Source: Deltaproteobacteria bacterium
GTDB taxonomy: Bacteria > Myxococcota_A > UBA9160 > UBA4427
Direction: 5' to 3'
DNA length: 64,000 bases
NCBI GenBank assembly: GCA_002719955.1
Contig: PBFW01000060.1
Coordinates: 1 to 64,000, forward strand
The notes below the pieces were generated by a model. That model ran no database searches and had not been told where the DNA came from. It saw only the letters and a program-made list of their open reading frames with translations. Below, in pieces: positions 1-64,000 of this stretch (position 1 is the stretch's first letter; each line of letters starts with the position of its first letter). The position numbers and the translations under genes are program-made.

Positions 1-2
1 AA

Positions 3-78
3 TGGAGCCGACGATCCGACTCGAACGGACGACCTGCTCATTACGAGTGAGCTGCTCTACCAGCTGAGCTACGTCGGC
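3..78 (-). tRNA. tRNA-Thr (anticodon CGU)
   Basis: Read on the minus strand, the segment folds as a full cloverleaf. The acceptor stem is GCCGACG/CGTCGGC and the D arm is GCTC/GAGC. The anticodon stem is GCTCA/TGAGC with loop CTCGTAA, giving anticodon CGT. The T arm is GTCCG-TTCGAGT-CGGAT, with one G-U pair. A discriminator T precedes a genomically encoded CCA. It decodes ACG threonine codons, which are common in GC-rich genomes. No convincing promoter was seen upstream on the minus strand. Confidence 0.96.
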
Positions 79-380
79 CCCGGAAGCGAACAGGGTGTCT
101 CTTTGCTCGGCCGACCGTCATCGGTGAGTGGCTGATTTCCGATGGTTCGAAAACAACCCAGAAACGCTCTGTCCGCCCGCTCAGGGCAACCCGCGACCCG
201 GCCTCCTCTGGAATCGTTCTTGATTCCTCGGATTCCGGTGGGGCTTGATGACCTATGGGGGTCATCGGGGCGCTGAATGTAGCGCGGGGCCCGATTCGTG
301 CCATTGCGGCCTTCGCAGACCTCTGGAGGCGTTCGGACCGGAGAGCCATGCGCGACTCGGCGGTAATTGCGCCTTGGGGT
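79..380. other. intergenic region, no gene seen
   Basis: This 300-bp stretch lies between the 5' end of the tRNA gene and the promoter of the small membrane protein gene. Long open frames cross it but show no recognisable protein pattern and no good ribosome binding site. I see no RNA fold that I can name. Confidence 0.5.
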
Positions 381-410
381 TTGACCTGGTGGACTCTCGC
401 AGATTAGGAT
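381..410 (+). promoter_or_regulatory. candidate sigma70 promoter
   Basis: TTGACC at 381-386 and TAGGAT at 405-410 are separated by 18 bp. They match 5/6 and 4/6 of the sigma70 consensus boxes. Transcription would start near 417, just ahead of the GGAAGGGAG ribosome binding site at 422-430 and the ATG at 439. Confidence 0.5.
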
Positions 411-438
411 GGTCGGTACGCGGAAGGGAGACCTCGAA

Positions 439-771
439 ATGCCCGTGCTTCCCCTGATCGATTTGATGCTGCTTTCCGGTTGGACGGCTTTGCTCGTCGG
501 ATTCATTCTAAAAATGGTCTATCTGATGACGAACTACCGCCCGACGATCGCCTCGCTCACGCCGATCGACTTTTTAATGATCGCGATTGCGGCGATGCTC
601 TTCGCGATCGCATTGGCGGCGCGTACCTGGGTCGCGAGCCAGTCTCCCGCTCAATCCGCCGCGCGTCGTCGCGACGAGACGATGGAGGCATATCGGGCCC
701 TTCACGGCGGAGATTCCGAATCGCTCGAGGGCGGCGAAGAGGATCTTCTCGATTCGGACCGGAGTCGCTAG
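439..771 (+). CDS. small membrane protein with two predicted helices, unknown function
   Basis: The product is 110 residues. The ATG at 439 is preferred over an in-frame one at 409 because GGAAGGGAG lies 8 bp upstream and a promoter-like pair ends at 410. Two hydrophobic stretches (about residues 5-30 and 42-62) are joined by a short polar turn. A cytoplasmic-looking, Arg-rich then Glu/Asp-rich tail of about 45 residues follows. I recognise no family. The layout (two helices plus charged tail) is common among small inner-membrane proteins. It appears to be a single-gene unit with its own promoter and a strong hairpin about 50 bp after its stop. Confidence 0.7.
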   Translation: MPVLPLIDLMLLSGWTALLVGFILKMVYLMTNYRPTIASLTPIDFLMIAIAAMLFAIALAARTWVASQSPAQSAARRRDETMEAYRALHGGDSESLEGGEEDLLDSDRSR

Positions 772-821
772 AATCGAGGCCTCTGAGGCGGTGCGGGGGA
801 TTCGGAGAGGGCCGTGCCGCC

Positions 822-847
822 GGCCCTCGCTCGTTCGAGTGAGGGCC
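822..847 (+). terminator. strong hairpin, possible terminator
   Basis: GGCCCTCGCT at 822-831 pairs with AGTGAGGGCC at 838-847, giving 10 bp with one G-U pair around the 6-base loop CGTTCG. It lies 50 bp after the stop of the small membrane protein gene. The following bases (CCGCGATTTCC) hold only a weak T stretch, so intrinsic termination is plausible but not certain. Confidence 0.4.
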
Positions 848-1050
848 CCGCGATTTCCAGAGACAGAAATCCCGAATCCTGCTGCTCTAGGAACCCGACT
901 CTGGAAAGTCGACTCAAATGAGCCGGCCGGCTTCATCGACCCGGCGGCGCAAGCGACCACAGCCATGAGAGTGCGGCCAAGCGCCCGCGATAGCTCCGCG
1001 ATCACCTGAGCCGGCCGAGTGGCCTGCTAGTGGGTGAATCGCCGGCGGGT

Positions 1051-1164
1051 TTAGTGGCGGTACGTGCCCGGGCGCAGCAGGTCGCTCGCGGAAATGGCGA
1101 GTTCCTTGTACAGATAGCCGGCGGCGACGAATGCGTTGCTGGCGCGGCGGATGGCTTGGGTCAT
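1051..1164 (-). CDS. 37-residue ORF with strong ribosome binding site, unknown
   Basis: On the minus strand, AGAGGAAC sits about 7 bases before an ATG at 1164, and the frame runs 37 codons to TAA at 1053-1051. The peptide is basic at both ends. It starts MTQAIRRASNAFVAAG, has a Tyr-Leu-Tyr pattern near residue 17-20, and ends in LLRPGTYRH. It has no long hydrophobic run, so it is probably not membrane-spanning. I do not recognise the family. The alternative is chance, but the spacing and quality of the ribosome binding site argue against that. Confidence 0.5.
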   Translation of the reverse strand: MTQAIRRASNAFVAAGYLYKELAISASDLLRPGTYRH

Positions 1165-1339
1165 TTGGATAGTTCCTCTGGGAAGACGCGCGGCCTCCCT
1201 TGGGAGGGCGCGGGGAAGGACTTCGCTTGAGTTAGGGAAGTAGCCTCGGGGTGGGTTCAGGTGGCGGGAAAAAGCCATTCCCGCCGATTCATTTGATACA
1301 GTCCGGCGGCGCAGGTGGACCGGTGGCGGAGAAGACCCT

Positions 1340-2320
1340 TTGATATCAAACAGTTCGGGCGAATCTAGCCGGTTGATCTGGATCGATGGGGAGTTCCGCC
1401 CCTGGTCGGAGGCGACCGTCCATATTCTCTCCCACTCGCTCCAGCGTGGGTCGCTCGTATTCGATTTTATGTCGGTGCACGATCTGACGGGCTCGCCGGG
1501 AGAAGATGGGAAGCCCAGGGGGGCCGCCATTTTTAGGCTGCGCGAGCATGTCGAGCGCTTCTTTCATTCCTGCGAGTTGATGGGTCTCGCGGTCGAGCTG
1601 AGCGCGGATGAGATCCGGGACGCCATCCGGGCCACGGTTCGAGCGAATCCGGGTGCGCGCGCCCTCAAGATCAGCGCCTATTTTGCGTCGGTCGAGATCG
1701 ATGTGGTGCCGATCGATACCCATGTGACGGTCGCGATCGCTGCCTATGACCCGAAGGTCGATATTTCGGATCGGCTCTCGAGCGCCACGCCCGAAAAACC
1801 GGAATTCCTGAAGCTGTGGATCGAGAAGGAGCGGGCCAATCGGCGTGACGACATCGTGCCGGCTCAGGCCAAGGTGTCGGCGAATTACGCGTCGCCGATG
1901 ACGGCGAAGGTGCGGGCCCGCGCGGAGGGCTTCGACGAGATCGTTCTGGTCGATGAAGACGGGCATCTTGCCGAGGGGCCGACGACGAATCTCTTTCTGG
2001 TCGACGAGAGTGGCGACCTGTTGACACCGCCGGGAACGAAAGTGCTTCACGGTGTCACGCGCAGCTCGATCATCGAGCTGGCCAAAGCCGAGGGGATCGC
2101 CATTCGCGAAAAGCTCGTCGAGCCCGAAATACTCCTCGCGGCTCGCGAAGCCTTCTTGACCGGCACCAACGCCGGGGTCTGGCCCGTCGAATCCGTGGAT
2201 CGGCGGCCGCTCGGAGAGTGTCCGGGGCCGATCTCGCAGAGACTGCGGGATCGCTTTCAGCGGGTCGCGAAGGGCCAGGACCCCGAATTTATCCATTGGC
2301 TGACGCCGGTGGACGACTAA
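1340..2320 (+). CDS. class IV (branched-chain/D-amino-acid type) aminotransferase
   Basis: This 326-residue protein is a PLP-dependent fold-type IV enzyme. The N-terminus WIDGEFRPW and the SLQRGSLVFD segment match the start of IlvE/Dat proteins. The PLP-binding lysine is in PAQAKVSANY (about residue 178), and LAEGPTTNLFLV supplies the conserved glutamate and phosphate-binding region. It probably transfers amino groups between branched-chain or D-amino acids and 2-oxoglutarate; sequence alone does not separate IlvE from Dat or PabC. The start is TTG at 1340 with GGCGGAG 8-9 bp upstream, since no in-frame ATG lies closer. It is followed 66 bp later by trpS in the same direction. Confidence 0.85.
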   Translation: MISNSSGESSRLIWIDGEFRPWSEATVHILSHSLQRGSLVFDFMSVHDLTGSPGEDGKPRGAAIFRLREHVERFFHSCELMGLAVELSADEIRDAIRATVRANPGARALKISAYFASVEIDVVPIDTHVTVAIAAYDPKVDISDRLSSATPEKPEFLKLWIEKERANRRDDIVPAQAKVSANYASPMTAKVRARAEGFDEIVLVDEDGHLAEGPTTNLFLVDESGDLLTPPGTKVLHGVTRSSIIELAKAEGIAIREKLVEPEILLAAREAFLTGTNAGVWPVESVDRRPLGECPGPISQRLRDRFQRVAKGQDPEFIHWLTPVDD

Positions 2321-2386
2321 CCTCTACGCCTCATCCGCCCCTACCCACCGGAACCTCAATCGGAACCGGGATCGAATCGACCAGCG

Positions 2387-3427
2387 ATGTCCAAGAAGAA
2401 GAAGACCGAAGACAAGCCCGCGCAGCCGCTTCCGAGGCGCCAGCAGATCGTCCTCTCCGGGACGAAGCCGACGGGCGAGAATCTGCATCTCGGCAATTAT
2501 TTCGGTGCCCTGCGCCAATTCGTCGATTTGCAGGAAGAGCACGACACGGCGCTCTATTTCATCGCCGACTATCACTCGATGACCTCCGTCCGAAACGGGG
2601 TCGAACGCCGACGCAATACCGAGGCGGTGGCCCTCGACTATCTGGCGGCGGGGCTCGACCCCGATCGCGCGATCCTCTTTCGCCAGAGCGATCTTCCCGA
2701 GGTGACCGAGCTGACATGGATCCTGACCTCGGTCACACCGATGGGGATGCTCGAGCGGGCGCACGCCTACAAGGCGGCGCTGGACAAGGGGGAGGATGTC
2801 GACCACGGGCTCTTCACCTACCCGGTGTTGATGGCCGCGGATATTCTGCTCTACGGCTCCCATCTCGTTCCGGTCGGAAGAGATCAGAAACAACACATCG
2901 AGATGGCCCGCGATATGGCCCAGCGCTTCAACCGGTTCTACGCGTGTGACGCCCTGGCCCTGCCCGAACCCTATATCCTGGAGGATACCGCCACGGTTCC
3001 CGGCACCGACGGGCGCAAGATGTCGAAATCCTATGGCAATACGATCTCGATGTTCGCCGCTCGGGGAAAAGTCAAGAAAGCCGTGATGGGGATCGTTACC
3101 GACTCGACGCCGGTCGAGGATCCCAAGGATACGAACCAGGCCCTCTTCGATCTCTGGAGTCTCTTCGCGACGGAGGCCGAGCGGGCCGAGATGTTCGAAC
3201 GCGCCTCCGCTGGCGGCCTCGGCTATGGCGACGTGAAGAAAGATCTGCTCGCGCGATTGATGGACTATTTCGAGCCGATGCGTGCGCGTCGCGCCGCGTT
3301 CGAAGAAAAGCCCGACGCGATCGAGGAAATCCTTCGCGCCGGCGTAGCGCGGGCGAGGGCGTTGTCCACGCCGGTGCTCGAGGCGTGCAGACAGGCTGCC
3401 GGCATCGGCCTCCCCGGGCGTCCATAG
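2387..3427 (+). CDS. trpS: tryptophanyl-tRNA synthetase
   Basis: This class I synthetase charges tRNA-Trp. It has 346 residues, normal for bacterial TrpS (about 330-350). The HIGH-type signature appears as TGENLHLGNYFGAL near residue 30, and the KMSKS loop appears as GRKMSKSYGN near residue 208. The substrate-pocket segment TYPVLMAADILLYGSHLVPVG is clear. The N-terminus carries a short lysine-rich extension. It is probably co-transcribed with the upstream aminotransferase gene. Confidence 0.97.
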   Translation: MSKKKKTEDKPAQPLPRRQQIVLSGTKPTGENLHLGNYFGALRQFVDLQEEHDTALYFIADYHSMTSVRNGVERRRNTEAVALDYLAAGLDPDRAILFRQSDLPEVTELTWILTSVTPMGMLERAHAYKAALDKGEDVDHGLFTYPVLMAADILLYGSHLVPVGRDQKQHIEMARDMAQRFNRFYACDALALPEPYILEDTATVPGTDGRKMSKSYGNTISMFAARGKVKKAVMGIVTDSTPVEDPKDTNQALFDLWSLFATEAERAEMFERASAGGLGYGDVKKDLLARLMDYFEPMRARRAAFEEKPDAIEEILRAGVARARALSTPVLEACRQAAGIGLPGRP

Positions 3428-3494
3428 CACCCCATCTTCCCCCTTCATCTCCTTCGCTCGTCCCCGGCGAAATGGACGAGGTGCGCCCGTGGGC

Positions 3495-3541
3495 GGTTCC
3501 GTTCGAGCGGAGGGAACCCCGGGCGCGCTGAACGCCCCGGG
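3495..3541 (+). other. two overlapping, mutually exclusive hairpins
   Basis: GGTTCC (3495-3500) pairs with GGAACC (3513-3518). CCCCGGGCG (3517-3525) pairs with CGCCCCGGG (3533-3541) with one bulged base. The two stems share bases 3517-3518, so they compete at their edges. They sit between trpS and the Sel1-repeat gene. No T tract follows, so they may terminate weakly or mark an mRNA end. Confidence 0.35.
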
Positions 3542-3637
3542 CATCGCTCGGGGGGATTTCTGGCTCAATTTGCATTTCCGGTGCGCCGATGACGCAGTTT
3601 GGATGCAGCTTTTCTGGGCTGTGCGGAGGTCTTCGGT

Positions 3638-4888
3638 ATGCGGGTTCGGGGTTCTTGGGTTCGGCGTGTGGTCGGCTTTGCTTCGGTCATTCTCTTGGCG
3701 GGTTGCAACCAGATCGATGCAACGCCCCGGGGCGACGGGCTGAAGGGCGACCCCGCGCCGGAGTTGCTCGAACGAGCGGAGGGGGGCGAAGTGTCTGCTC
3801 AGCTCCTGGCGGGACGCTTCTACAAGAAGGCCGCCGGTGACGCGGAGGAGCCTGAGCGCGCACGGCGCGAAGCGGAGGCGCTTCGCTGGCTTACGCTGGC
3901 GGCCGAGGAGGGAAACGCCCAGGCCCAGACCGATCTCGGTGTCATGTTGGTCAGCGCCGAGGGGCTGAATCGCAATCTCGCCGAGGGGCGCCGCTGGCTC
4001 ACCCGCGCCGGTGAGACCGGCCAAGCACCGGCCTTCTTCATGCTCGGTGAACTCTCAAAGACCGGTGAGGGTTCGGCTCCGAATCCCATGATGGCGGTGA
4101 CGTTCTGGACCCATGCAGCGGATCTCGGTCATACGGGGGCGTTGCATCGGCTAGGAGAAGCCCACGAGCAGGGCCTCGGTGTCGATCCCGATCTCGAGAC
4201 CGCTCTTCGCTTCTATCGATCCGCATCCAGCAAGGGGTATGCGGCCTCCCAATATCGCCTGGCGGTGATCTTCGACGAAGGCGTGATGGTGGGGCGCGAT
4301 GCGCTCGAGGCCGTCAAATATTACCGGATGGCGGCGGAACAGGGGTATGCACCGGCACAGGCGCAGCTTGGGTTTCTCTACGCGCGCGGCGATGGCGTCG
4401 TTCAGCGCTACGACGAAGCCCAGCGCTGGAGCCGGATGGCGGCGGAGCAGGGTGATGCCGATGGCTGTAACAATCTGGCCGTCCTCTATCTGAAGGGCCT
4501 CGGAGTCTCGCAGAGTTTCGATGATGCGCTTCGTTGGTACCGGCTCGCGGCACAGCGACGGCATCCCGGCGCACAGAATATGTTGGGTACGATCTACTTG
4601 ACGGGGCAGGGCGTCGAGGTCGACGTCAAGGAGGCCGAGCATTGGTGGCGTATGGCGGCGGAGCAGGGGTACGCGTCCGCGCAATATAATGTGGGCGGGA
4701 TGTATTCTCGCAAGCTCTCGAAAACGCTGACCCGGGACGAGGCGCTCGATTGGCTCGGTCGCGCTGCGGAGCAGGGCCATCGCAGCGCAATGAAGGAACT
4801 CGCGGAGCTGCAGACGTCGGTGGCGGAAGAAAGCGCGGCCGCCGCGGAGCAGGCGGTCGCTGCTCCGCTCGAGCGGACCATGCTCTAG
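3638..4888 (+). CDS. Sel1-repeat lipoprotein
   Basis: The product has 416 residues. The start ATG at 3638 is chosen because GGAGG lies 8 bp upstream and it places a lipoprotein signal (basic start, hydrophobic core, lipobox LLAGC) at the N-terminus. After the lipidated Cys come about nine Sel1-type repeats, visible as recurring A-x-x-G-x-x-x-A-Q and W-x-x-x-A-A-E-Q-G segments (for example RMAAEQGYAPAQAQLG). The C-terminus is alanine-rich. Such proteins are solenoid scaffolds in the cell envelope, and the partner cannot be inferred. The gene stands alone. Confidence 0.88.
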   Translation: MRVRGSWVRRVVGFASVILLAGCNQIDATPRGDGLKGDPAPELLERAEGGEVSAQLLAGRFYKKAAGDAEEPERARREAEALRWLTLAAEEGNAQAQTDLGVMLVSAEGLNRNLAEGRRWLTRAGETGQAPAFFMLGELSKTGEGSAPNPMMAVTFWTHAADLGHTGALHRLGEAHEQGLGVDPDLETALRFYRSASSKGYAASQYRLAVIFDEGVMVGRDALEAVKYYRMAAEQGYAPAQAQLGFLYARGDGVVQRYDEAQRWSRMAAEQGDADGCNNLAVLYLKGLGVSQSFDDALRWYRLAAQRRHPGAQNMLGTIYLTGQGVEVDVKEAEHWWRMAAEQGYASAQYNVGGMYSRKLSKTLTRDEALDWLGRAAEQGHRSAMKELAELQTSVAEESAAAAEQAVAAPLERTML

Positions 4889-4932
4889 CGCTCGCGGTTC
4901 CGGCTCGGGATCCCGACAATCGCAGCGGCGAA

Positions 4933-5554
4933 TCAGTCGCCTTCGATGATGCCGGCCAGTGATCGAGCGACCTGGTCGGCGCTCTCCGGTCGACCCTCCG
5001 GCGACCTGGACATCATTCGCTGAATCAGATCTGCGAGTGACCGCGGATAAAGGTCGAGTCCCTCCGCGGGATCGGGTCGCGGTGCATTCCGGTGCTGGTC
5101 CGCGACATCGCCGGCGTTGAAGGGAAGCCGCCCGGTCGACAGCTCGAAGAGTGTGACTCCGAGCGTGTAGAGGTCGGTTCGGCCGGCGATGCGCGGGAAG
5201 GTCGGATCGCGATCGCGTTGGGCTTCTAGGACCTCGAGGGCGCGAGCGAATTCGCCGCAGTCCTCGAGCAGCTCGGAGAGATGGATCTCGAGCTGGGGCG
5301 CGTGTTCGTCGGTGTCCCCCGCCGCTCGTCGCGAACGCTTGGACGAGTGCTGCGGGCTCGGGGACCGTGAGCAGTTCGCGACAGAGGCCGACCAGCGATT
5401 CCGCGAAGGGCCCGAGGCCCCCGCCCTCGGCGATGGAGCTGCCGCCGTCTTCAAATGAACCGGCCGATCCCTTCGAGGCCGAAAAAAGCCCGAACCCGCC
5501 AATTGCTGCGGTCAGTATTGCGTGTCGATGGATGCAGATACCTGCTCTGTTCAT
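4933..5554 (-). pseudogene. frameshifted remnant: signal-like start, TPR-like segment, C-terminal lobe end of a Ser/Thr kinase
   Basis: Two minus-strand frames complement each other. The first, from ATG at 5554, gives a hydrophobic N-terminus and a helical segment (ESLVGLCRELLTVPEPAALV). The second gives a TPR-like helix pair (LSELLEDCGEFARALEVLEA), then GRTDLYTLGVTLFELSTGRLPF and DLIQRMMSRSPEGRP, which are kinase subdomains IX and XI. The frames meet near a run of five Cs on the plus strand (about 5317-5321), so one indel would join them. The N-lobe, catalytic loop and DFG motif are absent, so it cannot be an active kinase. It is either a decaying deletion product of a kinase-TPR gene, or a sequencing indel in an already odd gene. 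Confidence 0.65.
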
Positions 5555-5650
5555 CGGCGGCGTGGAGCGTCAAATGAAGCGTAGTAGGTAAAGGCCTGCG
5601 GTTCTCTTTCGTGTGTCGAGGAGACGACGAAGAGGTGACGGGGAGGAACT

Positions 5651-6409
5651 CTAGATGCGCTCCATCAGCCAATAGCGATTGAGGTCGCCCTGCGCGCCAT
5701 CGGCCCGAAAATCGGCGACCGGCCGAAGGCTGAGCGCATCGGGCCAGGTCTCGAATTCGCCGTCCGAGACCTGGTGGCAATAGCGGGGCGGGGCGTCCGG
5801 GTCGTCGCCGAATCGCAGCAGGACGTCGCTGCGATCGAGCTGCTCCCGATCGATTCGCCCGCCGAGGACGTCGCCCACCTTCGACCAATCGACGAGGCGG
5901 CGCTCGAAGCGATCGCGTCCTGCAAATTGCCATGCGGTCAGGGCGAGGACGCCGCCGGGGGCGAGCCTTGCCCGGGCGGCGCGGAGCAGAGCAAGTCGCG
6001 CTTCGCTGCTCGGTACATGATGGAGTACGCCCATCAGGGCGACGAGCGAGAAGGACTCGTCGGGCAACGCTTCACCGGGCTCGTTCGTCGCGAGAAAATC
6101 CTGCAAGAGGAAATCGCTGCGATTGCCCAGGAGCGGTGCGAGGCGTTTTCGTGCGGCGGCGAGCAGGGCCTCGTTCGCGTCCGTGCCCAGGTAGTCGAAG
6201 TCGACCCCGGCGTCGTGTAGAAAACGCCCGAAGCGTCCGTTTCCGCAGCCGATGTCGAGGACTCGGATCGGCTCGGGGGGCAGCGCGTGGACGACGCGCT
6301 CCCAACCCGGCCAGGGCAGATCGACACGACTCGCGTCGAAGGCATCGGCGTGGGCCCGATAGAAGGCCAAAGTGAGGGTGTGGAGCTGTCGGCGTGTGCG
6401 TTCGTCCAT
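5651..6409 (-). CDS. SAM-dependent methyltransferase, Trm9/ALKBH8-like
   Basis: This 252-residue class I methyltransferase begins at ATG 6409; a longer start at 6493 would overlap the divergent elp3. The SAM-binding motif I is VLDIGCGNGRFGRFL (about residues 48-62). Motif IV/V appears as ALMGVLHHVPSSEARL and LAPGGVLALTAW. After an insert, the C-terminus has PPRYCHQVSDGEFE and ends NRYWLMERI. That order and spacing resemble yeast Trm9 (W-A-L-E-Q after motif V, then R-Y-Y-H and E-G-E-L, then W-W). Trm9 methylates cm5U34 of tRNA to mcm5U, and cm5U is the Elp3 product. The neighbour across a 64-bp gap is elp3, which supports the same role. The family assignment is an inference. Confidence 0.7.
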   Translation of the reverse strand: MDERTRRQLHTLTLAFYRAHADAFDASRVDLPWPGWERVVHALPPEPIRVLDIGCGNGRFGRFLHDAGVDFDYLGTDANEALLAAARKRLAPLLGNRSDFLLQDFLATNEPGEALPDESFSLVALMGVLHHVPSSEARLALLRAARARLAPGGVLALTAWQFAGRDRFERRLVDWSKVGDVLGGRIDREQLDRSDVLLRFGDDPDAPPRYCHQVSDGEFETWPDALSLRPVADFRADGAQGDLNRYWLMERI

Positions 6410-6473
6410 GTCCGCGGCGATTCTAGGACGATCCCGTGCCGTCGCCCTACACTCGGCTGCGAGGAGATTCCCT
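6410..6473. promoter_or_regulatory. 64-bp divergent start region of methyltransferase and elp3
   Basis: The gap separates the ATG of the leftward methyltransferase (6409) and the TTG of rightward elp3 (6474). It must hold both translation signals and probably both promoters. GAGGAG at 6461-6466 serves elp3. No strong -35/-10 pair stands out. Confidence 0.35.
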
Positions 6474-8387
6474 TTGGCCGAGAGCGATGCCATCGCGCCC
6501 GATGAGGCGAACGCGCGGGTTGAAGGCGCGAACGATCCCCCGACGAGCGTCGAGGCCGATCCGGGGGGCGTTTCGAGCGAACGCGTGCCGGGTCGATTGC
6601 GCGGGCGGGGACCCGATCGCGATTTCGACCCCGGACCAGTGCGCGCGCATCTGCTGCCCCTCCTGCGGGCGATCGAGAGTGTCTCCGACGAGATTTCCGA
6701 GCCGCTCGCGCCGGAGGTGATGGAGCCCCTGTTGCGATCTCATCCCAGGCCCGGAGGGGGCTTCTTCTCTCGCAGCCACCTGATCGCCGGGTTTCGTGCC
6801 TTTGCTGCCGAAGAGTCCTTTCGATTCGATGAGGCCCGGTTTCGCCGCCGCGTCCAGCGCCGCCCCGTCCGGACACAGAGCGGTGTGACTCCGCTGACCG
6901 TGCTGACCAAGCCCTTTCCCTGTCCCGGCAAGTGCATCTTCTGTCCGAACGATGTCCGGATGCCCAAGAGCTATCTCTCGGATGAACCGGGTGCGCAGCG
7001 CGCGGCCAATAATCGCTTCGACCCCTATCTCCAGACCTGGAATCGCCTGGCCGCCTTCGATGCGACGGGTCATCCCGTCGACAAGGTCGAGATGATCGTC
7101 TTGGGGGGCACCTGGTCCTTCTATCCCGAGGCCTATCAAGTCTGGTTCGTGAAGCGCTGTCTCGAGGCGATGAACGATTTCGGGGCGGGACGCGACGCGC
7201 GCAACGACTTCGATCCGGGGACACCGGACTTCGAGGAGATCGAGGCCGACGTGTCGGGTGGAGAGTTCGATCGCAATCCCTACAACGAGCGGGTGACGGG
7301 ATTTCTCAAGGGGCGGCAGGGCGGGGAGATGTTGCTCGCGCACGAGGGATCGGATTGGTCGGCGCTGGCCGCGGTGCAGAGCGCGAACGAGCGGGCGGGG
7401 GCGAGGTGCGTTGGGCTCGTTCTGGAGACGCGACCGGATCATGTCCACGAAGCGGAAGTCATCCGGCTGCGACGTCTCGGCGCCACGAAGATCCAGCTCG
7501 GGGTCCAGAGCCTCGACGATGAGATCCTGGAAGCGAATCGGCGTGGCCACGGGGTGGCGGAGACGCGTCGGGCATTCGATCTGCTGCGTCGAGCGGGCTT
7601 CAAGCTCCACGTACATTGGATGGCCAATCTGCTGGGGGCCACGCCGGAGACCGATCGCCGAGATTTCGAGCTTCTCTTCGGCGACGAGGCGTTTCGGCCG
7701 GATGAGTTGAAACTCTATCCGTGCAGCCTGGTCGAGACGGCGGAACTGATGGGACCCTGGAGGCGAGGAGAGTGGCGGCCCTATTCGGCCGAGGAACTCC
7801 TCGGGGTCGTTGCGGAGTCACTTGCCCAGGTGCCGCGCTATTGCCGAGTCACCCGGGTGATCCGGGATATTTCTTCCGATGACATCGTCGTCGGGAACAA
7901 GCGAACGAATTTTCGGCAGATCGCGGAGCAGGAGATCGCGCGGCGGGGTGGTGTGCTCGTCGAGATTCGACACAGAGAGATTCGCGCAGAGGCGTTCGAT
8001 CCCGAGGCGCTCGAATTGCGCGAAACCGAGTACACGACCGCGAGTGGGCGCGAGGTCTTTCTCGAATTCGTGACTCCCGACGACCGCATCGTCGGGTTTG
8101 CGCGACTCTCGCTCCCCTCGCAGCCGGCGTTCATCGACGAGCTTGGCGACCACGCGTTGGTCCGCGAACTCCACGTGTACGGCGGCTCGCTTCGGATCGG
8201 CGCCGAGCCCGGCGGGGCGGCCCAACATCGCGGACTCGGCGCACTCCTGCTCGATCGCGCCGCGGGTGTCGCGATCGCCGCGGGCCACGAGACGCTCTCG
8301 GTCATCTCGGCAATCGGGACACGCGACTATTATCGCAGACAGGATTTCGTGGACGGTGCCCTCTACCAGCACCGCCGCCTCCGATAG
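6474..8387 (+). CDS. Elp3 family tRNA uridine-34 carboxymethyl synthase (radical SAM + GNAT)
   Basis: The product has 637 residues. TTG at 6474 is chosen because GAGGAG lies 7 bp upstream. A variable N-terminus of about 120 residues leads to RTQSGVTPLTVLTKPFPCPG. The 4Fe-4S/SAM cysteines follow in CPGKCIFC (about residues 150-157). KIQLGVQSLDDEIL is a typical Elp3 radical-SAM barrel strand. The C-terminal GNAT domain includes LVRELHVYGGSL, QHRGLGALLLDRA and TRDYYRRQDF. Elp3 uses acetyl-CoA and SAM chemistry to make cm5U at the tRNA wobble position. Eukaryotes need the six-subunit Elongator, while bacterial and archaeal Elp3 can act alone. The divergent Trm9-like gene suggests conversion on to mcm5U. 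Confidence 0.92.
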   Translation: MAESDAIAPDEANARVEGANDPPTSVEADPGGVSSERVPGRLRGRGPDRDFDPGPVRAHLLPLLRAIESVSDEISEPLAPEVMEPLLRSHPRPGGGFFSRSHLIAGFRAFAAEESFRFDEARFRRRVQRRPVRTQSGVTPLTVLTKPFPCPGKCIFCPNDVRMPKSYLSDEPGAQRAANNRFDPYLQTWNRLAAFDATGHPVDKVEMIVLGGTWSFYPEAYQVWFVKRCLEAMNDFGAGRDARNDFDPGTPDFEEIEADVSGGEFDRNPYNERVTGFLKGRQGGEMLLAHEGSDWSALAAVQSANERAGARCVGLVLETRPDHVHEAEVIRLRRLGATKIQLGVQSLDDEILEANRRGHGVAETRRAFDLLRRAGFKLHVHWMANLLGATPETDRRDFELLFGDEAFRPDELKLYPCSLVETAELMGPWRRGEWRPYSAEELLGVVAESLAQVPRYCRVTRVIRDISSDDIVVGNKRTNFRQIAEQEIARRGGVLVEIRHREIRAEAFDPEALELRETEYTTASGREVFLEFVTPDDRIVGFARLSLPSQPAFIDELGDHALVRELHVYGGSLRIGAEPGGAAQHRGLGALLLDRAAGVAIAAGHETLSVISAIGTRDYYRRQDFVDGALYQHRRLR

Positions 8388-8407
8388 CGCCCGCGCGAGC
8401 CCTCAGC

Positions 8408-8425
8408 GGGCCGAGGGAACGGCCC
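8408..8425. terminator. hairpin between convergent genes
   Basis: GGGCCG (8408-8413) pairs perfectly with CGGCCC (8420-8425) around AGGGAA. It fills the short gap between the stop of elp3 and the stop of the convergent protease gene, so it could act on both transcripts. There is no T tract on either side. Confidence 0.35.
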
Positions 8426-9949
8426 TCAGCCCGCCCGCTTCAGCGGGACGAAGAGGGTCGCGTCCCCCCGTCGCACCAGGATCAGGACGCCATCTGTGGA
8501 GGCGTCCAACCGCTTCGAGAGATCTCGGGCGTCCTTGACCGTCTTGCGGTCGAGCTCGAGAATGATGTCTCCGCGAAGGATCCCCGCTTCCGCCGCGACA
8601 CCGGACGGGTCGACATCGGTCACGATGACCCCGTCAGCTCGGTCGAGGCCGAGTTCGTCAGCGAGCGCGGGGGTCAGGTTCTGGGCCCGCAAGCCGAAAG
8701 CTTCGGCGCCATTCTCCTGGGGAGCCACCGATGCGACCTGCTCGGGGTCGTCGAGCCGGCCGATCTTGATCTTGAAATTCTTCTTCTTGCCATCACGCAC
8801 GACGACGACCTTGGCCTTCGTTTCGACCGGCGTGTTCGCGACGACGAGGGGGAGATCCTTCCACTCGTTGATCGCGACGCCGTTGAATTCGATGATCACA
8901 TCGCCGCGTTCGATCCCGCCGTCCGCGGCCGGCGTATCGGGTAGAACCTGCGAGACCAACGCCCCTTTCGCTTCCTCGAGTTCGAAGGTCTCCGCGATCT
9001 GCTTCGTGACACCCTGGATCTGAACACCTAGCCAGCCGCGCGTCACGCGACCGTCCGCGCGAAGCATGGGGAGGATCTGTTTGGCCTGATTGATCGGAAC
9101 GGAGAAGCCGATCGTATTGGCGTTGCTGCGGATGGCGGTATTGATTCCGACCACGTACCCGCGCAGATCGATCAAGGGGCCGCCGGAGTTGCCGGGGTTG
9201 ATCGCGGCGTCGGTCTGGATGAAATCGTCATAGGACTGCGTCTGGGAGGGGCTGACGTCACGACGATGTTTGGCCGAAACGATGCCGGCGGTCACGGTAT
9301 GTTCGAGGCCAAAGGGGTTGCCGATCGCTACCACCCAATCGCCCGGGCGAATCGAGTCGGAATCGCCGAGGGCAATCGTCGGGAGCGATTTTGCACCGGG
9401 GTCGACTTTGAGCAGTGCGATATCGGTCTTGGGATCTCGGCCGACCACCTCGGCTTCGAGTTCGCTGCCATCCATGAAGAGGACGCGGATCTCGTCCGTG
9501 CCTTCGACCACGTGGTTGTTGGTGACGACGTGGCCGTCGCTCGAGATGATGAAACCGCTGCCCTCGCCCTCGCTCTTGCGTTCGCGGGGCATGCCACGAT
9601 GCCACGGGCTTCCCCCGAAGAATTCTTCGAAACCGGGGGGCATGCCGCCCGGGCGTAGCGAGATCGTGCCCGTAGTCTGAATGCTGACGACGGCGGGGGC
9701 AACCCGTTCCGCGAGATCGGCGAAGCTGGTGGGAATGCCGATCGGCTGGGTCGTTGGGATCGCGCTCTCCGAGCGCCAGAAGGCGTCGCGCGGACCGGCT
9801 GCGCTCGCCTCTTCTGCGTCGCTTCCGAAGAGGTCGAGCGCCTGGGCACTCCGTGGGCCTACGCCGATGTGGCGGTCGGGCACCAGGCTGGTACTGAGAC
9901 CGACGATGGCCAATAGGGTCGTCGCGGTCAGAATGAGTCTTCGTCTCAT
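8426..9949 (-). CDS. HtrA/DegP-type periplasmic serine protease with two PDZ domains
   Basis: The product has 507 residues. ATG at 9949 has AGGAG 7-8 bases upstream and begins a signal peptide (MRRRLILTATTLLAIVG). The trypsin-like domain shows the full triad: His in VTNNHVVEG, Asp in KTDIALLKV, and Ser in NPGNSGGPLIDL. PDZ1 starts near RGWLGVQIQGV and PDZ2 near AFGLRAQNLTPALADELG. Proteins of this family degrade or refold misfolded envelope proteins. A second family member lies directly upstream in the same direction (85-bp gap), so the two may be co-expressed. Family usual length is 450-500. Confidence 0.94.
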   Translation of the reverse strand: MRRRLILTATTLLAIVGLSTSLVPDRHIGVGPRSAQALDLFGSDAEEASAAGPRDAFWRSESAIPTTQPIGIPTSFADLAERVAPAVVSIQTTGTISLRPGGMPPGFEEFFGGSPWHRGMPRERKSEGEGSGFIISSDGHVVTNNHVVEGTDEIRVLFMDGSELEAEVVGRDPKTDIALLKVDPGAKSLPTIALGDSDSIRPGDWVVAIGNPFGLEHTVTAGIVSAKHRRDVSPSQTQSYDDFIQTDAAINPGNSGGPLIDLRGYVVGINTAIRSNANTIGFSVPINQAKQILPMLRADGRVTRGWLGVQIQGVTKQIAETFELEEAKGALVSQVLPDTPAADGGIERGDVIIEFNGVAINEWKDLPLVVANTPVETKAKVVVVRDGKKKNFKIKIGRLDDPEQVASVAPQENGAEAFGLRAQNLTPALADELGLDRADGVIVTDVDPSGVAAEAGILRGDIILELDRKTVKDARDLSKRLDASTDGVLILVRRGDATLFVPLKRAG

Positions 9950-10034
9950 GTTGCATTCTCCTGGGGTGATCTTCACTGCATCGTCGGGCTGCGCGGAAAC
10001 CTCGTTGCATCGAAGGGGAGTCAAGCTCTGCCCA

Positions 10035-11480
10035 TCAGTTTCGCTGCAGGGGGAGAGTGAGATGATATCGGCCGGGCCCTCTCTGGACTACGACCAGGGC
10101 ACGGACGCGGCCGCGAAGGCGCGCGATCGCCCTCCGCAGGTCTTTTCGGGCCGTGAGGGAGACACCGTTGACGCCGAGCAGGTAGTCGTCGGCGCGCAAC
10201 CCGAGGGACTCGGCCGCCGATCCCGGGTCGACATCGATGATCCTCCAGGCGCGATCGGTCCGCGAAAATTCCAGTTCGAGCCCCAATCTGCGGCTCGCGA
10301 TGCCGCGGACCATCGATTGCGGCAGTTCCTCCGCCCGCGCGTTCACCCTTCGGAATTCGCCATCGTGAAAGAGTTCGAGTCTCAGCGCCTGGCCGGCCGT
10401 CATGCTGTCGAGCATCTCGAAGAGCTGTTGGGCGGTCTTCACGCTTCGTCCGTCGAATTCGGTGACGATGTCTCCGCGTTGGATGCCGGCGCGCGAAGCG
10501 GGGCTGCCCGGTTGCAAGCGGTTGACGAGGGCGCCACCGATCCCCTTCGGCAGGTCGAGAACCTGTCGCAGCGCGGGATCGATGTCCTGGAATTCGAGCC
10601 CCAACCACACGGGATGGACCTCGCCGTAGAGAAGCAGTTCGCGAATCACGCGCTTGGCGACATCGATCGGAATCGCGAAGCCGATTCCCTGGGCCCCCCC
10701 GTAGATCGCCGCGTTGATCCCGATCAGCTGGCCTTCGGCGTTCAGGAGCGGGCCTCCTGAGTTGCCGGGATTGATCAGCGCGTCGGTCTGCAGGAGGCCG
10801 TGGAAGGGCGGGCTGCCCTGGGTGTTCACCGATCGGCCGGTTGCCGAGATGACGCCCGTCGTCACGCTATTCGAGAGACCGAAGGGATTGCCGATGGCGA
10901 TCACCGGTTCGCCGACCATCAGGTCGTCGGAACTCCCGGGCTCGGTAAAGGGTAGGGTTTCCTCGCCCTGCATCACGATCTGGAGAACCGCGAGATCATT
11001 GGTCGGGTCCGCGCCCACCAGCTTCGCCTCGAATTCGCGGCCATCGGCGATCGCGATACGGACGCGATCCGCGCGCGCGATCACGTGCTCGTTCGTAAGG
11101 ACATGCCCTTCGCGATCGAAGATGACACCGGATCCGAGGCTCTGAACCGTTCGCGTTCGGGGCTCGAAGAAATTCGAGAAGAAATCCTCGAACGAGGGAT
11201 CTCTCTTCGGGCGGCTGCGAAAGGGGCTGGGGGTTTCGGTGATCCGTTCGGTTGTGATGTTCACGACGCTCGGACCGACGCGTTCGACGACGTCGACGGT
11301 CGCGGTCCGGCGCAGGAAGGGGTCCGCCGCGAAGGCGTTCGAAGCGAGACCGATCGCCGAGATCAGCAGTAGGGACGCGATCCCATCGAAGGCGAGGGTC
11401 GGCCGGCTTCGCCACGGAAGGTGTTGGCGAACGCGCAGGATCGTTGGGGCGAATTTCCGATCTTGGCCTGCTCGAATCAT
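10035..11480 (-). CDS. second HtrA-type serine protease, trypsin domain plus two PDZ
   Basis: The product has about 481 residues from ATG 11480. A TTG two codons earlier is also possible, as GGAG lies 10 bp before it. The N-terminus is basic and then hydrophobic (IASLLLISAIGLASNAFA), fitting a signal peptide or anchor. The triad is His in LTNEHVIARA, Asp in TNDLAVLQI, and Ser in NPGNSGGPLLNA. PDZ1 begins at PVWLGLEFQDI, and PDZ2 is more divergent (IIDVDPGSAAESLGLRADD). The linker after the signal is Pro/Arg-rich. It shares strand and spacing with the downstream Deg protease, but the two differ enough to suggest an old duplication or separate roles. Confidence 0.9.
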   Translation of the reverse strand: MIRAGQDRKFAPTILRVRQHLPWRSRPTLAFDGIASLLLISAIGLASNAFAADPFLRRTATVDVVERVGPSVVNITTERITETPSPFRSRPKRDPSFEDFFSNFFEPRTRTVQSLGSGVIFDREGHVLTNEHVIARADRVRIAIADGREFEAKLVGADPTNDLAVLQIVMQGEETLPFTEPGSSDDLMVGEPVIAIGNPFGLSNSVTTGVISATGRSVNTQGSPPFHGLLQTDALINPGNSGGPLLNAEGQLIGINAAIYGGAQGIGFAIPIDVAKRVIRELLLYGEVHPVWLGLEFQDIDPALRQVLDLPKGIGGALVNRLQPGSPASRAGIQRGDIVTEFDGRSVKTAQQLFEMLDSMTAGQALRLELFHDGEFRRVNARAEELPQSMVRGIASRRLGLELEFSRTDRAWRIIDVDPGSAAESLGLRADDYLLGVNGVSLTARKDLRRAIARLRGRVRALVVVQRGPGRYHLTLPLQRN

Positions 11481-11628
11481 CCTCAACCCGTGCTGGCTCC
11501 GGCGCCGGGCGCGTCGGCTCGGAGCCCACACCGCCCGACTTCTCAGGGAAGGAGATCGGGCGGTCTCGCGTCTATGAAGCCGCGGAGCGGGCATCGGTTC
11601 AGAGCGAATCACGGGCCCCCGCGAGAAA

Positions 11629-12342
11629 TCAGCCAATTGCGCTCCGCCTGCCCTCATCGAGGCCCTCCCTGAGCGTCCGGATCGCATCGCAGGCCTCGCT
11701 CTTCGAGCGGAGCAGACCCGTCACGGCGACGCCTGCGGCACCGGCCCGGATGGCATCGCCTGCGTGATCGGCGTCGACACCACCCTGGGCGAGGACGGGG
11801 AGGCCCGACCCGCAGGCCGCTGCGAGGCGTCCCAATCCGAGCGCCGGGCGCGTCGCGGGCTTCGAGAGTGGATCCCAGATCGGTGCGAGATGGGCATAAT
11901 CGATGGTGCCTGCCGCGGCGCTCTCGACTTCAGCGACCGAGTGGAGCGAGGCGCCGAGCAGCGCATTCGAACCCAGGAAGGCCCGGCTCGTCTCTTGCTC
12001 GAGGGCATCGAAGCCGAGGTGCACACCATCGGCGCCGACGGCCCAGACGAGATCGGATCGCTTGTTCACGATGACGCGTCGGATCGCATTCGCCGGGTCG
12101 ACTCGATCGCAATCGTCGCGTGCAGCGAGCAATGCGCAGGCGATCTGCCAGAGCCTGAAATCCTCGAGGTTCCGATCGCGCAACTGGATCCAATCGACGC
12201 CGGCTTCGAAAAAGTCGAGGGCCCGACCGTGGGGATCCTCGCCGAATGCTGCCCCGTCCAGGACGGCGCACAGGACCGGGCGTCCGCCGAACGCGCTCCG
12301 CGAATTTCCGGTATGCGCTCTGGGTTGTGAAGGACGCGCCAG
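11629..12342 (-). CDS. thiE: thiamine-phosphate synthase, start codon non-canonical
   Basis: The frame carries the ThiE/TenI barrel: VLCAVLDGAAF (strand 1), GVDWIQLRDRNLEDF (strand 2 with the Q-L-R-D signature), WAVGADGVHLG, LLGASLHSVAEVE, APIWDPLSKP and VLAQGGVDADHA. The enzyme couples HMP-PP with thiazole phosphate to give thiamine phosphate. The open frame begins right after the thiG stop (TAG 12348-12346) and contains no ATG, GTG or TTG before the barrel; the first TTG (12183) lies after strand 2 begins. I set the start at CTG 12342, translationally coupled to thiG, as a best guess. CTG at 12273 is another option. Length about 237 from that start. Confidence 0.7.
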   Translation of the reverse strand: MARPSQPRAHTGNSRSAFGGRPVLCAVLDGAAFGEDPHGRALDFFEAGVDWIQLRDRNLEDFRLWQIACALLAARDDCDRVDPANAIRRVIVNKRSDLVWAVGADGVHLGFDALEQETSRAFLGSNALLGASLHSVAEVESAAAGTIDYAHLAPIWDPLSKPATRPALGLGRLAAACGSGLPVLAQGGVDADHAGDAIRAGAAGVAVTGLLRSKSEACDAIRTLREGLDEGRRSAIG

Positions 12343-12345
12343 GAT

Positions 12346-13140
12346 CTAGAAACTCGCCGTGCCGTCGAGGGGACTCGAGGCCGACGCGTAGAGTCGCTTC
12401 GGCATGCGGCCGGCCTCGTAGGCGGCTCGGCCCGCTTCGACACCCTGCCGCATGGCCTTGGCCATCTTGACGGGATCCTTCGCGTGCGCGATCGCCGTAT
12501 TCATCAACAGCGCCGTCGCGCCGAGCTCCATCGCGAACGCGGCATCGCTCGCCGTTCCGACCCCGGCATCCACGATCACGGGGACCTCGACGGTCTCCAT
12601 GATGATGCGCAGATTGGCGGGGTTGCGAATGCCCATGCCGGAGCCGATCGGCGCGGCCAGTGGCATGACCGCGGGACAGCCCATCGCTTCGAGTCGCTGG
12701 CAAGCGACGGGATCGTCCGTGATATAGGGGAGCACGGTGAAGCCATCGTCGATCAGGCGCTGGGTGGCCTCGAGCGTCGCCGGCACGTCGGGAAAGAGCG
12801 TACGCTCGTCACCGATCACCTCGAGCTTCACGAGTTCGGTCTCGAGGAGTTCACGGCCGAGTCGGGCGGTGGTCACCGCGTCGTCGGCGGTATAACAGCC
12901 TGCCGTGTTGGGGAGGATCGTGAAGCGTTCCGGCGAGATCACGTCGAGGAGCCGCGGTCCCTTCGATGCGTCGAAGTTCACCCGGCGCAGCGCAACCGTG
13001 ATCATCTCCGCGCCCGATACTTCCGCGCATTCGAGGTTCTGTTCGAAACTCTCGTATTTGCCTGAGCCGATGATCAGTCGGGAGTTGAATTCGAAACGGC
13101 CAATCTTGAAGGCCGGTGCCTCCGCGCTCGTCTTGCTCAT
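12346..13140 (-). CDS. thiG: thiazole synthase
   Basis: This 264-residue ThiG builds thiazole phosphate from deoxyxylulose phosphate, dehydroglycine and ThiS thiocarboxylate. The start at 13140 has AGAGGAG six bases upstream. Family hallmarks are [14 protein letters not shown], the Schiff-base lysine region [29 protein letters not shown], and [14 protein letters not shown]. It lies 25 bp after thiS and abuts thiE. No thiO or thiH is present here to supply dehydroglycine. Confidence 0.95.
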
Positions 13141-13165
13141 CTTGTTCTCCTCTGGCGGAGGGGTC

Positions 13166-13429
13166 TCAGCCTCCGCCCACGGCTTCCAGAATTTCGATCT
13201 TGTCGTCGACGGCGACCTCGATCTCGCTGTAGCGAGAACGGATGACCACCTCGCCATTCAGAGCGACGGCGACGCGCTGGCCGGCAAGATCGAGGTATTC
13301 GAGCAAGCCGCCGAGGGTGCAGGGGGCCGCGACGCGCAGGGGTTCACCGTTGACGAGCAGGTCGATCTCGGATCGGGAGGATGCGGCCGCGGAAACGTCG
13401 CTGCTCGGGTGTGCGCTGGCCTCTCCCAC
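13166..13429 (-). CDS. thiS: sulfur carrier protein ThiS
   Basis: The last 66 residues form a ubiquitin-like Thi[13 protein letters not shown] at the start, [13 protein letters not shown] in the middle, and the C-terminal [10 protein letters not shown] whose terminal Gly-Gly is adenylated and thiocarboxylated. The chosen start is GTG 13429 because GAGAGGG lies 7 bases before it. This gives 87 residues, about 20 more than usual, as a Ser/Ala-rich leader. ATG at 13498 or 13585 is possible in frame, but neither has a good ribosome binding site and the latter would overlap the divergent alr gene. Confidence 0.85.
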
Positions 13430-13577
13430 GGATCTACCCTCTCGGTCGTATCCCGGCGCCCCGCCGGATTTCTTACTGGTTCGAGTGACGGGCAACATAC
13501 CCGACGCACTCTCGGGCCGCCGCCGATTCGGGAGGCCTTCGCTTTCGGTAGGCTTGCGTGGCTCCCGGGAGGTGAAC

Positions 13578-14870
13578 GTGTTCAAGTCGAGCCATGTCGT
13601 CGAGGACGTCGAGCAGCGGCCCGTCTGGGCCTGGATCGATCAGGCCGCCCTGCGTCACAACGCGCGGCGTGCGATCGAATGCGCCGGCGGTCGGACGGTG
13701 ATCGGGGTCGTGAAGGCCGATGGCTATGGTCACGGGGCGGCCGATGTGGCCCGTGCGCTGCTGGCCGAGGGGGTCGCGCGGCTCGCCGTGGTGAGTGTGG
13801 CAGAGGGCGCCGGATTGAGGCGTGACGGCATCATGGCGCCGATCCTTCTACTCGGCGGGCTCGACGATCTGCCGGCCGCCGAGCGTGCCGTCAAATGGGG
13901 GCTCACGCCGGTTCTCCAGGACGAACGTGGGCTCGCGTTGGCGCGCCGGCTGGGGCGCGCGGAGCCTCCCCTTGCGATCGAGCTCGAGGTCGACACCGGA
14001 ATGCGGCGGATGGGTGTCTCCGCCGACGCTGCGGATGCCCTCCTCGAAGGGGTGAGCCGCACGCCCGAACTTTCGCTCTCCGGCGTGTTCACCCACCTCG
14101 CCCGGGCCGACGAGCCGGATCCCGCGCCGAGCCGCGAACAATATGAGGCCCTGGCCGCGATCCTGCTCGCACGGGAGGAGTCCGGGGGGGGCGCGCCGGA
14201 TTGCCACGTTCTGAATTCGGCCGGGCTGCTGCGGCTGGCCGAATTCGAGCCCGCAGCGGACGGATTTGCGACCCAGGCCGTTCGTCCCGGGCTCATGCTC
14301 TATGGCGTCTCCCCTTTCATGGGGGAGGGTTCGCGCATGGGGGGAAGCTCGCGCGGGAGCGGGGACGCCGATTCGGCCCTCGCCGAGGGGGGCGACGGAG
14401 ATCCCTGGTCGAACCGGACCGCCGAGGCCCTCGATCTGGAGCCAGCGATGACGCTGGCGGCGAAAGTGATCGCGGTTCGTCGAATCCAGGCCGGCGATTG
14501 CGTCGGCTACGGAGGACAGTGGAGGGCGGCGGAGGCTACGACGATCGCCACATTGCCGCTCGGATACGCGGATGGGATTCCGCGATCGGTATTGGGTCGG
14601 GGGGCGGTACACCTCGCGGGGGCGATGCGCCCGATCGTTGGGCGCGTCTCGATGGACAGCGTCTGCCTAGATGTCGGCCAGACGCCGGTCGAGGTCGGGG
14701 AACTCGCGACGGTCTTCGGTCGGACGCCCGAGGGTGAGCGCATCCCGGTCGAGAATCTGGCGGCGGCGGCCGGAACCGTCGGGTACGAAATCCTGGTCGG
14801 CGTGGGTGCCCGGGTGCCCCGGCGATGGGGAATCGGATGGCCACCCGGCGATGGCGGACGCGCCGATTGA
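13578..14870 (+). CDS. alr: alanine racemase
   Basis: This fold-type III PLP enzyme makes D-alanine for peptidoglycan. The start is GTG 13578, with GGAGG five bases upstream. The PLP lysine is in VVKADGYGHG (about residue 48), and the catalytic tyrosine lies in DCVGYGGQWRA. GYADGIPRSVLG and VGRVSMDSVCLDV complete the C-terminal domain. At 430 residues it is longer than the usual 360-390, because a Gly/Ser/Asp-rich insert of about 40 residues follows YGVSPF (about 14325-14440). The gene is divergent from thiS. Confidence 0.93.
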   Translation: MFKSSHVVEDVEQRPVWAWIDQAALRHNARRAIECAGGRTVIGVVKADGYGHGAADVARALLAEGVARLAVVSVAEGAGLRRDGIMAPILLLGGLDDLPAAERAVKWGLTPVLQDERGLALARRLGRAEPPLAIELEVDTGMRRMGVSADAADALLEGVSRTPELSLSGVFTHLARADEPDPAPSREQYEALAAILLAREESGGGAPDCHVLNSAGLLRLAEFEPAADGFATQAVRPGLMLYGVSPFMGEGSRMGGSSRGSGDADSALAEGGDGDPWSNRTAEALDLEPAMTLAAKVIAVRRIQAGDCVGYGGQWRAAEATTIATLPLGYADGIPRSVLGRGAVHLAGAMRPIVGRVSMDSVCLDVGQTPVEVGELATVFGRTPEGERIPVENLAAAAGTVGYEILVGVGARVPRRWGIGWPPGDGGRAD

Positions 14871-15144
14871 CGCGGCGAGCCCACGCGGTTACAAAACAGC
14901 CAGCCCCCAGAATCCCCGACCAGGAGCCGCGCTCGAGGCGCGCCCGCCCGCCCGAAGCCCAATGCGACGAGCGGACGCGAGCGCCCGGGACAAGCGGAAA
15001 CGAAGGCGGGACGGGTCGGTGCGTTCCGGGTCGTCGCCGACGTTTCGCGGACGTATCCGCGGTGCCCCGGGCGTTTTCGATCGATCGGCCGGTCGCCAAC
15101 CGGCAGCCAGCAGTCGACAGAGAGATAGAAGGGAGAAGGATCCG

Positions 15145-16752
15145 ATGCCCCCCAACTCGCCGCCGCAATCGCCCGAGGCCGAAACCCAGAAAATTTCTCG
15201 CGCGCTCCTTTCCGTGTCGGACAAGACGGGGCTCGTCGAACTCGCGAAGGATCTCGATGCCCTCGGTGTCGAGTTGATCGCTTCGGGCGGAACCGCCCGT
15301 GCGATTCGCGAAGCCGGCCTGCCGGTGCTCGACGTCGCCGATCTGACCGCGAGCCCCGAAATGCTCGGTGGTCGTGTGAAGACCCTCCACCCGAAGATCC
15401 ACGGTGGCATTCTGGCCCGCCGGGCGCTCGCCCAAGACCGGACGGACATGGAGGCGAACGAGATTCGTGCCATCGACCTCGTCGTCTGCAACCTCTATCC
15501 CTTCCAGGCGACGGTTGCGCAAGCCGATGTGACGCGAGCCGAGGCGGTGGAAAAAATCGATATCGGGGGCCCCTCGATGATCCGATCCGCTGCCAAGAAC
15601 CACGCCTATGTCGGCGTCCTGTGCGATCCGGCGGATTACGCTTCCGTCGTTTCGGAGCTTTCGGGGTTCGGCGGACTCAGCCCCGCCCTCCGTCGCCGAC
15701 TCGCGCTCAAGGCCTTCGAGCACACCGCGGGCTACGACACCGCGATTTCCCAATGGCTCTCCGAAAACGATCCCGAAATTCCGGCGGAGACATTCCCGGA
15801 GTCGCTTCTCATCTCGCTCGGAAAGGCGGATGAGCTTCGTTATGGCGAGAATCCCCACCAGCGTGCCGCGCTCTATGGTGGCTTCCTCGAAATCTGTGAA
15901 TTGCTCCACGGCAAGGCGCTCTCCTACAACAACCTGATCGACGCCCAGGCCGCCCTCGCCCTGATCGTCGATTTCCTGCCCGCCGCAGGTGCTTCGGAGG
16001 ATCGAGCGATCGTCGCGATCCTCAAGCACAACACGCCCTGCGGCGTGGGGGCGGGTGCCACGCCCCTGGCCGCTTACGAAAATGCCTTCACCACCGATCC
16101 CGAATCGCCCTTCGGCGGGATCATCGTTTCGAGCCGGCCCTTCGATCTGCCACTGGCCGAGAAGGTCGATGAGATCTTCACCGAGGTCCTGATCGCGCCG
16201 AGCTTCACCGATGAGGCCCTCGCGCTTCTCATGAAGAAGAAGAATCGGCGGCTGCTCAGTTTCGACCCTGAGAAGATCGACCCCGCACAGGTCGAGGTTC
16301 GCCGCGTATTCGGTGGATTGCTCGTTCAGGAGGCGGATCCGGCTCCGGACGAGGTGATGACGGCGACCCTCGCGACCGACGTGGAGCCGAGCGCCGATCA
16401 ACGTCAGGCGATGGAGTTTGCCTGGCGAATCGTGAAACACGTGAAGAGCAACGCGATCGTGTTTGCCGCCGCGGATCGAACCCTGGCGATCGGTGGGGGG
16501 GCGACCTCCCGCGTCGACGCGGTTCACGCCGCCGCCGCGAAGGCCAAACGCGTCGGCCTCTCGCTCGAGGGCTGTGTGCTCGCGAGTGACGCTTTCTTCC
16601 CCTTCGCGGACGGACTCGAAACGGCGGTCGAGGCGGGCGCCACCGCGATCGTGCAGCCCGGCGGATCGAATCGGGACGAAGAAGTGATCGCGGCGGCGAA
16701 TCGACTCGGCGTTCCGATGCTGATGACGGGGAAACGTCATTTTCGCCACTAG
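15145..16752 (+). CDS. purH: bifunctional AICAR formyltransferase / IMP cyclohydrolase
   Basis: The 535 residues match the family length (about 520-530). The N-terminal IMP cyclohydrolase starts with ALLSVSDKTGLVELAKDL and has GGRVKTLHPKIHGG. The AICAR transformylase domain has YGENPHQRAALY, ILKHNTPCGVG and the C-terminal GGATSRVDAV. It carries out the last two steps of purine synthesis. ATG 15145 has AAGGA just upstream and GGGAG behind it. purD follows 50 bp later, so purHD is probably one operon, as in many bacteria. Confidence 0.97.
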   Translation: MPPNSPPQSPEAETQKISRALLSVSDKTGLVELAKDLDALGVELIASGGTARAIREAGLPVLDVADLTASPEMLGGRVKTLHPKIHGGILARRALAQDRTDMEANEIRAIDLVVCNLYPFQATVAQADVTRAEAVEKIDIGGPSMIRSAAKNHAYVGVLCDPADYASVVSELSGFGGLSPALRRRLALKAFEHTAGYDTAISQWLSENDPEIPAETFPESLLISLGKADELRYGENPHQRAALYGGFLEICELLHGKALSYNNLIDAQAALALIVDFLPAAGASEDRAIVAILKHNTPCGVGAGATPLAAYENAFTTDPESPFGGIIVSSRPFDLPLAEKVDEIFTEVLIAPSFTDEALALLMKKKNRRLLSFDPEKIDPAQVEVRRVFGGLLVQEADPAPDEVMTATLATDVEPSADQRQAMEFAWRIVKHVKSNAIVFAAADRTLAIGGGATSRVDAVHAAAAKAKRVGLSLEGCVLASDAFFPFADGLETAVEAGATAIVQPGGSNRDEEVIAAANRLGVPMLMTGKRHFRH

Positions 16753-16802
16753 AGGGCCGGAACGAAGGGGTTCCGATCGAGGTCGGGGCAGGAGGAGCGA
16801 CG

Positions 16803-18086
16803 GTGAAGGTCCTGGTCGTGGGCAGCGGAGGGCGCGAGCACGCGCTGGTCTGGAAGATCGCGCAGAGTCCCCTCTTGACGGCGTTGCATGCGGCGCCGGG
16901 CAGCGAGGCGATTGCGCAATGGGCGACCTGTCATCCCACGGTCAAGGCGAATGATCTCGCGGGGATCGTCGCATTGGCGAGGACCGAGGCGGTCGATCTC
17001 GTCGTGGTCGGCCCCGAGGATCCGCTCGCCGCGGGGCTCTCCGATCGGTTGCGCGATCAGGGGATCGCGACCTTCGGCCCCTCCGCCGCCGCGGCGCAGC
17101 TCGAGGGCAGCAAGGCCTTCTCCAAGGATTTCATGCAGCGCCATGAGATCCCGACCGCGGCGTATGCGGTTTTCGACGATGCCGCGGCAGCACACGCCTA
17201 CGTCGATTCACTCGGTCGGCCGTGCGTGGTGAAAGCGGATGGGCTCGCGGCGGGCAAGGGCGTGGCGATGTGCCCGGAAGCCGCCGCTGCGCACGGGGCG
17301 ATCGATGAGATGATGGCGGAGAAGCGCTTCGGGGAGGCCGGCAATCGCGTCGTGATCGAAGAGTGGCTTCAGGGCGAAGAGGCCTCCTACTACGCGATCT
17401 GTGACGGAGAAAGGCTCGTGACGCTGGCCGCGGCCCAGGATCACAAGCGCGCGCTCGACGGGGACGAGGGAGAGAATACGGGTGGCATGGGGGCTTATTC
17501 GCCCGCACCGGTGATCTCCGACGAAGTCGAAAAGAAGATCCTCGAGCGAGTCGTGCATCCGACGATCAGCGGAATGGCCACAGACGGCCATCCCTATCAG
17601 GGGGTGCTCTTCGTCGGTCTGATGATCGACGAAGCCGGTGACCCCTTCGTGATCGAGTTCAATGTCCGTTTCGGAGATCCCGAGACCCAGCCCTTGATGG
17701 TGCGGATGGAGAGCGATTTTCTGCCGATCCTGGAGGCATCGGCGCACGGGACCCTCGATCCGTCGATCTCGATCGGCTGGGGCGAGGCGGCCGTCTGCGT
17801 CGTTCTCGCTTCGGGCGGCTATCCACGGGACTACGAGACGGGACGCGCGATCTCGGGGCTCGAGGGGCTCGAAGGCGATGATTCGCTCGTCGTGTTCCAC
17901 GCCGGCACGCGCGCTCGGGAATCGGGCGAGGGCTTCGAGACCGCCGGCGGTCGGGTCCTCGGGATCACCGCCCGCGGCGATTCTGTCCGAGAAGCCCGCG
18001 ATCGCGCCTATCGCGCGGTCGAGCGGGTCGAGTTCCAGGGCAGGCATTTTCGGCGGGATATCGCCGATCGCGCATTGGCGCGTTGA
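16803..18086 (+). CDS. purD: phosphoribosylamine--glycine ligase
   Basis: This 427-residue ATP-grasp enzyme forms glycinamide ribonucleotide. GTG 16803 follows AGGAGGA at 7 bp. It begins KVLVVGSGGREHALVWKI. The ATP-grasp part includes GRPCVVKADGLAAGKGV, the metal site VIEFNVRFGDPETQPLM, and ENTGGMGAYSPAP. Length and order of motifs are normal. Confidence 0.97.
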   Translation: MKVLVVGSGGREHALVWKIAQSPLLTALHAAPGSEAIAQWATCHPTVKANDLAGIVALARTEAVDLVVVGPEDPLAAGLSDRLRDQGIATFGPSAAAAQLEGSKAFSKDFMQRHEIPTAAYAVFDDAAAAHAYVDSLGRPCVVKADGLAAGKGVAMCPEAAAAHGAIDEMMAEKRFGEAGNRVVIEEWLQGEEASYYAICDGERLVTLAAAQDHKRALDGDEGENTGGMGAYSPAPVISDEVEKKILERVVHPTISGMATDGHPYQGVLFVGLMIDEAGDPFVIEFNVRFGDPETQPLMVRMESDFLPILEASAHGTLDPSISIGWGEAAVCVVLASGGYPRDYETGRAISGLEGLEGDDSLVVFHAGTRARESGEGFETAGGRVLGITARGDSVREARDRAYRAVERVEFQGRHFRRDIADRALAR

Positions 18087-18098
18087 GGTCCGTGCGGC

Positions 18099-18788
18099 GT
18101 GTCTCGAAGGCCGACGCCAGTTCACTCGGTCGCGCTGCCCCCGATGCAGTCGCTGGAGGAGGCGATCGCTCGACTCGGCGCAGATGGGTTCGTCGCCTAC
18201 CCGACGGAAACGGTCTGGGGGCTCGGGGCGTGCGCCGATCGCCCCCGCGCCATCGCGCGCTTGATGGACTGGAAGGGGCGGGCTTCCGATGCACCGCTCT
18301 CGATCCTCGTTTCGGGGGCGGAGGCGGCGGCCGCCCTCGGTTGCGAACTTTCCGCGCCGATTCATCGCCTGATGGATGCCTTCTGGCCGGGGCCATTGAC
18401 GCTGGTCGTTGCCGGTCGCGAAACGTGGGCGCCCGCGGTGGCGCGCTCGGACGGGGCGCTCGGCTTGCGCTGCAGTTCGCACCCTCTGGCGTCGGCGCTG
18501 GCGCGGGGGCTTTTCGAAGCGGGCCGCGGACCCCTGACTTCGACGAGCTTCAATCGAAGTGGGGAACCGCCGGCCCGAGACCTCTCCGCCGCGAGGCACC
18601 TGATGGGAGCCGGGGGAGCAGATACGCTGGCGACTTCCCTCGATCTCCCTTTTCTGGTCTCGGCGGGGGGCTGCGATGCGGGAGGCGATCGCCCGAGTAC
18701 CGTCGTCGACTGTACGGGGAACGAAATCTCGATCCTGCGAGAGGGGGCGATCCCTCGCGACACGATCGGCGAGGTCTGGGCGGGATGA
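18099..18788 (+). CDS. Sua5/YrdC/YciO family threonylcarbamoyl-AMP synthase
   Basis: The 229 residues fit the short TsaC/YrdC form. The core reads GFVAYPTETVWGLGACA, then WKGRASDAPLSILV, WPGPLTLVV, LGLRCSSHPLA, and LTSTSFNRSGEPPA. The last is the typical S-x-N-x-S-G signature. The enzyme makes threonylcarbamoyl-adenylate for t6A37 of ANN-decoding tRNAs; some relatives (YciO) have a less certain role. The start GTG 18099 lies 12 bp after purD. ATG 18144 is an alternative that would still keep the domain. Confidence 0.85.
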   Translation: MSRRPTPVHSVALPPMQSLEEAIARLGADGFVAYPTETVWGLGACADRPRAIARLMDWKGRASDAPLSILVSGAEAAAALGCELSAPIHRLMDAFWPGPLTLVVAGRETWAPAVARSDGALGLRCSSHPLASALARGLFEAGRGPLTSTSFNRSGEPPARDLSAARHLMGAGGADTLATSLDLPFLVSAGGCDAGGDRPSTVVDCTGNEISILREGAIPRDTIGEVWAG

Positions 18789-18942
18789 AACCGATCGCGT
18801 CCACACGATCGACCGGAAACTCTTTTGCTCGGCACCTTCTCCTTCTCGGAGAATCCCGGCGGATTTTCGTGCAGCTGACCTATACCTGTGCGATCCATTT
18901 CCGTTCGTCTCACGGCCGCCCGAGCCCGGAGAGCCCGCACCG

Positions 18943-20229
18943 ATGACCGTTGTCCGACCCTTCAGAGCCATTCGATTCGATACGGCGCGCGTCGACCTCT
19001 CGAATGTGATCGTGCCCCCCTACGATGTCATCGCCGCGGACGAGCGGGCCTCCTTCTTCGAGCGAGATCCGCATAACGCGATCCGCTTCGAGTTGACCCG
19101 CGACGTCGCCGATGAGGCGGAGGCGGACTACGCCTGGATTCGCGAGACATTCGATGACTGGCGGTCGAGCGGAGTGCTCGTTCGGGAGGAGTCGCCCGCC
19201 TACTATGTCATGGGTCAGCGCTATACGTCACCCTCGGGCGAGATCCTCGAACGCATCGGTTTCTTCGCCGAACTCGGTCTCGAGGAATACGCTGCCCGGA
19301 TCGTTCGGCCCCATGAGCGAACCCTCGCGGGTCCCAAGGCGGATCGGCTGAAATTGCTGCGCTCGGCGGAGGCGAATCTCTCGAGCGTTTTCCTGCTCTA
19401 CGAGGACCGGGCGGACGAACTCGGTGAACTGCTCGCGAGGACCCTCGAAAAGGACGAGATCGGTTCGGCGCGCGATGGCGGGGGCGTCGAGTACCGACTG
19501 GCGCGGTTGACGGAGAGCGCGGAGATCGAACGCTTGCGTGCTTTTCTGGTGGATCGTCCCAGCGTGATCGCCGACGGTCACCACCGCTACGAGACCACGC
19601 TCGAATACCGACGACAGCAGATCGCCGCCCGCGAAGGGCGGACGATCGACGCGCCCTGGCAGTCAACCCTTGCGTATTTCGCCAACGCCTACGCGCCGGG
19701 GAGTCTGCTCCTGCCGATCCACCGGGTCGTGCGCACGGCGCCGTCGCCATCGGAAGAGGGATGGCGTGAAAAGCTGCCGGGTTGGACGGTGCGCGCGCTG
19801 GCTTCGGTGTCCCTGGATCGGGTCGAGGCGCTGCTGGCGGATGAACTCGAGCCCCTGGCGGGTCAGCCCGCCTTCGTCGCCGAGACGGCGGATGGCACGA
19901 CCCTTCTCATCCATCGTCCGGAGCCGCTCAAGGACGAGCTGATGGTGCGGATCATCGAGGCGGAGGTACTCGGTGCGGTCTTCGGGCTCAGCGCGGATTC
20001 GATCCGGAGCGGGGCCGTTGGCTTCCCGAAGAGCGCCCGGCGCGCAGGTCAAGAGGTTCGAGAGGGAGAGGGGACGGTGGCTCTCTATCTCAACCCGATG
20101 ACGCCGGACGACGTCTTCCGCGCGACGGCCGAGGGGGAGGTGATGCCGCAGAAATCGACCTTCTTCTATCCGAAGATTCCGACCGGGATGGTCTTTCGAG
20201 ACCATCGCGACGGGGATGGCGGGCGATGA
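18943..20229 (+). CDS. DUF1015 family protein
   Basis: The 428-residue product matches DUF1015 by its N-terminal PFRAIRF, IVPPYDVIAADER and NAIRFEL, the central IADGHHRYETTLEYRR (His-rich motif), and the C-terminal PKIPTGMVFRD ending. The biochemical role of the family is not established to my knowledge; the family is broadly conserved in bacteria and archaea. ATG 18943 has GGAGAG upstream at about 12 bp. Its stop overlaps the dciA start (ATGA). Confidence 0.85.
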   Translation: MTVVRPFRAIRFDTARVDLSNVIVPPYDVIAADERASFFERDPHNAIRFELTRDVADEAEADYAWIRETFDDWRSSGVLVREESPAYYVMGQRYTSPSGEILERIGFFAELGLEEYAARIVRPHERTLAGPKADRLKLLRSAEANLSSVFLLYEDRADELGELLARTLEKDEIGSARDGGGVEYRLARLTESAEIERLRAFLVDRPSVIADGHHRYETTLEYRRQQIAAREGRTIDAPWQSTLAYFANAYAPGSLLLPIHRVVRTAPSPSEEGWREKLPGWTVRALASVSLDRVEALLADELEPLAGQPAFVAETADGTTLLIHRPEPLKDELMVRIIEAEVLGAVFGLSADSIRSGAVGFPKSARRAGQEVREGEGTVALYLNPMTPDDVFRATAEGEVMPQKSTFFYPKIPTGMVFRDHRDGDGGR

Positions 20230-20576
20230 ACCGAGCCGGAAGGGGCGACCGTCCCGGCAGCCGACGCAAGGGGCGTCTCGAATCGGTCGGGAGCCTGGTT
20301 GGCCAGGTCCTGGGCGATCTCGGTCTCGATGGCGTCGCACTCGCCCACCGAATCGGGTCCCGTTGGGAGGAGATTGTCGGTCCCCAGATCGCGGCCCATT
20401 GCCGACCTCTCGGAATTCGCGGGGGCGTGCTCGAACTCGAGGTCGATAGCCCCGTCTGGTCCCAGCAGCTTCAGCTTCGAAAGCCCGAACTGCTCGCCCG
20501 GCTCGAGGATGATCTCGGGAAGGAGGCGCCCCGGGAGCTCCGCTTCCAAGTCGGCTATGCTCGCGCCGGCCGCTAA
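20226..20576 (+). CDS. DciA-like (DUF721) protein, replicative helicase loader
   Basis: The product has 116 residues. The DUF721 core is seen as VLGDLGLDGVALAHRIGSRWEEIVGPQIAAHC, followed in order by a strand rich in V/L (VLELEVDSPVWSQQLQL) and a helix LLARLEDDLG. DciA loads or activates DnaB in bacteria lacking DnaC/DnaI. The N-terminal 20 residues are very basic. It overlaps the DUF1015 gene by 4 bp, so the two are translationally coupled. Confidence 0.8.
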   Translation: MNRAGRGDRPGSRRKGRLESVGSLVGQVLGDLGLDGVALAHRIGSRWEEIVGPQIAAHCRPLGIRGGVLELEVDSPVWSQQLQLRKPELLARLEDDLGKEAPRELRFQVGYARAGR

Positions 20577-20607
20577 CGATCGCGGTCGATGTACCCGAAG
20601 GAATCCC

Positions 20608-20838
20608 ATGTCGAATCCGGTCTCTGCCAGTGACGCCAGCCAAGAGCGATCGCTTCTCGGCCAGGCCGAGTCGGATGGGCGGCGCTGCGATTTCTGCGGC
20701 GATCGGGTCGCAGCCGTTCGCCGCGTCGCCCTGGACGTCGAATACGACCGTCTCCAGAAGGCCCATCGGGAGCAATATTCGTGCGCGGATTGTTTCGAGG
20801 CCAAGGAAGAACAGCGGCTGGGGATGACCCACCGCTGA
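20608..20838 (+). CDS. small zinc-ribbon-like protein, unknown
   Basis: The product has 76 residues, with AAGGA seven bases before ATG 20608. Two Cys pairs, CDFCGDR (about residue 28) and YSCADCFEAKEEQR (about residue 60), are spaced 25-30 residues apart, fitting a treble-clef or zinc-ribbon fold. I recognise no named family. It lies 31 bp after dciA in the same direction, so it may be the last gene of the DUF1015-dciA unit. Confidence 0.7.
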   Translation: MSNPVSASDASQERSLLGQAESDGRRCDFCGDRVAAVRRVALDVEYDRLQKAHREQYSCADCFEAKEEQRLGMTHR

Positions 20839-21202
20839 TGCGATCCGGCGCGGCGCCGGGGTCTCGAAGACCTCGCGCGAAGCTGGTGGTACGTTTTTGG
20901 GCCGGGAGACCCTCGAAACAGCTCATCCCGCCTCTCGCCGTTGACCTGAGCAGGCGATTTCCCTAAGTTGCGCGCCTGCTTAAGAGCAGGCAAGAGCCGG
21001 GGCCCCGATGTTGGGCTTGCGGTCGATGCCTGCTGATCCATGAAATCTTCCCGTCCATGCCTCAGCGCCGTCGAGTGCGGCCGTAGAATCTTCACGGCAG
21101 GGAACGGGAATCAGAACCCTCCGGCCGATCTCTTTCGGTCCCTCGCGCGCGCGAGGGGCATTTCCAAAGACCGGCCGAACGACGAGAGGTCGCAAAGAGC
21201 AC
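20839..21202 (+). promoter_or_regulatory. leader region of the rpsP operon with promoter and hairpin
   Basis: No gene is seen in these 364 bp. TTGACC (20941-20946), a 17-bp spacer and TAAGTT (20964-20969) form a good sigma70 promoter. Just after the predicted start, GCCTGCT (20974-20980) pairs perfectly with AGCAGGC (20985-20991) around TAAG. The rest is a GC-rich leader of about 200 bases to the rpsP ATG. The hairpin at the very 5' end could stabilise the transcript or form part of an autoregulatory leader. Confidence 0.5.
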
Positions 21203-21505
21203 ATGGTCAAGATTCGGTTGACACGTCTGGGATCGAAGAAACGCCCCTTCTACCGCGTGATGGCGATCGACGAGCGCAAACAGCGCGACGGTCGCCCGCT
21301 CGAGTTTCTCGGCACCTACAATCCGCATCTGGATCCGCCGGCGCTGAACCTGAACCTCGACGGTATCGAGGGTTGGGTCGGCAAGGGCGCGCAGCTCTCT
21401 GACACGGTGAAGAGCCTCGTCGGTCGTGTGAGACGAGAGGGCAACACGGTCCAGGTCCCGGTTGCGGGTTCCGCGGCCGCGGTGGAGGCATCGACCCATG
21501 GCTGA
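21203..21505 (+). CDS. rpsP: 30S ribosomal protein S16
   Basis: The 100 residues begin VKIRLTRLGSKKRPFYRVMA, the diagnostic S16 start, followed by EFLGTYNPHL. The C-terminus after about residue 80 is a short Ala/Val-rich tail. It leads the conserved rpsP-khpA-rimM-trmD-rplS cluster and overlaps khpA by 8 bp. The promoter is probably at 20941-20969. Confidence 0.97.
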   Translation: MVKIRLTRLGSKKRPFYRVMAIDERKQRDGRPLEFLGTYNPHLDPPALNLNLDGIEGWVGKGAQLSDTVKSLVGRVRREGNTVQVPVAGSAAAVEASTHG

Positions 21506-21737
21506 GCGCGGAACCGATTCGGCGGAGCTGGTGGGATTTCTCGCCAAGGCAATCGTGAGCAACCCCGACGATGTCAACGTCATCGTCGAAGAAGGCGGGC
21601 AGCTGATCGAACTCGAGACCGCGGATGGCGATCGGGGGCGGGTGATCGGCCGTCAGGGTCGCGTCGCGAAGGCGCTTCGAGCGATCCTGAACGCGACCGC
21701 GGATGGAGCGGGGTCGCGGCTCGACATCGTAGACTGA
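21498..21737 (+). CDS. khpA: KH-domain RNA-binding protein KhpA
   Basis: The 79 residues form a single KH domain: LVGFLAKAIVSNPDDV at the start, and the GxxG loop in RVIGRQGRVAKALRAIL. KhpA pairs with KhpB in many bacteria and binds RNA; its place between rpsP and rimM is strongly conserved. It starts within the rpsP end (ATG 21498), so translation is coupled. Confidence 0.92.
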   Translation: MAERGTDSAELVGFLAKAIVSNPDDVNVIVEEGGQLIELETADGDRGRVIGRQGRVAKALRAILNATADGAGSRLDIVD

Positions 21738-21938
21738 TTTGCGCTTGGCGGGCCTTTCCGGGGCTGCGGATCTAGCCGGTTTCCCTGCGGTCGGAGCGGA
21801 CACGAAGCTTCTTCATGCGCTGCCGCTCAGGCACCTTCGCCGGCGGCTTTCCCCGCCCGGCCCGTCATCGCTTGCGAGCCTCTCTCCGCGAGAGTGACAG
21901 GTGTGGTGCCCTTCTCCGCTCCTGGCCGGCAGGTGGCC

Positions 21939-22499
21939 ATGAATTCCCAGGACCGACCGGATATGGCCCCCAGTCGCGAGCGGATCGTTCTCGGTGAGGT
22001 GAGGGGTGCGCATGGGCTGCGGGGTGAAATCCGTGTGAGGATTGCCGGCGATTCACCGGACCATCTGCTGGCGGTGACGGGCATCTGGCTCGGCCGACGT
22101 CCCGGGGATCCCGAAGCACGACGCCATGTCGTCGTCGAGGCGGGGCTCGCGCGCAGCGGTGAGGTTCGGTTGCGGCTTCAGGGCTTCGATCAGCGCGATC
22201 AGGTCGGTCCCCTCGTCGGTCTGCTCGTGACGGTCCCAGCGGCGATCCTGCCGGAGCTGCCCGAAGGCGAGTTCTACTGGTACGAACTGATCGGCTGCCA
22301 GGTCGAATCGGAATCGGGCGAGGTGGTGGGGCGCGTCCGCGAGATCTGGGAGACCGGAGCGCACGACGTGCTGATGGTCGAGGACGAGGAGGGTGTTCGG
22401 CGTCTGTTGCCGACCGCCGCGGAACTCATGAAAGGGATCGACCTCGAAGCGCGTCGGATCGTCGTCGTCGACCTTCCGGGCCTTCTAGAGCCGATCTAG
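21939..22499 (+). CDS. rimM: ribosome maturation factor RimM
   Basis: The 186 residues show the RimM pattern: VLGEVRGAHGLRGEIRVR at the N-terminal barrel, then the PRC-barrel half with EFYWYELIGCQV and the conserved LLPTAAELMKGIDLEARRI. RimM assists maturation of the 30S head and binds S19. ATG 21939 is preferred (CAGG upstream). GTG 21894 in frame would add a less conserved leader. The 200-bp gap before it holds no gene. Confidence 0.93.
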   Translation: MNSQDRPDMAPSRERIVLGEVRGAHGLRGEIRVRIAGDSPDHLLAVTGIWLGRRPGDPEARRHVVVEAGLARSGEVRLRLQGFDQRDQVGPLVGLLVTVPAAILPELPEGEFYWYELIGCQVESESGEVVGRVREIWETGAHDVLMVEDEEGVRRLLPTAAELMKGIDLEARRIVVVDLPGLLEPI

Positions 22500-22527
22500 A
22501 GGCCGATCGGGCCGGAGTGAGTAGAGT

Positions 22528-23301
22528 ATGATGCTCGAGATCGACATTATCACGATCTTTCCGGAACTCTTCGGGCCCTTCCTGGAGACCGCCTTCGTGG
22601 GCATCGCTCGCCGGGCGGGATCGGTCGAGATTCGTGCCCACGACCTGCGGGAATGGACCAGCGATCGCCACCGCTCGGTCGATGACAGTCCCTACGGTGG
22701 AGGGCCCGGCATGGTGATGACGCCGGAGCCCCTGGTGGCGGCCATCGAATCGCTGGCTGGGGAAAAGGGCCCGGACCGCAGGGCTCAGGTGATCTGTCTT
22801 TCACCCCAGGGCCGTCCACTGGACCAGGAACGGCTCTCGACCCTCGCAGCCGGGCCACCGATCCTGCTGGTCTGCGGGCGTTACGAGGGAATCGACCAGC
22901 GGGTGATCGATCTGGCCGTCGACGAGGAGATCTCGGTGGGAGATTACGTCCTGTCGGGGGGGGAAATCCCGAGCATGGTCCTGATCGAGGGGCTGGTTCG
23001 GCTCCTGCCGGGGGTCCTGGGAAATCCGGACTCGATCGAAATAGAATCGTTCCGAGGGGGGGCCGTTCTCGAAGGTCCGCAGTATACTCGGCCGCCAGTT
23101 TACCGAGGCCTCTCGGTGCCAGAAATCCTCCGATCGGGCGATCACGCTGCGATCGACGATTGGCGCCGAACACAAGCCCTAGCCAGAACACGCGATCGTC
23201 GACCCGACCTGATCAGATCTCAGGCGCGTGACGCCGAACGCGCGCATGAAAATGAAAAGCTGCGCTTGGATCATGATGACCATGACGATGACGCGCGATG
23301 A
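22528..23301 (+). CDS. trmD: tRNA (guanine-37-N1)-methyltransferase
   Basis: The 257 residues belong to the SPOUT family. It begins [15 protein letters not shown] and contains [26 protein letters not shown], and the trefoil-knot segment [15 protein letters not shown]. It makes m1G37, which prevents +1 frameshifts. The C-terminus ends in an Asp/His-rich tail. Its last bases overlap ATG 23298, but the next ribosomal gene more likely begins at 23358. Confidence 0.96.
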
Positions 23302-23357
23302 GTAGAGCCTTTTCGTCGCGGATCGACGGGGCACGAAGGAAGATAGAGGAAAGAGCG

Positions 23358-24014
23358 ATGCGAACCCTGGACTTCGTCGAGAACGAGACCCTTCGACGTG
23401 ATCTTCCCCCCTTCAAGGTCGGTGACACCGTTGCGGTTCACATGAAAGTTCGGGAGGGCGACAAGGAGCGGATCCAGGTCTTCCAGGGGTTGGTGTTGCG
23501 GCGCAGGGGCGGGGGTGTCGGTGAGACGTTCACCGTGCGAAAGATCTCGAGCGGCGTCGGCGTCGAGCGGGTCTTCCCGGTGCAGTCGCCACTGGTCACG
23601 AAGGTGGATATCAAGTCGCGGGGTTATGTTCGTCGCGCGCGCCTCTACTATTTGCGGGATCTTTCGGGCAAGAAGGCTCGTCTTCACAGCAAGGTTCGCG
23701 ATCTCTCGGGCCTGGTCTCCGACGAAGAGGCCGACGCGCTGGCGAATGCCAGCAACCTCGATGAGGCGGCACCCGAGATCTCGGAAATCTCGGAGGCCGT
23801 GTCGGCGGATGCCGCCGATGGCAAGAAGCTGAAGGGCAAGGCGGCCAAGAAGGCCAAGGCGGCCGAGAAGGCCAAGCGCATGAAGGTGCTCAGAGCTGAA
23901 GAAGCCGAGCGCGCCACGAAGAAGGCCAAGGAAGAGGCCGAGGCGCCGGCCGCCGAAGAGGTTTCGGCTGAGGCGGCTGCGGATGAGGGCGGCGACGCCG
24001 AGACCTCGGAATAG
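23358..24014 (+). CDS. rplS: 50S ribosomal protein L19 with long charged C-terminal extension
   Basis: The first 115 residues are a normal L19: [33 protein letters not shown] and [16 protein letters not shown]. About 100 extra residues follow: a short acidic linker, a Lys/Ala-rich helix-prone stretch around residues 155-190, and a Glu/Ala tail. L19 is usually 110-130 residues long. ATG 23358 has GAGGAA about 8 bp before; ATG 23298, overlapping the trmD end, would add 20 residues. Composition of the tail suggests an extended or coiled, solvent-exposed arm. Confidence 0.95.
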
Positions 24015-24044
24015 CCTCGCAAGCGAGAGGCCTCGTCCGAGGAC

Positions 24045-24488
24045 TCAGAAAGCAGATTCCCAATGTTCGATCGACCACCGCGCCCGCTCCGGCGCGGTGT
24101 CGTCGTTTTGGGCCGCCGTTTCGCGGGCATCGCCTCTCGGCGATTCGTCGAGCAAGCAGGTGACGACATCGAAGCGAACCCGTCGGGAACGTCGTCGGAT
24201 CGACGCATGTTCACCCATCCAGGCCAGGGCGCCGCGCCGCAATCGCGCCTGTTTTCGGTCGTCGACGGCCTCGGCGGCCCGGCCGTGACCGCCGAGGCCG
24301 TCGGGACCGGTTGCTCTGCGGCTCTTCACCTCGACGAAGACCAGCGTCGGACCCCGTCGTGCGATCAGGTCGATCTCGACCCGCGCGGCACGAACGTTAC
24401 GTGCGACGATGCGATACCCTCGCGCTTCGAGAAAGCGGGCAGCGCGCATTTCACCTTCGCGGCCAAGAGATTGCCGTCTTTTCGTCAT
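24045..24488 (-). CDS. YraN/UPF0102 family protein (endonuclease-like fold)
   Basis: The 147 residues read GREGEMRAARFLEARGYRI then RVEIDLIARRGPTLVFVEVK, which contains the E-x-D...E-V-K catalytic signature of restriction-endonuclease-like folds. VRFDVV follows later. Its function is not firmly known. It is convergent with rplS and divergent from rsmI. yraN often lies beside rsmI, as here. The start 24488 is the first Met before the conserved Gly-Arg-x-Gly-E segment. Confidence 0.88.
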   Translation of the reverse strand: MTKRRQSLGREGEMRAARFLEARGYRIVARNVRAARVEIDLIARRGPTLVFVEVKSRRATGPDGLGGHGRAAEAVDDRKQARLRRGALAWMGEHASIRRRSRRVRFDVVTCLLDESPRGDARETAAQNDDTAPERARWSIEHWESAF

Positions 24489-24581
24489 GGGATTCGTTCC
24501 GCGAGATGCCGACCGACCCATCGAATGATCGAATCTCACACGGGGATCTCGGCTTCGGGATGACGGCGGTCAGGGTAGGGG

Positions 24582-25436
24582 ATGGGAACGCTCCATATCG
24601 TCGCGACACCGATCGGTCACCTGGAAGACGTGACCCTGCGTGCACTTCGCGTTCTCCGCGAAGCCGATTGGGTGCTCGCCGAGGACACGCGACGCACGCG
24701 TGTATTGCTGGAGCATTTCGAGATCTCCGGGAAGCCGACCTCGCTGCACGCACATAACGAGGTCGGGCGGATCGAATCTGTTCTCGCTGCGCTCGAAGAG
24801 GGGCGATCCGTGGCGCTCGTATCCGATGCCGGAACCCCACTCGTATCGGATCCGGGAGAGCGACTCGTTGCGGCGGTGCTGCAGGCGGGTCATTGCGTCG
24901 AAGCGGTACCGGGTGCCTCCGCGCTCCTGACGGCGCTGACTGTGTCCGGGCTAGGGACGTCACAGGTGCTCTTCCTCGGGTTTTTGCCGCGCAAGACCGG
25001 TGCCCGCCGCAAGGCACTCGAGGCCCAGCGCACGCGCCCGGAAACACTCGTCCTCTTCGAGTCTCCCCGGCGTGTGGCCAAGACCCTCGGCGAGATCGCA
25101 GAGATCCTGGGAGATCGGCGCGCCTGTCTGGCTCGGGAATTGACCAAGAAACACGAAGAGGTGCTCCGCGATGGAACGGCCGCGCTGGCCGCGTATTGTC
25201 TGGAAAATCCGCCGCGCGGTGAGTGTACGCTCGTGATTGGCGGCGCGACTGCGGAAGAGGTGGCCGATCGGTCGAGTTGGGCCGACGAGGACATCGACGA
25301 TCTGATCCGGTCGGAACTCGCCACGGGTTCTTCGGTCAAGGATCTCGCGAGTCGACTCGCGAACCGAACGGGCCGCCCGAAACGATCGCTCTACGCTCGG
25401 GCCGTCGCGTTGCGAGAGGAGGGGGGCGGTTCGTGA
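24582..25436 (+). CDS. rsmI: 16S rRNA (cytidine-1402-2'-O)-methyltransferase
   Basis: The 284 residues are typical RsmI (tetrapyrrole-methylase fold): LHIVATPIGHLEDVTLRAL, AEDTRRTRVLLEHF, VALVSDAGTPLVSDPG, and VPGASALLTAL. The C-terminal segment (VKDLASRLANRTGRPKRSLY) is the usual HTH-like tail. It modifies C1402 in the ribosomal P site together with RsmH. Its stop overlaps the next start (GTGA). Confidence 0.95.
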   Translation: MGTLHIVATPIGHLEDVTLRALRVLREADWVLAEDTRRTRVLLEHFEISGKPTSLHAHNEVGRIESVLAALEEGRSVALVSDAGTPLVSDPGERLVAAVLQAGHCVEAVPGASALLTALTVSGLGTSQVLFLGFLPRKTGARRKALEAQRTRPETLVLFESPRRVAKTLGEIAEILGDRRACLARELTKKHEEVLRDGTAALAAYCLENPPRGECTLVIGGATAEEVADRSSWADEDIDDLIRSELATGSSVKDLASRLANRTGRPKRSLYARAVALREEGGGS

Positions 25437-27112
25437 AGGGGCCTTCTTCGATGCTTGCTCGGGTCGCTCGCGTTGCGACGCTCGTGCGGACACTGCGCCC
25501 TATTCGTTGCGGGCAAGCCATCGCTCAGCTGCGACATATGCTCATCGGGCTGCCCGCTCCGCAGCGCGAAGTGGGCGCATTTCCGACCCTGGTGGTCGAA
25601 AGCGCGCAGACCGCATTTCTGCCCCCGCCCGCTCACGTGAGGGGGGACCCATCCCGGATCGAAATCCTGGCGACCCCCTTCCCATTCGAAGAACGGGTCG
25701 ATTGGAACACACGACTGCACGGGCCGCTTTTCGCCTATCACCTGCACCAGCAGGAATATCTGCGCCTCGCATCCTTCGATCCAGCGGCCCGCTCGCTGCG
25801 CCTTCGCGACTGGATCGATTCCCACGATCAGGGCATCGGTTGGGATCCCCATCCGATTTCGCTGCGCCTCTTGTGTTGGGGGCGGCTCTTGCTGACGCCC
25901 GGAGCGCTCGGCTCTGATGCTGACCTACGCGACACCATGCTTGGGTCGATGGCCGATCAAGCGCGAACGCTGGTGCGTGGGCTCGAGATCAGGCTGCAGG
26001 CCAATCATCTGCTCTCGAACCTCATCGCCGTCGTCTGGTCGGGCCTCCTGTTGGAGGCCGAGGACGCCTCGAACTGGCGGGCACATGCAGAGCGTCTGGT
26101 TCGGGAACTCGATGCCCAGATTCTCCCGGATGGGGGGCACGAAGAGCGCAGCCCGATGTATCACTCGCTGTTGCTCGAGAACATCCTCGATCTTCTGAAC
26201 CTGTCGCTGGTCGTCGGCAGCCGGGCGCCCGATGGCCTGGTCGCAGCCCTCTCCGCGACGGCTTCGCGGATGCTTTCGGCCCTCGAAGTCATGAAGCATC
26301 CCGATGGTCGGATCGCGCTCTTTGCGGACTCGGGTTTCGATATCGCGGCGGAGCCCGCGGCGCTCCTGGACTATGCGACTCGGCTCGGGGTGTCTGCGAG
26401 TCGGGAGGAGCGCCGCAGCGCCCTTCTCCTTCCGCAGACCGGCTATCTGCGTTTCGCTGTTGGCTCATTCGACCTGATTGCCTCCGTTGCCGGTCCCTCT
26501 CCGGCGCACCAACCCGGTCATGCCCATTGTGACGCGCTGGCCTTCGAACTCTCCGTCGACGGAAAAAGGCTCGTGACCGATACGGGACTCTTCGAGTATC
26601 TGCCTGGGCGGCGCCGGGATCAGGCACGTGCGACAGCGAGCCATGCGACGCTCGAGATCGATGGTCGGGAACAGGCGGAACTCTGGTCGGCACATCGCAT
26701 CGGGGGACGGCCCGACGTCGCGTTGTCCGCGTGGGACGATTCGGGAAGCGCCGAGGGGACATGTCGAGGTTGGTCGCGGGGCGCTCCGCTCCATCGGCGT
26801 CTGTTCCGGGTCGACGAGCGCCGCGTCGAGATCGTCGACCGCATCGAGGGGCGTTACAGCGAAATCGTCAGCCGTTTGCCCCTCGATCCCGACTGGCAGG
26901 TCGAGTTCATCGACGGTGATCTGCGAGCGCGGATCGTCGCCGAGGACGGGCTCGAACGCGTCGTTCGGTTCGAATTAGCGCGGGATTACAGCTGGGTCAT
27001 CGAGCGCGAGCCGAGTTACCCGAGTTTCGGTCGCGAAGTCGAGCGGCCCGTGTTGGTCGGCCGCGCCGGCCGGCCCGCCGAGACGACGATCCGCATTCGA
27101 TTCGAGCGCTGA
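25433..27112 (+). CDS. heparinase II/III-like polysaccharide lyase family protein
   Basis: The 559-residue protein starts at GTG 25433, overlapping rsmI by 4 bp, with GGAGG upstream. The N-terminal half is an alpha-toroid (NHLLSNLIAVVWSGLL; DGGHEERSPMYHSLLLENIL). The C-terminal half is the heparinase II/III beta-sheet domain with GHAHCDALAFELSVDGKRLV, DTGLFEY and SHATLEIDG. The His and Tyr in these segments fit catalytic positions. No signal peptide is clear, yet family members act on uronic-acid polysaccharides and often accompany exopolysaccharide loci; the EPS locus here starts 2.5 kb downstream. Substrate unknown. Confidence 0.85.
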   Translation: MKGPSSMLARVARVATLVRTLRPIRCGQAIAQLRHMLIGLPAPQREVGAFPTLVVESAQTAFLPPPAHVRGDPSRIEILATPFPFEERVDWNTRLHGPLFAYHLHQQEYLRLASFDPAARSLRLRDWIDSHDQGIGWDPHPISLRLLCWGRLLLTPGALGSDADLRDTMLGSMADQARTLVRGLEIRLQANHLLSNLIAVVWSGLLLEAEDASNWRAHAERLVRELDAQILPDGGHEERSPMYHSLLLENILDLLNLSLVVGSRAPDGLVAALSATASRMLSALEVMKHPDGRIALFADSGFDIAAEPAALLDYATRLGVSASREERRSALLLPQTGYLRFAVGSFDLIASVAGPSPAHQPGHAHCDALAFELSVDGKRLVTDTGLFEYLPGRRRDQARATASHATLEIDGREQAELWSAHRIGGRPDVALSAWDDSGSAEGTCRGWSRGAPLHRRLFRVDERRVEIVDRIEGRYSEIVSRLPLDPDWQVEFIDGDLRARIVAEDGLERVVRFELARDYSWVIEREPSYPSFGREVERPVLVGRAGRPAETTIRIRFER

Positions 27113-27163
27113 ACCGAATTTCGACGCGTGCTGCGTCGGGCGTAGACGGAAGATCGTGAACCC

Positions 27164-29548
<2,385 letters not shown>

Positions 29549-29559
29549 TCAGGAGCCTC

Positions 29560-30423
29560 ATGGATCTGCAGTTGGGCGGGAATTCGAGCGAGGAGGAAGC
29601 GTTGCTGGCCACCGATCGTGGCGAGACGGGGCTTCTGCGCGAACTCGCAGCCGCCCGCTCACGGATCATCGAACTCGAGGCCCGACTCGCGGGACAGGCC
29701 CGTGTACGGGCAGAACTCGTGAATCTCGTCTGTCACGAATTACGCACGCCGATCACGGTCATCTCGGGATTTTCCCGGCTGCTCCAAAACGAGGTGTCGG
29801 GAACGCTCAACTGCGAGCAGCACCGTTTCGTGCGGGAGGGATTGAAGGCCTGCCAACGGCTCGATCGCTTCGTCGGTGATCTGCTCGAAGCGCGGCCCGA
29901 AGCCGAGACGCCCTTCGCTGTCGTGGTCGAGGAGGCCGATCTGCACGAGACGATCGAGGGGCAGCTCGAATCCCTCTTGCCCCTGCTCGAGGAGCGTAAC
30001 CTCAAGGTTGAAGCGAGGCTGCGATCCCGGGAGTCGATTCTCAGATTCGACGCCCGACGGATCGAGCAGGTGATTTCGAATCTGATGACGAACGCGATCC
30101 GTTATGGACCCGCTTCAGGCGTCATTCGCCTGGAGACGCATCTGCGCGACACCGCCCTCGGCGCCACACCCCACTCGTCGATCGAGGTTTCGGTCGAAGA
30201 CGATGGTCCCGGTATTCCGGCAGCGGATCGCGAGCGGCTCTTCGCTCCCTACGTGCGGGGTGACCATGGAGAGGATGCGGTGGGGTTGGGAATAGGCCTT
30301 GCGATCAGTCGGCGTATCATCGACGCGCATGGCGGACGAATCTGGATCGAAGCGGGCGAGCTCGGTGGAGCTCGGTTCGTTTTTAGCCTGCCGCGCAGAC
30401 GGCGCGCGGGCCGGGAGGATTGA
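29560..30423 (+). CDS. soluble sensor histidine kinase
   Basis: The 287 residues have no membrane helix. A short coiled coil (about residues 24-48) leads to the HisKA phosphorylation site LVCHELRTPITVISGFSRLL (His about 59). The HATPase domain shows NLMTNAIRYGP (N box), VEDDGPGIP (G1) and AVGLGIGLAIS (G2). The signal must be internal or come through a partner. AGGAG precedes the ATG. The stop is 4 bp before the next gene, an NtrC-type regulator, making a clear two-component pair. Its place beside the EPS locus recalls PrsK, though it lacks PrsK's GAF and membrane parts. Confidence 0.9.
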   Translation: MDLQLGGNSSEEEALLATDRGETGLLRELAAARSRIIELEARLAGQARVRAELVNLVCHELRTPITVISGFSRLLQNEVSGTLNCEQHRFVREGLKACQRLDRFVGDLLEARPEAETPFAVVVEEADLHETIEGQLESLLPLLEERNLKVEARLRSRESILRFDARRIEQVISNLMTNAIRYGPASGVIRLETHLRDTALGATPHSSIEVSVEDDGPGIPAADRERLFAPYVRGDHGEDAVGLGIGLAISRRIIDAHGGRIWIEAGELGGARFVFSLPRRRRAGRED

Positions 30424-30427
30424 AGGG

Positions 30428-31885
30428 ATGGGATCGGCGCTGGGGGGCTTGGACCGCGTGAAACGAATGGACGAGGAGGAGACGCCGCGCACACCGCGTG
30501 CGTTGATCGTCGATGATGCCGAGGGGATGCGGGCCTATATGGCGACGCTCTTCGAGACCCGTGGCTTCGATGTCGATACCTGTGACGATGGCGGGCGGGC
30601 GCTTTCGTTGCTCGAGAACGGGGCGGCTCCCGACCTGATCCTGCTCGACATCATGATGCCCGGGACGGGCGGTCTGGCCGCATTGGCACGCATTCGTTCG
30701 AGTTGGCCAGAAGTGCCCGTGTTGATGGTGTCGGTCGTAGGCAAGGCGAGCACGATCGTTCAGGCGATGCAGCTCGGCGCAACGGATTATCTGACCAAGC
30801 CTTTCGAAGAAGCGGAGCTCGATGCTGCACTCGATCGCCTCGGTCTTCACAGCTCGGGGCTCGCCGGATCCAGTAGCCGAGGGCGGGGGGTGACGGACCC
30901 GTCGCAGACAGTCTGGGTGAGCTCGGCGATGCGTGAGATCCGCTCGGTGATCGAGCAGATCGGCGATACCGACGTGACCGTCCTAATCCAGGGTGAGAGT
31001 GGTGCGGGCAAAGAAATCGTCGCGCGCGAGGTCCACGCGGTCTCGAATCGCGTGAAGGGGCCCTTTGTCAAGGTGAACTGTGCGGCGCTGCCGACGGATC
31101 TTCTAGAGAGCGAGCTCTTCGGCTATGAAAAGGGCGCGTTCACCGGGGCCAATGGGCGCAAACAGGGGAAATTCGAACTCGCGAACGGGGGCACGATCTT
31201 CCTTGATGAGATCGGCGAGATGTGTCCATTGCTTCAGGCGAAGCTGCTCCAGGTCCTGCAGGATTCGGAATTCACCCGATTGGGGGGCCACCGAGAAGTC
31301 CACGTCGACGTGCGGGTCGTCTGCGCGACGAATCGCGGACTGCTCGACATGGTCGCTGCCGGTGACTTCCGGGAGGATCTCTATTTCAGGCTCAATGTCG
31401 TGGCGATCGATATCCCGCCGCTACGGGAACGACGCGAAGAGCTTCCTCTGCTCGTCGAGACCTTCCTCGCTCGTTATGCGGTGCTCTATGAACGTCCGCA
31501 TACAGGGCTCTCTCAACGCCTGATCGAGGCGATGAACGCTCACGATTTTCCCGGTAATATTCGAGAACTCGAGAACATGATCAAGCGCGTCGTTGTCCTC
31601 GAGAATGAAGATTCGGTTCTCGCCGAGCTGAGCCGGCCGCGTACAAACCGTTCGGAGCGTCGTGCGGAACTCGATGCGATGCTCGACGAGATCGAGGAAA
31701 ACGCCGGAGAGCTGCCGCTGCGCGAGGTCGGTCGACTCTTTGCGCAGGAGGTCGAGCGCGAGGCGATCGAGCACATGCTGAACCTGACCGGTTGGAATCG
31801 GAAACAGGCGGCCTCGCGTCTGGGCATCAGCTACAAGACCCTGCTTCAGAAGATCCGCACCTGTGCGGTCGAAGTCGGTGGCTGA
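30428..31885 (+). CDS. sigma54-dependent NtrC-family response regulator (PrsR-like)
   Basis: The 485 residues hold a receiver (phospho-Asp in LILLDIMMPG, about residue 74). The AAA+ domain has Walker A GESGAGKE, the sigma54-contacting GAFTGA loop, and Walker B GGTIFLDEIGEM. A Fis-type HTH (WNRKQAASRLGISYKTLLQK) ends the protein. ATG 30428 is chosen because GGGAGGA lies 10 bp before; ATG 30467 is an alternative. It should activate sigma54 promoters on phosphorylation by the kinase just upstream. Similar regulators, including the second copy at 36.5 kb, accompany exosortase/EPS loci. Confidence 0.93.
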   Translation: MGSALGGLDRVKRMDEEETPRTPRALIVDDAEGMRAYMATLFETRGFDVDTCDDGGRALSLLENGAAPDLILLDIMMPGTGGLAALARIRSSWPEVPVLMVSVVGKASTIVQAMQLGATDYLTKPFEEAELDAALDRLGLHSSGLAGSSSRGRGVTDPSQTVWVSSAMREIRSVIEQIGDTDVTVLIQGESGAGKEIVAREVHAVSNRVKGPFVKVNCAALPTDLLESELFGYEKGAFTGANGRKQGKFELANGGTIFLDEIGEMCPLLQAKLLQVLQDSEFTRLGGHREVHVDVRVVCATNRGLLDMVAAGDFREDLYFRLNVVAIDIPPLRERREELPLLVETFLARYAVLYERPHTGLSQRLIEAMNAHDFPGNIRELENMIKRVVVLENEDSVLAELSRPRTNRSERRAELDAMLDEIEENAGELPLREVGRLFAQEVEREAIEHMLNLTGWNRKQAASRLGISYKTLLQKIRTCAVEVGG

Positions 31886-31947
31886 GCAGGCCTCGGATTT
31901 CCGTTCGTCAGGGAAGGTTTTCGGGCATCGACGTGCCGGACAGGGGC

Positions 31948-33183
31948 TCAGCGCGGCGTCGAGCTTTCGACGACACGCTCGAGGAAGGACGCCATCCGCC
32001 GAGCGAGGTCGTCGCGGATAAACCCGTTCTCGACCCAACGCCGCCCGGATTCGGCGAGGCGAGCCGCCCGCTCGGGAGCGTCCATGACGTGCTCGATGGC
32101 AGCCACTAACTGGTCCTCGACCTCGGGGTCGATCACGATGGCGCCCTGCGCCTCCTCGATCATGCGACGAATCTCACCCTTGGCCGCGAGCACGACCGGT
32201 CGCTCCTGCGCCAGGAATTCGAAGATCTTAGAGGGGATCACGGTTTCGAAGACCGGCAGGTCACGCAGCATCACGAGTAGGAGATCGATCGATGCGATCC
32301 ATTCGGGCATGGCCGCCCGCGGCTGCAGGCCGAGCATGACGACGTTCTTCAATCCGCGTCGCGCGACCTCCGCTTCGAGCTTGGCACGATCCGCGCCGTC
32401 TCCGATGAAGACGAAGCGCAGTTCTGTGCGCTGCTCCAAGCGTCCCGCGACGTCGATGAGTAGGCTGAGTCCGTGAGCCAGGCCGAGGGTGCCGACGTAG
32501 GCGACGGTGAAATGGTTCGCGAGTCCGTGCTCCTCGAGCAGCACCTCGTTCTTTGGCCGAGGCCGGAAGAGCGTCGGGTCGATCCCGTTGTAGATCAACT
32601 CGATGTCTTCCGCGGCCACCCCTCGTTCCATGATGTGGTCGCGAAAGGTTCGGGTATTCACGACGACGCCGGCGGCGCTTCGGTACAGCCATTTTTCGAG
32701 TGCCTCGAGGGTCGAGAGGATCGGGCCCTCGTTCAACTGTCCGAGTTCGACGACCGATTTCGGCCAGAGGTCGCGGACCTCCAGGACGAAGGGGCGTCGC
32801 TTCAATCTGGAAATGACCGCGCCGGCGATACCGACGAAGAATTGCGGACTGGTTGCGATGACCAGATCGGGCTTCTCGGTGCGTAGAGATGCGAAAACAG
32901 CGGTGAAGGCGAACAAGAGGTAATTCGCGACGCGTCTCGAGAAACCCGCGTTGGGCGTCAGGTACATCCAGGTTCGGATGACACGGATGCCGTCGATCCT
33001 CTCTTCCTGGATCCAGCGATTCTTGTAGCCTTCGAAGATCTGTCCCACAGGATGGTTTGGAACGCCGGTGATGACCGTGACCTCGTGCCCATCCTGCACC
33101 CAGCGCCGACAATGTTCATGGGTGCGGTTGGCCGGGGCGTTGACCTCCGGGGGGAAATAGTGAGTGATGAAGAGGATCTTCAT
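31948..33183 (-). CDS. GT4-type glycosyltransferase
   Basis: The 411 residues begin KILFITHYFPPEVNAPANR, typical of WcaI/WbuB-like GT4 enzymes with a GT-B fold. The middle has RPFVLEVRDLWPKSVVELG, and the C-terminal half has AYVGTLGLAHGLSLLIDVA and the donor-site segment VIPSKIFEFLAQERPVVLA. It should add a sugar to the lipid-linked EPS repeat unit. It is the last gene of the leftward wecB-exosortase-epsI unit and converges on the response regulator. Confidence 0.92.
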   Translation of the reverse strand: MKILFITHYFPPEVNAPANRTHEHCRRWVQDGHEVTVITGVPNHPVGQIFEGYKNRWIQEERIDGIRVIRTWMYLTPNAGFSRRVANYLLFAFTAVFASLRTEKPDLVIATSPQFFVGIAGAVISRLKRRPFVLEVRDLWPKSVVELGQLNEGPILSTLEALEKWLYRSAAGVVVNTRTFRDHIMERGVAAEDIELIYNGIDPTLFRPRPKNEVLLEEHGLANHFTVAYVGTLGLAHGLSLLIDVAGRLEQRTELRFVFIGDGADRAKLEAEVARRGLKNVVMLGLQPRAAMPEWIASIDLLLVMLRDLPVFETVIPSKIFEFLAQERPVVLAAKGEIRRMIEEAQGAIVIDPEVEDQLVAAIEHVMDAPERAARLAESGRRWVENGFIRDDLARRMASFLERVVESSTPR

Positions 33184-33272
33184 GGTTCGCCCGCGTGCTC
33201 GGAAAGAGCGGTCTCGATGAATACCCAGCGGCTACGAAATTTCGCGGCGCATAGCGATGTGCACCGGATAGG

Positions 33273-33920
33273 CTAGTTGGGTATAAAATCTGACAACAGG
33301 GGTGTGACGGTGCTCGCAAATTCCTCGAAAATGGCTTCGGCCGCCTTTTCGTCTCCGAACTGGATCGGGACGGTGAAGCGAACGAGTGAACCATCGGTGC
33401 GGCCACGACGCGCCCGATCGAGAAACATCCAGATGATCTTGTGGTGATTGCGGGCGATGACCCGGCCTCGAGAGTGATACCAGAAATAGACGAGCGCGCG
33501 CTGATTGCCCTTGGCGATCACGAAGCGCTTGGCCTCGCCACCGGAGCCGATGTCGATCGGAACCACCTGCGCGTCGATCACGTTCCAGCCGCTGCCGGGG
33601 AGACAATGCTCGGGCGGATGGATCGCAGACACGAGTCCCGACTGGTCATCGCGGGTCTGGCGCTCGTGATATCCGATATAGAGGTGGGATGCGATGTTCG
33701 TTTCCGGCTTGAAGAAGTTGCACGAGAGATAGTCGGTGACTTGAAGATTGCGCAGCGTCTGATCGTCGAGGGTCTCGCGATTTGCACAGCGCCACTCAGC
33801 GATGGCGTCCGGGAAAAGGCCGAACGGCTCCCGCGCAGGGATCACCTCGGTGCTTCCGAGGTACCAATAGACGTACGTGTTCAGGGCGAGGAAAAGAAGG
33901 GCGGCGGCGATCTTCTTCAT
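33273..33920 (-). CDS. EpsI family protein (exosortase-associated)
   Basis: The 215-residue protein has an N-terminal membrane helix (IAAALLFLALNTYVYW). The EpsI domain follows: ISDY-type segments such as LYIGYHERQ, the Cys-containing SAIHPPEHCLPGSGW, and LVYFWYHSRGRVI. EpsI-like proteins are either fused to or next to exosortases and belong to EPS export loci; their biochemistry is not settled. ATG 33920 lies 5 bp after the exosortase stop, with AAGGG upstream. Confidence 0.9.
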   Translation of the reverse strand: MKKIAAALLFLALNTYVYWYLGSTEVIPAREPFGLFPDAIAEWRCANRETLDDQTLRNLQVTDYLSCNFFKPETNIASHLYIGYHERQTRDDQSGLVSAIHPPEHCLPGSGWNVIDAQVVPIDIGSGGEAKRFVIAKGNQRALVYFWYHSRGRVIARNHHKIIWMFLDRARRGRTDGSLVRFTVPIQFGDEKAAEAIFEEFASTVTPLLSDFIPN

Positions 33921-33924
33921 TGAC

Positions 33925-34863
33925 TCATCCCTTCTTCGTTCCATCGGGCGAGGGCGCGTCCCCACCGGGTGTCGATCGATTGCAGGCGCCCAGGAAAAAA
34001 TCGATCATGCGACCCTCACCCAGCAAGATGAAGAACGCCATTCCGAAGGTGAAGATTCCCTGAAAATCGTGGATCGGACCGCCGGCGGCCTCCTCGCCAA
34101 AATGATGGGCGAGGTAGCCCGTCAATGCGACCCGGAACGCGTTGACAAAGATTGCGATCGGTATCGTAGAGCCGACGAGCAGGATCTGGATCCACAGGAC
34201 GCCGCGTTTGAAAAAATGCGCAAAGACGACCCCTAACGTGATGAGGGCCATCAGACTTCTAAGTCCGCTGCATGCCTCGTGCACGAAGAGTTCCGTATGG
34301 GCGAGATGGATGATATTGCCCTCGACCAGGGCCGGGATGCCGAGTTCGTGGAGGCTGGAAACGGCGAATTGCGCCGCCATCAGCTGGAGCGGGAAGGCGA
34401 CGGTGTTCACCAGCGATACCGGCAGGGGCACCATGAGAAAGAGGAAGAGGAGCGGGAAGGACAGGATCTTGAAGACCTCGCGGCCGAGCAGGAGCAGGAT
34501 GAGACCGATCAGCGTGAAGACGAATCCCGAACGCATCGTCATGAGCTCGGTTCCGAGTCGCCCGATCGCGAGCGAGGTCAGGCCGATCAGGAGGGGCAGC
34601 AGACCGATCCATGCCCCCTTGATCGGTGCCTCCTGCAGGTCCCAGCGACGCTCGTAGGCGAAGAAGAGGGCGAGGGGCGCGACGATGAAGCCGTGCTGGT
34701 AATCCTCGACGATGCTCCAGTGGTGCACCATGTTGCGAAGAATCGGGAAGTAGATGCCGAAGAGCGCGACGATCAGTCCACATACGATGTAGACGGTGGT
34801 TCGTCGTTCGAACTCATCGGGTTCTCCCGCGGTGCGGCCGATCGTGCTCGTTGAATCTGCCAT
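33925..34863 (-). CDS. exosortase (EpsH family membrane transpeptidase)
   Basis: The 312 residues form about eight membrane helices. The three catalytic residues are visible: Cys in FVHEACSGLRSLMALI, Arg in FVNAFRVALTG, and His in GGPIHDFQG. Exosortases cleave C-terminal sorting tripartite signals (PEP-CTERM type) from envelope proteins and couple them to EPS-linked export. The exact subtype cannot be told here. Its start follows the wecB stop directly (TAGATG), so the two are coupled. The C-terminus is a short polar tail. Confidence 0.93.
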   Translation of the reverse strand: MADSTSTIGRTAGEPDEFERRTTVYIVCGLIVALFGIYFPILRNMVHHWSIVEDYQHGFIVAPLALFFAYERRWDLQEAPIKGAWIGLLPLLIGLTSLAIGRLGTELMTMRSGFVFTLIGLILLLLGREVFKILSFPLLFLFLMVPLPVSLVNTVAFPLQLMAAQFAVSSLHELGIPALVEGNIIHLAHTELFVHEACSGLRSLMALITLGVVFAHFFKRGVLWIQILLVGSTIPIAIFVNAFRVALTGYLAHHFGEEAAGGPIHDFQGIFTFGMAFFILLGEGRMIDFFLGACNRSTPGGDAPSPDGTKKG

Positions 34864-36027
34864 CTAGACCTTGTCCAACTCCCTCTCCGAGAAGTCTCGC
34901 TCCAGAATGTCGACGATGCGCGCCGCGGCCCGCCCATCCCAGAGCGCGGGCCGCCTTCCATTTTTTTCGCCCGCCGGCCCATTGCGCAGATCGGCGATCG
35001 CGGTCTCTATCGCCGCGGGATCGGTTCCGACGATTCTGTTTGTTCCCTCGGTCACCGTGACGGGACGTTCGGTGCTGTTTCGCAGTGTAAGGCATGGGAC
35101 GCCTAGCGCAGTTGTCTCTTCCTGAATGCCCCCCGAATCCGTGAGGACCATCTGAGCGTCCGTCAGGAGGCGCAGAAAATCGAGATAGCCAAGGGGATCG
35201 GTCAGATGGAGGTCCGGCTTGAGGCCGCCGAGATTCGCCTCGATCGCATGGGCCGTGCGCGGATGAATCGGAAATATGACCGGGAGTTCTTTGTTCAGTC
35301 GCCCGAGGACTTCGAAGAGCCGAATCAACCGCTCGGCGGAGTCGACGTTGCTCGGGCGATGCAGCGTGAGAACGGCGTAGGAATGGGGCGAGAGGCCAAG
35401 CCTCGCGAGGGTATCGAGTTCCCGGGCCCGTTCCTGATGGGCCAGCAATGTGTCAATCATGACGTTGCCGACGAAGTGGATCTTCTCGGGGGCCACGCCT
35501 TCCCGTAGCAGGTTCTCCTCCGCGGAGGGCTCCGTGGTGAAGAGCCAATGCGAGACCGAATCCGTCAGTACGCGGTTAATCTCCTCCGGCATCTTGCGAT
35601 CCCACGAGCGAAGGCCCGCTTCGACGTGGGCGACGGGGATGTCGAGTTTGACGGCGGCAAGGGCGGCGGCGATGGTCGAATTCACATCTCCCACGACCAG
35701 GACCGCATGCGGTCGTCGCTCGATCAGCAACTCCTCGATCTTCATCAGGACCTGCGCGGTCTGTTGGCCGTGGCTTCCCGAACCGACGCCCAAGTTCACG
35801 TCCGGCTGGGGGATCCCGAGGTCCTCGAAGAAGGACTCGGACATGGCCTTGTCATAATGCTGGCCCGTGTGCACGAGGACGGGCTCGAAGCGGTCGGGAC
35901 GGCGAGCGAACTCGTGCATCAGGGGTGCGATCTTCATGAAATTGGGCCGTGCGCCGGCGACGGCGAGGACTCGGATCTTTTCGTTCGGGTCCAGGGGCAT
36001 CAGGTGGTCTTCCTGCCGAATCGGCAT
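34864..36027 (-). CDS. wecB: UDP-N-acetylglucosamine 2-epimerase (non-hydrolysing)
   Basis: The 387 residues start with VLAVAGARPNFMKIAPLMHE, and continue with VHTGQHYDKAMSESFFEDL, VAHVEAGLRSWDRKMPEEIN and VLTDSGGIQEETTALGVPC, all classical WecB signatures. It interconverts UDP-GlcNAc and UDP-ManNAc for EPS or enterobacterial-type glycans. ATG 36027 has GGGAG six bases upstream; ATG 36000 is also possible. It is the first gene of the leftward EPS unit. No wecC-type ManNAc dehydrogenase is in the window. Confidence 0.95.
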   Translation of the reverse strand: MPIRQEDHLMPLDPNEKIRVLAVAGARPNFMKIAPLMHEFARRPDRFEPVLVHTGQHYDKAMSESFFEDLGIPQPDVNLGVGSGSHGQQTAQVLMKIEELLIERRPHAVLVVGDVNSTIAAALAAVKLDIPVAHVEAGLRSWDRKMPEEINRVLTDSVSHWLFTTEPSAEENLLREGVAPEKIHFVGNVMIDTLLAHQERARELDTLARLGLSPHSYAVLTLHRPSNVDSAERLIRLFEVLGRLNKELPVIFPIHPRTAHAIEANLGGLKPDLHLTDPLGYLDFLRLLTDAQMVLTDSGGIQEETTALGVPCLTLRNSTERPVTVTEGTNRIVGTDPAAIETAIADLRNGPAGEKNGRRPALWDGRAAARIVDILERDFSERELDKV

Positions 36028-36370
36028 CGGGTCTCCCGTCTGCGCTTCGCGCGTAGCAGGGAGGGCGAGAGGAGCGGGTCGACAAGCCTCCTCTGGGAAT
36101 TTCGGGACTTCCGAGCGTCTTCTTTAGCATGCCGGTTCCGGGAGCCCCGCGTTCTCGATCCGGTGGCGGATTGAATGACTGTCCCCAAGGGTGGAGGGGA
36201 GGGGGACCAGTAACGACTCTGGGTTTCCCCCTAATTTTATGTGATTTGCGTGGAATTTGATCACAAGGTCACTTTCCGGCGACCGATGAAGGAACACAGT
36301 TTCCCATCTGGAGCACAAGTTCCCAATTTTGGAGTATTTTTCCCCATTGCGGCAAAAAGAACGTCCATCT
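36028..36370. promoter_or_regulatory. AT-rich divergent regulatory region of the EPS locus
   Basis: Between wecB (leftward) and the second regulator (rightward), the base composition shifts: from about 36170 to 36480 there are many A/T runs (for example CCCCTAATTTTATGTGATTT) unlike the GC-rich surroundings. TAAAAT (minus strand, about 36233-36238) could be a -10 box for wecB. TGATCACAAGGTCACT shares its right half GGTCACT with the Crp-type operator at 46042. I see no convincing sigma54 -24/-12 pair. It is probably the main control region of the locus. Confidence 0.45.
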
Positions 36371-36526
36371 ATGGCTACATTTCGGCACTACTTGGGTGAG
36401 AAGTCCGATTTGCTTCAAAAACGAACGCAGTTTGTCTTTTTTGAATTTGTGAATGGTCTGGAAAAATGCGGCGAAAACGATTCATCGTTTCGATCTCCCC
36501 GGGAGCCATTGAGCATCGATGAGTGA
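36371..36526 (+). CDS. possible 51-residue leader peptide, uncertain
   Basis: An open frame from ATG 36371 (MATFRHYLGEKSDLL) runs into the first 8 bp of the downstream regulator gene. It is Phe/Lys-rich (FVFFEF) and unlike the neighbours in codon use, as the DNA here is AT-rich. The ribosome binding site is weak. It may be chance, or a short upstream ORF whose translation affects the regulator. Confidence 0.22.
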   Translation: MATFRHYLGEKSDLLQKRTQFVFFEFVNGLEKCGENDSSFRSPREPLSIDE

Positions 36527-37937
36527 ACGCGTGACGGTTCTCGTGATTGATGATGATCCCGGGATTCGAGACTTTTTGGAGATGCTTGCGACGCGCCAGG
36601 GCTATGGGGTTTTTACCGCCGTGGACGGGGAGACTGCGCTCGCAGAACTCGACGACACCCGGCCCGACCTGATCACCCTTGACGCGGTGTTACCGGGGAT
36701 CGATGGGATTGAGACCTTGCGCCGTATCAAGCAGCGTTTGCCAGAGACGCCGGTCATCATGCTCTCGGGCCATGGGCAGGCGCGTACGATCGTCGAAGCG
36801 ATGCGGCTGGGCGCTTCGGATTTTCTGCGCAAGCCCTTCGAGGTCGAAGAACTCGAATTGGCCTTCAAGAAGGCGCTCGAGAATCGCGCTCTCGAGGAAG
36901 AGGTGATCAGCCTGCGTGGGCGGGTGCGGACGGAAGTCGACGGCCTGATGACCGGCGGCGACAACCCCAAGATGCGCGAAGTGCAGGAGATCATCGAGCA
37001 GGTCGCGGACACCGACATCACAGTGCTCGTCCGCGGCGAGAGCGGCACCGGGAAGGAAGTCGTTGCCCGTGCGCTTTTCCAGCTCGGCAATCGACGAAGC
37101 CGCCCCTTCGTGAAGGTCAATTGCGCGGCATTGCCCTCGGAACTCCTCGAGAGCGAACTCTTCGGCTTCGAAAAGGGCGCTTTTACCGGAGCGCAGAAAC
37201 GCAAACTCGGAAAATTCGAATACGCGAATCATGGCACCATTTTCCTCGACGAGATCAGCGAGATGGCTCCCGGTCTCCAGGCAAAGCTTCTCCAGGTCCT
37301 GCAGGATGGTGAGTTCTCTCGCCTCGGCGGCGAGATGGATGTGCGCGTCGATGCACGCATCATCGCTGCCACGAACCGAAACCTCGAAGACGCCGTCAAT
37401 AAGGGCGAATTTCGAGAGGATCTCTACTACCGGCTGAATGTCGTCACGATTCATGTTCCTCCGCTGCGCGACCGGATCGATGCAGTTCCGCTCCTCGTCG
37501 AGCATTTCCTCCAGATGTACAACGAACGGTACAAGAAGAGCGTCGAGGAATTGTCGACCGAGACGATGCGCTCGCTGATGGGATACCACTGGCCGGGCAA
37601 TGTCCGCGAACTCGAGAACATGATCAAGCGGATGGTAGTGCTCGGCAACGAGCAGGCCGTGCTTCAGGAGATCGATCAGCGCGAGTCCATCCCGAAGGCG
37701 GACGCGGACACGCAAGAGCTCGACCTGGCCGTACTCGCCGCGAATTTCGCGAACGGAGAGGAACTCGATCTCAAGGCCATCTCGAGGCGCGCCTCGCGGG
37801 TCGCCGAAAAGAAGGTGATCGAGCGCGTTCTGGGGATGACGCGCTGGAATCGCAAGGAAACCGCGAAGCGCCTGCAGATCAGCTACAAGGCGCTGCTTTA
37901 CAAGATGAAGGAAAACGGATTGAACGAGGGCCGTTAG
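36519..37937 (+). CDS. sigma54-dependent NtrC-family response regulator (PrsR-like)
   Basis: The 472 residues hold a receiver (phospho-Asp in LITLDAVLPG, about residue 55). The AAA+ domain has Walker A GESGTGKE, loop GAFTGA and Walker B TIFLDEISEM. The Fis-type HTH is WNRKETAKRLQISYKALLYK. It is clearly related to the regulator at 30.4 kb but not identical, and has no adjacent kinase. It leads the rightward EPS unit; PrsR regulators commonly sit in exosortase/PEP-CTERM loci. A weak ribosome binding site (GAG, 7 bp) precedes ATG 36519. Confidence 0.93.
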   Translation: MSERVTVLVIDDDPGIRDFLEMLATRQGYGVFTAVDGETALAELDDTRPDLITLDAVLPGIDGIETLRRIKQRLPETPVIMLSGHGQARTIVEAMRLGASDFLRKPFEVEELELAFKKALENRALEEEVISLRGRVRTEVDGLMTGGDNPKMREVQEIIEQVADTDITVLVRGESGTGKEVVARALFQLGNRRSRPFVKVNCAALPSELLESELFGFEKGAFTGAQKRKLGKFEYANHGTIFLDEISEMAPGLQAKLLQVLQDGEFSRLGGEMDVRVDARIIAATNRNLEDAVNKGEFREDLYYRLNVVTIHVPPLRDRIDAVPLLVEHFLQMYNERYKKSVEELSTETMRSLMGYHWPGNVRELENMIKRMVVLGNEQAVLQEIDQRESIPKADADTQELDLAVLAANFANGEELDLKAISRRASRVAEKKVIERVLGMTRWNRKETAKRLQISYKALLYKMKENGLNEGR

Positions 37938-37965
37938 GTCCCTGTTCGTCTGTTTTTTCTATTTC
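37929..37965 (+). terminator. candidate attenuator/terminator
   Basis: AGGGCC and GGTCCCT around the loop GTTA form a 6-bp stem with one bulged T, overlapping the regulator stop codon. About 9 bases later comes a T-rich stretch (GTTTTTTCT). It could partially stop transcription ahead of the export lipoprotein gene. The gap between stem and T tract makes it weak. Confidence 0.3.
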
Positions 37966-37977
37966 GACCGGAGATTC

Positions 37978-38583
37978 ATGATGATTCGCGTTGTCCAATA
38001 CTCTCGACACATCGCCTTCATGGTGATGGCTGCCCTGGCCATGGGCTGTACCGGAGCCGGTGCGCCGATGCCCTTGGAGCCGGCTGCGGGGACGCGCGAG
38101 GCCTACGTGATCGGGATTCCCGATATATTGAAGATCGTCGTCTGGAGGAATCCAGATCTGTCGGTCGAGGTGCCCGTTCGACGCGACGGGAAGATTTCGG
38201 TTCCGCTCGTCGATGACGTACAAGCCGAGGGTCTGACGCCGCACGAACTCAAGGAAGTCCTGACCGAAGCGTTGGCCGAGTTCGTCACGGCGCCCGACGT
38301 GACGGTGATCGTCCAGCAGACGAATAGTCATACGGTGACGGTCGTCGGGGGCGTCGCACGATCGGGTCAGATTGCGCTCACGCGGCAGATGCGGGTCGTC
38401 GAAGCGATCGCCACGATGGGTGGATTCAATGCCTGGGCCAAGAAGGATCGGATCAAGATTCTCCGGAAGAACGGGAACGAGATGGTCGAGTACGTCTTCA
38501 GCTATGGCGCTTTCGCCGCGGGGAAGGCACCTGATTCGAATCTTCTGCTTCAGCCAGGAGATACGGTTGTCGTACCGGAATAG
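37978..38583 (+). CDS. polysaccharide export lipoprotein (Wza/PEP-CTERM export family)
   Basis: The 201 residues start with a lipoprotein signal (lipobox ALAMGC). The Poly_export domain follows (REAYVIGIPDILKIVVWRNP; VRRDGKISVPLVDDV) and a SLBB-like segment (VTVVGGVARSGQIAL), ending LLLQPGDTVVVPE. It is short compared with Wza (about 370), as usual for exosortase-locus export proteins. It should form the outer-membrane or periplasmic exit with the beta-barrel encoded 13 bp downstream. GGAG lies 5 bp before ATG 37978. Confidence 0.92.
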   Translation: MMIRVVQYSRHIAFMVMAALAMGCTGAGAPMPLEPAAGTREAYVIGIPDILKIVVWRNPDLSVEVPVRRDGKISVPLVDDVQAEGLTPHELKEVLTEALAEFVTAPDVTVIVQQTNSHTVTVVGGVARSGQIALTRQMRVVEAIATMGGFNAWAKKDRIKILRKNGNEMVEYVFSYGAFAAGKAPDSNLLLQPGDTVVVPE

Positions 38584-38595
38584 CAGGGGCGCCGA

Positions 38596-39864
38596 ATGGT
38601 TCGCGCGCATGTCTGCGTATTGGTGGGGTTGGGATTGATGCTATCAGCGGCATCTACAGCAGCACGGCAGTTGGAATTCTTCGTCGAGAATCGTCTCGTC
38701 GGAAGTGACAACGTGTCCGGGCGGGCACAGAACTCCGCCAGGAATCCTCGAGCGGATGGATTCTGGGAGATCGCTCCAAGAGTCACCGTCCGGGAAACGC
38801 TCGACGAACGCTCTTACGATATTCGCTACCAGCCCTCCTTCGAGAAATATTTCGCGGTGGATCAACTCTCCGGCTGGGACCACAACGCGGTGGCGCGCGC
38901 CGATTGGGCCCTCACCCCGACCGATCGTCTCGGCGTGGACGGAAGCTTCGCATCGAATCGACGTTTGCGGGAAGAATTCCTCGATCTAGGGATCGATCCC
39001 GATCCGGCTCTCGAGCCGACCGACAGACAACGAATCAGACGGAGCCGAGCGGCCCTCTACTACTCGCGTAGTTTCAACCAGAGGTTGTCCGCGCGGCTCG
39101 ATTATCGTTTCGACGACCTCGATTACAACCGACGCGATGTCAGCGATTCGCGATCCCAGACGGCTTCTCTCGGGATGGAGTATTCCCCGAATCAACGTAC
39201 TGCGGTGGGCGTCACCGGTTCGTTGAGGCATAGGAATTCGCGGGTCAATCAAACGCTCTCCAATGGCGTTGTGTTCCGGGAAGTACGGAACTCCTCCCGC
39301 ACGGTTGATGTGTCGTTCTCCCTCCGCCGCGAAATTGCGAAGACGCTGGATGTTTCGATTCAGGCGGGCCCCTCGATCATCGAGACCCAGCAAGACGTGG
39401 CCGCGCTGGTCGTCTTAGTCCCCCGCCCCCCCCCGAAATCACACTCGAACGATCTGTCATTCTTCGCCGCGGCCTCAATCCGCAAGACATTTCGTGACGC
39501 CGAGATGACATTGAGCTACTCGCGATTCGAATCCGGAGGCGGCGGGAGCGTGACGTCATCGATCTCCGACAGCGTCACGGGGAGCGCGATCTATCGAGTC
39601 GATCGATGGTGGGTTCTGCGGGCTTTCGCCTCATGGAGCCGTCAAAAACAATTCGCGGATGATGTCTCGGTAGGCGGCGATGAGGAGATCACTCGCTACA
39701 GAGTCGTCGGCTCTCTCACGCGCAAGTTCACACCCAGGCTCGCGTTGACCGGACGCGTGCAGTACCGCGTACAATCCCGGAAGGCCCCGGGTGACGACCC
39801 GGTGACCGAAACCCTCTCGGGTTGGATCGCCCTTCGATTCAGCTTCGATCCGATCGTTTTCTAG
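38596..39864 (+). CDS. outer-membrane beta-barrel protein of the EPS locus
   Basis: The 422 residues have a signal peptide (VCVLVGLGLMLSAASTAA). Many alternating hydrophobic/polar strands follow (for example LSARLDYRFDDLDYNRRD; AEMTLSYSRFES; RLALTGRVQYRVQS), and the protein ends in Phe (SFDPIVF), as outer-membrane proteins do. It matches the beta-barrel partner commonly found in exosortase/EPS loci, thought to be the outer-membrane pore. AGGGG lies about 7 bp before ATG. Confidence 0.85.
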   Translation: MVRAHVCVLVGLGLMLSAASTAARQLEFFVENRLVGSDNVSGRAQNSARNPRADGFWEIAPRVTVRETLDERSYDIRYQPSFEKYFAVDQLSGWDHNAVARADWALTPTDRLGVDGSFASNRRLREEFLDLGIDPDPALEPTDRQRIRRSRAALYYSRSFNQRLSARLDYRFDDLDYNRRDVSDSRSQTASLGMEYSPNQRTAVGVTGSLRHRNSRVNQTLSNGVVFREVRNSSRTVDVSFSLRREIAKTLDVSIQAGPSIIETQQDVAALVVLVPRPPPKSHSNDLSFFAAASIRKTFRDAEMTLSYSRFESGGGGSVTSSISDSVTGSAIYRVDRWWVLRAFASWSRQKQFADDVSVGGDEEITRYRVVGSLTRKFTPRLALTGRVQYRVQSRKAPGDDPVTETLSGWIALRFSFDPIVF

Positions 39865-39878
39865 AACCTAGTGGACCA

Positions 39879-41492
39879 ATGAATCTCGATCAAGGTAACC
39901 AAATAATCGATTTCTTCGGCATCGCGCGCCGACGGGGCAAGCTCGTCGCGATGGTTGCCGGGGGTATCATCCTCGTGACCTTCTGGGTCGTGATGGCGCT
40001 GCCCAATCTATACATGTCGTCCGCGATGCTTCTCGTGGAACCTCAGTCGGTCGACGAAGACCTCGTGAATGCGGGCGTGCGACAGAGTGATCTCAATGAG
40101 CGCCTCGGCCTGATGACGGCCGAGATCCTGAGTCGCTCTCGTCTCTCCAATATCATCACCGAAATGGACCTCTACCAGGACGAGAGTGAGGATCTGCAGC
40201 GTTCTGAGGTGGTGGACCTGATGCGCTCCTTCATCAGTGTCATACCGGTCCTCAGTGAACTCGAAGAAGGCCGGAGGAATCAGGAACTCAAATTCAACAC
40301 CTTCCGCATCATGTTTCAGCACGAGGACCGGAATATCGCCGCCGCTGTGGCGCAGAGGGTGGGCAACGATTTCATCAATGCCAACATCGATTCGCGAACC
40401 AACATTACCGCGAAGAGCCTCGACTTCATGCAGGACGAGATCGAATCGCTCAGCGGACAGCTCGCGGAGGTCGAAAAATTGATCGCGGAGGTGAAGGCCA
40501 GCAACGCGGGCCGCCTTCCGGAAGAATTTGACAGCAATCAGCGCATACTTCAGTTCGCGATGGGTGACCTACGCGACGCGCAGCGGATCCTGGCCGCAGC
40601 GCAGAGCGATTCGTCCTACTGGAATAATCAGGCGCTGACAGCCTCCAGCCTGAGTTCGCCCGGGGACACCACGAGTCCGGGACATCGTCTGCGGCTCTTG
40701 GAAATCGAGCGGGGAAGCTTTCTCGCCCGCGGCTACACGACGCGTCACCCGGATGTCGTTCAAGTCGAGGCCGAGATCGCTCTGCTCAGGAGTCAGCTGT
40801 TGAGCGATGCCGAGTCGGACGAGGCGCCGAAGTCGCTCGGTGAGCAGAATGCGAGATCTGAGCAGGGCAGAGCCGAGCTGCGCGCTGTCGCGGCGGGGGA
40901 GGATATCGAGCGCCTTCGGGAGACGATTGCCGGCCTCGAGGCCCGACTGGCTGGAACCGCCGCCGTTGCGGAGCAACTCGATGGTTTGAGTCGGCAATAC
41001 GATCATCTCTATCGGAGCTACCAGGACTTCAGCAATCGGCTCCAGCAAGCGGGAGTCCAGGCGGATCTCGAGCGTCGCCAGCTCGGTGAAAAATTTCGAA
41101 TCCTCGAGGTGGCGGAGCCGGCGCCGGAGCCGAGTTCTCCGAATAGGATTCTTCTCCTGACGCTCGGCGCCATCCTCGGCCTTGCAATCGGCGCGGGGAT
41201 CGGGCTGGCTTCCGAGGTGTCGGATTCCTCGTTGCATACCTCGGGCGAGTTGCAGACGGCGCTCGGGATACCGGTTCTCGTTTCGGTTCCGCGCATCATG
41301 CTCGAATCGGATCGCGCAGCGCGTACACGTCGAATCGTTCGGGAATCGCTGGCTGCGGTGGCCCTCGTCCTCTTCGTTCTGGTCGGAGGGATCGCGACCT
41401 ACATCATGGTGAACGGAGGCGGGGAAGCCGAGTCGACCGAGCTGGAATCGACGATCGAAGCGCGAACCGCCAGCGGCATCGGGCGCGGGTAG
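39879..41492 (+). CDS. EPS chain-length determinant (Wzz/PCP-type)
   Basis: The 537 residues have an N-terminal helix (LVAMVAGGIILVTFWVVMAL), then a Wzz-like periplasmic segment (SSAMLLVEPQSVDEDLV), long coiled-coil helices (about residues 160-400), and a second helix near 425-450 (ILLLTLGAILGLAIGAGIG). A third hydrophobic segment lies near the C-terminus. It controls polymer length and works with the tyrosine kinase encoded two genes later. The start ATG 39879 has only a modest ribosome binding site. Confidence 0.9.
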   Translation: MNLDQGNQIIDFFGIARRRGKLVAMVAGGIILVTFWVVMALPNLYMSSAMLLVEPQSVDEDLVNAGVRQSDLNERLGLMTAEILSRSRLSNIITEMDLYQDESEDLQRSEVVDLMRSFISVIPVLSELEEGRRNQELKFNTFRIMFQHEDRNIAAAVAQRVGNDFINANIDSRTNITAKSLDFMQDEIESLSGQLAEVEKLIAEVKASNAGRLPEEFDSNQRILQFAMGDLRDAQRILAAAQSDSSYWNNQALTASSLSSPGDTTSPGHRLRLLEIERGSFLARGYTTRHPDVVQVEAEIALLRSQLLSDAESDEAPKSLGEQNARSEQGRAELRAVAAGEDIERLRETIAGLEARLAGTAAVAEQLDGLSRQYDHLYRSYQDFSNRLQQAGVQADLERRQLGEKFRILEVAEPAPEPSSPNRILLLTLGAILGLAIGAGIGLASEVSDSSLHTSGELQTALGIPVLVSVPRIMLESDRAARTRRIVRESLAAVALVLFVLVGGIATYIMVNGGGEAESTELESTIEARTASGIGRG

Positions 41493-41507
41493 CGGAGGAG
41501 CCTGGCG

Positions 41508-42407
41508 ATGTATACCGAGTATTACGGGCTGGCTCGCTTGCCTTTCGAGATGACACCCGACCCCTCGTTCTTGTACCTGGGAGAGGCGCATCGCGAAGGG
41601 TTGGCGACGCTGGTCTATGCGGTCAATTCGGGCAAGGGTTTCGTCATGTTGACCGGCGAGGTCGGGACGGGCAAGACAACCCTCTTGCACGCGCTCCTCG
41701 GACAGCTCGACTCGACGACGAACTCGGCCTTCATCTTCAACCCTCGGCTCGATCCGATGGGTTTCTTCCGCATGCTCTTCGAAGAACTCGGGGTAGGGCC
41801 CGCATGTGAGACGAAGGCGGAATACCTGCTCGTGCTGAACCAGTATCTGATCGACAAGCTCGCGGCAGACGAACGCGTTATCCTGATCGTGGACGAGGCC
41901 CAGAATCTCTCGACAGAGATGCTGGAGGAGATCCGGCTCCTCTCGAATCTCGAAACCCCGACCTCCAAATTGATCCAGATCATGCTCGTGGGCCAGCCGG
42001 AGCTACAAGATCTCGTCGATCAGCCCGAGCTTCGGCAGCTGCGCCAACGGATCGCCCTGCGACATCATCTGCGACCCTTCAACGAAGCCGAACTCGGAGA
42101 ATACGTGGCCGGGCGTCTGTCCAAGGCCGGCTATACCGGTCGGGGGATTTTCAAGAAGAGGGCGATCAAGGAGATCTATCGGCTGACGGAGGGGACGCCG
42201 CGGCTCATCAATAATATCTGCGACGGAACATTGCTGCTCGGATATGCGCGGCAGATCAATAGCCTGGATTCGGACTCGGTTCGTGAAGTTGCGCACGATC
42301 TCGGGCTCGTCGCCAAGGATGAGATCGAGGGTGTGAACACGGGGTGGGGCGCACGAGATCCCGCGAAGCGGCGCCGTAGGCGTCGATTGTTTCGGTTTGG
42401 CCGCTAG
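41508..42407 (+). CDS. exosortase/EPS-locus AAA ATPase (ExeA-like)
   Basis: The 299 residues begin MYTEYYGLARLPFEMTPDP, the hallmark of the ExeA/GspA-like secretion ATPase subfamily found in PEP-CTERM loci. Walker A is LTGEVGTGKTTLLH, Walker B is VILIVDEAQNLS, and the AAA lid follows with LTEGTPRLINNICDG. Its exact job in EPS export is not known. GGAGGAG lies about 9 bp before ATG. The C-terminus is Arg-rich. Confidence 0.92.
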   Translation: MYTEYYGLARLPFEMTPDPSFLYLGEAHREGLATLVYAVNSGKGFVMLTGEVGTGKTTLLHALLGQLDSTTNSAFIFNPRLDPMGFFRMLFEELGVGPACETKAEYLLVLNQYLIDKLAADERVILIVDEAQNLSTEMLEEIRLLSNLETPTSKLIQIMLVGQPELQDLVDQPELRQLRQRIALRHHLRPFNEAELGEYVAGRLSKAGYTGRGIFKKRAIKEIYRLTEGTPRLINNICDGTLLLGYARQINSLDSDSVREVAHDLGLVAKDEIEGVNTGWGARDPAKRRRRRRLFRFGR

Positions 42408-42441
42408 GCGAATCGTTCGAGAGTTTTAGGGAGTAGAGAAG

Positions 42442-43287
42442 ATGCCCAAACATTATGAAGCGCTACAGCGTGCAGAGCAGGAGCGAAGACGAAAAGCCAC
42501 GGGCGCTGATGCGCCGGCGCCTGCCTCCGTTTCTTTCGAGGGTCCCGCTCGTCCCGTGACACGCGCGAAGGCGGGTGGACTCCTGTCTCGATTGTTTCGG
42601 GGTCGGAAGGGTGCCGGGCTCGAAGAGTCCAATGAGGGCAATAAACGCCGCATTGCACTGCTTCAGCCCGATTCTTTTGTGGCGGAGCAGTATCGGAGTC
42701 TGCGTGGTCGGATCGATGCCCTCGCAGCGCAACGGCCCCTCAAGACCCTCGCCGTTACGAGCGCGAATGCGGGTGAGGGCAAGTCGACTTGCGCGGTGAA
42801 CCTCGCCACGGTCAACGCGATGAGTGTCGGCCGGAGTGTGCTCCTGATCGATTGCGATCTGCGCCGCCCCAAGGTCCATTGGACCCTCGGGTTGCAGCCC
42901 CAGGTGGGCCTTGCTGAAATCCTCTCGAATCAAGCGACGCTCGACGAGGCGATCCAGAAATTGGATGGGGTGAATCTCGATGTTCTGCCGGTTCGCTCGG
43001 TGCCCCCGAACCCTTCGGAGCTGCTCGCCTCCCCGGAGATGAGGAAGCTCATCGAAGAGATTGCGGGGCGCTATGACCGAGTCGTTCTCGATACCCCCGC
43101 GTGCCTCGGTCTGCCCGACGCCAAGAGTATTTCCGAACTCTGTGACGGACTGGTGATGGTCGTTCGCGCCGATGTGACGCCACAGGAAGAAGTCCAGGCG
43201 GCGCTCGATATTCTCGATCGGCGACGTGTGGTGGGGCTGGTTCTGAATGGCTCGGAAGCCAGTCGGGAGCAATACGGATATTATTGA
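42442..43287 (+). CDS. BY-kinase: EPS-locus tyrosine autokinase (CpsD/CapB type)
   Basis: The 281-residue protein has Walker A (SANAGEGKSTCAVNLA), Walker A' (VLLIDCDLRRPKVH) and Walker B (YDRVVLDTPACLGLPD). The C-terminal tail ends REQYGYY, a small tyrosine cluster for autophosphorylation. It regulates polymerisation together with the chain-length protein. The first 70 residues are a variable, basic linker. GGGAG lies 8 bp upstream. Confidence 0.92.
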   Translation: MPKHYEALQRAEQERRRKATGADAPAPASVSFEGPARPVTRAKAGGLLSRLFRGRKGAGLEESNEGNKRRIALLQPDSFVAEQYRSLRGRIDALAAQRPLKTLAVTSANAGEGKSTCAVNLATVNAMSVGRSVLLIDCDLRRPKVHWTLGLQPQVGLAEILSNQATLDEAIQKLDGVNLDVLPVRSVPPNPSELLASPEMRKLIEEIAGRYDRVVLDTPACLGLPDAKSISELCDGLVMVVRADVTPQEEVQAALDILDRRRVVGLVLNGSEASREQYGYY

Positions 43288-43400
43288 GCGGCTACCTCCG
43301 TCCGTGGCCAACACCCCGGCCGCTGGCGAGCAGCGGATCCTGTGGGTGATATCGTCGCCGCGATCGACTTCCTGCATTTTACGTCTCTCGTTTCCATCAA

Positions 43401-44558
43401 GTGAGCCGAGTCATCGGAGTTGTATTGGATCCCATCTACGCCATCGCGATCGTCGTGGCCGCCGCCAGCACCGCCGCTGTTGCGACCCCGTTCGTCATGC
43501 GGTTGGCGTGCCGGATCGGAGCGGTCGATCGGCCAAACGAGCGCAAGGTCAGTCGCCGTGAGGGAATGCCGCTGCTCGGTGGGTTGGCGGTCGGGGCGGG
43601 ATGCGCCGCTGGGATCGCCGTCGGACTCCAACTCGTCGAGGAGCCCCAACTGGCGCGCGGGGTCGTCGGCTTCGCTGGAGGGGGCGCGCTGCTGGTCCTG
43701 GTCGGTGTCTGGGATGATCGCTTTCAGCTGAGGCCGGCCGTGAAGCTGATCTTTCAGCTCGCGGCGGCCGCGATCGCGATCAAGGCGGGATTCCAGGTGG
43801 ATCTCTTCAGCAATCCGATCACGCGAGAAACCCTACCGGTTCCGGCATGGATTCTGTGGCCGGTCTCGCTCCTCTGGATCGTTGGCGTGACGAACGCGAT
43901 GAATCTGATCGACGGGCTCGACGGGCTGTCATCGGGCATCGGTGCGATCATTGCCGGAACACTCACGGCCATCTGCTGGCAGGCGGATCAGTGGGTCGGG
44001 GTCGTGATTGGGCTCGCACTCTTCGGAGCGCTATTTGGCTATCTCCCCTTCAATTTCCCACCGGCGCGGATCTTCCTGGGTGATACCGGCGCTCTTCTGA
44101 TCGGCTTCACCCTCTCACTTCTCGCGCTCGAGGGATATCGAAAAACGGCACTGCTCGCCTTCATCGTTCCCCTCATCGCCCTGGCGGTTCCGCTGCTCGA
44201 CACGACGCTTTCGATCGTTCGGCGACTGCGCAGCGGGCGGGGGGTCTTTGCGCCCGATCGGTTGCATATGCACCATCGGCTTCTCGAGCGAGAGGGTTCG
44301 CACAGGAGTGCCGTGCTGATGCTCTACTTCCTGACGAGCTGTTTCTGCATGATCGCGGTGTCCTTCTCTCAGCTCGATGGCTGGGTTGCTCTTCTCTACC
44401 TCGCTGCTGTCATCGGCGTGACGATTCGCTTGCTTCGGAATCTCGATGCTTTCTCACTCGATGCTCTTTCGGTTTCGACGGCGGACCGCAGATCTTGCGA
44501 CGAGCGTGAGGAGGAGGCATCGCCGCGGCCCGGAGAACCCGGTGGGGAGCAGTCGTGA
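43401..44558 (+). CDS. WecA/MraY-family polyprenyl-phosphate sugar-1-phosphate transferase
   Basis: The 385 residues form about ten membrane helices. Catalytic motifs: VGVWDDRFQLRP (DDxxD-like), NAMNLIDGLDGLSSG, IFLGDTGALLIGF and the His motif DRLHMHHRLLE. It starts EPS synthesis by moving a HexNAc-1-phosphate onto undecaprenyl phosphate. The start GTG 43401 lacks a clear ribosome binding site, so it is uncertain. wecB in the divergent unit and ugd downstream supply sugar precursors. Confidence 0.9.
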   Translation: MSRVIGVVLDPIYAIAIVVAAASTAAVATPFVMRLACRIGAVDRPNERKVSRREGMPLLGGLAVGAGCAAGIAVGLQLVEEPQLARGVVGFAGGGALLVLVGVWDDRFQLRPAVKLIFQLAAAAIAIKAGFQVDLFSNPITRETLPVPAWILWPVSLLWIVGVTNAMNLIDGLDGLSSGIGAIIAGTLTAICWQADQWVGVVIGLALFGALFGYLPFNFPPARIFLGDTGALLIGFTLSLLALEGYRKTALLAFIVPLIALAVPLLDTTLSIVRRLRSGRGVFAPDRLHMHHRLLEREGSHRSAVLMLYFLTSCFCMIAVSFSQLDGWVALLYLAAVIGVTIRLLRNLDAFSLDALSVSTADRRSCDEREEEASPRPGEPGGEQS

Positions 44559-44652
44559 GCCGGGGGTGGGGCTTTGCGAGTGGGCGCCAGGGGGGCACTG
44601 GCCCTTCCGAACGGGGCGCGAGCGATGGACGCGGTGAATCGAGGGGAAGCCG

Positions 44653-45969
44653 ATGAATATTGCGGTGATCGGAACGGGATATGTCGGTCTGGTGACGGGC
44701 GCGTGCTTTTCAGAGTTCGGTGTCCACGTCACCTGCGTCGACCAGGACGAGGTGAAGATCGAAGGCCTCGAGCGCGGAGAGATTCCAATCTACGAGCCCG
44801 GACTCGACGAGATCGTGGCCCGCAATGTCCGGGGGGAGCGCCTTTCGTTCACGATCGATTCCGCTGAGGCGATCGATCGAGCGCTCGTGATCTTCATCGC
44901 GGTGGGTACACCCGCTTCGGCCGATGGGGGTACCGATCTTCGATTCGTCGAGTCGGTGTCCAGAGAGATCGGGCGACAGATCGAGAGCTACAAGGTCATC
45001 GTCACCAAGAGCACGGTCCCGGTGGGCACCTCGGATCGCGTACGCGCCTGTATCCAGGAGGAACTCGACGCGCGCGGTATGGAGATTCGCTTCAGCGTCG
45101 CGTCAAATCCCGAATTTCTCCGGGAGGGGGCGGCGATCGGAGATTTCATGCGTCCGGATCGAGTCGTCATCGGCACCGAGAATAATGATGATCAGGCCCT
45201 CGCGATCATGAAGGACCTCTACCGCCCGCTCTATCTGAACGAGACGCCCTTCGTGGAAACGAATGTGCACACCGCTGAGCTCTCCAAATACGCGGCGAAT
45301 GCATTTCTTGCGACGAAGATCTCGTTCATCAACGAGTTGTCTGTGTTATGTGAGTCGGTGGGGGGGGATGTCCAGGCGATCGCCCGGGTGATGGGGCTTG
45401 ACCGCCGGATCGGCAAGAAATTCCTGCATGCGGGGCCGGGTTTCGGCGGCTCCTGTTTTCCGAAGGATACGCAGTCCGCCGCCCATTTCGCGCGAGAACT
45501 CGGACACGAATTGACGATCGTCGAGGCCACGATCCAGGTCAACGCGCGCCAACGCCTTCGCATGATCGACAAGGTCGTCAGCGCCCTCGACGGCGAGGTC
45601 GAGGGGAAGACCGTCGCGGTGCTCGGTCTCTCGTTCAAGCCGGAAACCGATGATATTCGCGAAGCGCCGGCCCTCGAGATCATTCGCGGTCTCCAGGCGC
45701 GGGGCGCGAAGATCCAGGCCTACGATCCCGCGGCGATGGCCGCGGCGGGTGAGGCCGCACCCGGCATCGTTCTCTGCAAGGACGTCTACGAGGCGTTGAC
45801 CGGTGCGGACGTGATGACCATCGTGACGGAGTGGAACGAGTTCCGGATGCTCGATTTGGCGCGGGCCAGGGAATTGATGTTGGAGCCGCGCATGGTCGAT
45901 ATGCGCAATATCTATGATGCTGAACGGGTCGCCGCTGAGGGTTTCCACTACGTCGGGGTCGGGCGCTGA
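44653..45969 (+). CDS. ugd: UDP-glucose 6-dehydrogenase
   Basis: The 438 residues have the Rossmann start MNIAVIGTGYVGLVTGACF, VTKSTVPVGTSDRV, SNPEFLREGAAIGDF, and the catalytic cysteine in GPGFGGSCFPKDT. The C-terminal domain has VLGLSFKPETDDIREAPAL. It oxidises UDP-glucose to UDP-glucuronate, suggesting that the polymer contains uronic acid. GAGGGG lies upstream of ATG. It is the last gene of the rightward EPS unit before the Crp-type regulator. Confidence 0.95.
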   Translation: MNIAVIGTGYVGLVTGACFSEFGVHVTCVDQDEVKIEGLERGEIPIYEPGLDEIVARNVRGERLSFTIDSAEAIDRALVIFIAVGTPASADGGTDLRFVESVSREIGRQIESYKVIVTKSTVPVGTSDRVRACIQEELDARGMEIRFSVASNPEFLREGAAIGDFMRPDRVVIGTENNDDQALAIMKDLYRPLYLNETPFVETNVHTAELSKYAANAFLATKISFINELSVLCESVGGDVQAIARVMGLDRRIGKKFLHAGPGFGGSCFPKDTQSAAHFARELGHELTIVEATIQVNARQRLRMIDKVVSALDGEVEGKTVAVLGLSFKPETDDIREAPALEIIRGLQARGAKIQAYDPAAMAAAGEAAPGIVLCKDVYEALTGADVMTIVTEWNEFRMLDLARARELMLEPRMVDMRNIYDAERVAAEGFHYVGVGR

Positions 45970-46041
45970 TCCCGATTTCCGGGCCCATTTAGCGGACCGT
46001 CCCATGATTCGTAGCCAGAATACGTCGCTCGGCAGCGGAAA

Positions 46042-46057
46042 TGTGATATTGGTCACT
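46042..46057 (+). promoter_or_regulatory. CRP-type operator ahead of the Crp-family gene
   Basis: TGTGATATTGGTCACT matches the CRP consensus TGTGA-N6-TCACA in 9 of 10 defined positions. The Crp-family protein encoded just downstream has the recognition helix SRETVTR, with Arg, Glu and Arg placed as in E. coli CRP, which contacts TGTGA. An autoregulatory site is therefore likely. Confidence 0.6.
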
Positions 46058-46058
46058 A

Positions 46059-46080
46059 AGTTGAGACGCAGTTGAGACGA
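46059..46080 (+). repeat. 11-bp tandem direct repeat
   Basis: AGTTGAGACGC (46059-46069) is followed directly by AGTTGAGACGA (46070-46080), immediately after the CRP-type operator. It may be part of the promoter or leader, or a second operator. Confidence 0.5.
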
Positions 46081-46170
46081 ACGATCCCGGGTATGCCGAC
46101 CACACAGCAGGGTTCGGGCGGCTTTGTGGAAGTCGAGAACGGTTCCGGTGCGGCGAATGAGGTCCGAGAT

Positions 46171-46851
46171 ATGCGTACGACCGGTTTGATTCGTAAGGAC
46201 GTCCTGGATTCCCTTCGTGTGATTCCGCTCTTCGGGCGGGTCGGCGAGAGTGATCTGGAAGAACTCGCGACGCATCTGATCGAGCGACGCTTTCCGAAAA
46301 ACGCCACCGTCGTCGAAGAGGGGCTCCCCGGCGATTATATGTACGTGATCCGCAAGGGTCGGGCGAAGGTGATCAAGGCCTCAGAAGACGGCCGCGAGAA
46401 GATCATGAATTTTCTCGAGGCGGGATCATTCTTTGGCGATATGGCGCTTCTCGGTGACGAGATGCGTTCCGCCAGCGTGAAGACGCTCGAGGAGTCGGTC
46501 CTGCTCGCGCTCTCCCGTCGCGACTTCATCGATCTGCTCCGCCAGAGCCCCGACCTGGCGCTCTCGGTGATCGAGGAGTTGGCGAATCGGCTGCGCGAGA
46601 CCAACGAGCAGGCGCGATCCCTGTCTTTCCAGGGGGTCGAGGAGCGGACCCGGAATCTCTTCGAACGAATCGCGCGGGAGGACGAGGCGGGGAGCGGACA
46701 GATGATGACGCCCGCGCTCACCCACCAGCAGATCGCCGACATGATCGGGACATCTCGAGAGACCGTGACGCGCGCGATCAAGCAGCTCAAGGAATCCGGC
46801 TGGTTGGCCCAGGAAGGCAAGCGCTACGTGACGCCTTCCCGCACGCAGTAG
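46171..46851 (+). CDS. Crp/Fnr-family transcription regulator
   Basis: The 226 residues (from ATG 46171, GAGG 9 bp upstream) have a cyclic-nucleotide-binding fold (LRVIPLFGRVGESDLEEL; ILEGLP-type turn EEGLPGDYMYVIRKG; FLEAGSFFGDMALLGDEMR), a dimer helix, and a Crp HTH (LTHQQIADMIGTSRETVTR). The DNA-reading Arg/Glu/Arg match CRP. No Fnr-type cysteine cluster is seen. ATG 46093 or TTG 46072 in frame would add a polar leader. It is followed by a strong terminator. It probably controls EPS genes and itself. Confidence 0.9.
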   Translation: MRTTGLIRKDVLDSLRVIPLFGRVGESDLEELATHLIERRFPKNATVVEEGLPGDYMYVIRKGRAKVIKASEDGREKIMNFLEAGSFFGDMALLGDEMRSASVKTLEESVLLALSRRDFIDLLRQSPDLALSVIEELANRLRETNEQARSLSFQGVEERTRNLFERIAREDEAGSGQMMTPALTHQQIADMIGTSRETVTRAIKQLKESGWLAQEGKRYVTPSRTQ

Positions 46852-46876
46852 CCGGCGTCTCCGATTCCGGCGAGCA

Positions 46877-46932
46877 GCCGGCTCCCTGCCGTCGCCCTGC
46901 GCTCTGCTGCGGGGGCCGGCCTTTCTGTTTTC
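46877..46932 (+). terminator. Rho-independent terminator
   Basis: GCCGGCTCCC (46877-46886) pairs with GGGGGCCGGC (46911-46920), a 10-bp stem with one T-G pair, around a 24-base loop. It is followed directly by CTTTCTGTTTTC. It ends the Crp-family transcript, 25 bp after its stop. Confidence 0.7.
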
Positions 46933-47152
46933 GCATCCCACCCGTATGAGCGAGGTTCTCGCCTCGCTCTGAAGCGGCTCTGATGCGAAAGTCGAGGCAC
47001 CGTCTCGCCGATTGAATGCTGATGCGTTCAGGTGGACTTGAACGCCGGCCGAGGCTTGTCTGTGGCGTCGTATCTGGGGATGACGCACTCTCTTGGCACT
47101 CGATCTTCCCCCCCCGGCTCCAGGCACCTCGCGAAATGAAAAAGGATTCAGT
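46933..47152 (+). other. leader region of the TPR lipoprotein gene
   Basis: The 220 bp hold no gene. GAGCGAGG (46948-46955) and CCTCGCTC (46962-46969) form a perfect 8-bp hairpin with a 6-base loop. CTTGGCAC at 47093-47100 looks like a sigma54 -24 box, but the expected -12 GC is replaced by TC. No clear sigma70 promoter is seen. Confidence 0.35.
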
Positions 47153-49729
47153 GTGACGTCTTCGAACTCTGCAGTCGGTGTTGCTTCTCATCACCGCATT
47201 TCGCTGATTCCCATCCTTCTATTGGGGTCGATCCTATTTCTGGCATGCCAGAGCGACAGCGATCGCATCGCCACTTTCCTCGAGCGCGGTGAGGCCTATG
47301 TCGAGAAGGGCGAGGACGCTGAAGCGATCATCGAATTCAAGAATGTGCTGCAGCGAGATCCGGAGAATCCTGCCGCCCACGAGGCGTTGTCCCTTGCCTA
47401 TCTGAGGGTGAGCAAGCCGCGGGAGGCGTATTGGGAGTTGTCCGAGACGGTTCGCGTCGATCCCGAGAATTCGGAGGCCCGACTCCGTTACGGGACGATC
47501 TCCGCTGCGATTGGTGACTACGACGTTTCCTTCGAACAGGCCGAAGCGATCTTGCGGACGGACTCGAACGATGCTCGCGCTCTCACGCTGCGCGCGCAGG
47601 CGCTGGAGAATCGCGAGGACTATGAAGGCGCAGAAGCAGATTTTCGCGAGGCGGTCAAAGTCGATCCGTCAGCCGCAGCGTTCCACTACCTGCTCGGCGG
47701 GTTCTATGAACGCCGCGGCCGTTACGAGGAGGCGGAAGCCACATTCGAGAGGCTGCTGGCGACGGAAGAAAGCTATGTCGCCGCTCTTGCTCTGGGGCGG
47801 ACCATTCTGCGTGATCAGTCACGCGAGGAGGAAGCCGATCGGGTCATCGAGCGTGTCATCGAACTCGCTCAAGAGGCACCCATCGAGAATCTCGAAAAGC
47901 CTCGTGGCGCGGAAGATCACGGGACGACGTCTCTTCTCTACAACGTCCTCCGCCAACAGGCGATGGACGCCGCCTACACACTGAAGGCTGTGATTCAATA
48001 TCAGCGCGGAGGTCTCGATGAGGCGCTTGCGACCCTCGAGGAGGGCGTCGCGAAGAGCGAGGACAAGGTTCCGCTGATCTATCAGCTGGCGGATCTCTAC
48101 CGGAGAGAGGGCCGCTTCGATGACGAGCACGCGATGATCGTCAGGGCGACCGAAGTGGCGCCGGACAACGCCGAAACCCAGGTCGTACTCTCCGCTCATC
48201 TCGGTCAGCGGGGGGACGCGGAGGGTGCCCTCGCCGCTGCTAGAGCCGCCGTGAAAGCGGAGCCGGAGAACCGAACCGCTCAGCTGCGAGAAGCCGAGTT
48301 GTTGGTCGATATCGGATTTAGGGATGGAGACCCCGAGTCGACGCAGGCCGGCCGTTCCATCTTGGACTCGATCCTCGAGAGCGAGCCCGGCAGTCCGGAG
48401 GCTCACTTCATCCAGGCGAAGATCGAGCTTGCTGAGGATGACCTGGACGCAGCCAAGATCTCGCTCGAGGTCGCCCTGCAGGCACGTCCGAATTGGGGTC
48501 AGGCGCGCTACGTCCTGGGTTCGACCCTGGTTGCCACGGGCGAGCTGACGCGTGCTCGTGTGGAACTCGAGAGCGCGGTCGAGGCTGAACCTCAGCTCGT
48601 CGACGGCCGCAAGCTGCTCACTCAGGTCTACGCTCAACTCGGCGAATACGAATTTGCGATCGAGGAGGGGCGTACCTATCTGCAGTCGAGGCCGGGCGAT
48701 CGCGAGGTCCGGATCATCGTGGGGCAGAGCTTGATACGGGTGGGTCGCGCGGAAGAGGCCTACGAGGAAATCGCGGCCATCCCCGACGAGGACCGAGACG
48801 CGGCGTCGCTCTTCGCGCTGGCTCGAATCGATCTCGGCTTTGGTCGCGTCGAAGAGGGTGCGTCGAAGCTGATTCGCGCCGAGGAGATGACGCCCGGCAA
48901 TCCGCAGATCCTGAGGTCGTTGCTCGTGATCGATCGCAACAATAATGACCTCGACGCGTCGGCCGCGCGCGTTGCCCGAGCGCTCGAGGCCAAACCGGAT
49001 GATTCGGAGATCGTCGAACTCGATGCCGAGATGAAGCTCCTGAGTGGGGATTTCGAATCGGCGAAGGCATCATTGGCGAAGGCGGTCGAGCTCGAACCCC
49101 GCAACACGAGTGCCCAGCTCGCCCTCGCAGACTTCGAAATCCGAGCCGGCAACCCGGCTGGAACCGTCGCCATCATCGAGCGTGCCGCTGCCGCGGTGCC
49201 GGAGTCCTCGGACCTACAATATCGCCTCGCACAGGTCTACGAGCAGAATGGTCGCAGGCCCGATGCGATCGACGCCTACGAGAAGGCGATCTCGCTGAAT
49301 GCCGGTCTCGCAATGGCGAAGAATAATCTCGCCTATCTGCTCGCGGACTCGGGGGGGGATCTCGATCGAGCGCTGGAGCTCGCTCAGCAGGCCAAGGAGC
49401 AGCTACCCGACGACGGCAACGTCGCGGATACACTCGGTTGGGTTCTGCTACAGCGGGGTCTTTTTTCTGCGGCGATCGGCTATCTGCAAGAGGCGGCCGA
49501 GCGGTTACCGGAGAACGCTTTCGAAATCCAGGGCGTCGTCCACAATCATCTCGCCGAGGCCTACGAACGGAATCGTGAGACCCAGAAGGCACTCGAGGAG
49601 AGTCGCGCGACCCTCTCTTTCTTCCAGCGACTGACCGAGATCGCCGAGGAGCGCGGCTTCGAGCCCAGCGAGCCCGACTGGTCCACGGAATCACGGAGTC
49701 GCATCGAGCGCCTCGAAGCGACCTCCTGA
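47153..49729 (+). CDS. large TPR lipoprotein, PrsT-like (exosortase/EPS locus)
   Basis: The 858 residues begin at GTG 47153, with AAGGA 7-8 bases upstream. The lipoprotein signal is SLIPILLLGSILFLAC. About twenty TPR-like helix pairs fill the rest (for example YVEKGEDAEAIIEFKNVLQR; RRGRYEEAEATFERLLA). Length and lipobox fit the PrsT family typical for PEP-CTERM/EPS loci (about 900 residues), proposed to be a periplasmic or outer-membrane scaffold for polymer export. It has its own leader, separated from the regulator by a terminator. Confidence 0.88.
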   Translation: MTSSNSAVGVASHHRISLIPILLLGSILFLACQSDSDRIATFLERGEAYVEKGEDAEAIIEFKNVLQRDPENPAAHEALSLAYLRVSKPREAYWELSETVRVDPENSEARLRYGTISAAIGDYDVSFEQAEAILRTDSNDARALTLRAQALENREDYEGAEADFREAVKVDPSAAAFHYLLGGFYERRGRYEEAEATFERLLATEESYVAALALGRTILRDQSREEEADRVIERVIELAQEAPIENLEKPRGAEDHGTTSLLYNVLRQQAMDAAYTLKAVIQYQRGGLDEALATLEEGVAKSEDKVPLIYQLADLYRREGRFDDEHAMIVRATEVAPDNAETQVVLSAHLGQRGDAEGALAAARAAVKAEPENRTAQLREAELLVDIGFRDGDPESTQAGRSILDSILESEPGSPEAHFIQAKIELAEDDLDAAKISLEVALQARPNWGQARYVLGSTLVATGELTRARVELESAVEAEPQLVDGRKLLTQVYAQLGEYEFAIEEGRTYLQSRPGDREVRIIVGQSLIRVGRAEEAYEEIAAIPDEDRDAASLFALARIDLGFGRVEEGASKLIRAEEMTPGNPQILRSLLVIDRNNNDLDASAARVARALEAKPDDSEIVELDAEMKLLSGDFESAKASLAKAVELEPRNTSAQLALADFEIRAGNPAGTVAIIERAAAAVPESSDLQYRLAQVYEQNGRRPDAIDAYEKAISLNAGLAMAKNNLAYLLADSGGDLDRALELAQQAKEQLPDDGNVADTLGWVLLQRGLFSAAIGYLQEAAERLPENAFEIQGVVHNHLAEAYERNRETQKALEESRATLSFFQRLTEIAEERGFEPSEPDWSTESRSRIERLEATS

Positions 49730-49967
49730 GCAGCTTCCGGTTCCAACCCCTCGAAGCGACCGGGAGGGCGGCAGGCCGAAGTGGTGTTCATCATCACATC
49801 GCTTGGCGCCCCACGGGTATCGTGGTGTGGTGACCCCTCCCGCCAGTCAAGAGTTCCCGTGTGCAGGCCGATAGGTTCGCCGGAGGGGAGCGCGCGTCCG
49901 TGCGTCGGGCGGGCTGCCTCCAACCGGCATCGCCAGGGCGAGTCGGATCAGGTTCATGGAGGAACGC
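49730..49967 (+). other. GC-rich gap, nothing recognised
   Basis: About 240 bp between the TPR lipoprotein and the LysM gene. I compared it by eye with SRP RNA, 6S and tRNA patterns and found no match. GGAGGAACGC at its end is the ribosome binding site of the LysM gene. Confidence 0.4.
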
Positions 49968-51422
49968 ATGAGGCTCAGCCATCTCTTTTCCGTCATCGTG
50001 ACGGTTCTCTTGTTGCCCGGAGTGGCCGTCGCGGACGAGTCGGTCGATCCGACAGCTACGTCCGCACCCGACACGGCCGAGGCTGTGGTCGAGGCGCCCG
50101 TTGCTGACGGTGACGATCTGGCATGGGATCGGTTCGACGATCCGGAATTTTCACCGACTGCGGACGAGCCGCCCGCATCGCGGGGCGCGAGTTCGGAGGA
50201 GGGCACCCTCGTCGGAGCCGACGCGACGGTAGCGGGCTCTGAAGGGCCGGTGACGATCACCACAGGGACGGTCCGCATGACCGACTCCGGCGTCATCCTC
50301 GGACCCGAGGGCGTCGATGAACAGGGGCGAACCGGTCGACTCCACACCGTCGCCAGCGGTGACACCCTGTGGGATCTCTCCGCGGCCTACCTCGGCACGC
50401 CGTGGGTCTGGCCCTCGGTCTGGATCGACAATGACGACATCGCGAATCCCCATCTGATCACACCCGGTGAAAAGATCTGGATCACCGCGAGCGAGATGCG
50501 GGTGGTGAGTGATGCGGAGGCAGAGTCCTTCCTCGAGCCGCTCGTCGAAGAGGCGACGGTCGCGACCGCCCTGGATCCGGCGCCGGCGACCGAACCCGAA
50601 TTCGAGTCCGACCCCGATGAGATGAATGAGTGGGCCGCGGTCGAGGGATCCGAAGAGGATCCATCGATCCTGGAGGTTTTCCCCCTCGAGATTCTGAGCC
50701 AGGAGCCCGGGGCGATGGACGCGAATCGTCTGATCACGGTCGCGAGCCGTGAGATGATGGGTTTTGTGACAGCCGGAACCCTTGCGGGTGCGTCGAGCAT
50801 CGTCGGGAGTCCCTCGGAGCGGACCTTTCTCTCATCGGAAGATTTCGTGTTTCTTGGGATCGGTGAGGGGGATACCGAGGTCGGCGACCAATTCACGATC
50901 TTCCGGGTCGTGGAAGAGATCCGAGACGTCGAGACGAATCGGGTACTGGGTCACCACGTCGAGAACCTCGGCTGGGTCGAAGTCCGGGAATTGACCGGGG
51001 ATACCTCGATCGGGAATATCCGGCAGGCCTACGCCGAAATCCGTCGCGGAGCACGTGTGGCGCCGCGAGAAAAGGTCTCTCGGCACGTCACCCTTCGTAC
51101 GACGCCGGATGCGATCGAAGGCCAGATCGTCTTCCTGCCCTCGGACCGAACGTTGATGGCGGACGGCGGATATGTCTATCTCAATCGAGGCGAGTTTCAT
51201 GGCGTCGAAGTGGGCAGCGAACTCGAGGTTTTCGACGGTGGCGGGATCGTGAACGAACGTGAGCGTCACGTCGATGTGCGGACGCCGGATTCGAGCATCG
51301 CCACGCTCGTCGTCGTGTCCGTAGAGTCGGATAGCTCCGTCGCCTTCGTGTTGGGTTCGTCGCGCGAACTCACGATCGGCGACCACGTGCGACCGGTCGA
51401 TTCACGGCTGGCCGTGCGCTGA
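49968..51422 (+). CDS. LysM-domain envelope protein
   Basis: The 484 residues start at ATG 49968 (GGAGGAACGC just upstream; ATG 49956 overlaps that site). There is a signal peptide (LFSVIVTVLLLPGVAVA), an acidic low-complexity stretch of about 90 residues, and one LysM domain (LHTVASGDTLWDLSAAYLG ... NPHLITPGEKIWI) near residues 125-175. A C-terminal region of about 250 residues with repeated beta-type segments (DTEVGDQFTIFRVV; VGSELEVFDGGG) follows. It should bind peptidoglycan. In my recollection such genes precede dprA in some deltaproteobacteria. Confidence 0.87.
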   Translation: MRLSHLFSVIVTVLLLPGVAVADESVDPTATSAPDTAEAVVEAPVADGDDLAWDRFDDPEFSPTADEPPASRGASSEEGTLVGADATVAGSEGPVTITTGTVRMTDSGVILGPEGVDEQGRTGRLHTVASGDTLWDLSAAYLGTPWVWPSVWIDNDDIANPHLITPGEKIWITASEMRVVSDAEAESFLEPLVEEATVATALDPAPATEPEFESDPDEMNEWAAVEGSEEDPSILEVFPLEILSQEPGAMDANRLITVASREMMGFVTAGTLAGASSIVGSPSERTFLSSEDFVFLGIGEGDTEVGDQFTIFRVVEEIRDVETNRVLGHHVENLGWVEVRELTGDTSIGNIRQAYAEIRRGARVAPREKVSRHVTLRTTPDAIEGQIVFLPSDRTLMADGGYVYLNRGEFHGVEVGSELEVFDGGGIVNERERHVDVRTPDSSIATLVVVSVESDSSVAFVLGSSRELTIGDHVRPVDSRLAVR

Positions 51423-51508
51423 GCAATCGGAACAGATCCGCGGGGCCTCGGCGGCCAGCGATCGACGGGCTCGTGTGATCTCGCACGCGCCCGTTTCCAT
51501 TTTGTGCA

Positions 51509-51539
51509 CCCGCGTGTTCACTTCGCGTGTGAACGCGGG
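51509..51539 (+). other. strong hairpin between LysM gene and dprA
   Basis: CCCGCGT (51509-51515) plus TCAC (51518-51521) pair with GTGA (51529-51532) plus ACGCGGG (51533-51539). This gives 11 bp with a 2-base bulge and a 7-base loop. No T tract follows on either strand, so it is not a classical terminator; it could be a Rho-linked end or RNA processing site. Confidence 0.4.
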
Positions 51540-51678
51540 GGACGATGCGGCGCGGAGAGGCGCTTTGCGATTCGATGGTCGGTCGAGCCGGACGTGGCGT
51601 CGCTGTTGACTCCGATCGAGTCCGGTCCCTCTGAGGTGATCCATCGACCCGTCCGAGACTTCGCCCGCCCCCTCCTCC

Positions 51679-52887
51679 GTGGATTTTTCAGAATCCGCAC
51701 CGCCGTCGCGTTCGACCGGTGGGCGCGCACCGGAGCAAGCGCTCGATTGGCTGAGGCTCCAGCGCGCGCTGGCCTTTCATCCGGAGGCGGTCGGCCGGGC
51801 TCTGCGCGGTGGGGCCACGCCGGATCGGATTCTGGCCCTCTTTAAGTCTCGCCTCGAGGTCGGGTGCCGAACGTCTCCGCGCGCTTCGGCCGTAGAGGAC
51901 GAGCACGGGGAGAACGCGGGCGCGCGTGGGGTCGAGCGCGATTGGAGGCGCCTCGAAGCCCTCGGTGCATGCGTGCTGACGATGAGGGATGCGAGTTATC
52001 CCGAACGGCTCGCGGCTCTTCCCGATGCGCCCCCCGTCCTCCTGGTTCGCGGAGGTGTGCACGCGCTGGCGGCACCCACCGTGGCGATCGTCGGGGCTCG
52101 TGCCGCGACCCGAAGCGCACGCGGCCAGGCGCGACGTCTCGGGCGAGAGCTCGCTGCTCGTGGAGTGACCATCGTCTCCGGCCTGGCGCGTGGAATCGAC
52201 GCCGAGGCGCATCGCGGCGCGCTCGAAGCCGGAGGGCGGACGGTGGCCGTGCTCGCCGGTGGCCTCGATCGGACCTACCCGCCCGAACACCGGGACCTCG
52301 CCGCGGAAATCGCTGTCGACGGTGCCGTCGTGAGCGAAGTGCCTCTCGGGACGGCACCACGGCGCGAACTCTTTCCGCTACGCAACAGAATCATCAGTGG
52401 CCTGAGCCTCGGCATCATTGTCGTCGAGGCGCGTCGTCGAAGCGGATCGCTGATCACGGTTCGGCACGCCCTGAATCAGGGCAGGGAGGTCTGGGTCGTT
52501 CCGGGGTCGAGCGAGGGACCCTTCGCGGAGGGCAGCAATCTTCTTCTGAGGGAGGGCGCTCGGGCGATTCGAAACGCTGCTGACATCGTTGAGGATCTGG
52601 CGGGCTCGCTTCCGCAACGGTGTCGACCTAGCGGGTCCGCTAGCCGATGGGACGACGCGGACGAGCGCGGCGAAGCCACCCGACTCGGGCCGGCCTCGGA
52701 TCCACAGGGCGATTCGGTCGAGGAGGGGATCCTCGCCCTCCTGGGCGAGGGGCCCGCCACGCGAGAGGACCTGATCTCGCGCGTCGAACTCGATCCCGGC
52801 CGCTTGGCGCAAGCGCTCCTCAACCTCGAGTTGGGGGGCCGGATCGTCGAGGAGCACGACGGCCGATTTCATGCCTGCTGGAGATGA
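51679..52887 (+). CDS. dprA: DNA-processing protein DprA
   Basis: The 402 residues carry the DprA Rossmann fold: TVAIVGARAATRSARGQARRL, IVSGLARGIDAEAHRGAL, VAVLAGGLDRTYPPEHRDL and FPLRNRIISGLSLGIIVVEA. A C-terminal winged-helix (LALLGEGPATREDLISRVEL) follows. It loads RecA on incoming single-stranded DNA in natural transformation, and is widely conserved even without competence. The start GTG 51679 has no clear ribosome binding site. Confidence 0.94.
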   Translation: MDFSESAPPSRSTGGRAPEQALDWLRLQRALAFHPEAVGRALRGGATPDRILALFKSRLEVGCRTSPRASAVEDEHGENAGARGVERDWRRLEALGACVLTMRDASYPERLAALPDAPPVLLVRGGVHALAAPTVAIVGARAATRSARGQARRLGRELAARGVTIVSGLARGIDAEAHRGALEAGGRTVAVLAGGLDRTYPPEHRDLAAEIAVDGAVVSEVPLGTAPRRELFPLRNRIISGLSLGIIVVEARRRSGSLITVRHALNQGREVWVVPGSSEGPFAEGSNLLLREGARAIRNAADIVEDLAGSLPQRCRPSGSASRWDDADERGEATRLGPASDPQGDSVEEGILALLGEGPATREDLISRVELDPGRLAQALLNLELGGRIVEEHDGRFHACWR

Positions 52888-53110
52888 GGCCGCGGCTGGA
52901 GAGGGCCTGGGCTATCCTCGCCGGATTCGCGCGCTCGTTCTGCGGAGTAGAGTGCCAAATCCCCCAGATGATCGATGGACCGGATTCGTGAAGGGGTCAC
53001 CGGATCGCGGTCGATTTCCTTTGGAGGTCGGGCGAGGCCGCCGGCCGCTCCGTTCGGAGGATCGGCGTCGACGCCCGATCCGGGCGGAACGCGAGAACAG
53101 GGAGTTGCGG

Positions 53111-54580
53111 GTGGAGCCGTCTTTGGGTCGAGCAGAATTGGTGACTGTCGTCGGTGCGGGTCTGGCCGGATCGGAAGCGGCCTGGCAGCTCGCCGAGCGC
53201 GGAATCCCTGTGCTGCTTTTCGACATGAAACCGGAGCGGCTCTCTCCCGCCCACGCGTCGGAGGATCTCGCCGAGCTCGTCTGCAGCAACTCGCTGCGCG
53301 CGAATACGCTGGGCAATGCCGTTGGTCTGCTCAAGGAAGAGATGCGTCGGCTCGGATCCCTGGTGATTCGTTGGGCGGACGAAACCGCGGTCCCGGCCGG
53401 AAAAGCACTCGCCGTCGATCGTGTCCATTTTTCGCGCAGAATCACCCAAGCCCTCGAAGCGCATCCGAATATCGAGATCCGTCGGGAGCGGATCGCGAGC
53501 ATTCCCGAGGCGCGCCCGGTGATCCTGGCGACGGGGCCGCTCACAGATCCCGAACTTGCGGCGGATCTCGGCCGTGTGCTCGGCGAGGAGCACCTCTATT
53601 TCTACGACGCGATCAGCCCGACGCTCTACGCCGATTCGATCGATGAGGAAATCGTATTTCGGGCCTCGCGCTATGACACCGGTGTCGAAGGCGAAGGCGA
53701 CTATCTGAACGTGCCGCTCTCGCGGGCTGAGTACGAGGGCTTCGTCGAAGCCCTGTTGGAGGCGGAGACGGTACCGCTTCATGAATTCGAGAAGGCGCTC
53801 TATTTCGAGGGCTGCCTGCCGATCGAGGAGATGGCGCGCCGCGGTCGCGAGACGTTGGCTTTCGGTCCGCTGAAGCCGGTCGGTCTGGTGGATCCGAGAT
53901 CCGGGCGACGTCCTCACGCCGTCGTTCAACTTCGGCAGGAAGATCACGAGGGCACACTCTGGAATCTTGTCGGGTGTCAGACGAAGCTGCGGGTCGGGGA
54001 GCAGAAACGCATCTTTCGGATGTTGCCGGGCCTGCAGTCCGCTGTTTTTGCCCGCTTCGGTTCGGTCCATCGCAACACCTATGTGAATGCGCCGACCCAA
54101 CTCGACGAACGCCTGCAGTTGCGAACCCGTCCGGGGGTCCACCTCGCAGGGCAGATGGCGGGCGTCGAAGGATATGTCGAGTCCGCGGCGCTCGGATATC
54201 TCGCCGGCGTCGGTGTCGCGCGCGAATCGCTCGGATTGTCCCACGAAGTCCCCCCGCCGGAGACGGCCCATGGTGCTTTGCTTCGTCATCTCCAGGCGGC
54301 GAACGCCAGATATTTTCAACCCATGAACGTCAACTACGGGCTCTTCCCGCCCCTCGATCCCCATGAGGCACGATCTTCTGCGAAGCCGGCTCATCCGGGC
54401 GGGCGACGCAAGAAGCTGCCGAAACGCGAGAAGAACGAGAGGCTTGCCGCTCGCGCGCTCGAGTCGCTGGCTTCCTATCGCGCGCGGGTTTGCGACCCGG
54501 ATTCTGGTCGCGGCTTCGATGCGGCCTGTGCCGCGGTCTCCGGTCCCGCTGCGTTCCCCTCGGAAGGGGGGAGCATATGA
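53111..54580 (+). CDS. trmFO: methylenetetrahydrofolate--tRNA-(uracil-54-C5)-methyltransferase TrmFO
   Basis: The 489 residues (GTG 53111, GGGAG 7 bp upstream) have the FAD site VVGAGLAGSEAAWQLAERG, CSNSLRANTLGNAVGLLKEE, YFEGCLPIEEMARRG, LRQEDHEGTLWNLVGCQT and GQMAGVEGYVESAALG. It forms T54 in tRNA using folate and FAD. The family is usually about 440 residues; here a Lys/Arg-rich C-terminal stretch adds about 40. The frame is open upstream into the dprA end, but without family-like sequence. It overlaps xerC by 4 bp (ATGA). Confidence 0.95.
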   Translation: MEPSLGRAELVTVVGAGLAGSEAAWQLAERGIPVLLFDMKPERLSPAHASEDLAELVCSNSLRANTLGNAVGLLKEEMRRLGSLVIRWADETAVPAGKALAVDRVHFSRRITQALEAHPNIEIRRERIASIPEARPVILATGPLTDPELAADLGRVLGEEHLYFYDAISPTLYADSIDEEIVFRASRYDTGVEGEGDYLNVPLSRAEYEGFVEALLEAETVPLHEFEKALYFEGCLPIEEMARRGRETLAFGPLKPVGLVDPRSGRRPHAVVQLRQEDHEGTLWNLVGCQTKLRVGEQKRIFRMLPGLQSAVFARFGSVHRNTYVNAPTQLDERLQLRTRPGVHLAGQMAGVEGYVESAALGYLAGVGVARESLGLSHEVPPPETAHGALLRHLQAANARYFQPMNVNYGLFPPLDPHEARSSAKPAHPGGRRKKLPKREKNERLAARALESLASYRARVCDPDSGRGFDAACAAVSGPAAFPSEGGSI

Positions 54581-55590
54581 ATTGGACCCAGGCCATCGAG
54601 GGATTCGGTCGATACCTGGGCGTCGAACGCGGGCTGTCGCCGAACACCCGTCGAGCTTATGAGTCGGATGTACGCCAGCTGACGGTGCACACCGGCGCGG
54701 AGGTCGATCCCCCGGACGTCGACACGGATCACGTTCGCGTCTGGCTTGCGAGTCTTCATCGCCGCCGGAGTCCCGCGACGATGGGGCGCAAGCTCGCTTC
54801 GGTTCGTTCCTTCTTTCGCTGGATGGTGCGGGAGGGCAGCCGATCGGACGATCCGACGGCGGGATTGCCGATGCCGAAGCTCGAAAAACGCCTGCCGAGA
54901 CCCCTGTCGATCGATGATTGTGAGCAACTGATCACGAAGGATCAGCGGGTGCTGAAACAATCCGCCCCTGAGGGCGGGGATCGGGCCCGTCGAGTGGGAT
55001 GGATGGCGCTGCGCGATCGGGCATTGGTCGAACTGCTCTACGGAACGGGGATCCGGGTCGGGGAGTTGGTCGCACTCGACGTGCGGGATCTGGAGTTGCG
55101 GGCGCAGGAAATCCGCGTGATGGGCAAGGGGCGTAAGGAACGTGTCGTTCCAATTCCCGAGCAGGCGCGTCTGGCGCTGGCGGCATGGGTCGAGGTGCGC
55201 CGCCATACGGGGTTGATGAGCGAGCCTCTCTTCATCTCCTTGCGGGCGCGGCGGGAGGAGAAGCCCCGTCGCCTTGCGGCCCGCGAAGCCCGTCGCATTC
55301 TCGGCGAGCGCGCCCTTCGGGCGAATCTCGGGGAGCACGTCCATCCCCATCGCCTGCGCCACAGCTACGCGACGCATCTGCTCGATATGGGCGCGGATCT
55401 GAGGGAAATTCAGGAGTTACTCGGCCACTCCAGCCTGTCGACGACCCAGAAATACACGGCGGTGTCGATCGAACACCTGCGCGACGTCTATGATCGTGCA
55501 CACCCGAGGGCTGAAAACTTGCGGAAGGGGCGACGAAATCGTCGACCGAACACGACCGAAACACGGGAATCGAGAGAGCCGAACGGATGA
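54577..55590 (+). CDS. xerC: tyrosine recombinase XerC
   Basis: The 337 residues show the SAM-like N-domain ([20 protein letters not shown]) and the catalytic set: Arg in GTGIRVGEL, Lys in [38 protein letters not shown]. It resolves chromosome dimers at dif with XerD. The C-terminus has about 30 extra basic residues. An insert of about 12 residues follows the LITKDQRV segment. Position between trmFO and hslV is a known conserved order, supporting XerC over a mobile-element integrase. Confidence 0.94.
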
Positions 55591-56168
55591 TGAGTGGAGA
55601 GCGAGAGAGTCGACCCGGGCCGATGGAGGGCGGTGAGCGAGCGCGTTCGACGACGGTGGTCGCGGTCGTGCGGGAAGGGCGGATCGCGCTGGCCGCGGAT
55701 GGCCAGGTGACCCTGGGCGAGACGGTGATGAAGATGAGTGCGGAAAAGGTTCGTCGGATCGCGAAGGGGCGGGCGATCGTGGGCTTCGCCGGTGGCGTCG
55801 CCGATGCGCTGACGCTCCTCGAGCGGCTCGAAGGGAAATTCGAAACCCATCCGGGCAACGTCCGCCGCGCAGCCGTCGAATTGGCTCGTGATTGGCGAAC
55901 GGATCGCGTGCTTCGCAAGCTTGAGGCGATGCTTCTGCTCGGCGATCAGGAGACCCTGCTGATGGTTTCGGGCAACGGGGACGTCATCGAGCCCGACGAC
56001 GGGGTGGCTGCGATCGGATCCGGTGGATCCTATGCCCTGGCGGCGGCCCGCGCGCTGATTCGCCATACGGACCTGAACGCCGAGGAGATCGCCGAGGCCG
56101 CGATGCGGGTCGCTGCCGAGATCTGCATCTATACGAACGCGAACATCACAATGGAAACGCTGCCGTGA
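55587..56168 (+). CDS. hslV: HslV (ClpQ) peptidase subunit with N-terminal extension
   Basis: The 193 residues include the catalytic Thr region [37 protein letters not shown] and [16 protein letters not shown]. HslV needs a free N-terminal Thr; here 21 residues precede the Thr-Thr from ATG 55587 (9 from ATG 55623), so either a propeptide is removed or the start is wrong. The ATG overlaps the xerC stop (ATGA). hslU follows with a GTGA overlap. Confidence 0.93.
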
Positions 56169-57550
56169 GCGCCTCGAAACTCTTTACGCCGCGGGAAATC
56201 GTCTCGGAGCTCGATCGCTACGTGATCGGCCAAAGAGATGCGAAACGGGCGGTCGCCGTCGCCCTGCGGAATCGCTGGCGACGCCAGCAGGTTTCCGAAG
56301 AGCTGCGGGACGAGATCGCACCCAAGAATATCATCATGATCGGCGCGACCGGCGTCGGGAAGACCGAGATCGCCCGCCGGCTTGCCAAGCTCGCGCAAGC
56401 ACCCTTCATCAAGGTCGAGGCCTCGAAATTCACCGAGGTGGGTTATGTCGGACGGGACGTCGAATCGATCATCCGCGATCTGACCGAGCTCGCGATTCAA
56501 CTCGTGAGCGAAGAGGAACAGCGAGGGGTTCGGACGAAGGCCGAGGAGCACGCAGAAGAGCGCCTGCTCGACGCGTTGTTGCCACGTGCGGCCAATGGCC
56601 CCGTCGACGTGACGAATCCGATGTCGGTGAGAGGGGACGTGCCGGCGGGTTCGAATGCGGAGTCGAACGAGACCCGTGAGAAACTTCGGAAATTATTGAG
56701 GCTCGGTGAGCTCGAGGATCGCGAGGTGGAACTCGAACTCTCGGATGAGTCCGGCGGCCCATCGCTCTCGATCATGACGCCTCAGGGTGTCGAGGAGATG
56801 GGTGTTCAGTTCAAGGATCTGCTCTCGGGAATGATGCCGAAACAGACACGCCGGCGGCGTATGAAGATCGCCGAGGCCCGCGAGGTGCTGATCGACGAAG
56901 AGGCGATCGCATTGGTCGACAGCGACAAGGTGAAGGAACTCGCGATCCGTCGGACCGAAGATACGGGGATCGTCTTCATCGATGAGATCGACAAGGTCGC
57001 CGTCGGGAGTGGCGGGCGCCAGGGTCCGGATGTCTCGCGCGAGGGCGTGCAGCGCGATCTGTTGCCGATCGTCGAGGGGTCGACGGTGCAGACCAAACAC
57101 GGTCCGGTCGTCACGGACCATATTCTCTTCGTGGCAGCGGGGGCATTTCATCTGGCGAAGCCCTCGGATCTCATCCCGGAGCTCCAAGGACGTTTTCCGA
57201 TTCGAGTCGAGCTGGCGAGCCTCGGGCGTGAGGATCTCGTGCAGATCCTCACGGAACCGACGAATTCCCTCGTGCGCCAATATACGGCGCTGCTCGCGAC
57301 GGAAGAGATCGAGCTTATTTTCGAATCTTCAGGTGTCGAGGCGATTGCGGACGTTGCGGCGACGGTCAACGAACGAGCGGCCGATATCGGGGCGCGGCGG
57401 CTGCATACCGTGATGGAGCGTCTGCTCGAGGCTTTATCCTTCGATGCGCCGGATCTCTCGAAACAGACGGTGGTCGTGGACGAGGCCCTGGTGAGGGATC
57501 GATTGGGCGATCTGGTGGACGATCAAGACCTTTCGCAGTTTATTCTGTGA
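56165..57550 (+). CDS. hslU: HslU (ClpY) ATPase subunit
   Basis: The 461 residues begin with [17 protein letters not shown]. Walker A is [15 protein letters not shown], followed by [18 protein letters not shown]. The I-domain lies around residues 110-230. Walker B is [11 protein letters not shown], then [11 protein letters not shown], and the C-terminal QFIL tail that docks into HslV. GTG 56165 overlaps the hslV stop. Confidence 0.96.
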
Positions 57551-57580
57551 GTCGATCGGACGGGAGCGGAGGAGGGAATC

Positions 57581-59092
57581 ATGAACCAGGCGCGAAGGCG
57601 CGTGTTGATCGTGGACGACGATGTCTTCTTTCTGGAGGCGATCGATGAGATCTTGACTGATGTCGGGTTTGAAATCGTTCGCGCCGAGGACGGGGAGTCG
57701 GCACTGGAGAAAGTGGCCGATGTTTCGATCGGCGCCGTCGTACTCGATGTGCGCCTACCGGATATGGACGGAATCCAGGTCCTTGCCGGCATTCGCGAGT
57801 CGCGACCCGGCCTGCCGGTGATCATGCTTTCCGCCTCGACGGATCAGGAGATCGTGCTCGAAGCCCTTCGTCTGGGCGCCAGCGACTATCTGGGCAAACC
57901 ATTGCACGACGAGGAACTCACGCTCGCGGTCGGTCGTGCCCTCGAAGGTTTTGAAGCCAACTCCGAGGGGAGACGGCTGCGCCAGCGGCTCGATCGCCTG
58001 GTCGAAGGGATGGAGCGGCTTTCTCAATTGGTTCGCCTCGCGGCGCCGGAGGAGCGGGTCGATGTCCTGCGTCAGGGAATCGTCGACTCGGCGAGTGTCG
58101 TGCTTCGGACATCGCGCGCATCATTGATGCTCGCCGACTCGGATCGCGAGTGGCTTTCGGTGGTGGCCTCGCGTGGCGTCGATGTGGCTGGTGAAACGAT
58201 GACTGCTCGGAAAGTGGGCGAGGGCGCGTCGGGCTCATGTTTTGCGGAGGGAAAGGTGCTCTGCGTCCCAGATGTCGAAAACGACTCACGGTTTTCGGGG
58301 CGTGGCCCCGGAAATTATGAGAGTTCTGGTTTTGCGGTCGTTCCGCTGGTGTGTCTCGGTGTCCCGGTCGGCGTGCTCTGCCTGACCGAAGCAGACGAGA
58401 GTGAGCTCTCCCTGGAAGAAACGAATATCCTTCGCCTGCTCGGAATGCAGATTTCGGAGTTTCTGGCGGCGGATCCCGAGGTCGAGCGCCTCCTGGCGAG
58501 TGCCAACGTGGCGGATTCCGAAGGGACCATGGGGTTCGATCTGGTCGAGCCGATCGATGGGGACGCCGAATTGGCACGCACCGTCTGCGAGGCGGTCGCT
58601 GCCGAGGCCAATCCGGAGCGCGTGATGCGCTCGGCCTTGGGAGCGGTCGCGCAGCGGCTGGGAGCGGCGCCGGTATCACTCTACATGCAATCTTCCGACG
58701 CGGGTTGCCTTGATCTGGAGGCGGAGGTCGACGGTGGCGTCGTCGGAGATCGGGCGCAGCTTCCCCCGGATCGAGGACTCGTGGGCGGTGTCGCTCAGAC
58801 CGGTCAGCTCGTCGCGGCAGAGTCACCCCAGGACGATCCTCGCTTCGAATCGGCGGTCGACACAGCGTCCGACGGGGTCATTCGGCCGATGATCTGTGTC
58901 CCGATACGGCTGCGGGAAAAGAGTGTCGGGGTCCTCCGGGTCTTCATGGAGGAGGGGGGGCGGGCTTCACCGCGTACGGCGGAAATTCTCGGCGCGGCTT
59001 TCTCGGCAGCCGTTCGCAATGTCCTTCTGTACCGTAGCCTGCTTCAGAGTATCGAAGAGGTCGCTGAGGCACGGCGCCTCGCGCGAAGCTGA
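57581..59092 (+). CDS. receiver-GAF-GAF signalling protein without output domain
   Basis: The 503 residues start with a receiver domain (LIVDDDVFFLEAIDEIL; phospho-Asp in AVVLDVRLPDMDG, about residue 56; Lys in DYLGKPL). A helical linker and two GAF-type domains follow (about residues 145-300 and 345-500; FAVVPLVCLGVPVGVLCLTE, IRPMICVPIRLREKSVGVLR). No kinase, HTH, GGDEF or phosphatase motif is seen. GGAGGAGGG precedes ATG. It lies 30 bp after hslU, so is likely in the same operon. Function unknown; perhaps a scaffold or sensor partner. Confidence 0.85.
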   Translation: MNQARRRVLIVDDDVFFLEAIDEILTDVGFEIVRAEDGESALEKVADVSIGAVVLDVRLPDMDGIQVLAGIRESRPGLPVIMLSASTDQEIVLEALRLGASDYLGKPLHDEELTLAVGRALEGFEANSEGRRLRQRLDRLVEGMERLSQLVRLAAPEERVDVLRQGIVDSASVVLRTSRASLMLADSDREWLSVVASRGVDVAGETMTARKVGEGASGSCFAEGKVLCVPDVENDSRFSGRGPGNYESSGFAVVPLVCLGVPVGVLCLTEADESELSLEETNILRLLGMQISEFLAADPEVERLLASANVADSEGTMGFDLVEPIDGDAELARTVCEAVAAEANPERVMRSALGAVAQRLGAAPVSLYMQSSDAGCLDLEAEVDGGVVGDRAQLPPDRGLVGGVAQTGQLVAAESPQDDPRFESAVDTASDGVIRPMICVPIRLREKSVGVLRVFMEEGGRASPRTAEILGAAFSAAVRNVLLYRSLLQSIEEVAEARRLARS

Positions 59093-59102
59093 GATTTTTT
59101 TT
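59090..59102 (+). terminator. T tract after the GAF protein stop, weak terminator
   Basis: Eight Ts (59095-59102) directly follow the stop codon. A possible stem GAGGC/GCCTC (loop ACGGC) lies in the last codons, but about 14 bases separate it from the T tract, so termination is only a possibility. Confidence 0.3.
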
Positions 59103-59150
59103 GGCTGAGGCTCTTCCGGGCTGAGGCTCTTCTGGGCTGAGGCTCTCCGG
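59103..59150 (+). repeat. three tandem 16-bp direct repeats ahead of argB
   Basis: GGCTGAGGCTCTTCCG (59103-59118), GGCTGAGGCTCTTCTG (59119-59134) and GGCTGAGGCTCTCCGG (59135-59150) follow one another. They fill the gap between the T tract and the argB leader. Possible operators or slippage-prone repeat. Confidence 0.75.
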
Positions 59151-59189
59151 GGGGCCGAAGCGCTTCTCAGGGGTCGGTGGACGGAGACG

Positions 59190-60044
59190 ATGAAGCAGCT
59201 CATCGACAAAGCGAAAGTCTTGATGGAGGCGCTGCCCTATATGCAGCGCTTGATGGGAAAGACCATCGTTATCAAATACGGCGGACATGCCATGACGGAC
59301 GAGGCGCTGCGGGCGTCCTTCGCGGCGGACGTCGTGCTCTTGAAACATATCGGCGTTCGGCCGGTGATCGTCCATGGGGGCGGACCGCAGATCGGGGCGA
59401 CCCTCGAGGCGATGGGGCGGCAATCGACCTTCGTCGAGGGCCGACGAGTCACCGATGACGCGACGATGGAAGTCGTCGAAATGGTGCTAGGGGGCAAGAT
59501 CAATCGCGAGATCGTGCAGCTGGTCCAACAGGCGGGCGGGCAGGGCACCGGTTTCACGGGGAGCGATGGAGGATTGCTCCGCGTTCGCAAGAAGCTGATC
59601 AGCGGCCAGGACCTCGGACGGGTGGGCGATGTCGCGAAGGTCGATCCCTATGTCGTGATGGCGGCGATGGACGCGGGCTGCGTGCCGGTCGTCGCTCCGA
59701 TTGGGGTCGATGAAGAGGGGCTCAGCCACAATGTGAACGCGGATGAAGCGGCGGGCGCGCTCGCAGTGGCTCTCGGAGCGGAGAAATTGATTCTGTTGAC
59801 CGATGTCGAGGGAGTCCTCGACGCCCGGAATGAATTGGTCAGTCAACTCTCGGTCGAAGCGTGTCGAGGCCTGATCGGCGAGGGCACGATCAAGGGCGGC
59901 ATGATCCCCAAGATGGAGTGCTGCATCCAGGCGCTCTCCGGCGGTGTGCGGCGTACGCACGTGGTGGACGGTCGGATCCAGCATGCCGTTTTGCTCGAAA
60001 TATTCAGCGACGACGCGGGTGTGGGAACGCTCCTCGTCCCCTGA
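59190..60044 (+). CDS. argB: acetylglutamate kinase
   Basis: The 284 residues have VIKYGGHAMTDEALRASF, VIVHGGGPQIGATLEAMG, NREIVQLVQQAGG and the nucleotide site LILLTDVEGVLD. It phosphorylates N-acetylglutamate in arginine synthesis. The N-terminal LIDKAKVLMEALPYMQRL helix is typical for hexameric, arginine-inhibited enzymes, as is KGGMIPKMECCIQAL near the C-terminus. GGAGA lies 4 bp before ATG 59190. Confidence 0.96.
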   Translation: MKQLIDKAKVLMEALPYMQRLMGKTIVIKYGGHAMTDEALRASFAADVVLLKHIGVRPVIVHGGGPQIGATLEAMGRQSTFVEGRRVTDDATMEVVEMVLGGKINREIVQLVQQAGGQGTGFTGSDGGLLRVRKKLISGQDLGRVGDVAKVDPYVVMAAMDAGCVPVVAPIGVDEEGLSHNVNADEAAGALAVALGAEKLILLTDVEGVLDARNELVSQLSVEACRGLIGEGTIKGGMIPKMECCIQALSGGVRRTHVVDGRIQHAVLLEIFSDDAGVGTLLVP

Positions 60045-60188
60045 TTCAGGATCCGCGGTCGAGGGGCCGAGTCCCGCGCTGGTCTGGAGCGCAGAGTCGG
60101 CCCCCGGCTATGGGATTCGTCTCGGGGGTCGGAGAGGGAATGGAAACACGTGCGAGCCCCGTTGGGGATCGGCGCGCGAGGGAGTGAA

Positions 60189-61106
60189 ATGCCCAAGGAT
60201 TTTCTCAGCGTGGCGGATTGGAGCGCCGACGATCTCTGGTCGATGGCCGATCGAGCGGCAGGTCTGCGGCAAGCTCATCGCGAAGGCAAGCGACCGCGGA
60301 CGCTCGAGGGGCGGACCCTCGCCATGTATTTCGAGAAACCCTCGCTGCGCACACACGTGACTTTCGAGGCGGGAATCGCACAGCTTGGCGGGCACGGCAT
60401 CCTGCTGAAGCCGGAGCAGATCGGGATCGGAACGCGCGAGTCTCCGGCGGACGTGGCCCGGGCGCTCTCACGCTGGGTGGATTGTCTCATGGCGCGGACC
60501 TTCAGCCACGAACTCATCGAAGAGCTGGCCGGGGACGCGAGCATTCCCGTGATCAACGGGTTGACCGACCTGCTGCATCCCTGCCAGGCGATGGCGGATC
60601 TGGTGACGATCGCGGAGGTGATGAAGCCGAGCGACGCAACGATCGCCTATATCGGAGATGGGAATAACGTGGTCAATTCGCTGATCCTGTTGGCCGCGGT
60701 CCTTGGATTGCGGCTCAATGTCGCCACACCCGAAACACATCGGCCCTCGCTCCGGGTTCTCGAACGTGCGCGGGTGCTCGCCGAGACGAGCGGCGCTCAG
60801 ATAGAACTTGGTGAGGATCCGGTCGAGGCGGTCTCGGGTGTCGATTTCGTCTATACGGACACATGGACCAGCATGGGGCAGGAGGACGAAGCCGCGAGTC
60901 GCCGGGAGATCTTCCGTGCCTATCAGGTGAACGAGGACCTTCTCGGCCACAGTGCGGACGCCCGAGTGATGCACTGCCTACCCGCCCATCGCGGCGAAGA
61001 GGTCACGGCGGAGGTCCTGGAGGGGCCGCGCAGCGTCGTCTTCGATCAGGCCGAGAATCGGCTTCACGCCCAGAACGCGATTCTGGAGCATCTGCTCACG
61101 CGCTGA
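60189..61106 (+). CDS. argF: ornithine carbamoyltransferase
   Basis: The 305 residues show FEKPSLRTHVTFEAGIAQLGG (carbamoyl-phosphate site), LTDLLHPCQAMADL, VYTDTWTSMGQEDE (ornithine loop) and VMHCLPAHRGEEVT, so ornithine rather than aspartate or acetylornithine is the substrate. In the usual S-T-R-T-R motif the last Arg is His here. GGGAG lies about 5 bp before ATG 60189. argB is 144 bp upstream; argD and argG are not in the window. Confidence 0.94.
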   Translation: MPKDFLSVADWSADDLWSMADRAAGLRQAHREGKRPRTLEGRTLAMYFEKPSLRTHVTFEAGIAQLGGHGILLKPEQIGIGTRESPADVARALSRWVDCLMARTFSHELIEELAGDASIPVINGLTDLLHPCQAMADLVTIAEVMKPSDATIAYIGDGNNVVNSLILLAAVLGLRLNVATPETHRPSLRVLERARVLAETSGAQIELGEDPVEAVSGVDFVYTDTWTSMGQEDEAASRREIFRAYQVNEDLLGHSADARVMHCLPAHRGEEVTAEVLEGPRSVVFDQAENRLHAQNAILEHLLTR

Positions 61107-61304
61107 GGACGGGATCTGTCTGCGGATCGGCTCGTTCGACCCAGCAGCCCCTGGGGGAAGGCGCTCTAGTGCGATCCCTTCTTTCTCCGCGCAATGTTGC
61201 TGTCTCTCCACTTCGATTCTCAGACTTCGGCGCGCTCCGTCCGATGAGTACCCGGTGGGGGCATGCCCGCTGGGGTGCCCCTATCAGGGAGGCGGAGTCA
61301 GATC

Positions 61305-62621
61305 TTGGTTGAGGTCCCGGATTCCAGAGAACAGGTTCTTGCGCTCGCCGCAGGGCGAGACACCACGCAACTCGATCTGAGTGCTGCGGAGGGATACCTG
61401 CTTTCGCGGATCGATGGAGCGACTCCCTGGCGCCTGCTCCGGGAGATCGGTGGGATTCCGCCCGACGATGTCGATCGATGCGTCTCGCGATGGATCGAAG
61501 AGGGTGTCCTCGACGTCGTTGGGAACTCGGCTTCACGCGTGTGCGCTGAAAAGGTCGCGGGCCGCTCGGAAGCGGGCGATCCGGCTGCGACTGATGCGGA
61601 GTTGGCCGATGCCGTGGAGCCGTCGCGGTCGGAGATCGAGATCGACGAGGGTGCGCTCGACGAGCATCTGGACCTTCCGGTCGACGTGCAACGACGCATT
61701 CTCGAATTCGAGGCCTCCCTGGGCCTGCCCTATCACGAGTTGCTCGGTGTCCAGCCGCTCGCCGAACAGAAATGCGTGAAACGGGCCTATTTTCAGCTCT
61801 CCAAAGAATTCCATCCGGACCGCTATTTCCGCAAGGAGATCGGGACCTACGCTGAACGACTCGACCGGATCTTCAAGAAGGTTCTCGAGGCCCACGAAAT
61901 CCTCTCCGACCCGGAATTGTGCAGGGTGGAGAACCAGTCGGTGGTGGATGCCGCCAGTGCGCCAAAGGTCGAGTTGAGCCCCGATCCCGCGGCTGCACCG
62001 TCCAAGCCGCTCAGCAAGCTCGAACGCCTGCGTCAGCGCATGCCCTTCAAGATCGATCACGCTGCCATCGCCCAGCGGCGTTCGCGGGCGGACGAGATTT
62101 TTCGCGCGGCGCAGGTTTCCCAGCAGGCTGGGCGGCTCCAGGAGGCCGAGGCAAGCATTCGGATCGCCATCAGTTTCGACCCGTCCCGCTCCGAGTTCAA
62201 AGAGGCGCTCGGCAGTCTTCGAATCGCTGCGGCCGGAGCGCGGGCGAGCAGGCTCCTCGCCTCGCCGAGTGAGCGGATGAGCGACAGCGAGTTGCGTGAG
62301 GCGTTGTCACTGCTCGAGGATGTCCTGCCCTATCGCCCGCACGATCCGGAGCTGAACGAGCGTGCAGCCCGCGTGTGTGTTCAGCTCGGAAAATTGGACG
62401 ACGCCCAGGAATACGCGGAGACGCTGCTCGAGCGGTCTCCTGAGCGTGCGGTGGCCCACACGTTGGTCGGGCGGATTCTCAGAGAACAGGGGCACCTGGA
62501 CCCGGCTGCGCAGGCCTACGAAATGGCGCTCAAAATCGACGAAGAAGATCTAGAAGCTCGGAGGGCGCTGGCCTCCCTGCGTATCGGTGCGCGCGATGCA
62601 GCGCGAGGAGGCAATTCATGA
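61305..62621 (+). CDS. J-domain protein with N-terminal unknown domain and C-terminal TPRs
   Basis: The 438 residues start at TTG 61305 (GGAG 7 bp upstream; ATG 61263 in frame is an alternative without a good site). An N-terminal domain of about 70 residues ([20 protein letters not shown]) resembles winged-helix modules found on bacterial signalling proteins. The J domain is [15 protein letters not shown] ... [13 protein letters not shown], with HPD near residue 175. TPR-like helices follow (about residues 275-430). It overlaps dnaK by 4 bp, so it is probably the dedicated co-chaperone. Confidence 0.85.
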
Positions 62622-64000
62622 GCCGGGTAATCGGAATCGATCTCGGAACGACGAACTCCTGTGTGACGGTGGTCGAGAACGGCCAATCGACGGTGATTCC
62701 GAATTCGGGGGGGTACAAGACGACCCCCTCCATGTTCGGGATTTCGCAGGATGGGAAGAGACTCGTGGGGCATCTGGCCAAACGCCAGGCGATCACGAAC
62801 GCTCGCAACACGGTCTTCGCCTCGAAGCGACTGATCGGACGACGCTTCGACGACCCCGAGGTGCGGAAGTCCATCGACCTCTGCCCCTACGAGATCGTAC
62901 GCGGGCCGAATGAGGATCCTCGGATCAAGATCGGGGGCAAGACCTTCACCTGTCCCGAGATCTCAGGAATCATCTTACGCGAGATGAAGCGGGTTGCGGA
63001 GGAGTACCTCTCGGAGACCGTTCAGGAAGCCGTGATCACCGTGCCGGCTCATTTCAACGATACCCAGCGCCAATGCACCAAGGACGCCGGGAAGATCGCT
63101 GGCCTCGAGGTCCTTCGCATCATCAACGAACCGACGGCGGCCGCGCTCTCCTATGGCATGAATCGCCAGGGGGACGAGAAGATCGCGGTCTACGACCTCG
63201 GTGGCGGCACCTTCGATATCTCGATCCTCGAGATGAGCGACGGTGTGGTTGAGGTGCTCGCGACCTCGGGGAACACCTTCCTCGGTGGCGAGGACTTCGA
63301 CCGCCGGATTGTGCAACACCTCGTCGAATGGTTCGAGGAGAGCGAGGGCATGGATCTGCGCGGCGACACGATGGCGCTGCAGCGCTTGAAGGACGCATCG
63401 GAGAAGGCGAAATGTGATCTCTCGATGCGTGACGTCGTCGAGATCAATCTGCCCTTCATCGCGAGCGACGCCGGCGGGCCGCGACACCTCAACTACGAGT
63501 TGACGCGCGAGAATCTCGAGAATCTCGTCCATGACGTCGTCGAGGGTACGCTCAAGAGTGTCGAGCAATGTTGTACCGATGCGGGTGTACAGGCGCAGGA
63601 GATCGATCAGGTCGTACTCGTGGGCGGTCAGACGCGTATGCCTCTGGTACAGAAGCGTGTGACCGAGCATTTCGGGAAGCGACCCCACAAGGGCGTGAAT
63701 CCGGATGAGGTCGTCGGTCTGGGTGCGGCCGTCCAGGCGGCAGCCCTCCTGGACGACGACAATGACATGCTCTTGCTCGATGTGACCCCACTCTCTCTCG
63801 GGATCGGAACCTATGGTGGCCATTTTGCACGTCTGATCGAACGCAATACCACCGTGCCGGTCAGCAAGGGGCATATTTTCACGACGACTCGCGACGATCA
63901 AGCCGCGGTGAAGATTCGCGTGCTTCAGGGCGAGAGCGATCAGGCGGTGGAGAACGATTTGCTCGGTGAGTTCGTGCTCTCCGGGATTCGTCCGGCGCCG
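62618..64000 (+). CDS. Hsp70 chaperone DnaK-type, cut by window end
   Basis: The open frame from ATG 62618 (GAGGAGG 6 bp upstream) covers 461 codons and runs off the window. [56 protein letters not shown] and [17 protein letters not shown] are the phosphate-1, adenosine and connect motifs of the actin-like ATPase. The substrate domain starts [17 protein letters not shown]. Linkage to a TPR-J protein rather than grpE/dnaJ, and the unusual [14 protein letters not shown], suggest a second, specialised Hsp70. Confidence 0.93.

Follow-up and report, generated by a model that had tools for sequence, protein, structure and literature searches.

The wobble uridine is usually handled by MnmE/MnmG in bacteria and by Elongator together with Trm9 in eukaryotes. 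In tRNAs for Gln, Lys and Glu, modification of U34 at C5 is described as universal, and Salmonella is reported to be nonviable when the wobble U is left unmodified (PMC5400242). MnmE/MnmG, which yields cmnm5U34, acts on C5 of U34 (PMC7663514), a target that the pathway considered here would share with it while differing in chemistry and proteins. The literature consulted places mcm5U in eukaryotes and archaea. Elp3 and a predicted Trm9 are described in Haloferax and Sulfolobus, with the genes clustered in S. solfataricus (PMC2584109), and in the passages concerned Trm9 is reported from some archaea only (PMC5372719, PMC2584109). Among bacterial Elp3 enzymes, the one treated in the literature is that of Dehalococcoides mccartyi (DmcElp3, PDB 5l7j), for which the excerpted accounts name no methyltransferase partner.

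We analyzed a 64,000-nucleotide stretch of bacterial DNA (the window) in which a gene for a Trm9-like methyltransferase and an elp3 gene lie divergently side by side, both at the positions assigned to them by an earlier sequence-only reading (Table 1). The 64-bp gap given in that reading holds with the TTG start of elp3, but this start is uncertain: an in-frame ATG lies at 6408, and conservation of Elp3 begins near residue 50 in a 25-row family alignment (A2). No sigma-70-like promoter was found in 6300-6600. From the comparisons below, several bacterial groups appear to use an Elp3 and methyltransferase wobble chemistry of the eukaryotic and archaeal type in place of MnmE/MnmG.

Table 1. Coordinates of the two genes and of their conserved residues in the window. 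A1 and A3 are family alignments of the methyltransferase, with 31 and 54 rows.
Feature	Position	Strand	Remarks
Methyltransferase gene	5651..6409	-	ORF, ATG at 6409, 252 aa; Trm9-like class I SAM methyltransferase
N244, equivalent of ScTrm9 N271	5678..5680	-	N in 31/31 A1 and 53/54 A3 rows; aligned by hhalign to the Trm9 C-terminal N
E218, nine residues past R209 as in Trm9 RYYHLYREGE	5756..5758	-	E in 29/31 A1 and 52/54 A3 rows
R209-Y210-C211-H212, equivalent of ScTrm9 R241-Y-Y243-H lid motif	5774..5785	-	R209 in 31/31 A1 and 54/54 A3 rows
H130-H131, equivalent of ScTrm9 H115-H116	6017..6022	-	H130 in 31/31 A1 and 47/54 A3 rows (7 Q); H131 in 30/31 and 54/54
R28, equivalent of ScTrm9 R29 (F-D-A-S-R...P-W-P motif)	6326..6328	-	R in 31/31 A1 and 53/54 A3 rows
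Divergent intergenic gap	6410..6473		64 bp; length hinges on the Elp3 start codon
elp3	6474..8387	+	637 aa from TTG, start uncertain; radical SAM/GNAT tRNA U34 carboxymethylation enzyme family
Elp3 C-x3-C-x2-C iron-sulphur motif (C150, C154, C157)	6921..6944	+	Same motif in DmcElp3

The window's Elp3 matched the NCBIfam model TIGR01211 with 454 bits (curated cut-off 350) and DmcElp3 with an E-value of 3.8e-93, placing both proteins in the same enzyme family. The three radical-SAM cysteines, already singled out from the sequence, were invariant in 25/25 rows of alignment A2. A full GNAT domain had also been claimed. The TIGR01211 alignment extended to residue 635 of 637 and the 5l7j alignment to residue 625, showing that the C-terminal acetyltransferase domain is present, but the generic Pfam GNAT model Acetyltransf_1, taken alone, reached 13.6 bits, under its cut-off of 20.7.

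The methyltransferase matched Pfam Methyltransf_12/25 above cut-off; no NCBIfam model exceeded its cut-off, leaving the protein without a curated equivalog. Assignment to UbiG was rejected at 25.1 bits against a cut-off of 102.95, to UbiE at 16.8 bits at most for the UbiE-type models among the matches listed, and to CpaM at a score far below the curated cut-off. The UbiE/UbiG, CmoB and CpaM families also match the 31 orthologs (best CpaM E-value, 3.7e-13). When the single protein was searched against the PDB, Trm9 scored 19.4 bits, below CmoB (4p7c, 26.2 bits), LahSB (6uak), 3bkw and many other methyltransferases. The CmoB match, together with 23.7 bits to TIGR00452, could point to a cmo5U-type wobble pathway, in which the enzyme would act on 5-hydroxyuridine derivatives and not on cm5U. 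We consider this extremely improbable: the scores fall far under the CmoB cut-offs (275 and 209 bits, the former that of TIGR00452), a reason also for rejecting CmoB as an assignment, CmoB was not among the best 60 of 90 PDB matches for the A3 profile, and cmo5U is not known to need Elp3.

Because the single sequence did not favor Trm9 and only family profiles did, profiles were used for placement. Among 177,635 distinct PDB sequences, yeast Trm9 (5cm2_Z) was the first match of both the A1 profile (E-value 1.2e-12, runner-up 1.2e-9) and the A3 profile (1.6e-15, runner-up 3.9e-13 as a two-domain sum), and the A3 alignment extended into the RYYH lid. The view that the protein is nearer to Trm9 than to UbiE, UbiG or CmoB thus holds for the family profile but not for the single sequence. 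Alignment of the family with three Trm9/ALKBH8 rows by hhalign, two of these rows being sequences supplied as background, gave a probability of 99.8% over 214 columns and paired R28, the HH dipeptide, RY-x-H, E218 and N244 with their counterparts. In the reciprocal search, the Trm9 profile matched nothing but the methyltransferase at E 0.001 when run on the window's genome. Over the 41 genomes bearing this gene, it was the best match in 32, another methyltransferase scored higher in eight, and one gave no match at this threshold. A haloarchaeal methyltransferase, scoring 100 bits to the Trm9 profile and 95 to the bacterial family profile, links both families. The AF2 model of the methyltransferase has a mean pLDDT of 95.8. 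Foldseek does not discriminate Trm9 from other class I methyltransferases: Trm9 ranked 14th by E-value among many of them, and its target-normalised TM-score of 0.75 was the highest of the best 50 matches by a measure that favors short targets. In a phylogenetic tree with long branches, the family and Trm9 were grouped against other methyltransferases with support of 82/93. The tree joined Trm9 to the haloarchaeal protein with support of 100/99 and separated both from the bacterial rows, without fixing where this clade sits relative to the bacterial subgroups.

The C-terminal motifs bear out the Trm9-like order of R-Y-x-H followed by G-E that had been read from the sequence, residues 209-218 (RYCHQVSDGE) having the spacing of Yarrowia Trm9 (RYYHLYREGE, letters of 5cm2_Z). 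Mutation of any of five tested residues cripples ScTrm9, and four of them, R29, H115, R241 and N271, are said to orient cm5U34 (PMC5372719). These four are kept in the window protein as R28, H130, R209 and N244; the fifth, Y243, is replaced by C211, a position occupied in the 54 rows by C (41), V (10), L (2) or S (1) and never by Y. This substitution leaves room for an enzyme that serves the Elp3 pathway and makes a product other than mcm5U34, either another cm5U-derived wobble form or a modification elsewhere on the same tRNAs, and the tight coupling to Elp3 described below would suit any enzyme working on Elp3-modified tRNA. Conservation of the very residues said to orient cm5U34, and Trm9 being the top PDB match of the family profiles, argue against such a product, which we judge unlikely. 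At the level of sequence, the methyltransferase is best described as Trm9-related. We do not claim that it is an ortholog of Trm9, since one active-site residue differs, its tree position beside Trm9 is not fixed, and dependence on Trm112 is neither supported nor excluded.

We compared 60 genomes from the order, one of them the source of the window: 40 carry both genes, one the methyltransferase only, none Elp3 only and 19 neither. With Elp3 in 40 of the 41 methyltransferase-bearing genomes and never alone, the pairing exceeds chance. Across 190 Myxococcota genomes, both genes were found in 30, the methyltransferase only in one, Elp3 only in none and neither in 159 (Fisher p = 4e-34, which ignores shared ancestry), and in the 31st methyltransferase-bearing genome a fragment of Elp3 lies where a contig ends. 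When genomes are fragmented, the joint absence of neighboring genes adds no independent support. Relatives of the methyltransferase occur in Chloroflexota, Patescibacteria and Acidobacteriota as well, and the pair, first noted for a single bacterium, is thus kept in relatives and distributed far more widely. Thermoflexus, a genus that has been cultured, is among the candidate bearers of the pair. Elp3 was not found in 4 of 50 methyltransferase-bearing genomes across phyla. Where no Elp3 lay in the flanking sequence examined (32 loci), 28 genomes still carried one (26 over cut-off, 2 fragments), and Elp3 was found elsewhere in 20 of the 24 of these genomes for which the examined sequence upstream of the methyltransferase spanned 2.5 kb or more. 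These distributions bear on the idea that the methyltransferase, for instance a small-molecule or quinone enzyme, has no functional tie to Elp3 and has only the divergent promoter region in common with it. Such an enzyme would fit the matches to generic methyltransferase models, the lack of a claiming equivalog and the rank of LahSB, 3bkw and CmoB above Trm9 in the single-sequence search. However, the shared presence and absence of both genes over the Myxococcota, the retention of Elp3 when it is not adjacent and the Trm9 spacing of the C-terminal RYxH...E make it quite improbable. As a side observation, tree distances of both genes agree (r = 0.82, 47 loci, uncorrected for species descent), a correlation on which we do not lean. 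In a plasmid collection searched by annotation, hypothetical proteins aside, we found one archaeal Elp3 record and no annotated methyltransferase within 6 kb of it.

We then considered the bacterial pathway for the same position. MnmG was detected in none of the 31 methyltransferase-bearing Myxococcota versus 99 of the 159 others (99/190 overall; Fisher p = 5e-12, shared ancestry ignored), and in none of 50 methyltransferase-bearing genomes across phyla; among the 190 Myxococcota, it was also absent from 60 genomes that lack the pair. A hidden MnmG behind the sub-cut-off matches in 55 of 60 relatives was rejected, the window's weak match being TrmFO and the others being judged as a group by their scores, all under the cut-off. 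MnmE was not found in the 60 genomes of the order, the set searched for it; the matches among those listed for these relatives fall at positions 182-411 of 446, which we take to be the GTPase part. Trm112-like genes, mostly weak PF03966 matches, were present in 20 of 41 genomes with the methyltransferase and 13 of 19 without, showing no link to the pair in these 60 genomes; presence by itself says nothing on dependence.

Taken together, the family profiles, the conservation of the pair and the absence of MnmG and MnmE from the genomes searched for them support, on sequence grounds, the proposal of a bacterial mcm5U34 pathway. Elp3, acting alone as in archaea, would carboxymethylate U34 at C5 in its presumed target tRNAs by SAM radical chemistry with acetyl-CoA, which yields cm5U. 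The methyltransferase would then methylate the carboxylate with SAM as donor; the product would be mcm5U34, or mcm5s2U34 if the uridine is thiolated as well, and the pair would replace MnmE/MnmG. We consider this sequence of events probable. We also lean, with somewhat less confidence, towards a broader proposal, in which bacteria of at least four phyla swapped MnmE/MnmG for a minimal system of Elp3 and a Trm9-like enzyme, and in which their tRNAs contain either mcm5U or mcm5s2U. On this view, the methyltransferase of bacteria would have diverged early within the Trm9 lineage and may act without Trm112, and therefore Trm112 dependence and the Elongator scaffold of eukaryotes would be later additions.

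Compared with eukaryotic Elongator and Trm9-Trm112/ALKBH8, the bacterial system has the same two catalytic families, but its Elp3 presumably acts alone, and its genes are divergent neighbors in hosts without MnmG. The archaeal system resembles it in combining a stand-alone Elp3 with a Trm9-type methyltransferase, sometimes clustered. If correct, a two-protein bacterial version would break the division between MnmE/MnmG in bacteria and Elongator with Trm9 in eukaryotes, constitute a new bacterial way of reading split codon boxes and account for how some bacteria manage without MnmE/MnmG. It would also bear on the origin of the eukaryotic mcm5U pathway and offer a minimal system for studies of mcm5U synthesis. 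Finally, the window's Elp3 differs from 5l7j by about 58 additional residues (240-297) and a longer N-terminus.

The sequence-only reading had proposed that an Elp3 and a divergent, Trm9-like methyltransferase may form a two-gene mcm5U34 system in a bacterium, most bacteria using MnmE/MnmG at this position. The neighbourhood it described stands: the two open reading frames lie on opposite strands, and the Elp3 product scores 454 bits against NCBIfam TIGR01211 (cut-off, 350) and matches the solved Dehalococcoides Elp3 (DmcElp3, 5l7j) with an E-value of 3.8e-93. The source genome of the window comprises 5.85 Mb in 77 contigs (94% complete, 8.6% contamination).

Features of the window discussed in the text
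Feature	Position	Strand	Remarks
Methyltransferase gene, class I SAM, 252 residues	5651-6409	-	ATG at 6409
elp3, 637 residues	6474-8387	+	TTG start, start position uncertain
Elp3 residues 240-297	7191-7364		about 58 residues without counterpart in DmcElp3, between two aligning stretches
Tandem pair of HtrA/DegP-like serine protease genes	8426-11687	-	downstream of elp3; by eye from translations
Run resembling thiS-thiG-thiE thiamine genes	11629-13585	-	by eye
TrmFO gene	52871-54580	+	TIGR00137, 572 bits (cut-off, 428.65)

The pair is conserved in relatives. Among 60 genomes of the order, including the window's own and counted by eye, the methyltransferase was present in 41 and Elp3 in 40, with both in 40, the methyltransferase alone in 1, Elp3 alone in none, and neither in 19. 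The methyltransferase-only genome, G043, is 74% complete and carries a partial gene at a contig end. Thirty-eight of the 40 two-gene genomes have the pair as divergent neighbours on a single contig, the methyltransferase being split in some by contig ends or frame (e.g. G007, G025). G021 is the sole case among the 60 relatives of a pair set apart on one contig (locus L156, contig G021:C529), with other open reading frames filling the roughly 5.8 kb between the two genes, and G024 carries the two genes on separate contigs. In an overlapping sample of 190 genomes of the phylum, each at least 85% complete, the methyltransferase (E 1e-25 or better) was found in 31 and Elp3 (E 1e-40 or better) in 30, all 30 with both; the 31st methyltransferase-bearing genome, G014, carries Elp3 in truncated form where a contig ends. 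Fisher p values for co-occurrence, which ignore shared ancestry, were 1e-14 (60 genomes) and 4e-34 (190 genomes).

As the proposed replacement would predict, MnmG and MnmE were both under their cut-offs in all 60 relatives, the scope of the MnmE search and inclusive of the window's own genome, with 9 of 14 control genomes passing. A weak MnmG match in the window is not MnmG, being identified as TrmFO by TIGR00137. Across the 190 phylum genomes, MnmG reached E 1e-60 or better in 99, of which 98 exceed the cut-off, and was detected in none of the 31 that bear the methyltransferase (p = 5e-12); across phyla, it was found in none of 50 methyltransferase-bearing genomes. This distribution looks like the pattern expected of functional replacement; MnmG is also missing in Elp3-less genomes, and 60 of the 190 have neither MnmG nor the pair. 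One of these 60, G012, is 98% complete and belongs to the window's own family.

In yeast Trm9 (ScTrm9), R29A, H115A, R241A, Y243A and N271A are reported to have strong effects on tRNA affinity and activity (PMC5372719). An hhalign comparison of the 54-row family profile A3 with three Trm9/ALKBH8 rows, two of them provisional sequences, gave a whole-length alignment (probability 99.8%), placing R28, H130, R209, C211 and N244 of the window protein at these positions. The sequence of the Yarrowia Trm9 structure (5cm2) has the same 30-residue spacing from RYYH to the C-terminal N as from R241 to N271. Four of the five mutation-tested residues are retained, and these are reported to position cm5U34 in Trm9 (PMC5372719); H130 is His in 47 of the 54 A3 rows and Gln in 7. 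The exception is Y243: the window protein has Cys at this position, as do 41 of the 54 rows, and no row has Tyr. In a reciprocal search of the 60 genomes with A4, the three-row Trm9/ALKBH8 profile, the methyltransferase gene was the sole match in the window's genome at E 0.001 or better (9.1e-8). The family member was the best match in 32 of the 41 methyltransferase-bearing genomes (table counted by eye); a different methyltransferase outscored it in G006, G007, G018, G025, G028, G035, G043 and G052, and G008 gave no match at E 0.001. Within a partly redundant locus set, A4 matched 140 family reading frames and 4 others at E 1 or better, the latter at 18.4 bits at most and the window gene at 32 bits. 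AlphaFold gave a high-confidence model (mean pLDDT 95.8), and Foldseek ranked 5cm2 chain Z 14th by E-value (1.6e-11) amid many class I methyltransferases, so the fold by itself is not decisive. In a tree, Trm9 groups on a long branch with a haloarchaeal methyltransferase (support 100/99); this group and the bacterial family split together from 12 other methyltransferases with support of 82/93, under the tool's own threshold. Because of this support, and because the topology is compatible with Trm9 either as sister of the bacterial family or as a branch inside it, we call the family Trm9-related and give it no closer label. The haloarchaeal protein is encoded on a Natronorubrum bangense plasmid (L159:2944-3654, WP_006068033.1) and annotated only as a class I methyltransferase; its scores of 100 bits against the Trm9 profile and 95 bits against A3 make it a likely archaeal Trm9.

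A scan of GTDB genome contigs with the 31-row profile A1 returned at least 355 relatives, of which the best 80 loci, nearly all from MAGs, were examined. By record titles, these 80 come from Myxococcota, Chloroflexota (mostly Anaerolineae), Patescibacteria/WWE3/Dojkabacteria and Acidobacteriota, with single records titled Verrucomicrobia and Phycisphaera; the best named records are MAGs titled Myxococcota or Deltaproteobacteria. The examined flank contains an Elp3 (>150 bits) at 48 of the 80 loci, in 46 cases upstream of the methyltransferase gene and encoded on the other strand, sometimes with genes between. Where both genes passed length and score thresholds, all 77 loci were divergent (a redundant set, 47 after dropping identical methyltransferases). 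A whole-genome search of 50 genomes, covering all 32 loci that lack a flanking Elp3 plus 18 of the 48 that have it, recovered Elp3 over the cut-off in 44 (26/32 and 18/18, respectively) and fragments in G071 and G072. This search found no Elp3 in G084, G087, G090 and G091, where the family methyltransferases of loci L133, L139, L146 and L151 reside; incomplete genomes or a different use of the methyltransferase may account for this. Eight of the 32 loci have less than 2.5 kb of upstream sequence, so the pair may adjoin there. For the other 24, Elp3 lies elsewhere in 20 genomes (19 over the cut-off, 1 in fragments), and the link therefore outlasts loss of adjacency.

Bacterial Elp3 was described in 2020 as known from one clade, Dehalococcoides, for which direct evidence of cm5U derivatives was said to be lacking (PMC7663514), and a 2026 paper places Elp3 in numerous bacteria (PMC13315578). 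Trm9 mcm5U-type modifications have been called exclusive to eukaryotes (PMC6382703), though Haloferax has documented mcm5U (PMC7663514, PMC6367351) and a 2008 paper predicted Trm9 in archaea (PMC2584109). Among the matches listed from the open-licence literature, titles and abstract starts yielded no report of a bacterial Trm9 or bacterial mcm5U. It is reasonable that a lone bacterial Elp3 would make cm5U34, because recombinant archaeal Elp3 does so unaided in vitro (PMC13315578). The methyltransferase would then act like Trm9, which forms mcm5U after the Elp3 step (PMC5372719); step order, target tRNAs and thiolation are what we infer. Trm112-like matches were mostly weak and showed no association with the pair, so the methyltransferase may or may not use such a partner. 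We hold the two readings that follow with slightly reduced confidence, because the tree fits a sister or a nested Trm9 and because contig ends, not lost adjacency, explain some of the 32 loci. We consider it probable that Elp3 makes cm5U34, that the methyltransferase converts it to mcm5U34 and that the pair stands in for MnmE/MnmG; and we lean, a degree less firmly, towards bacteria of at least four phyla having swapped MnmE/MnmG for a two-protein Elp3 and Trm9-like system, whose methyltransferase would be an old branch of the Trm9 lineage and possibly Trm112-free.
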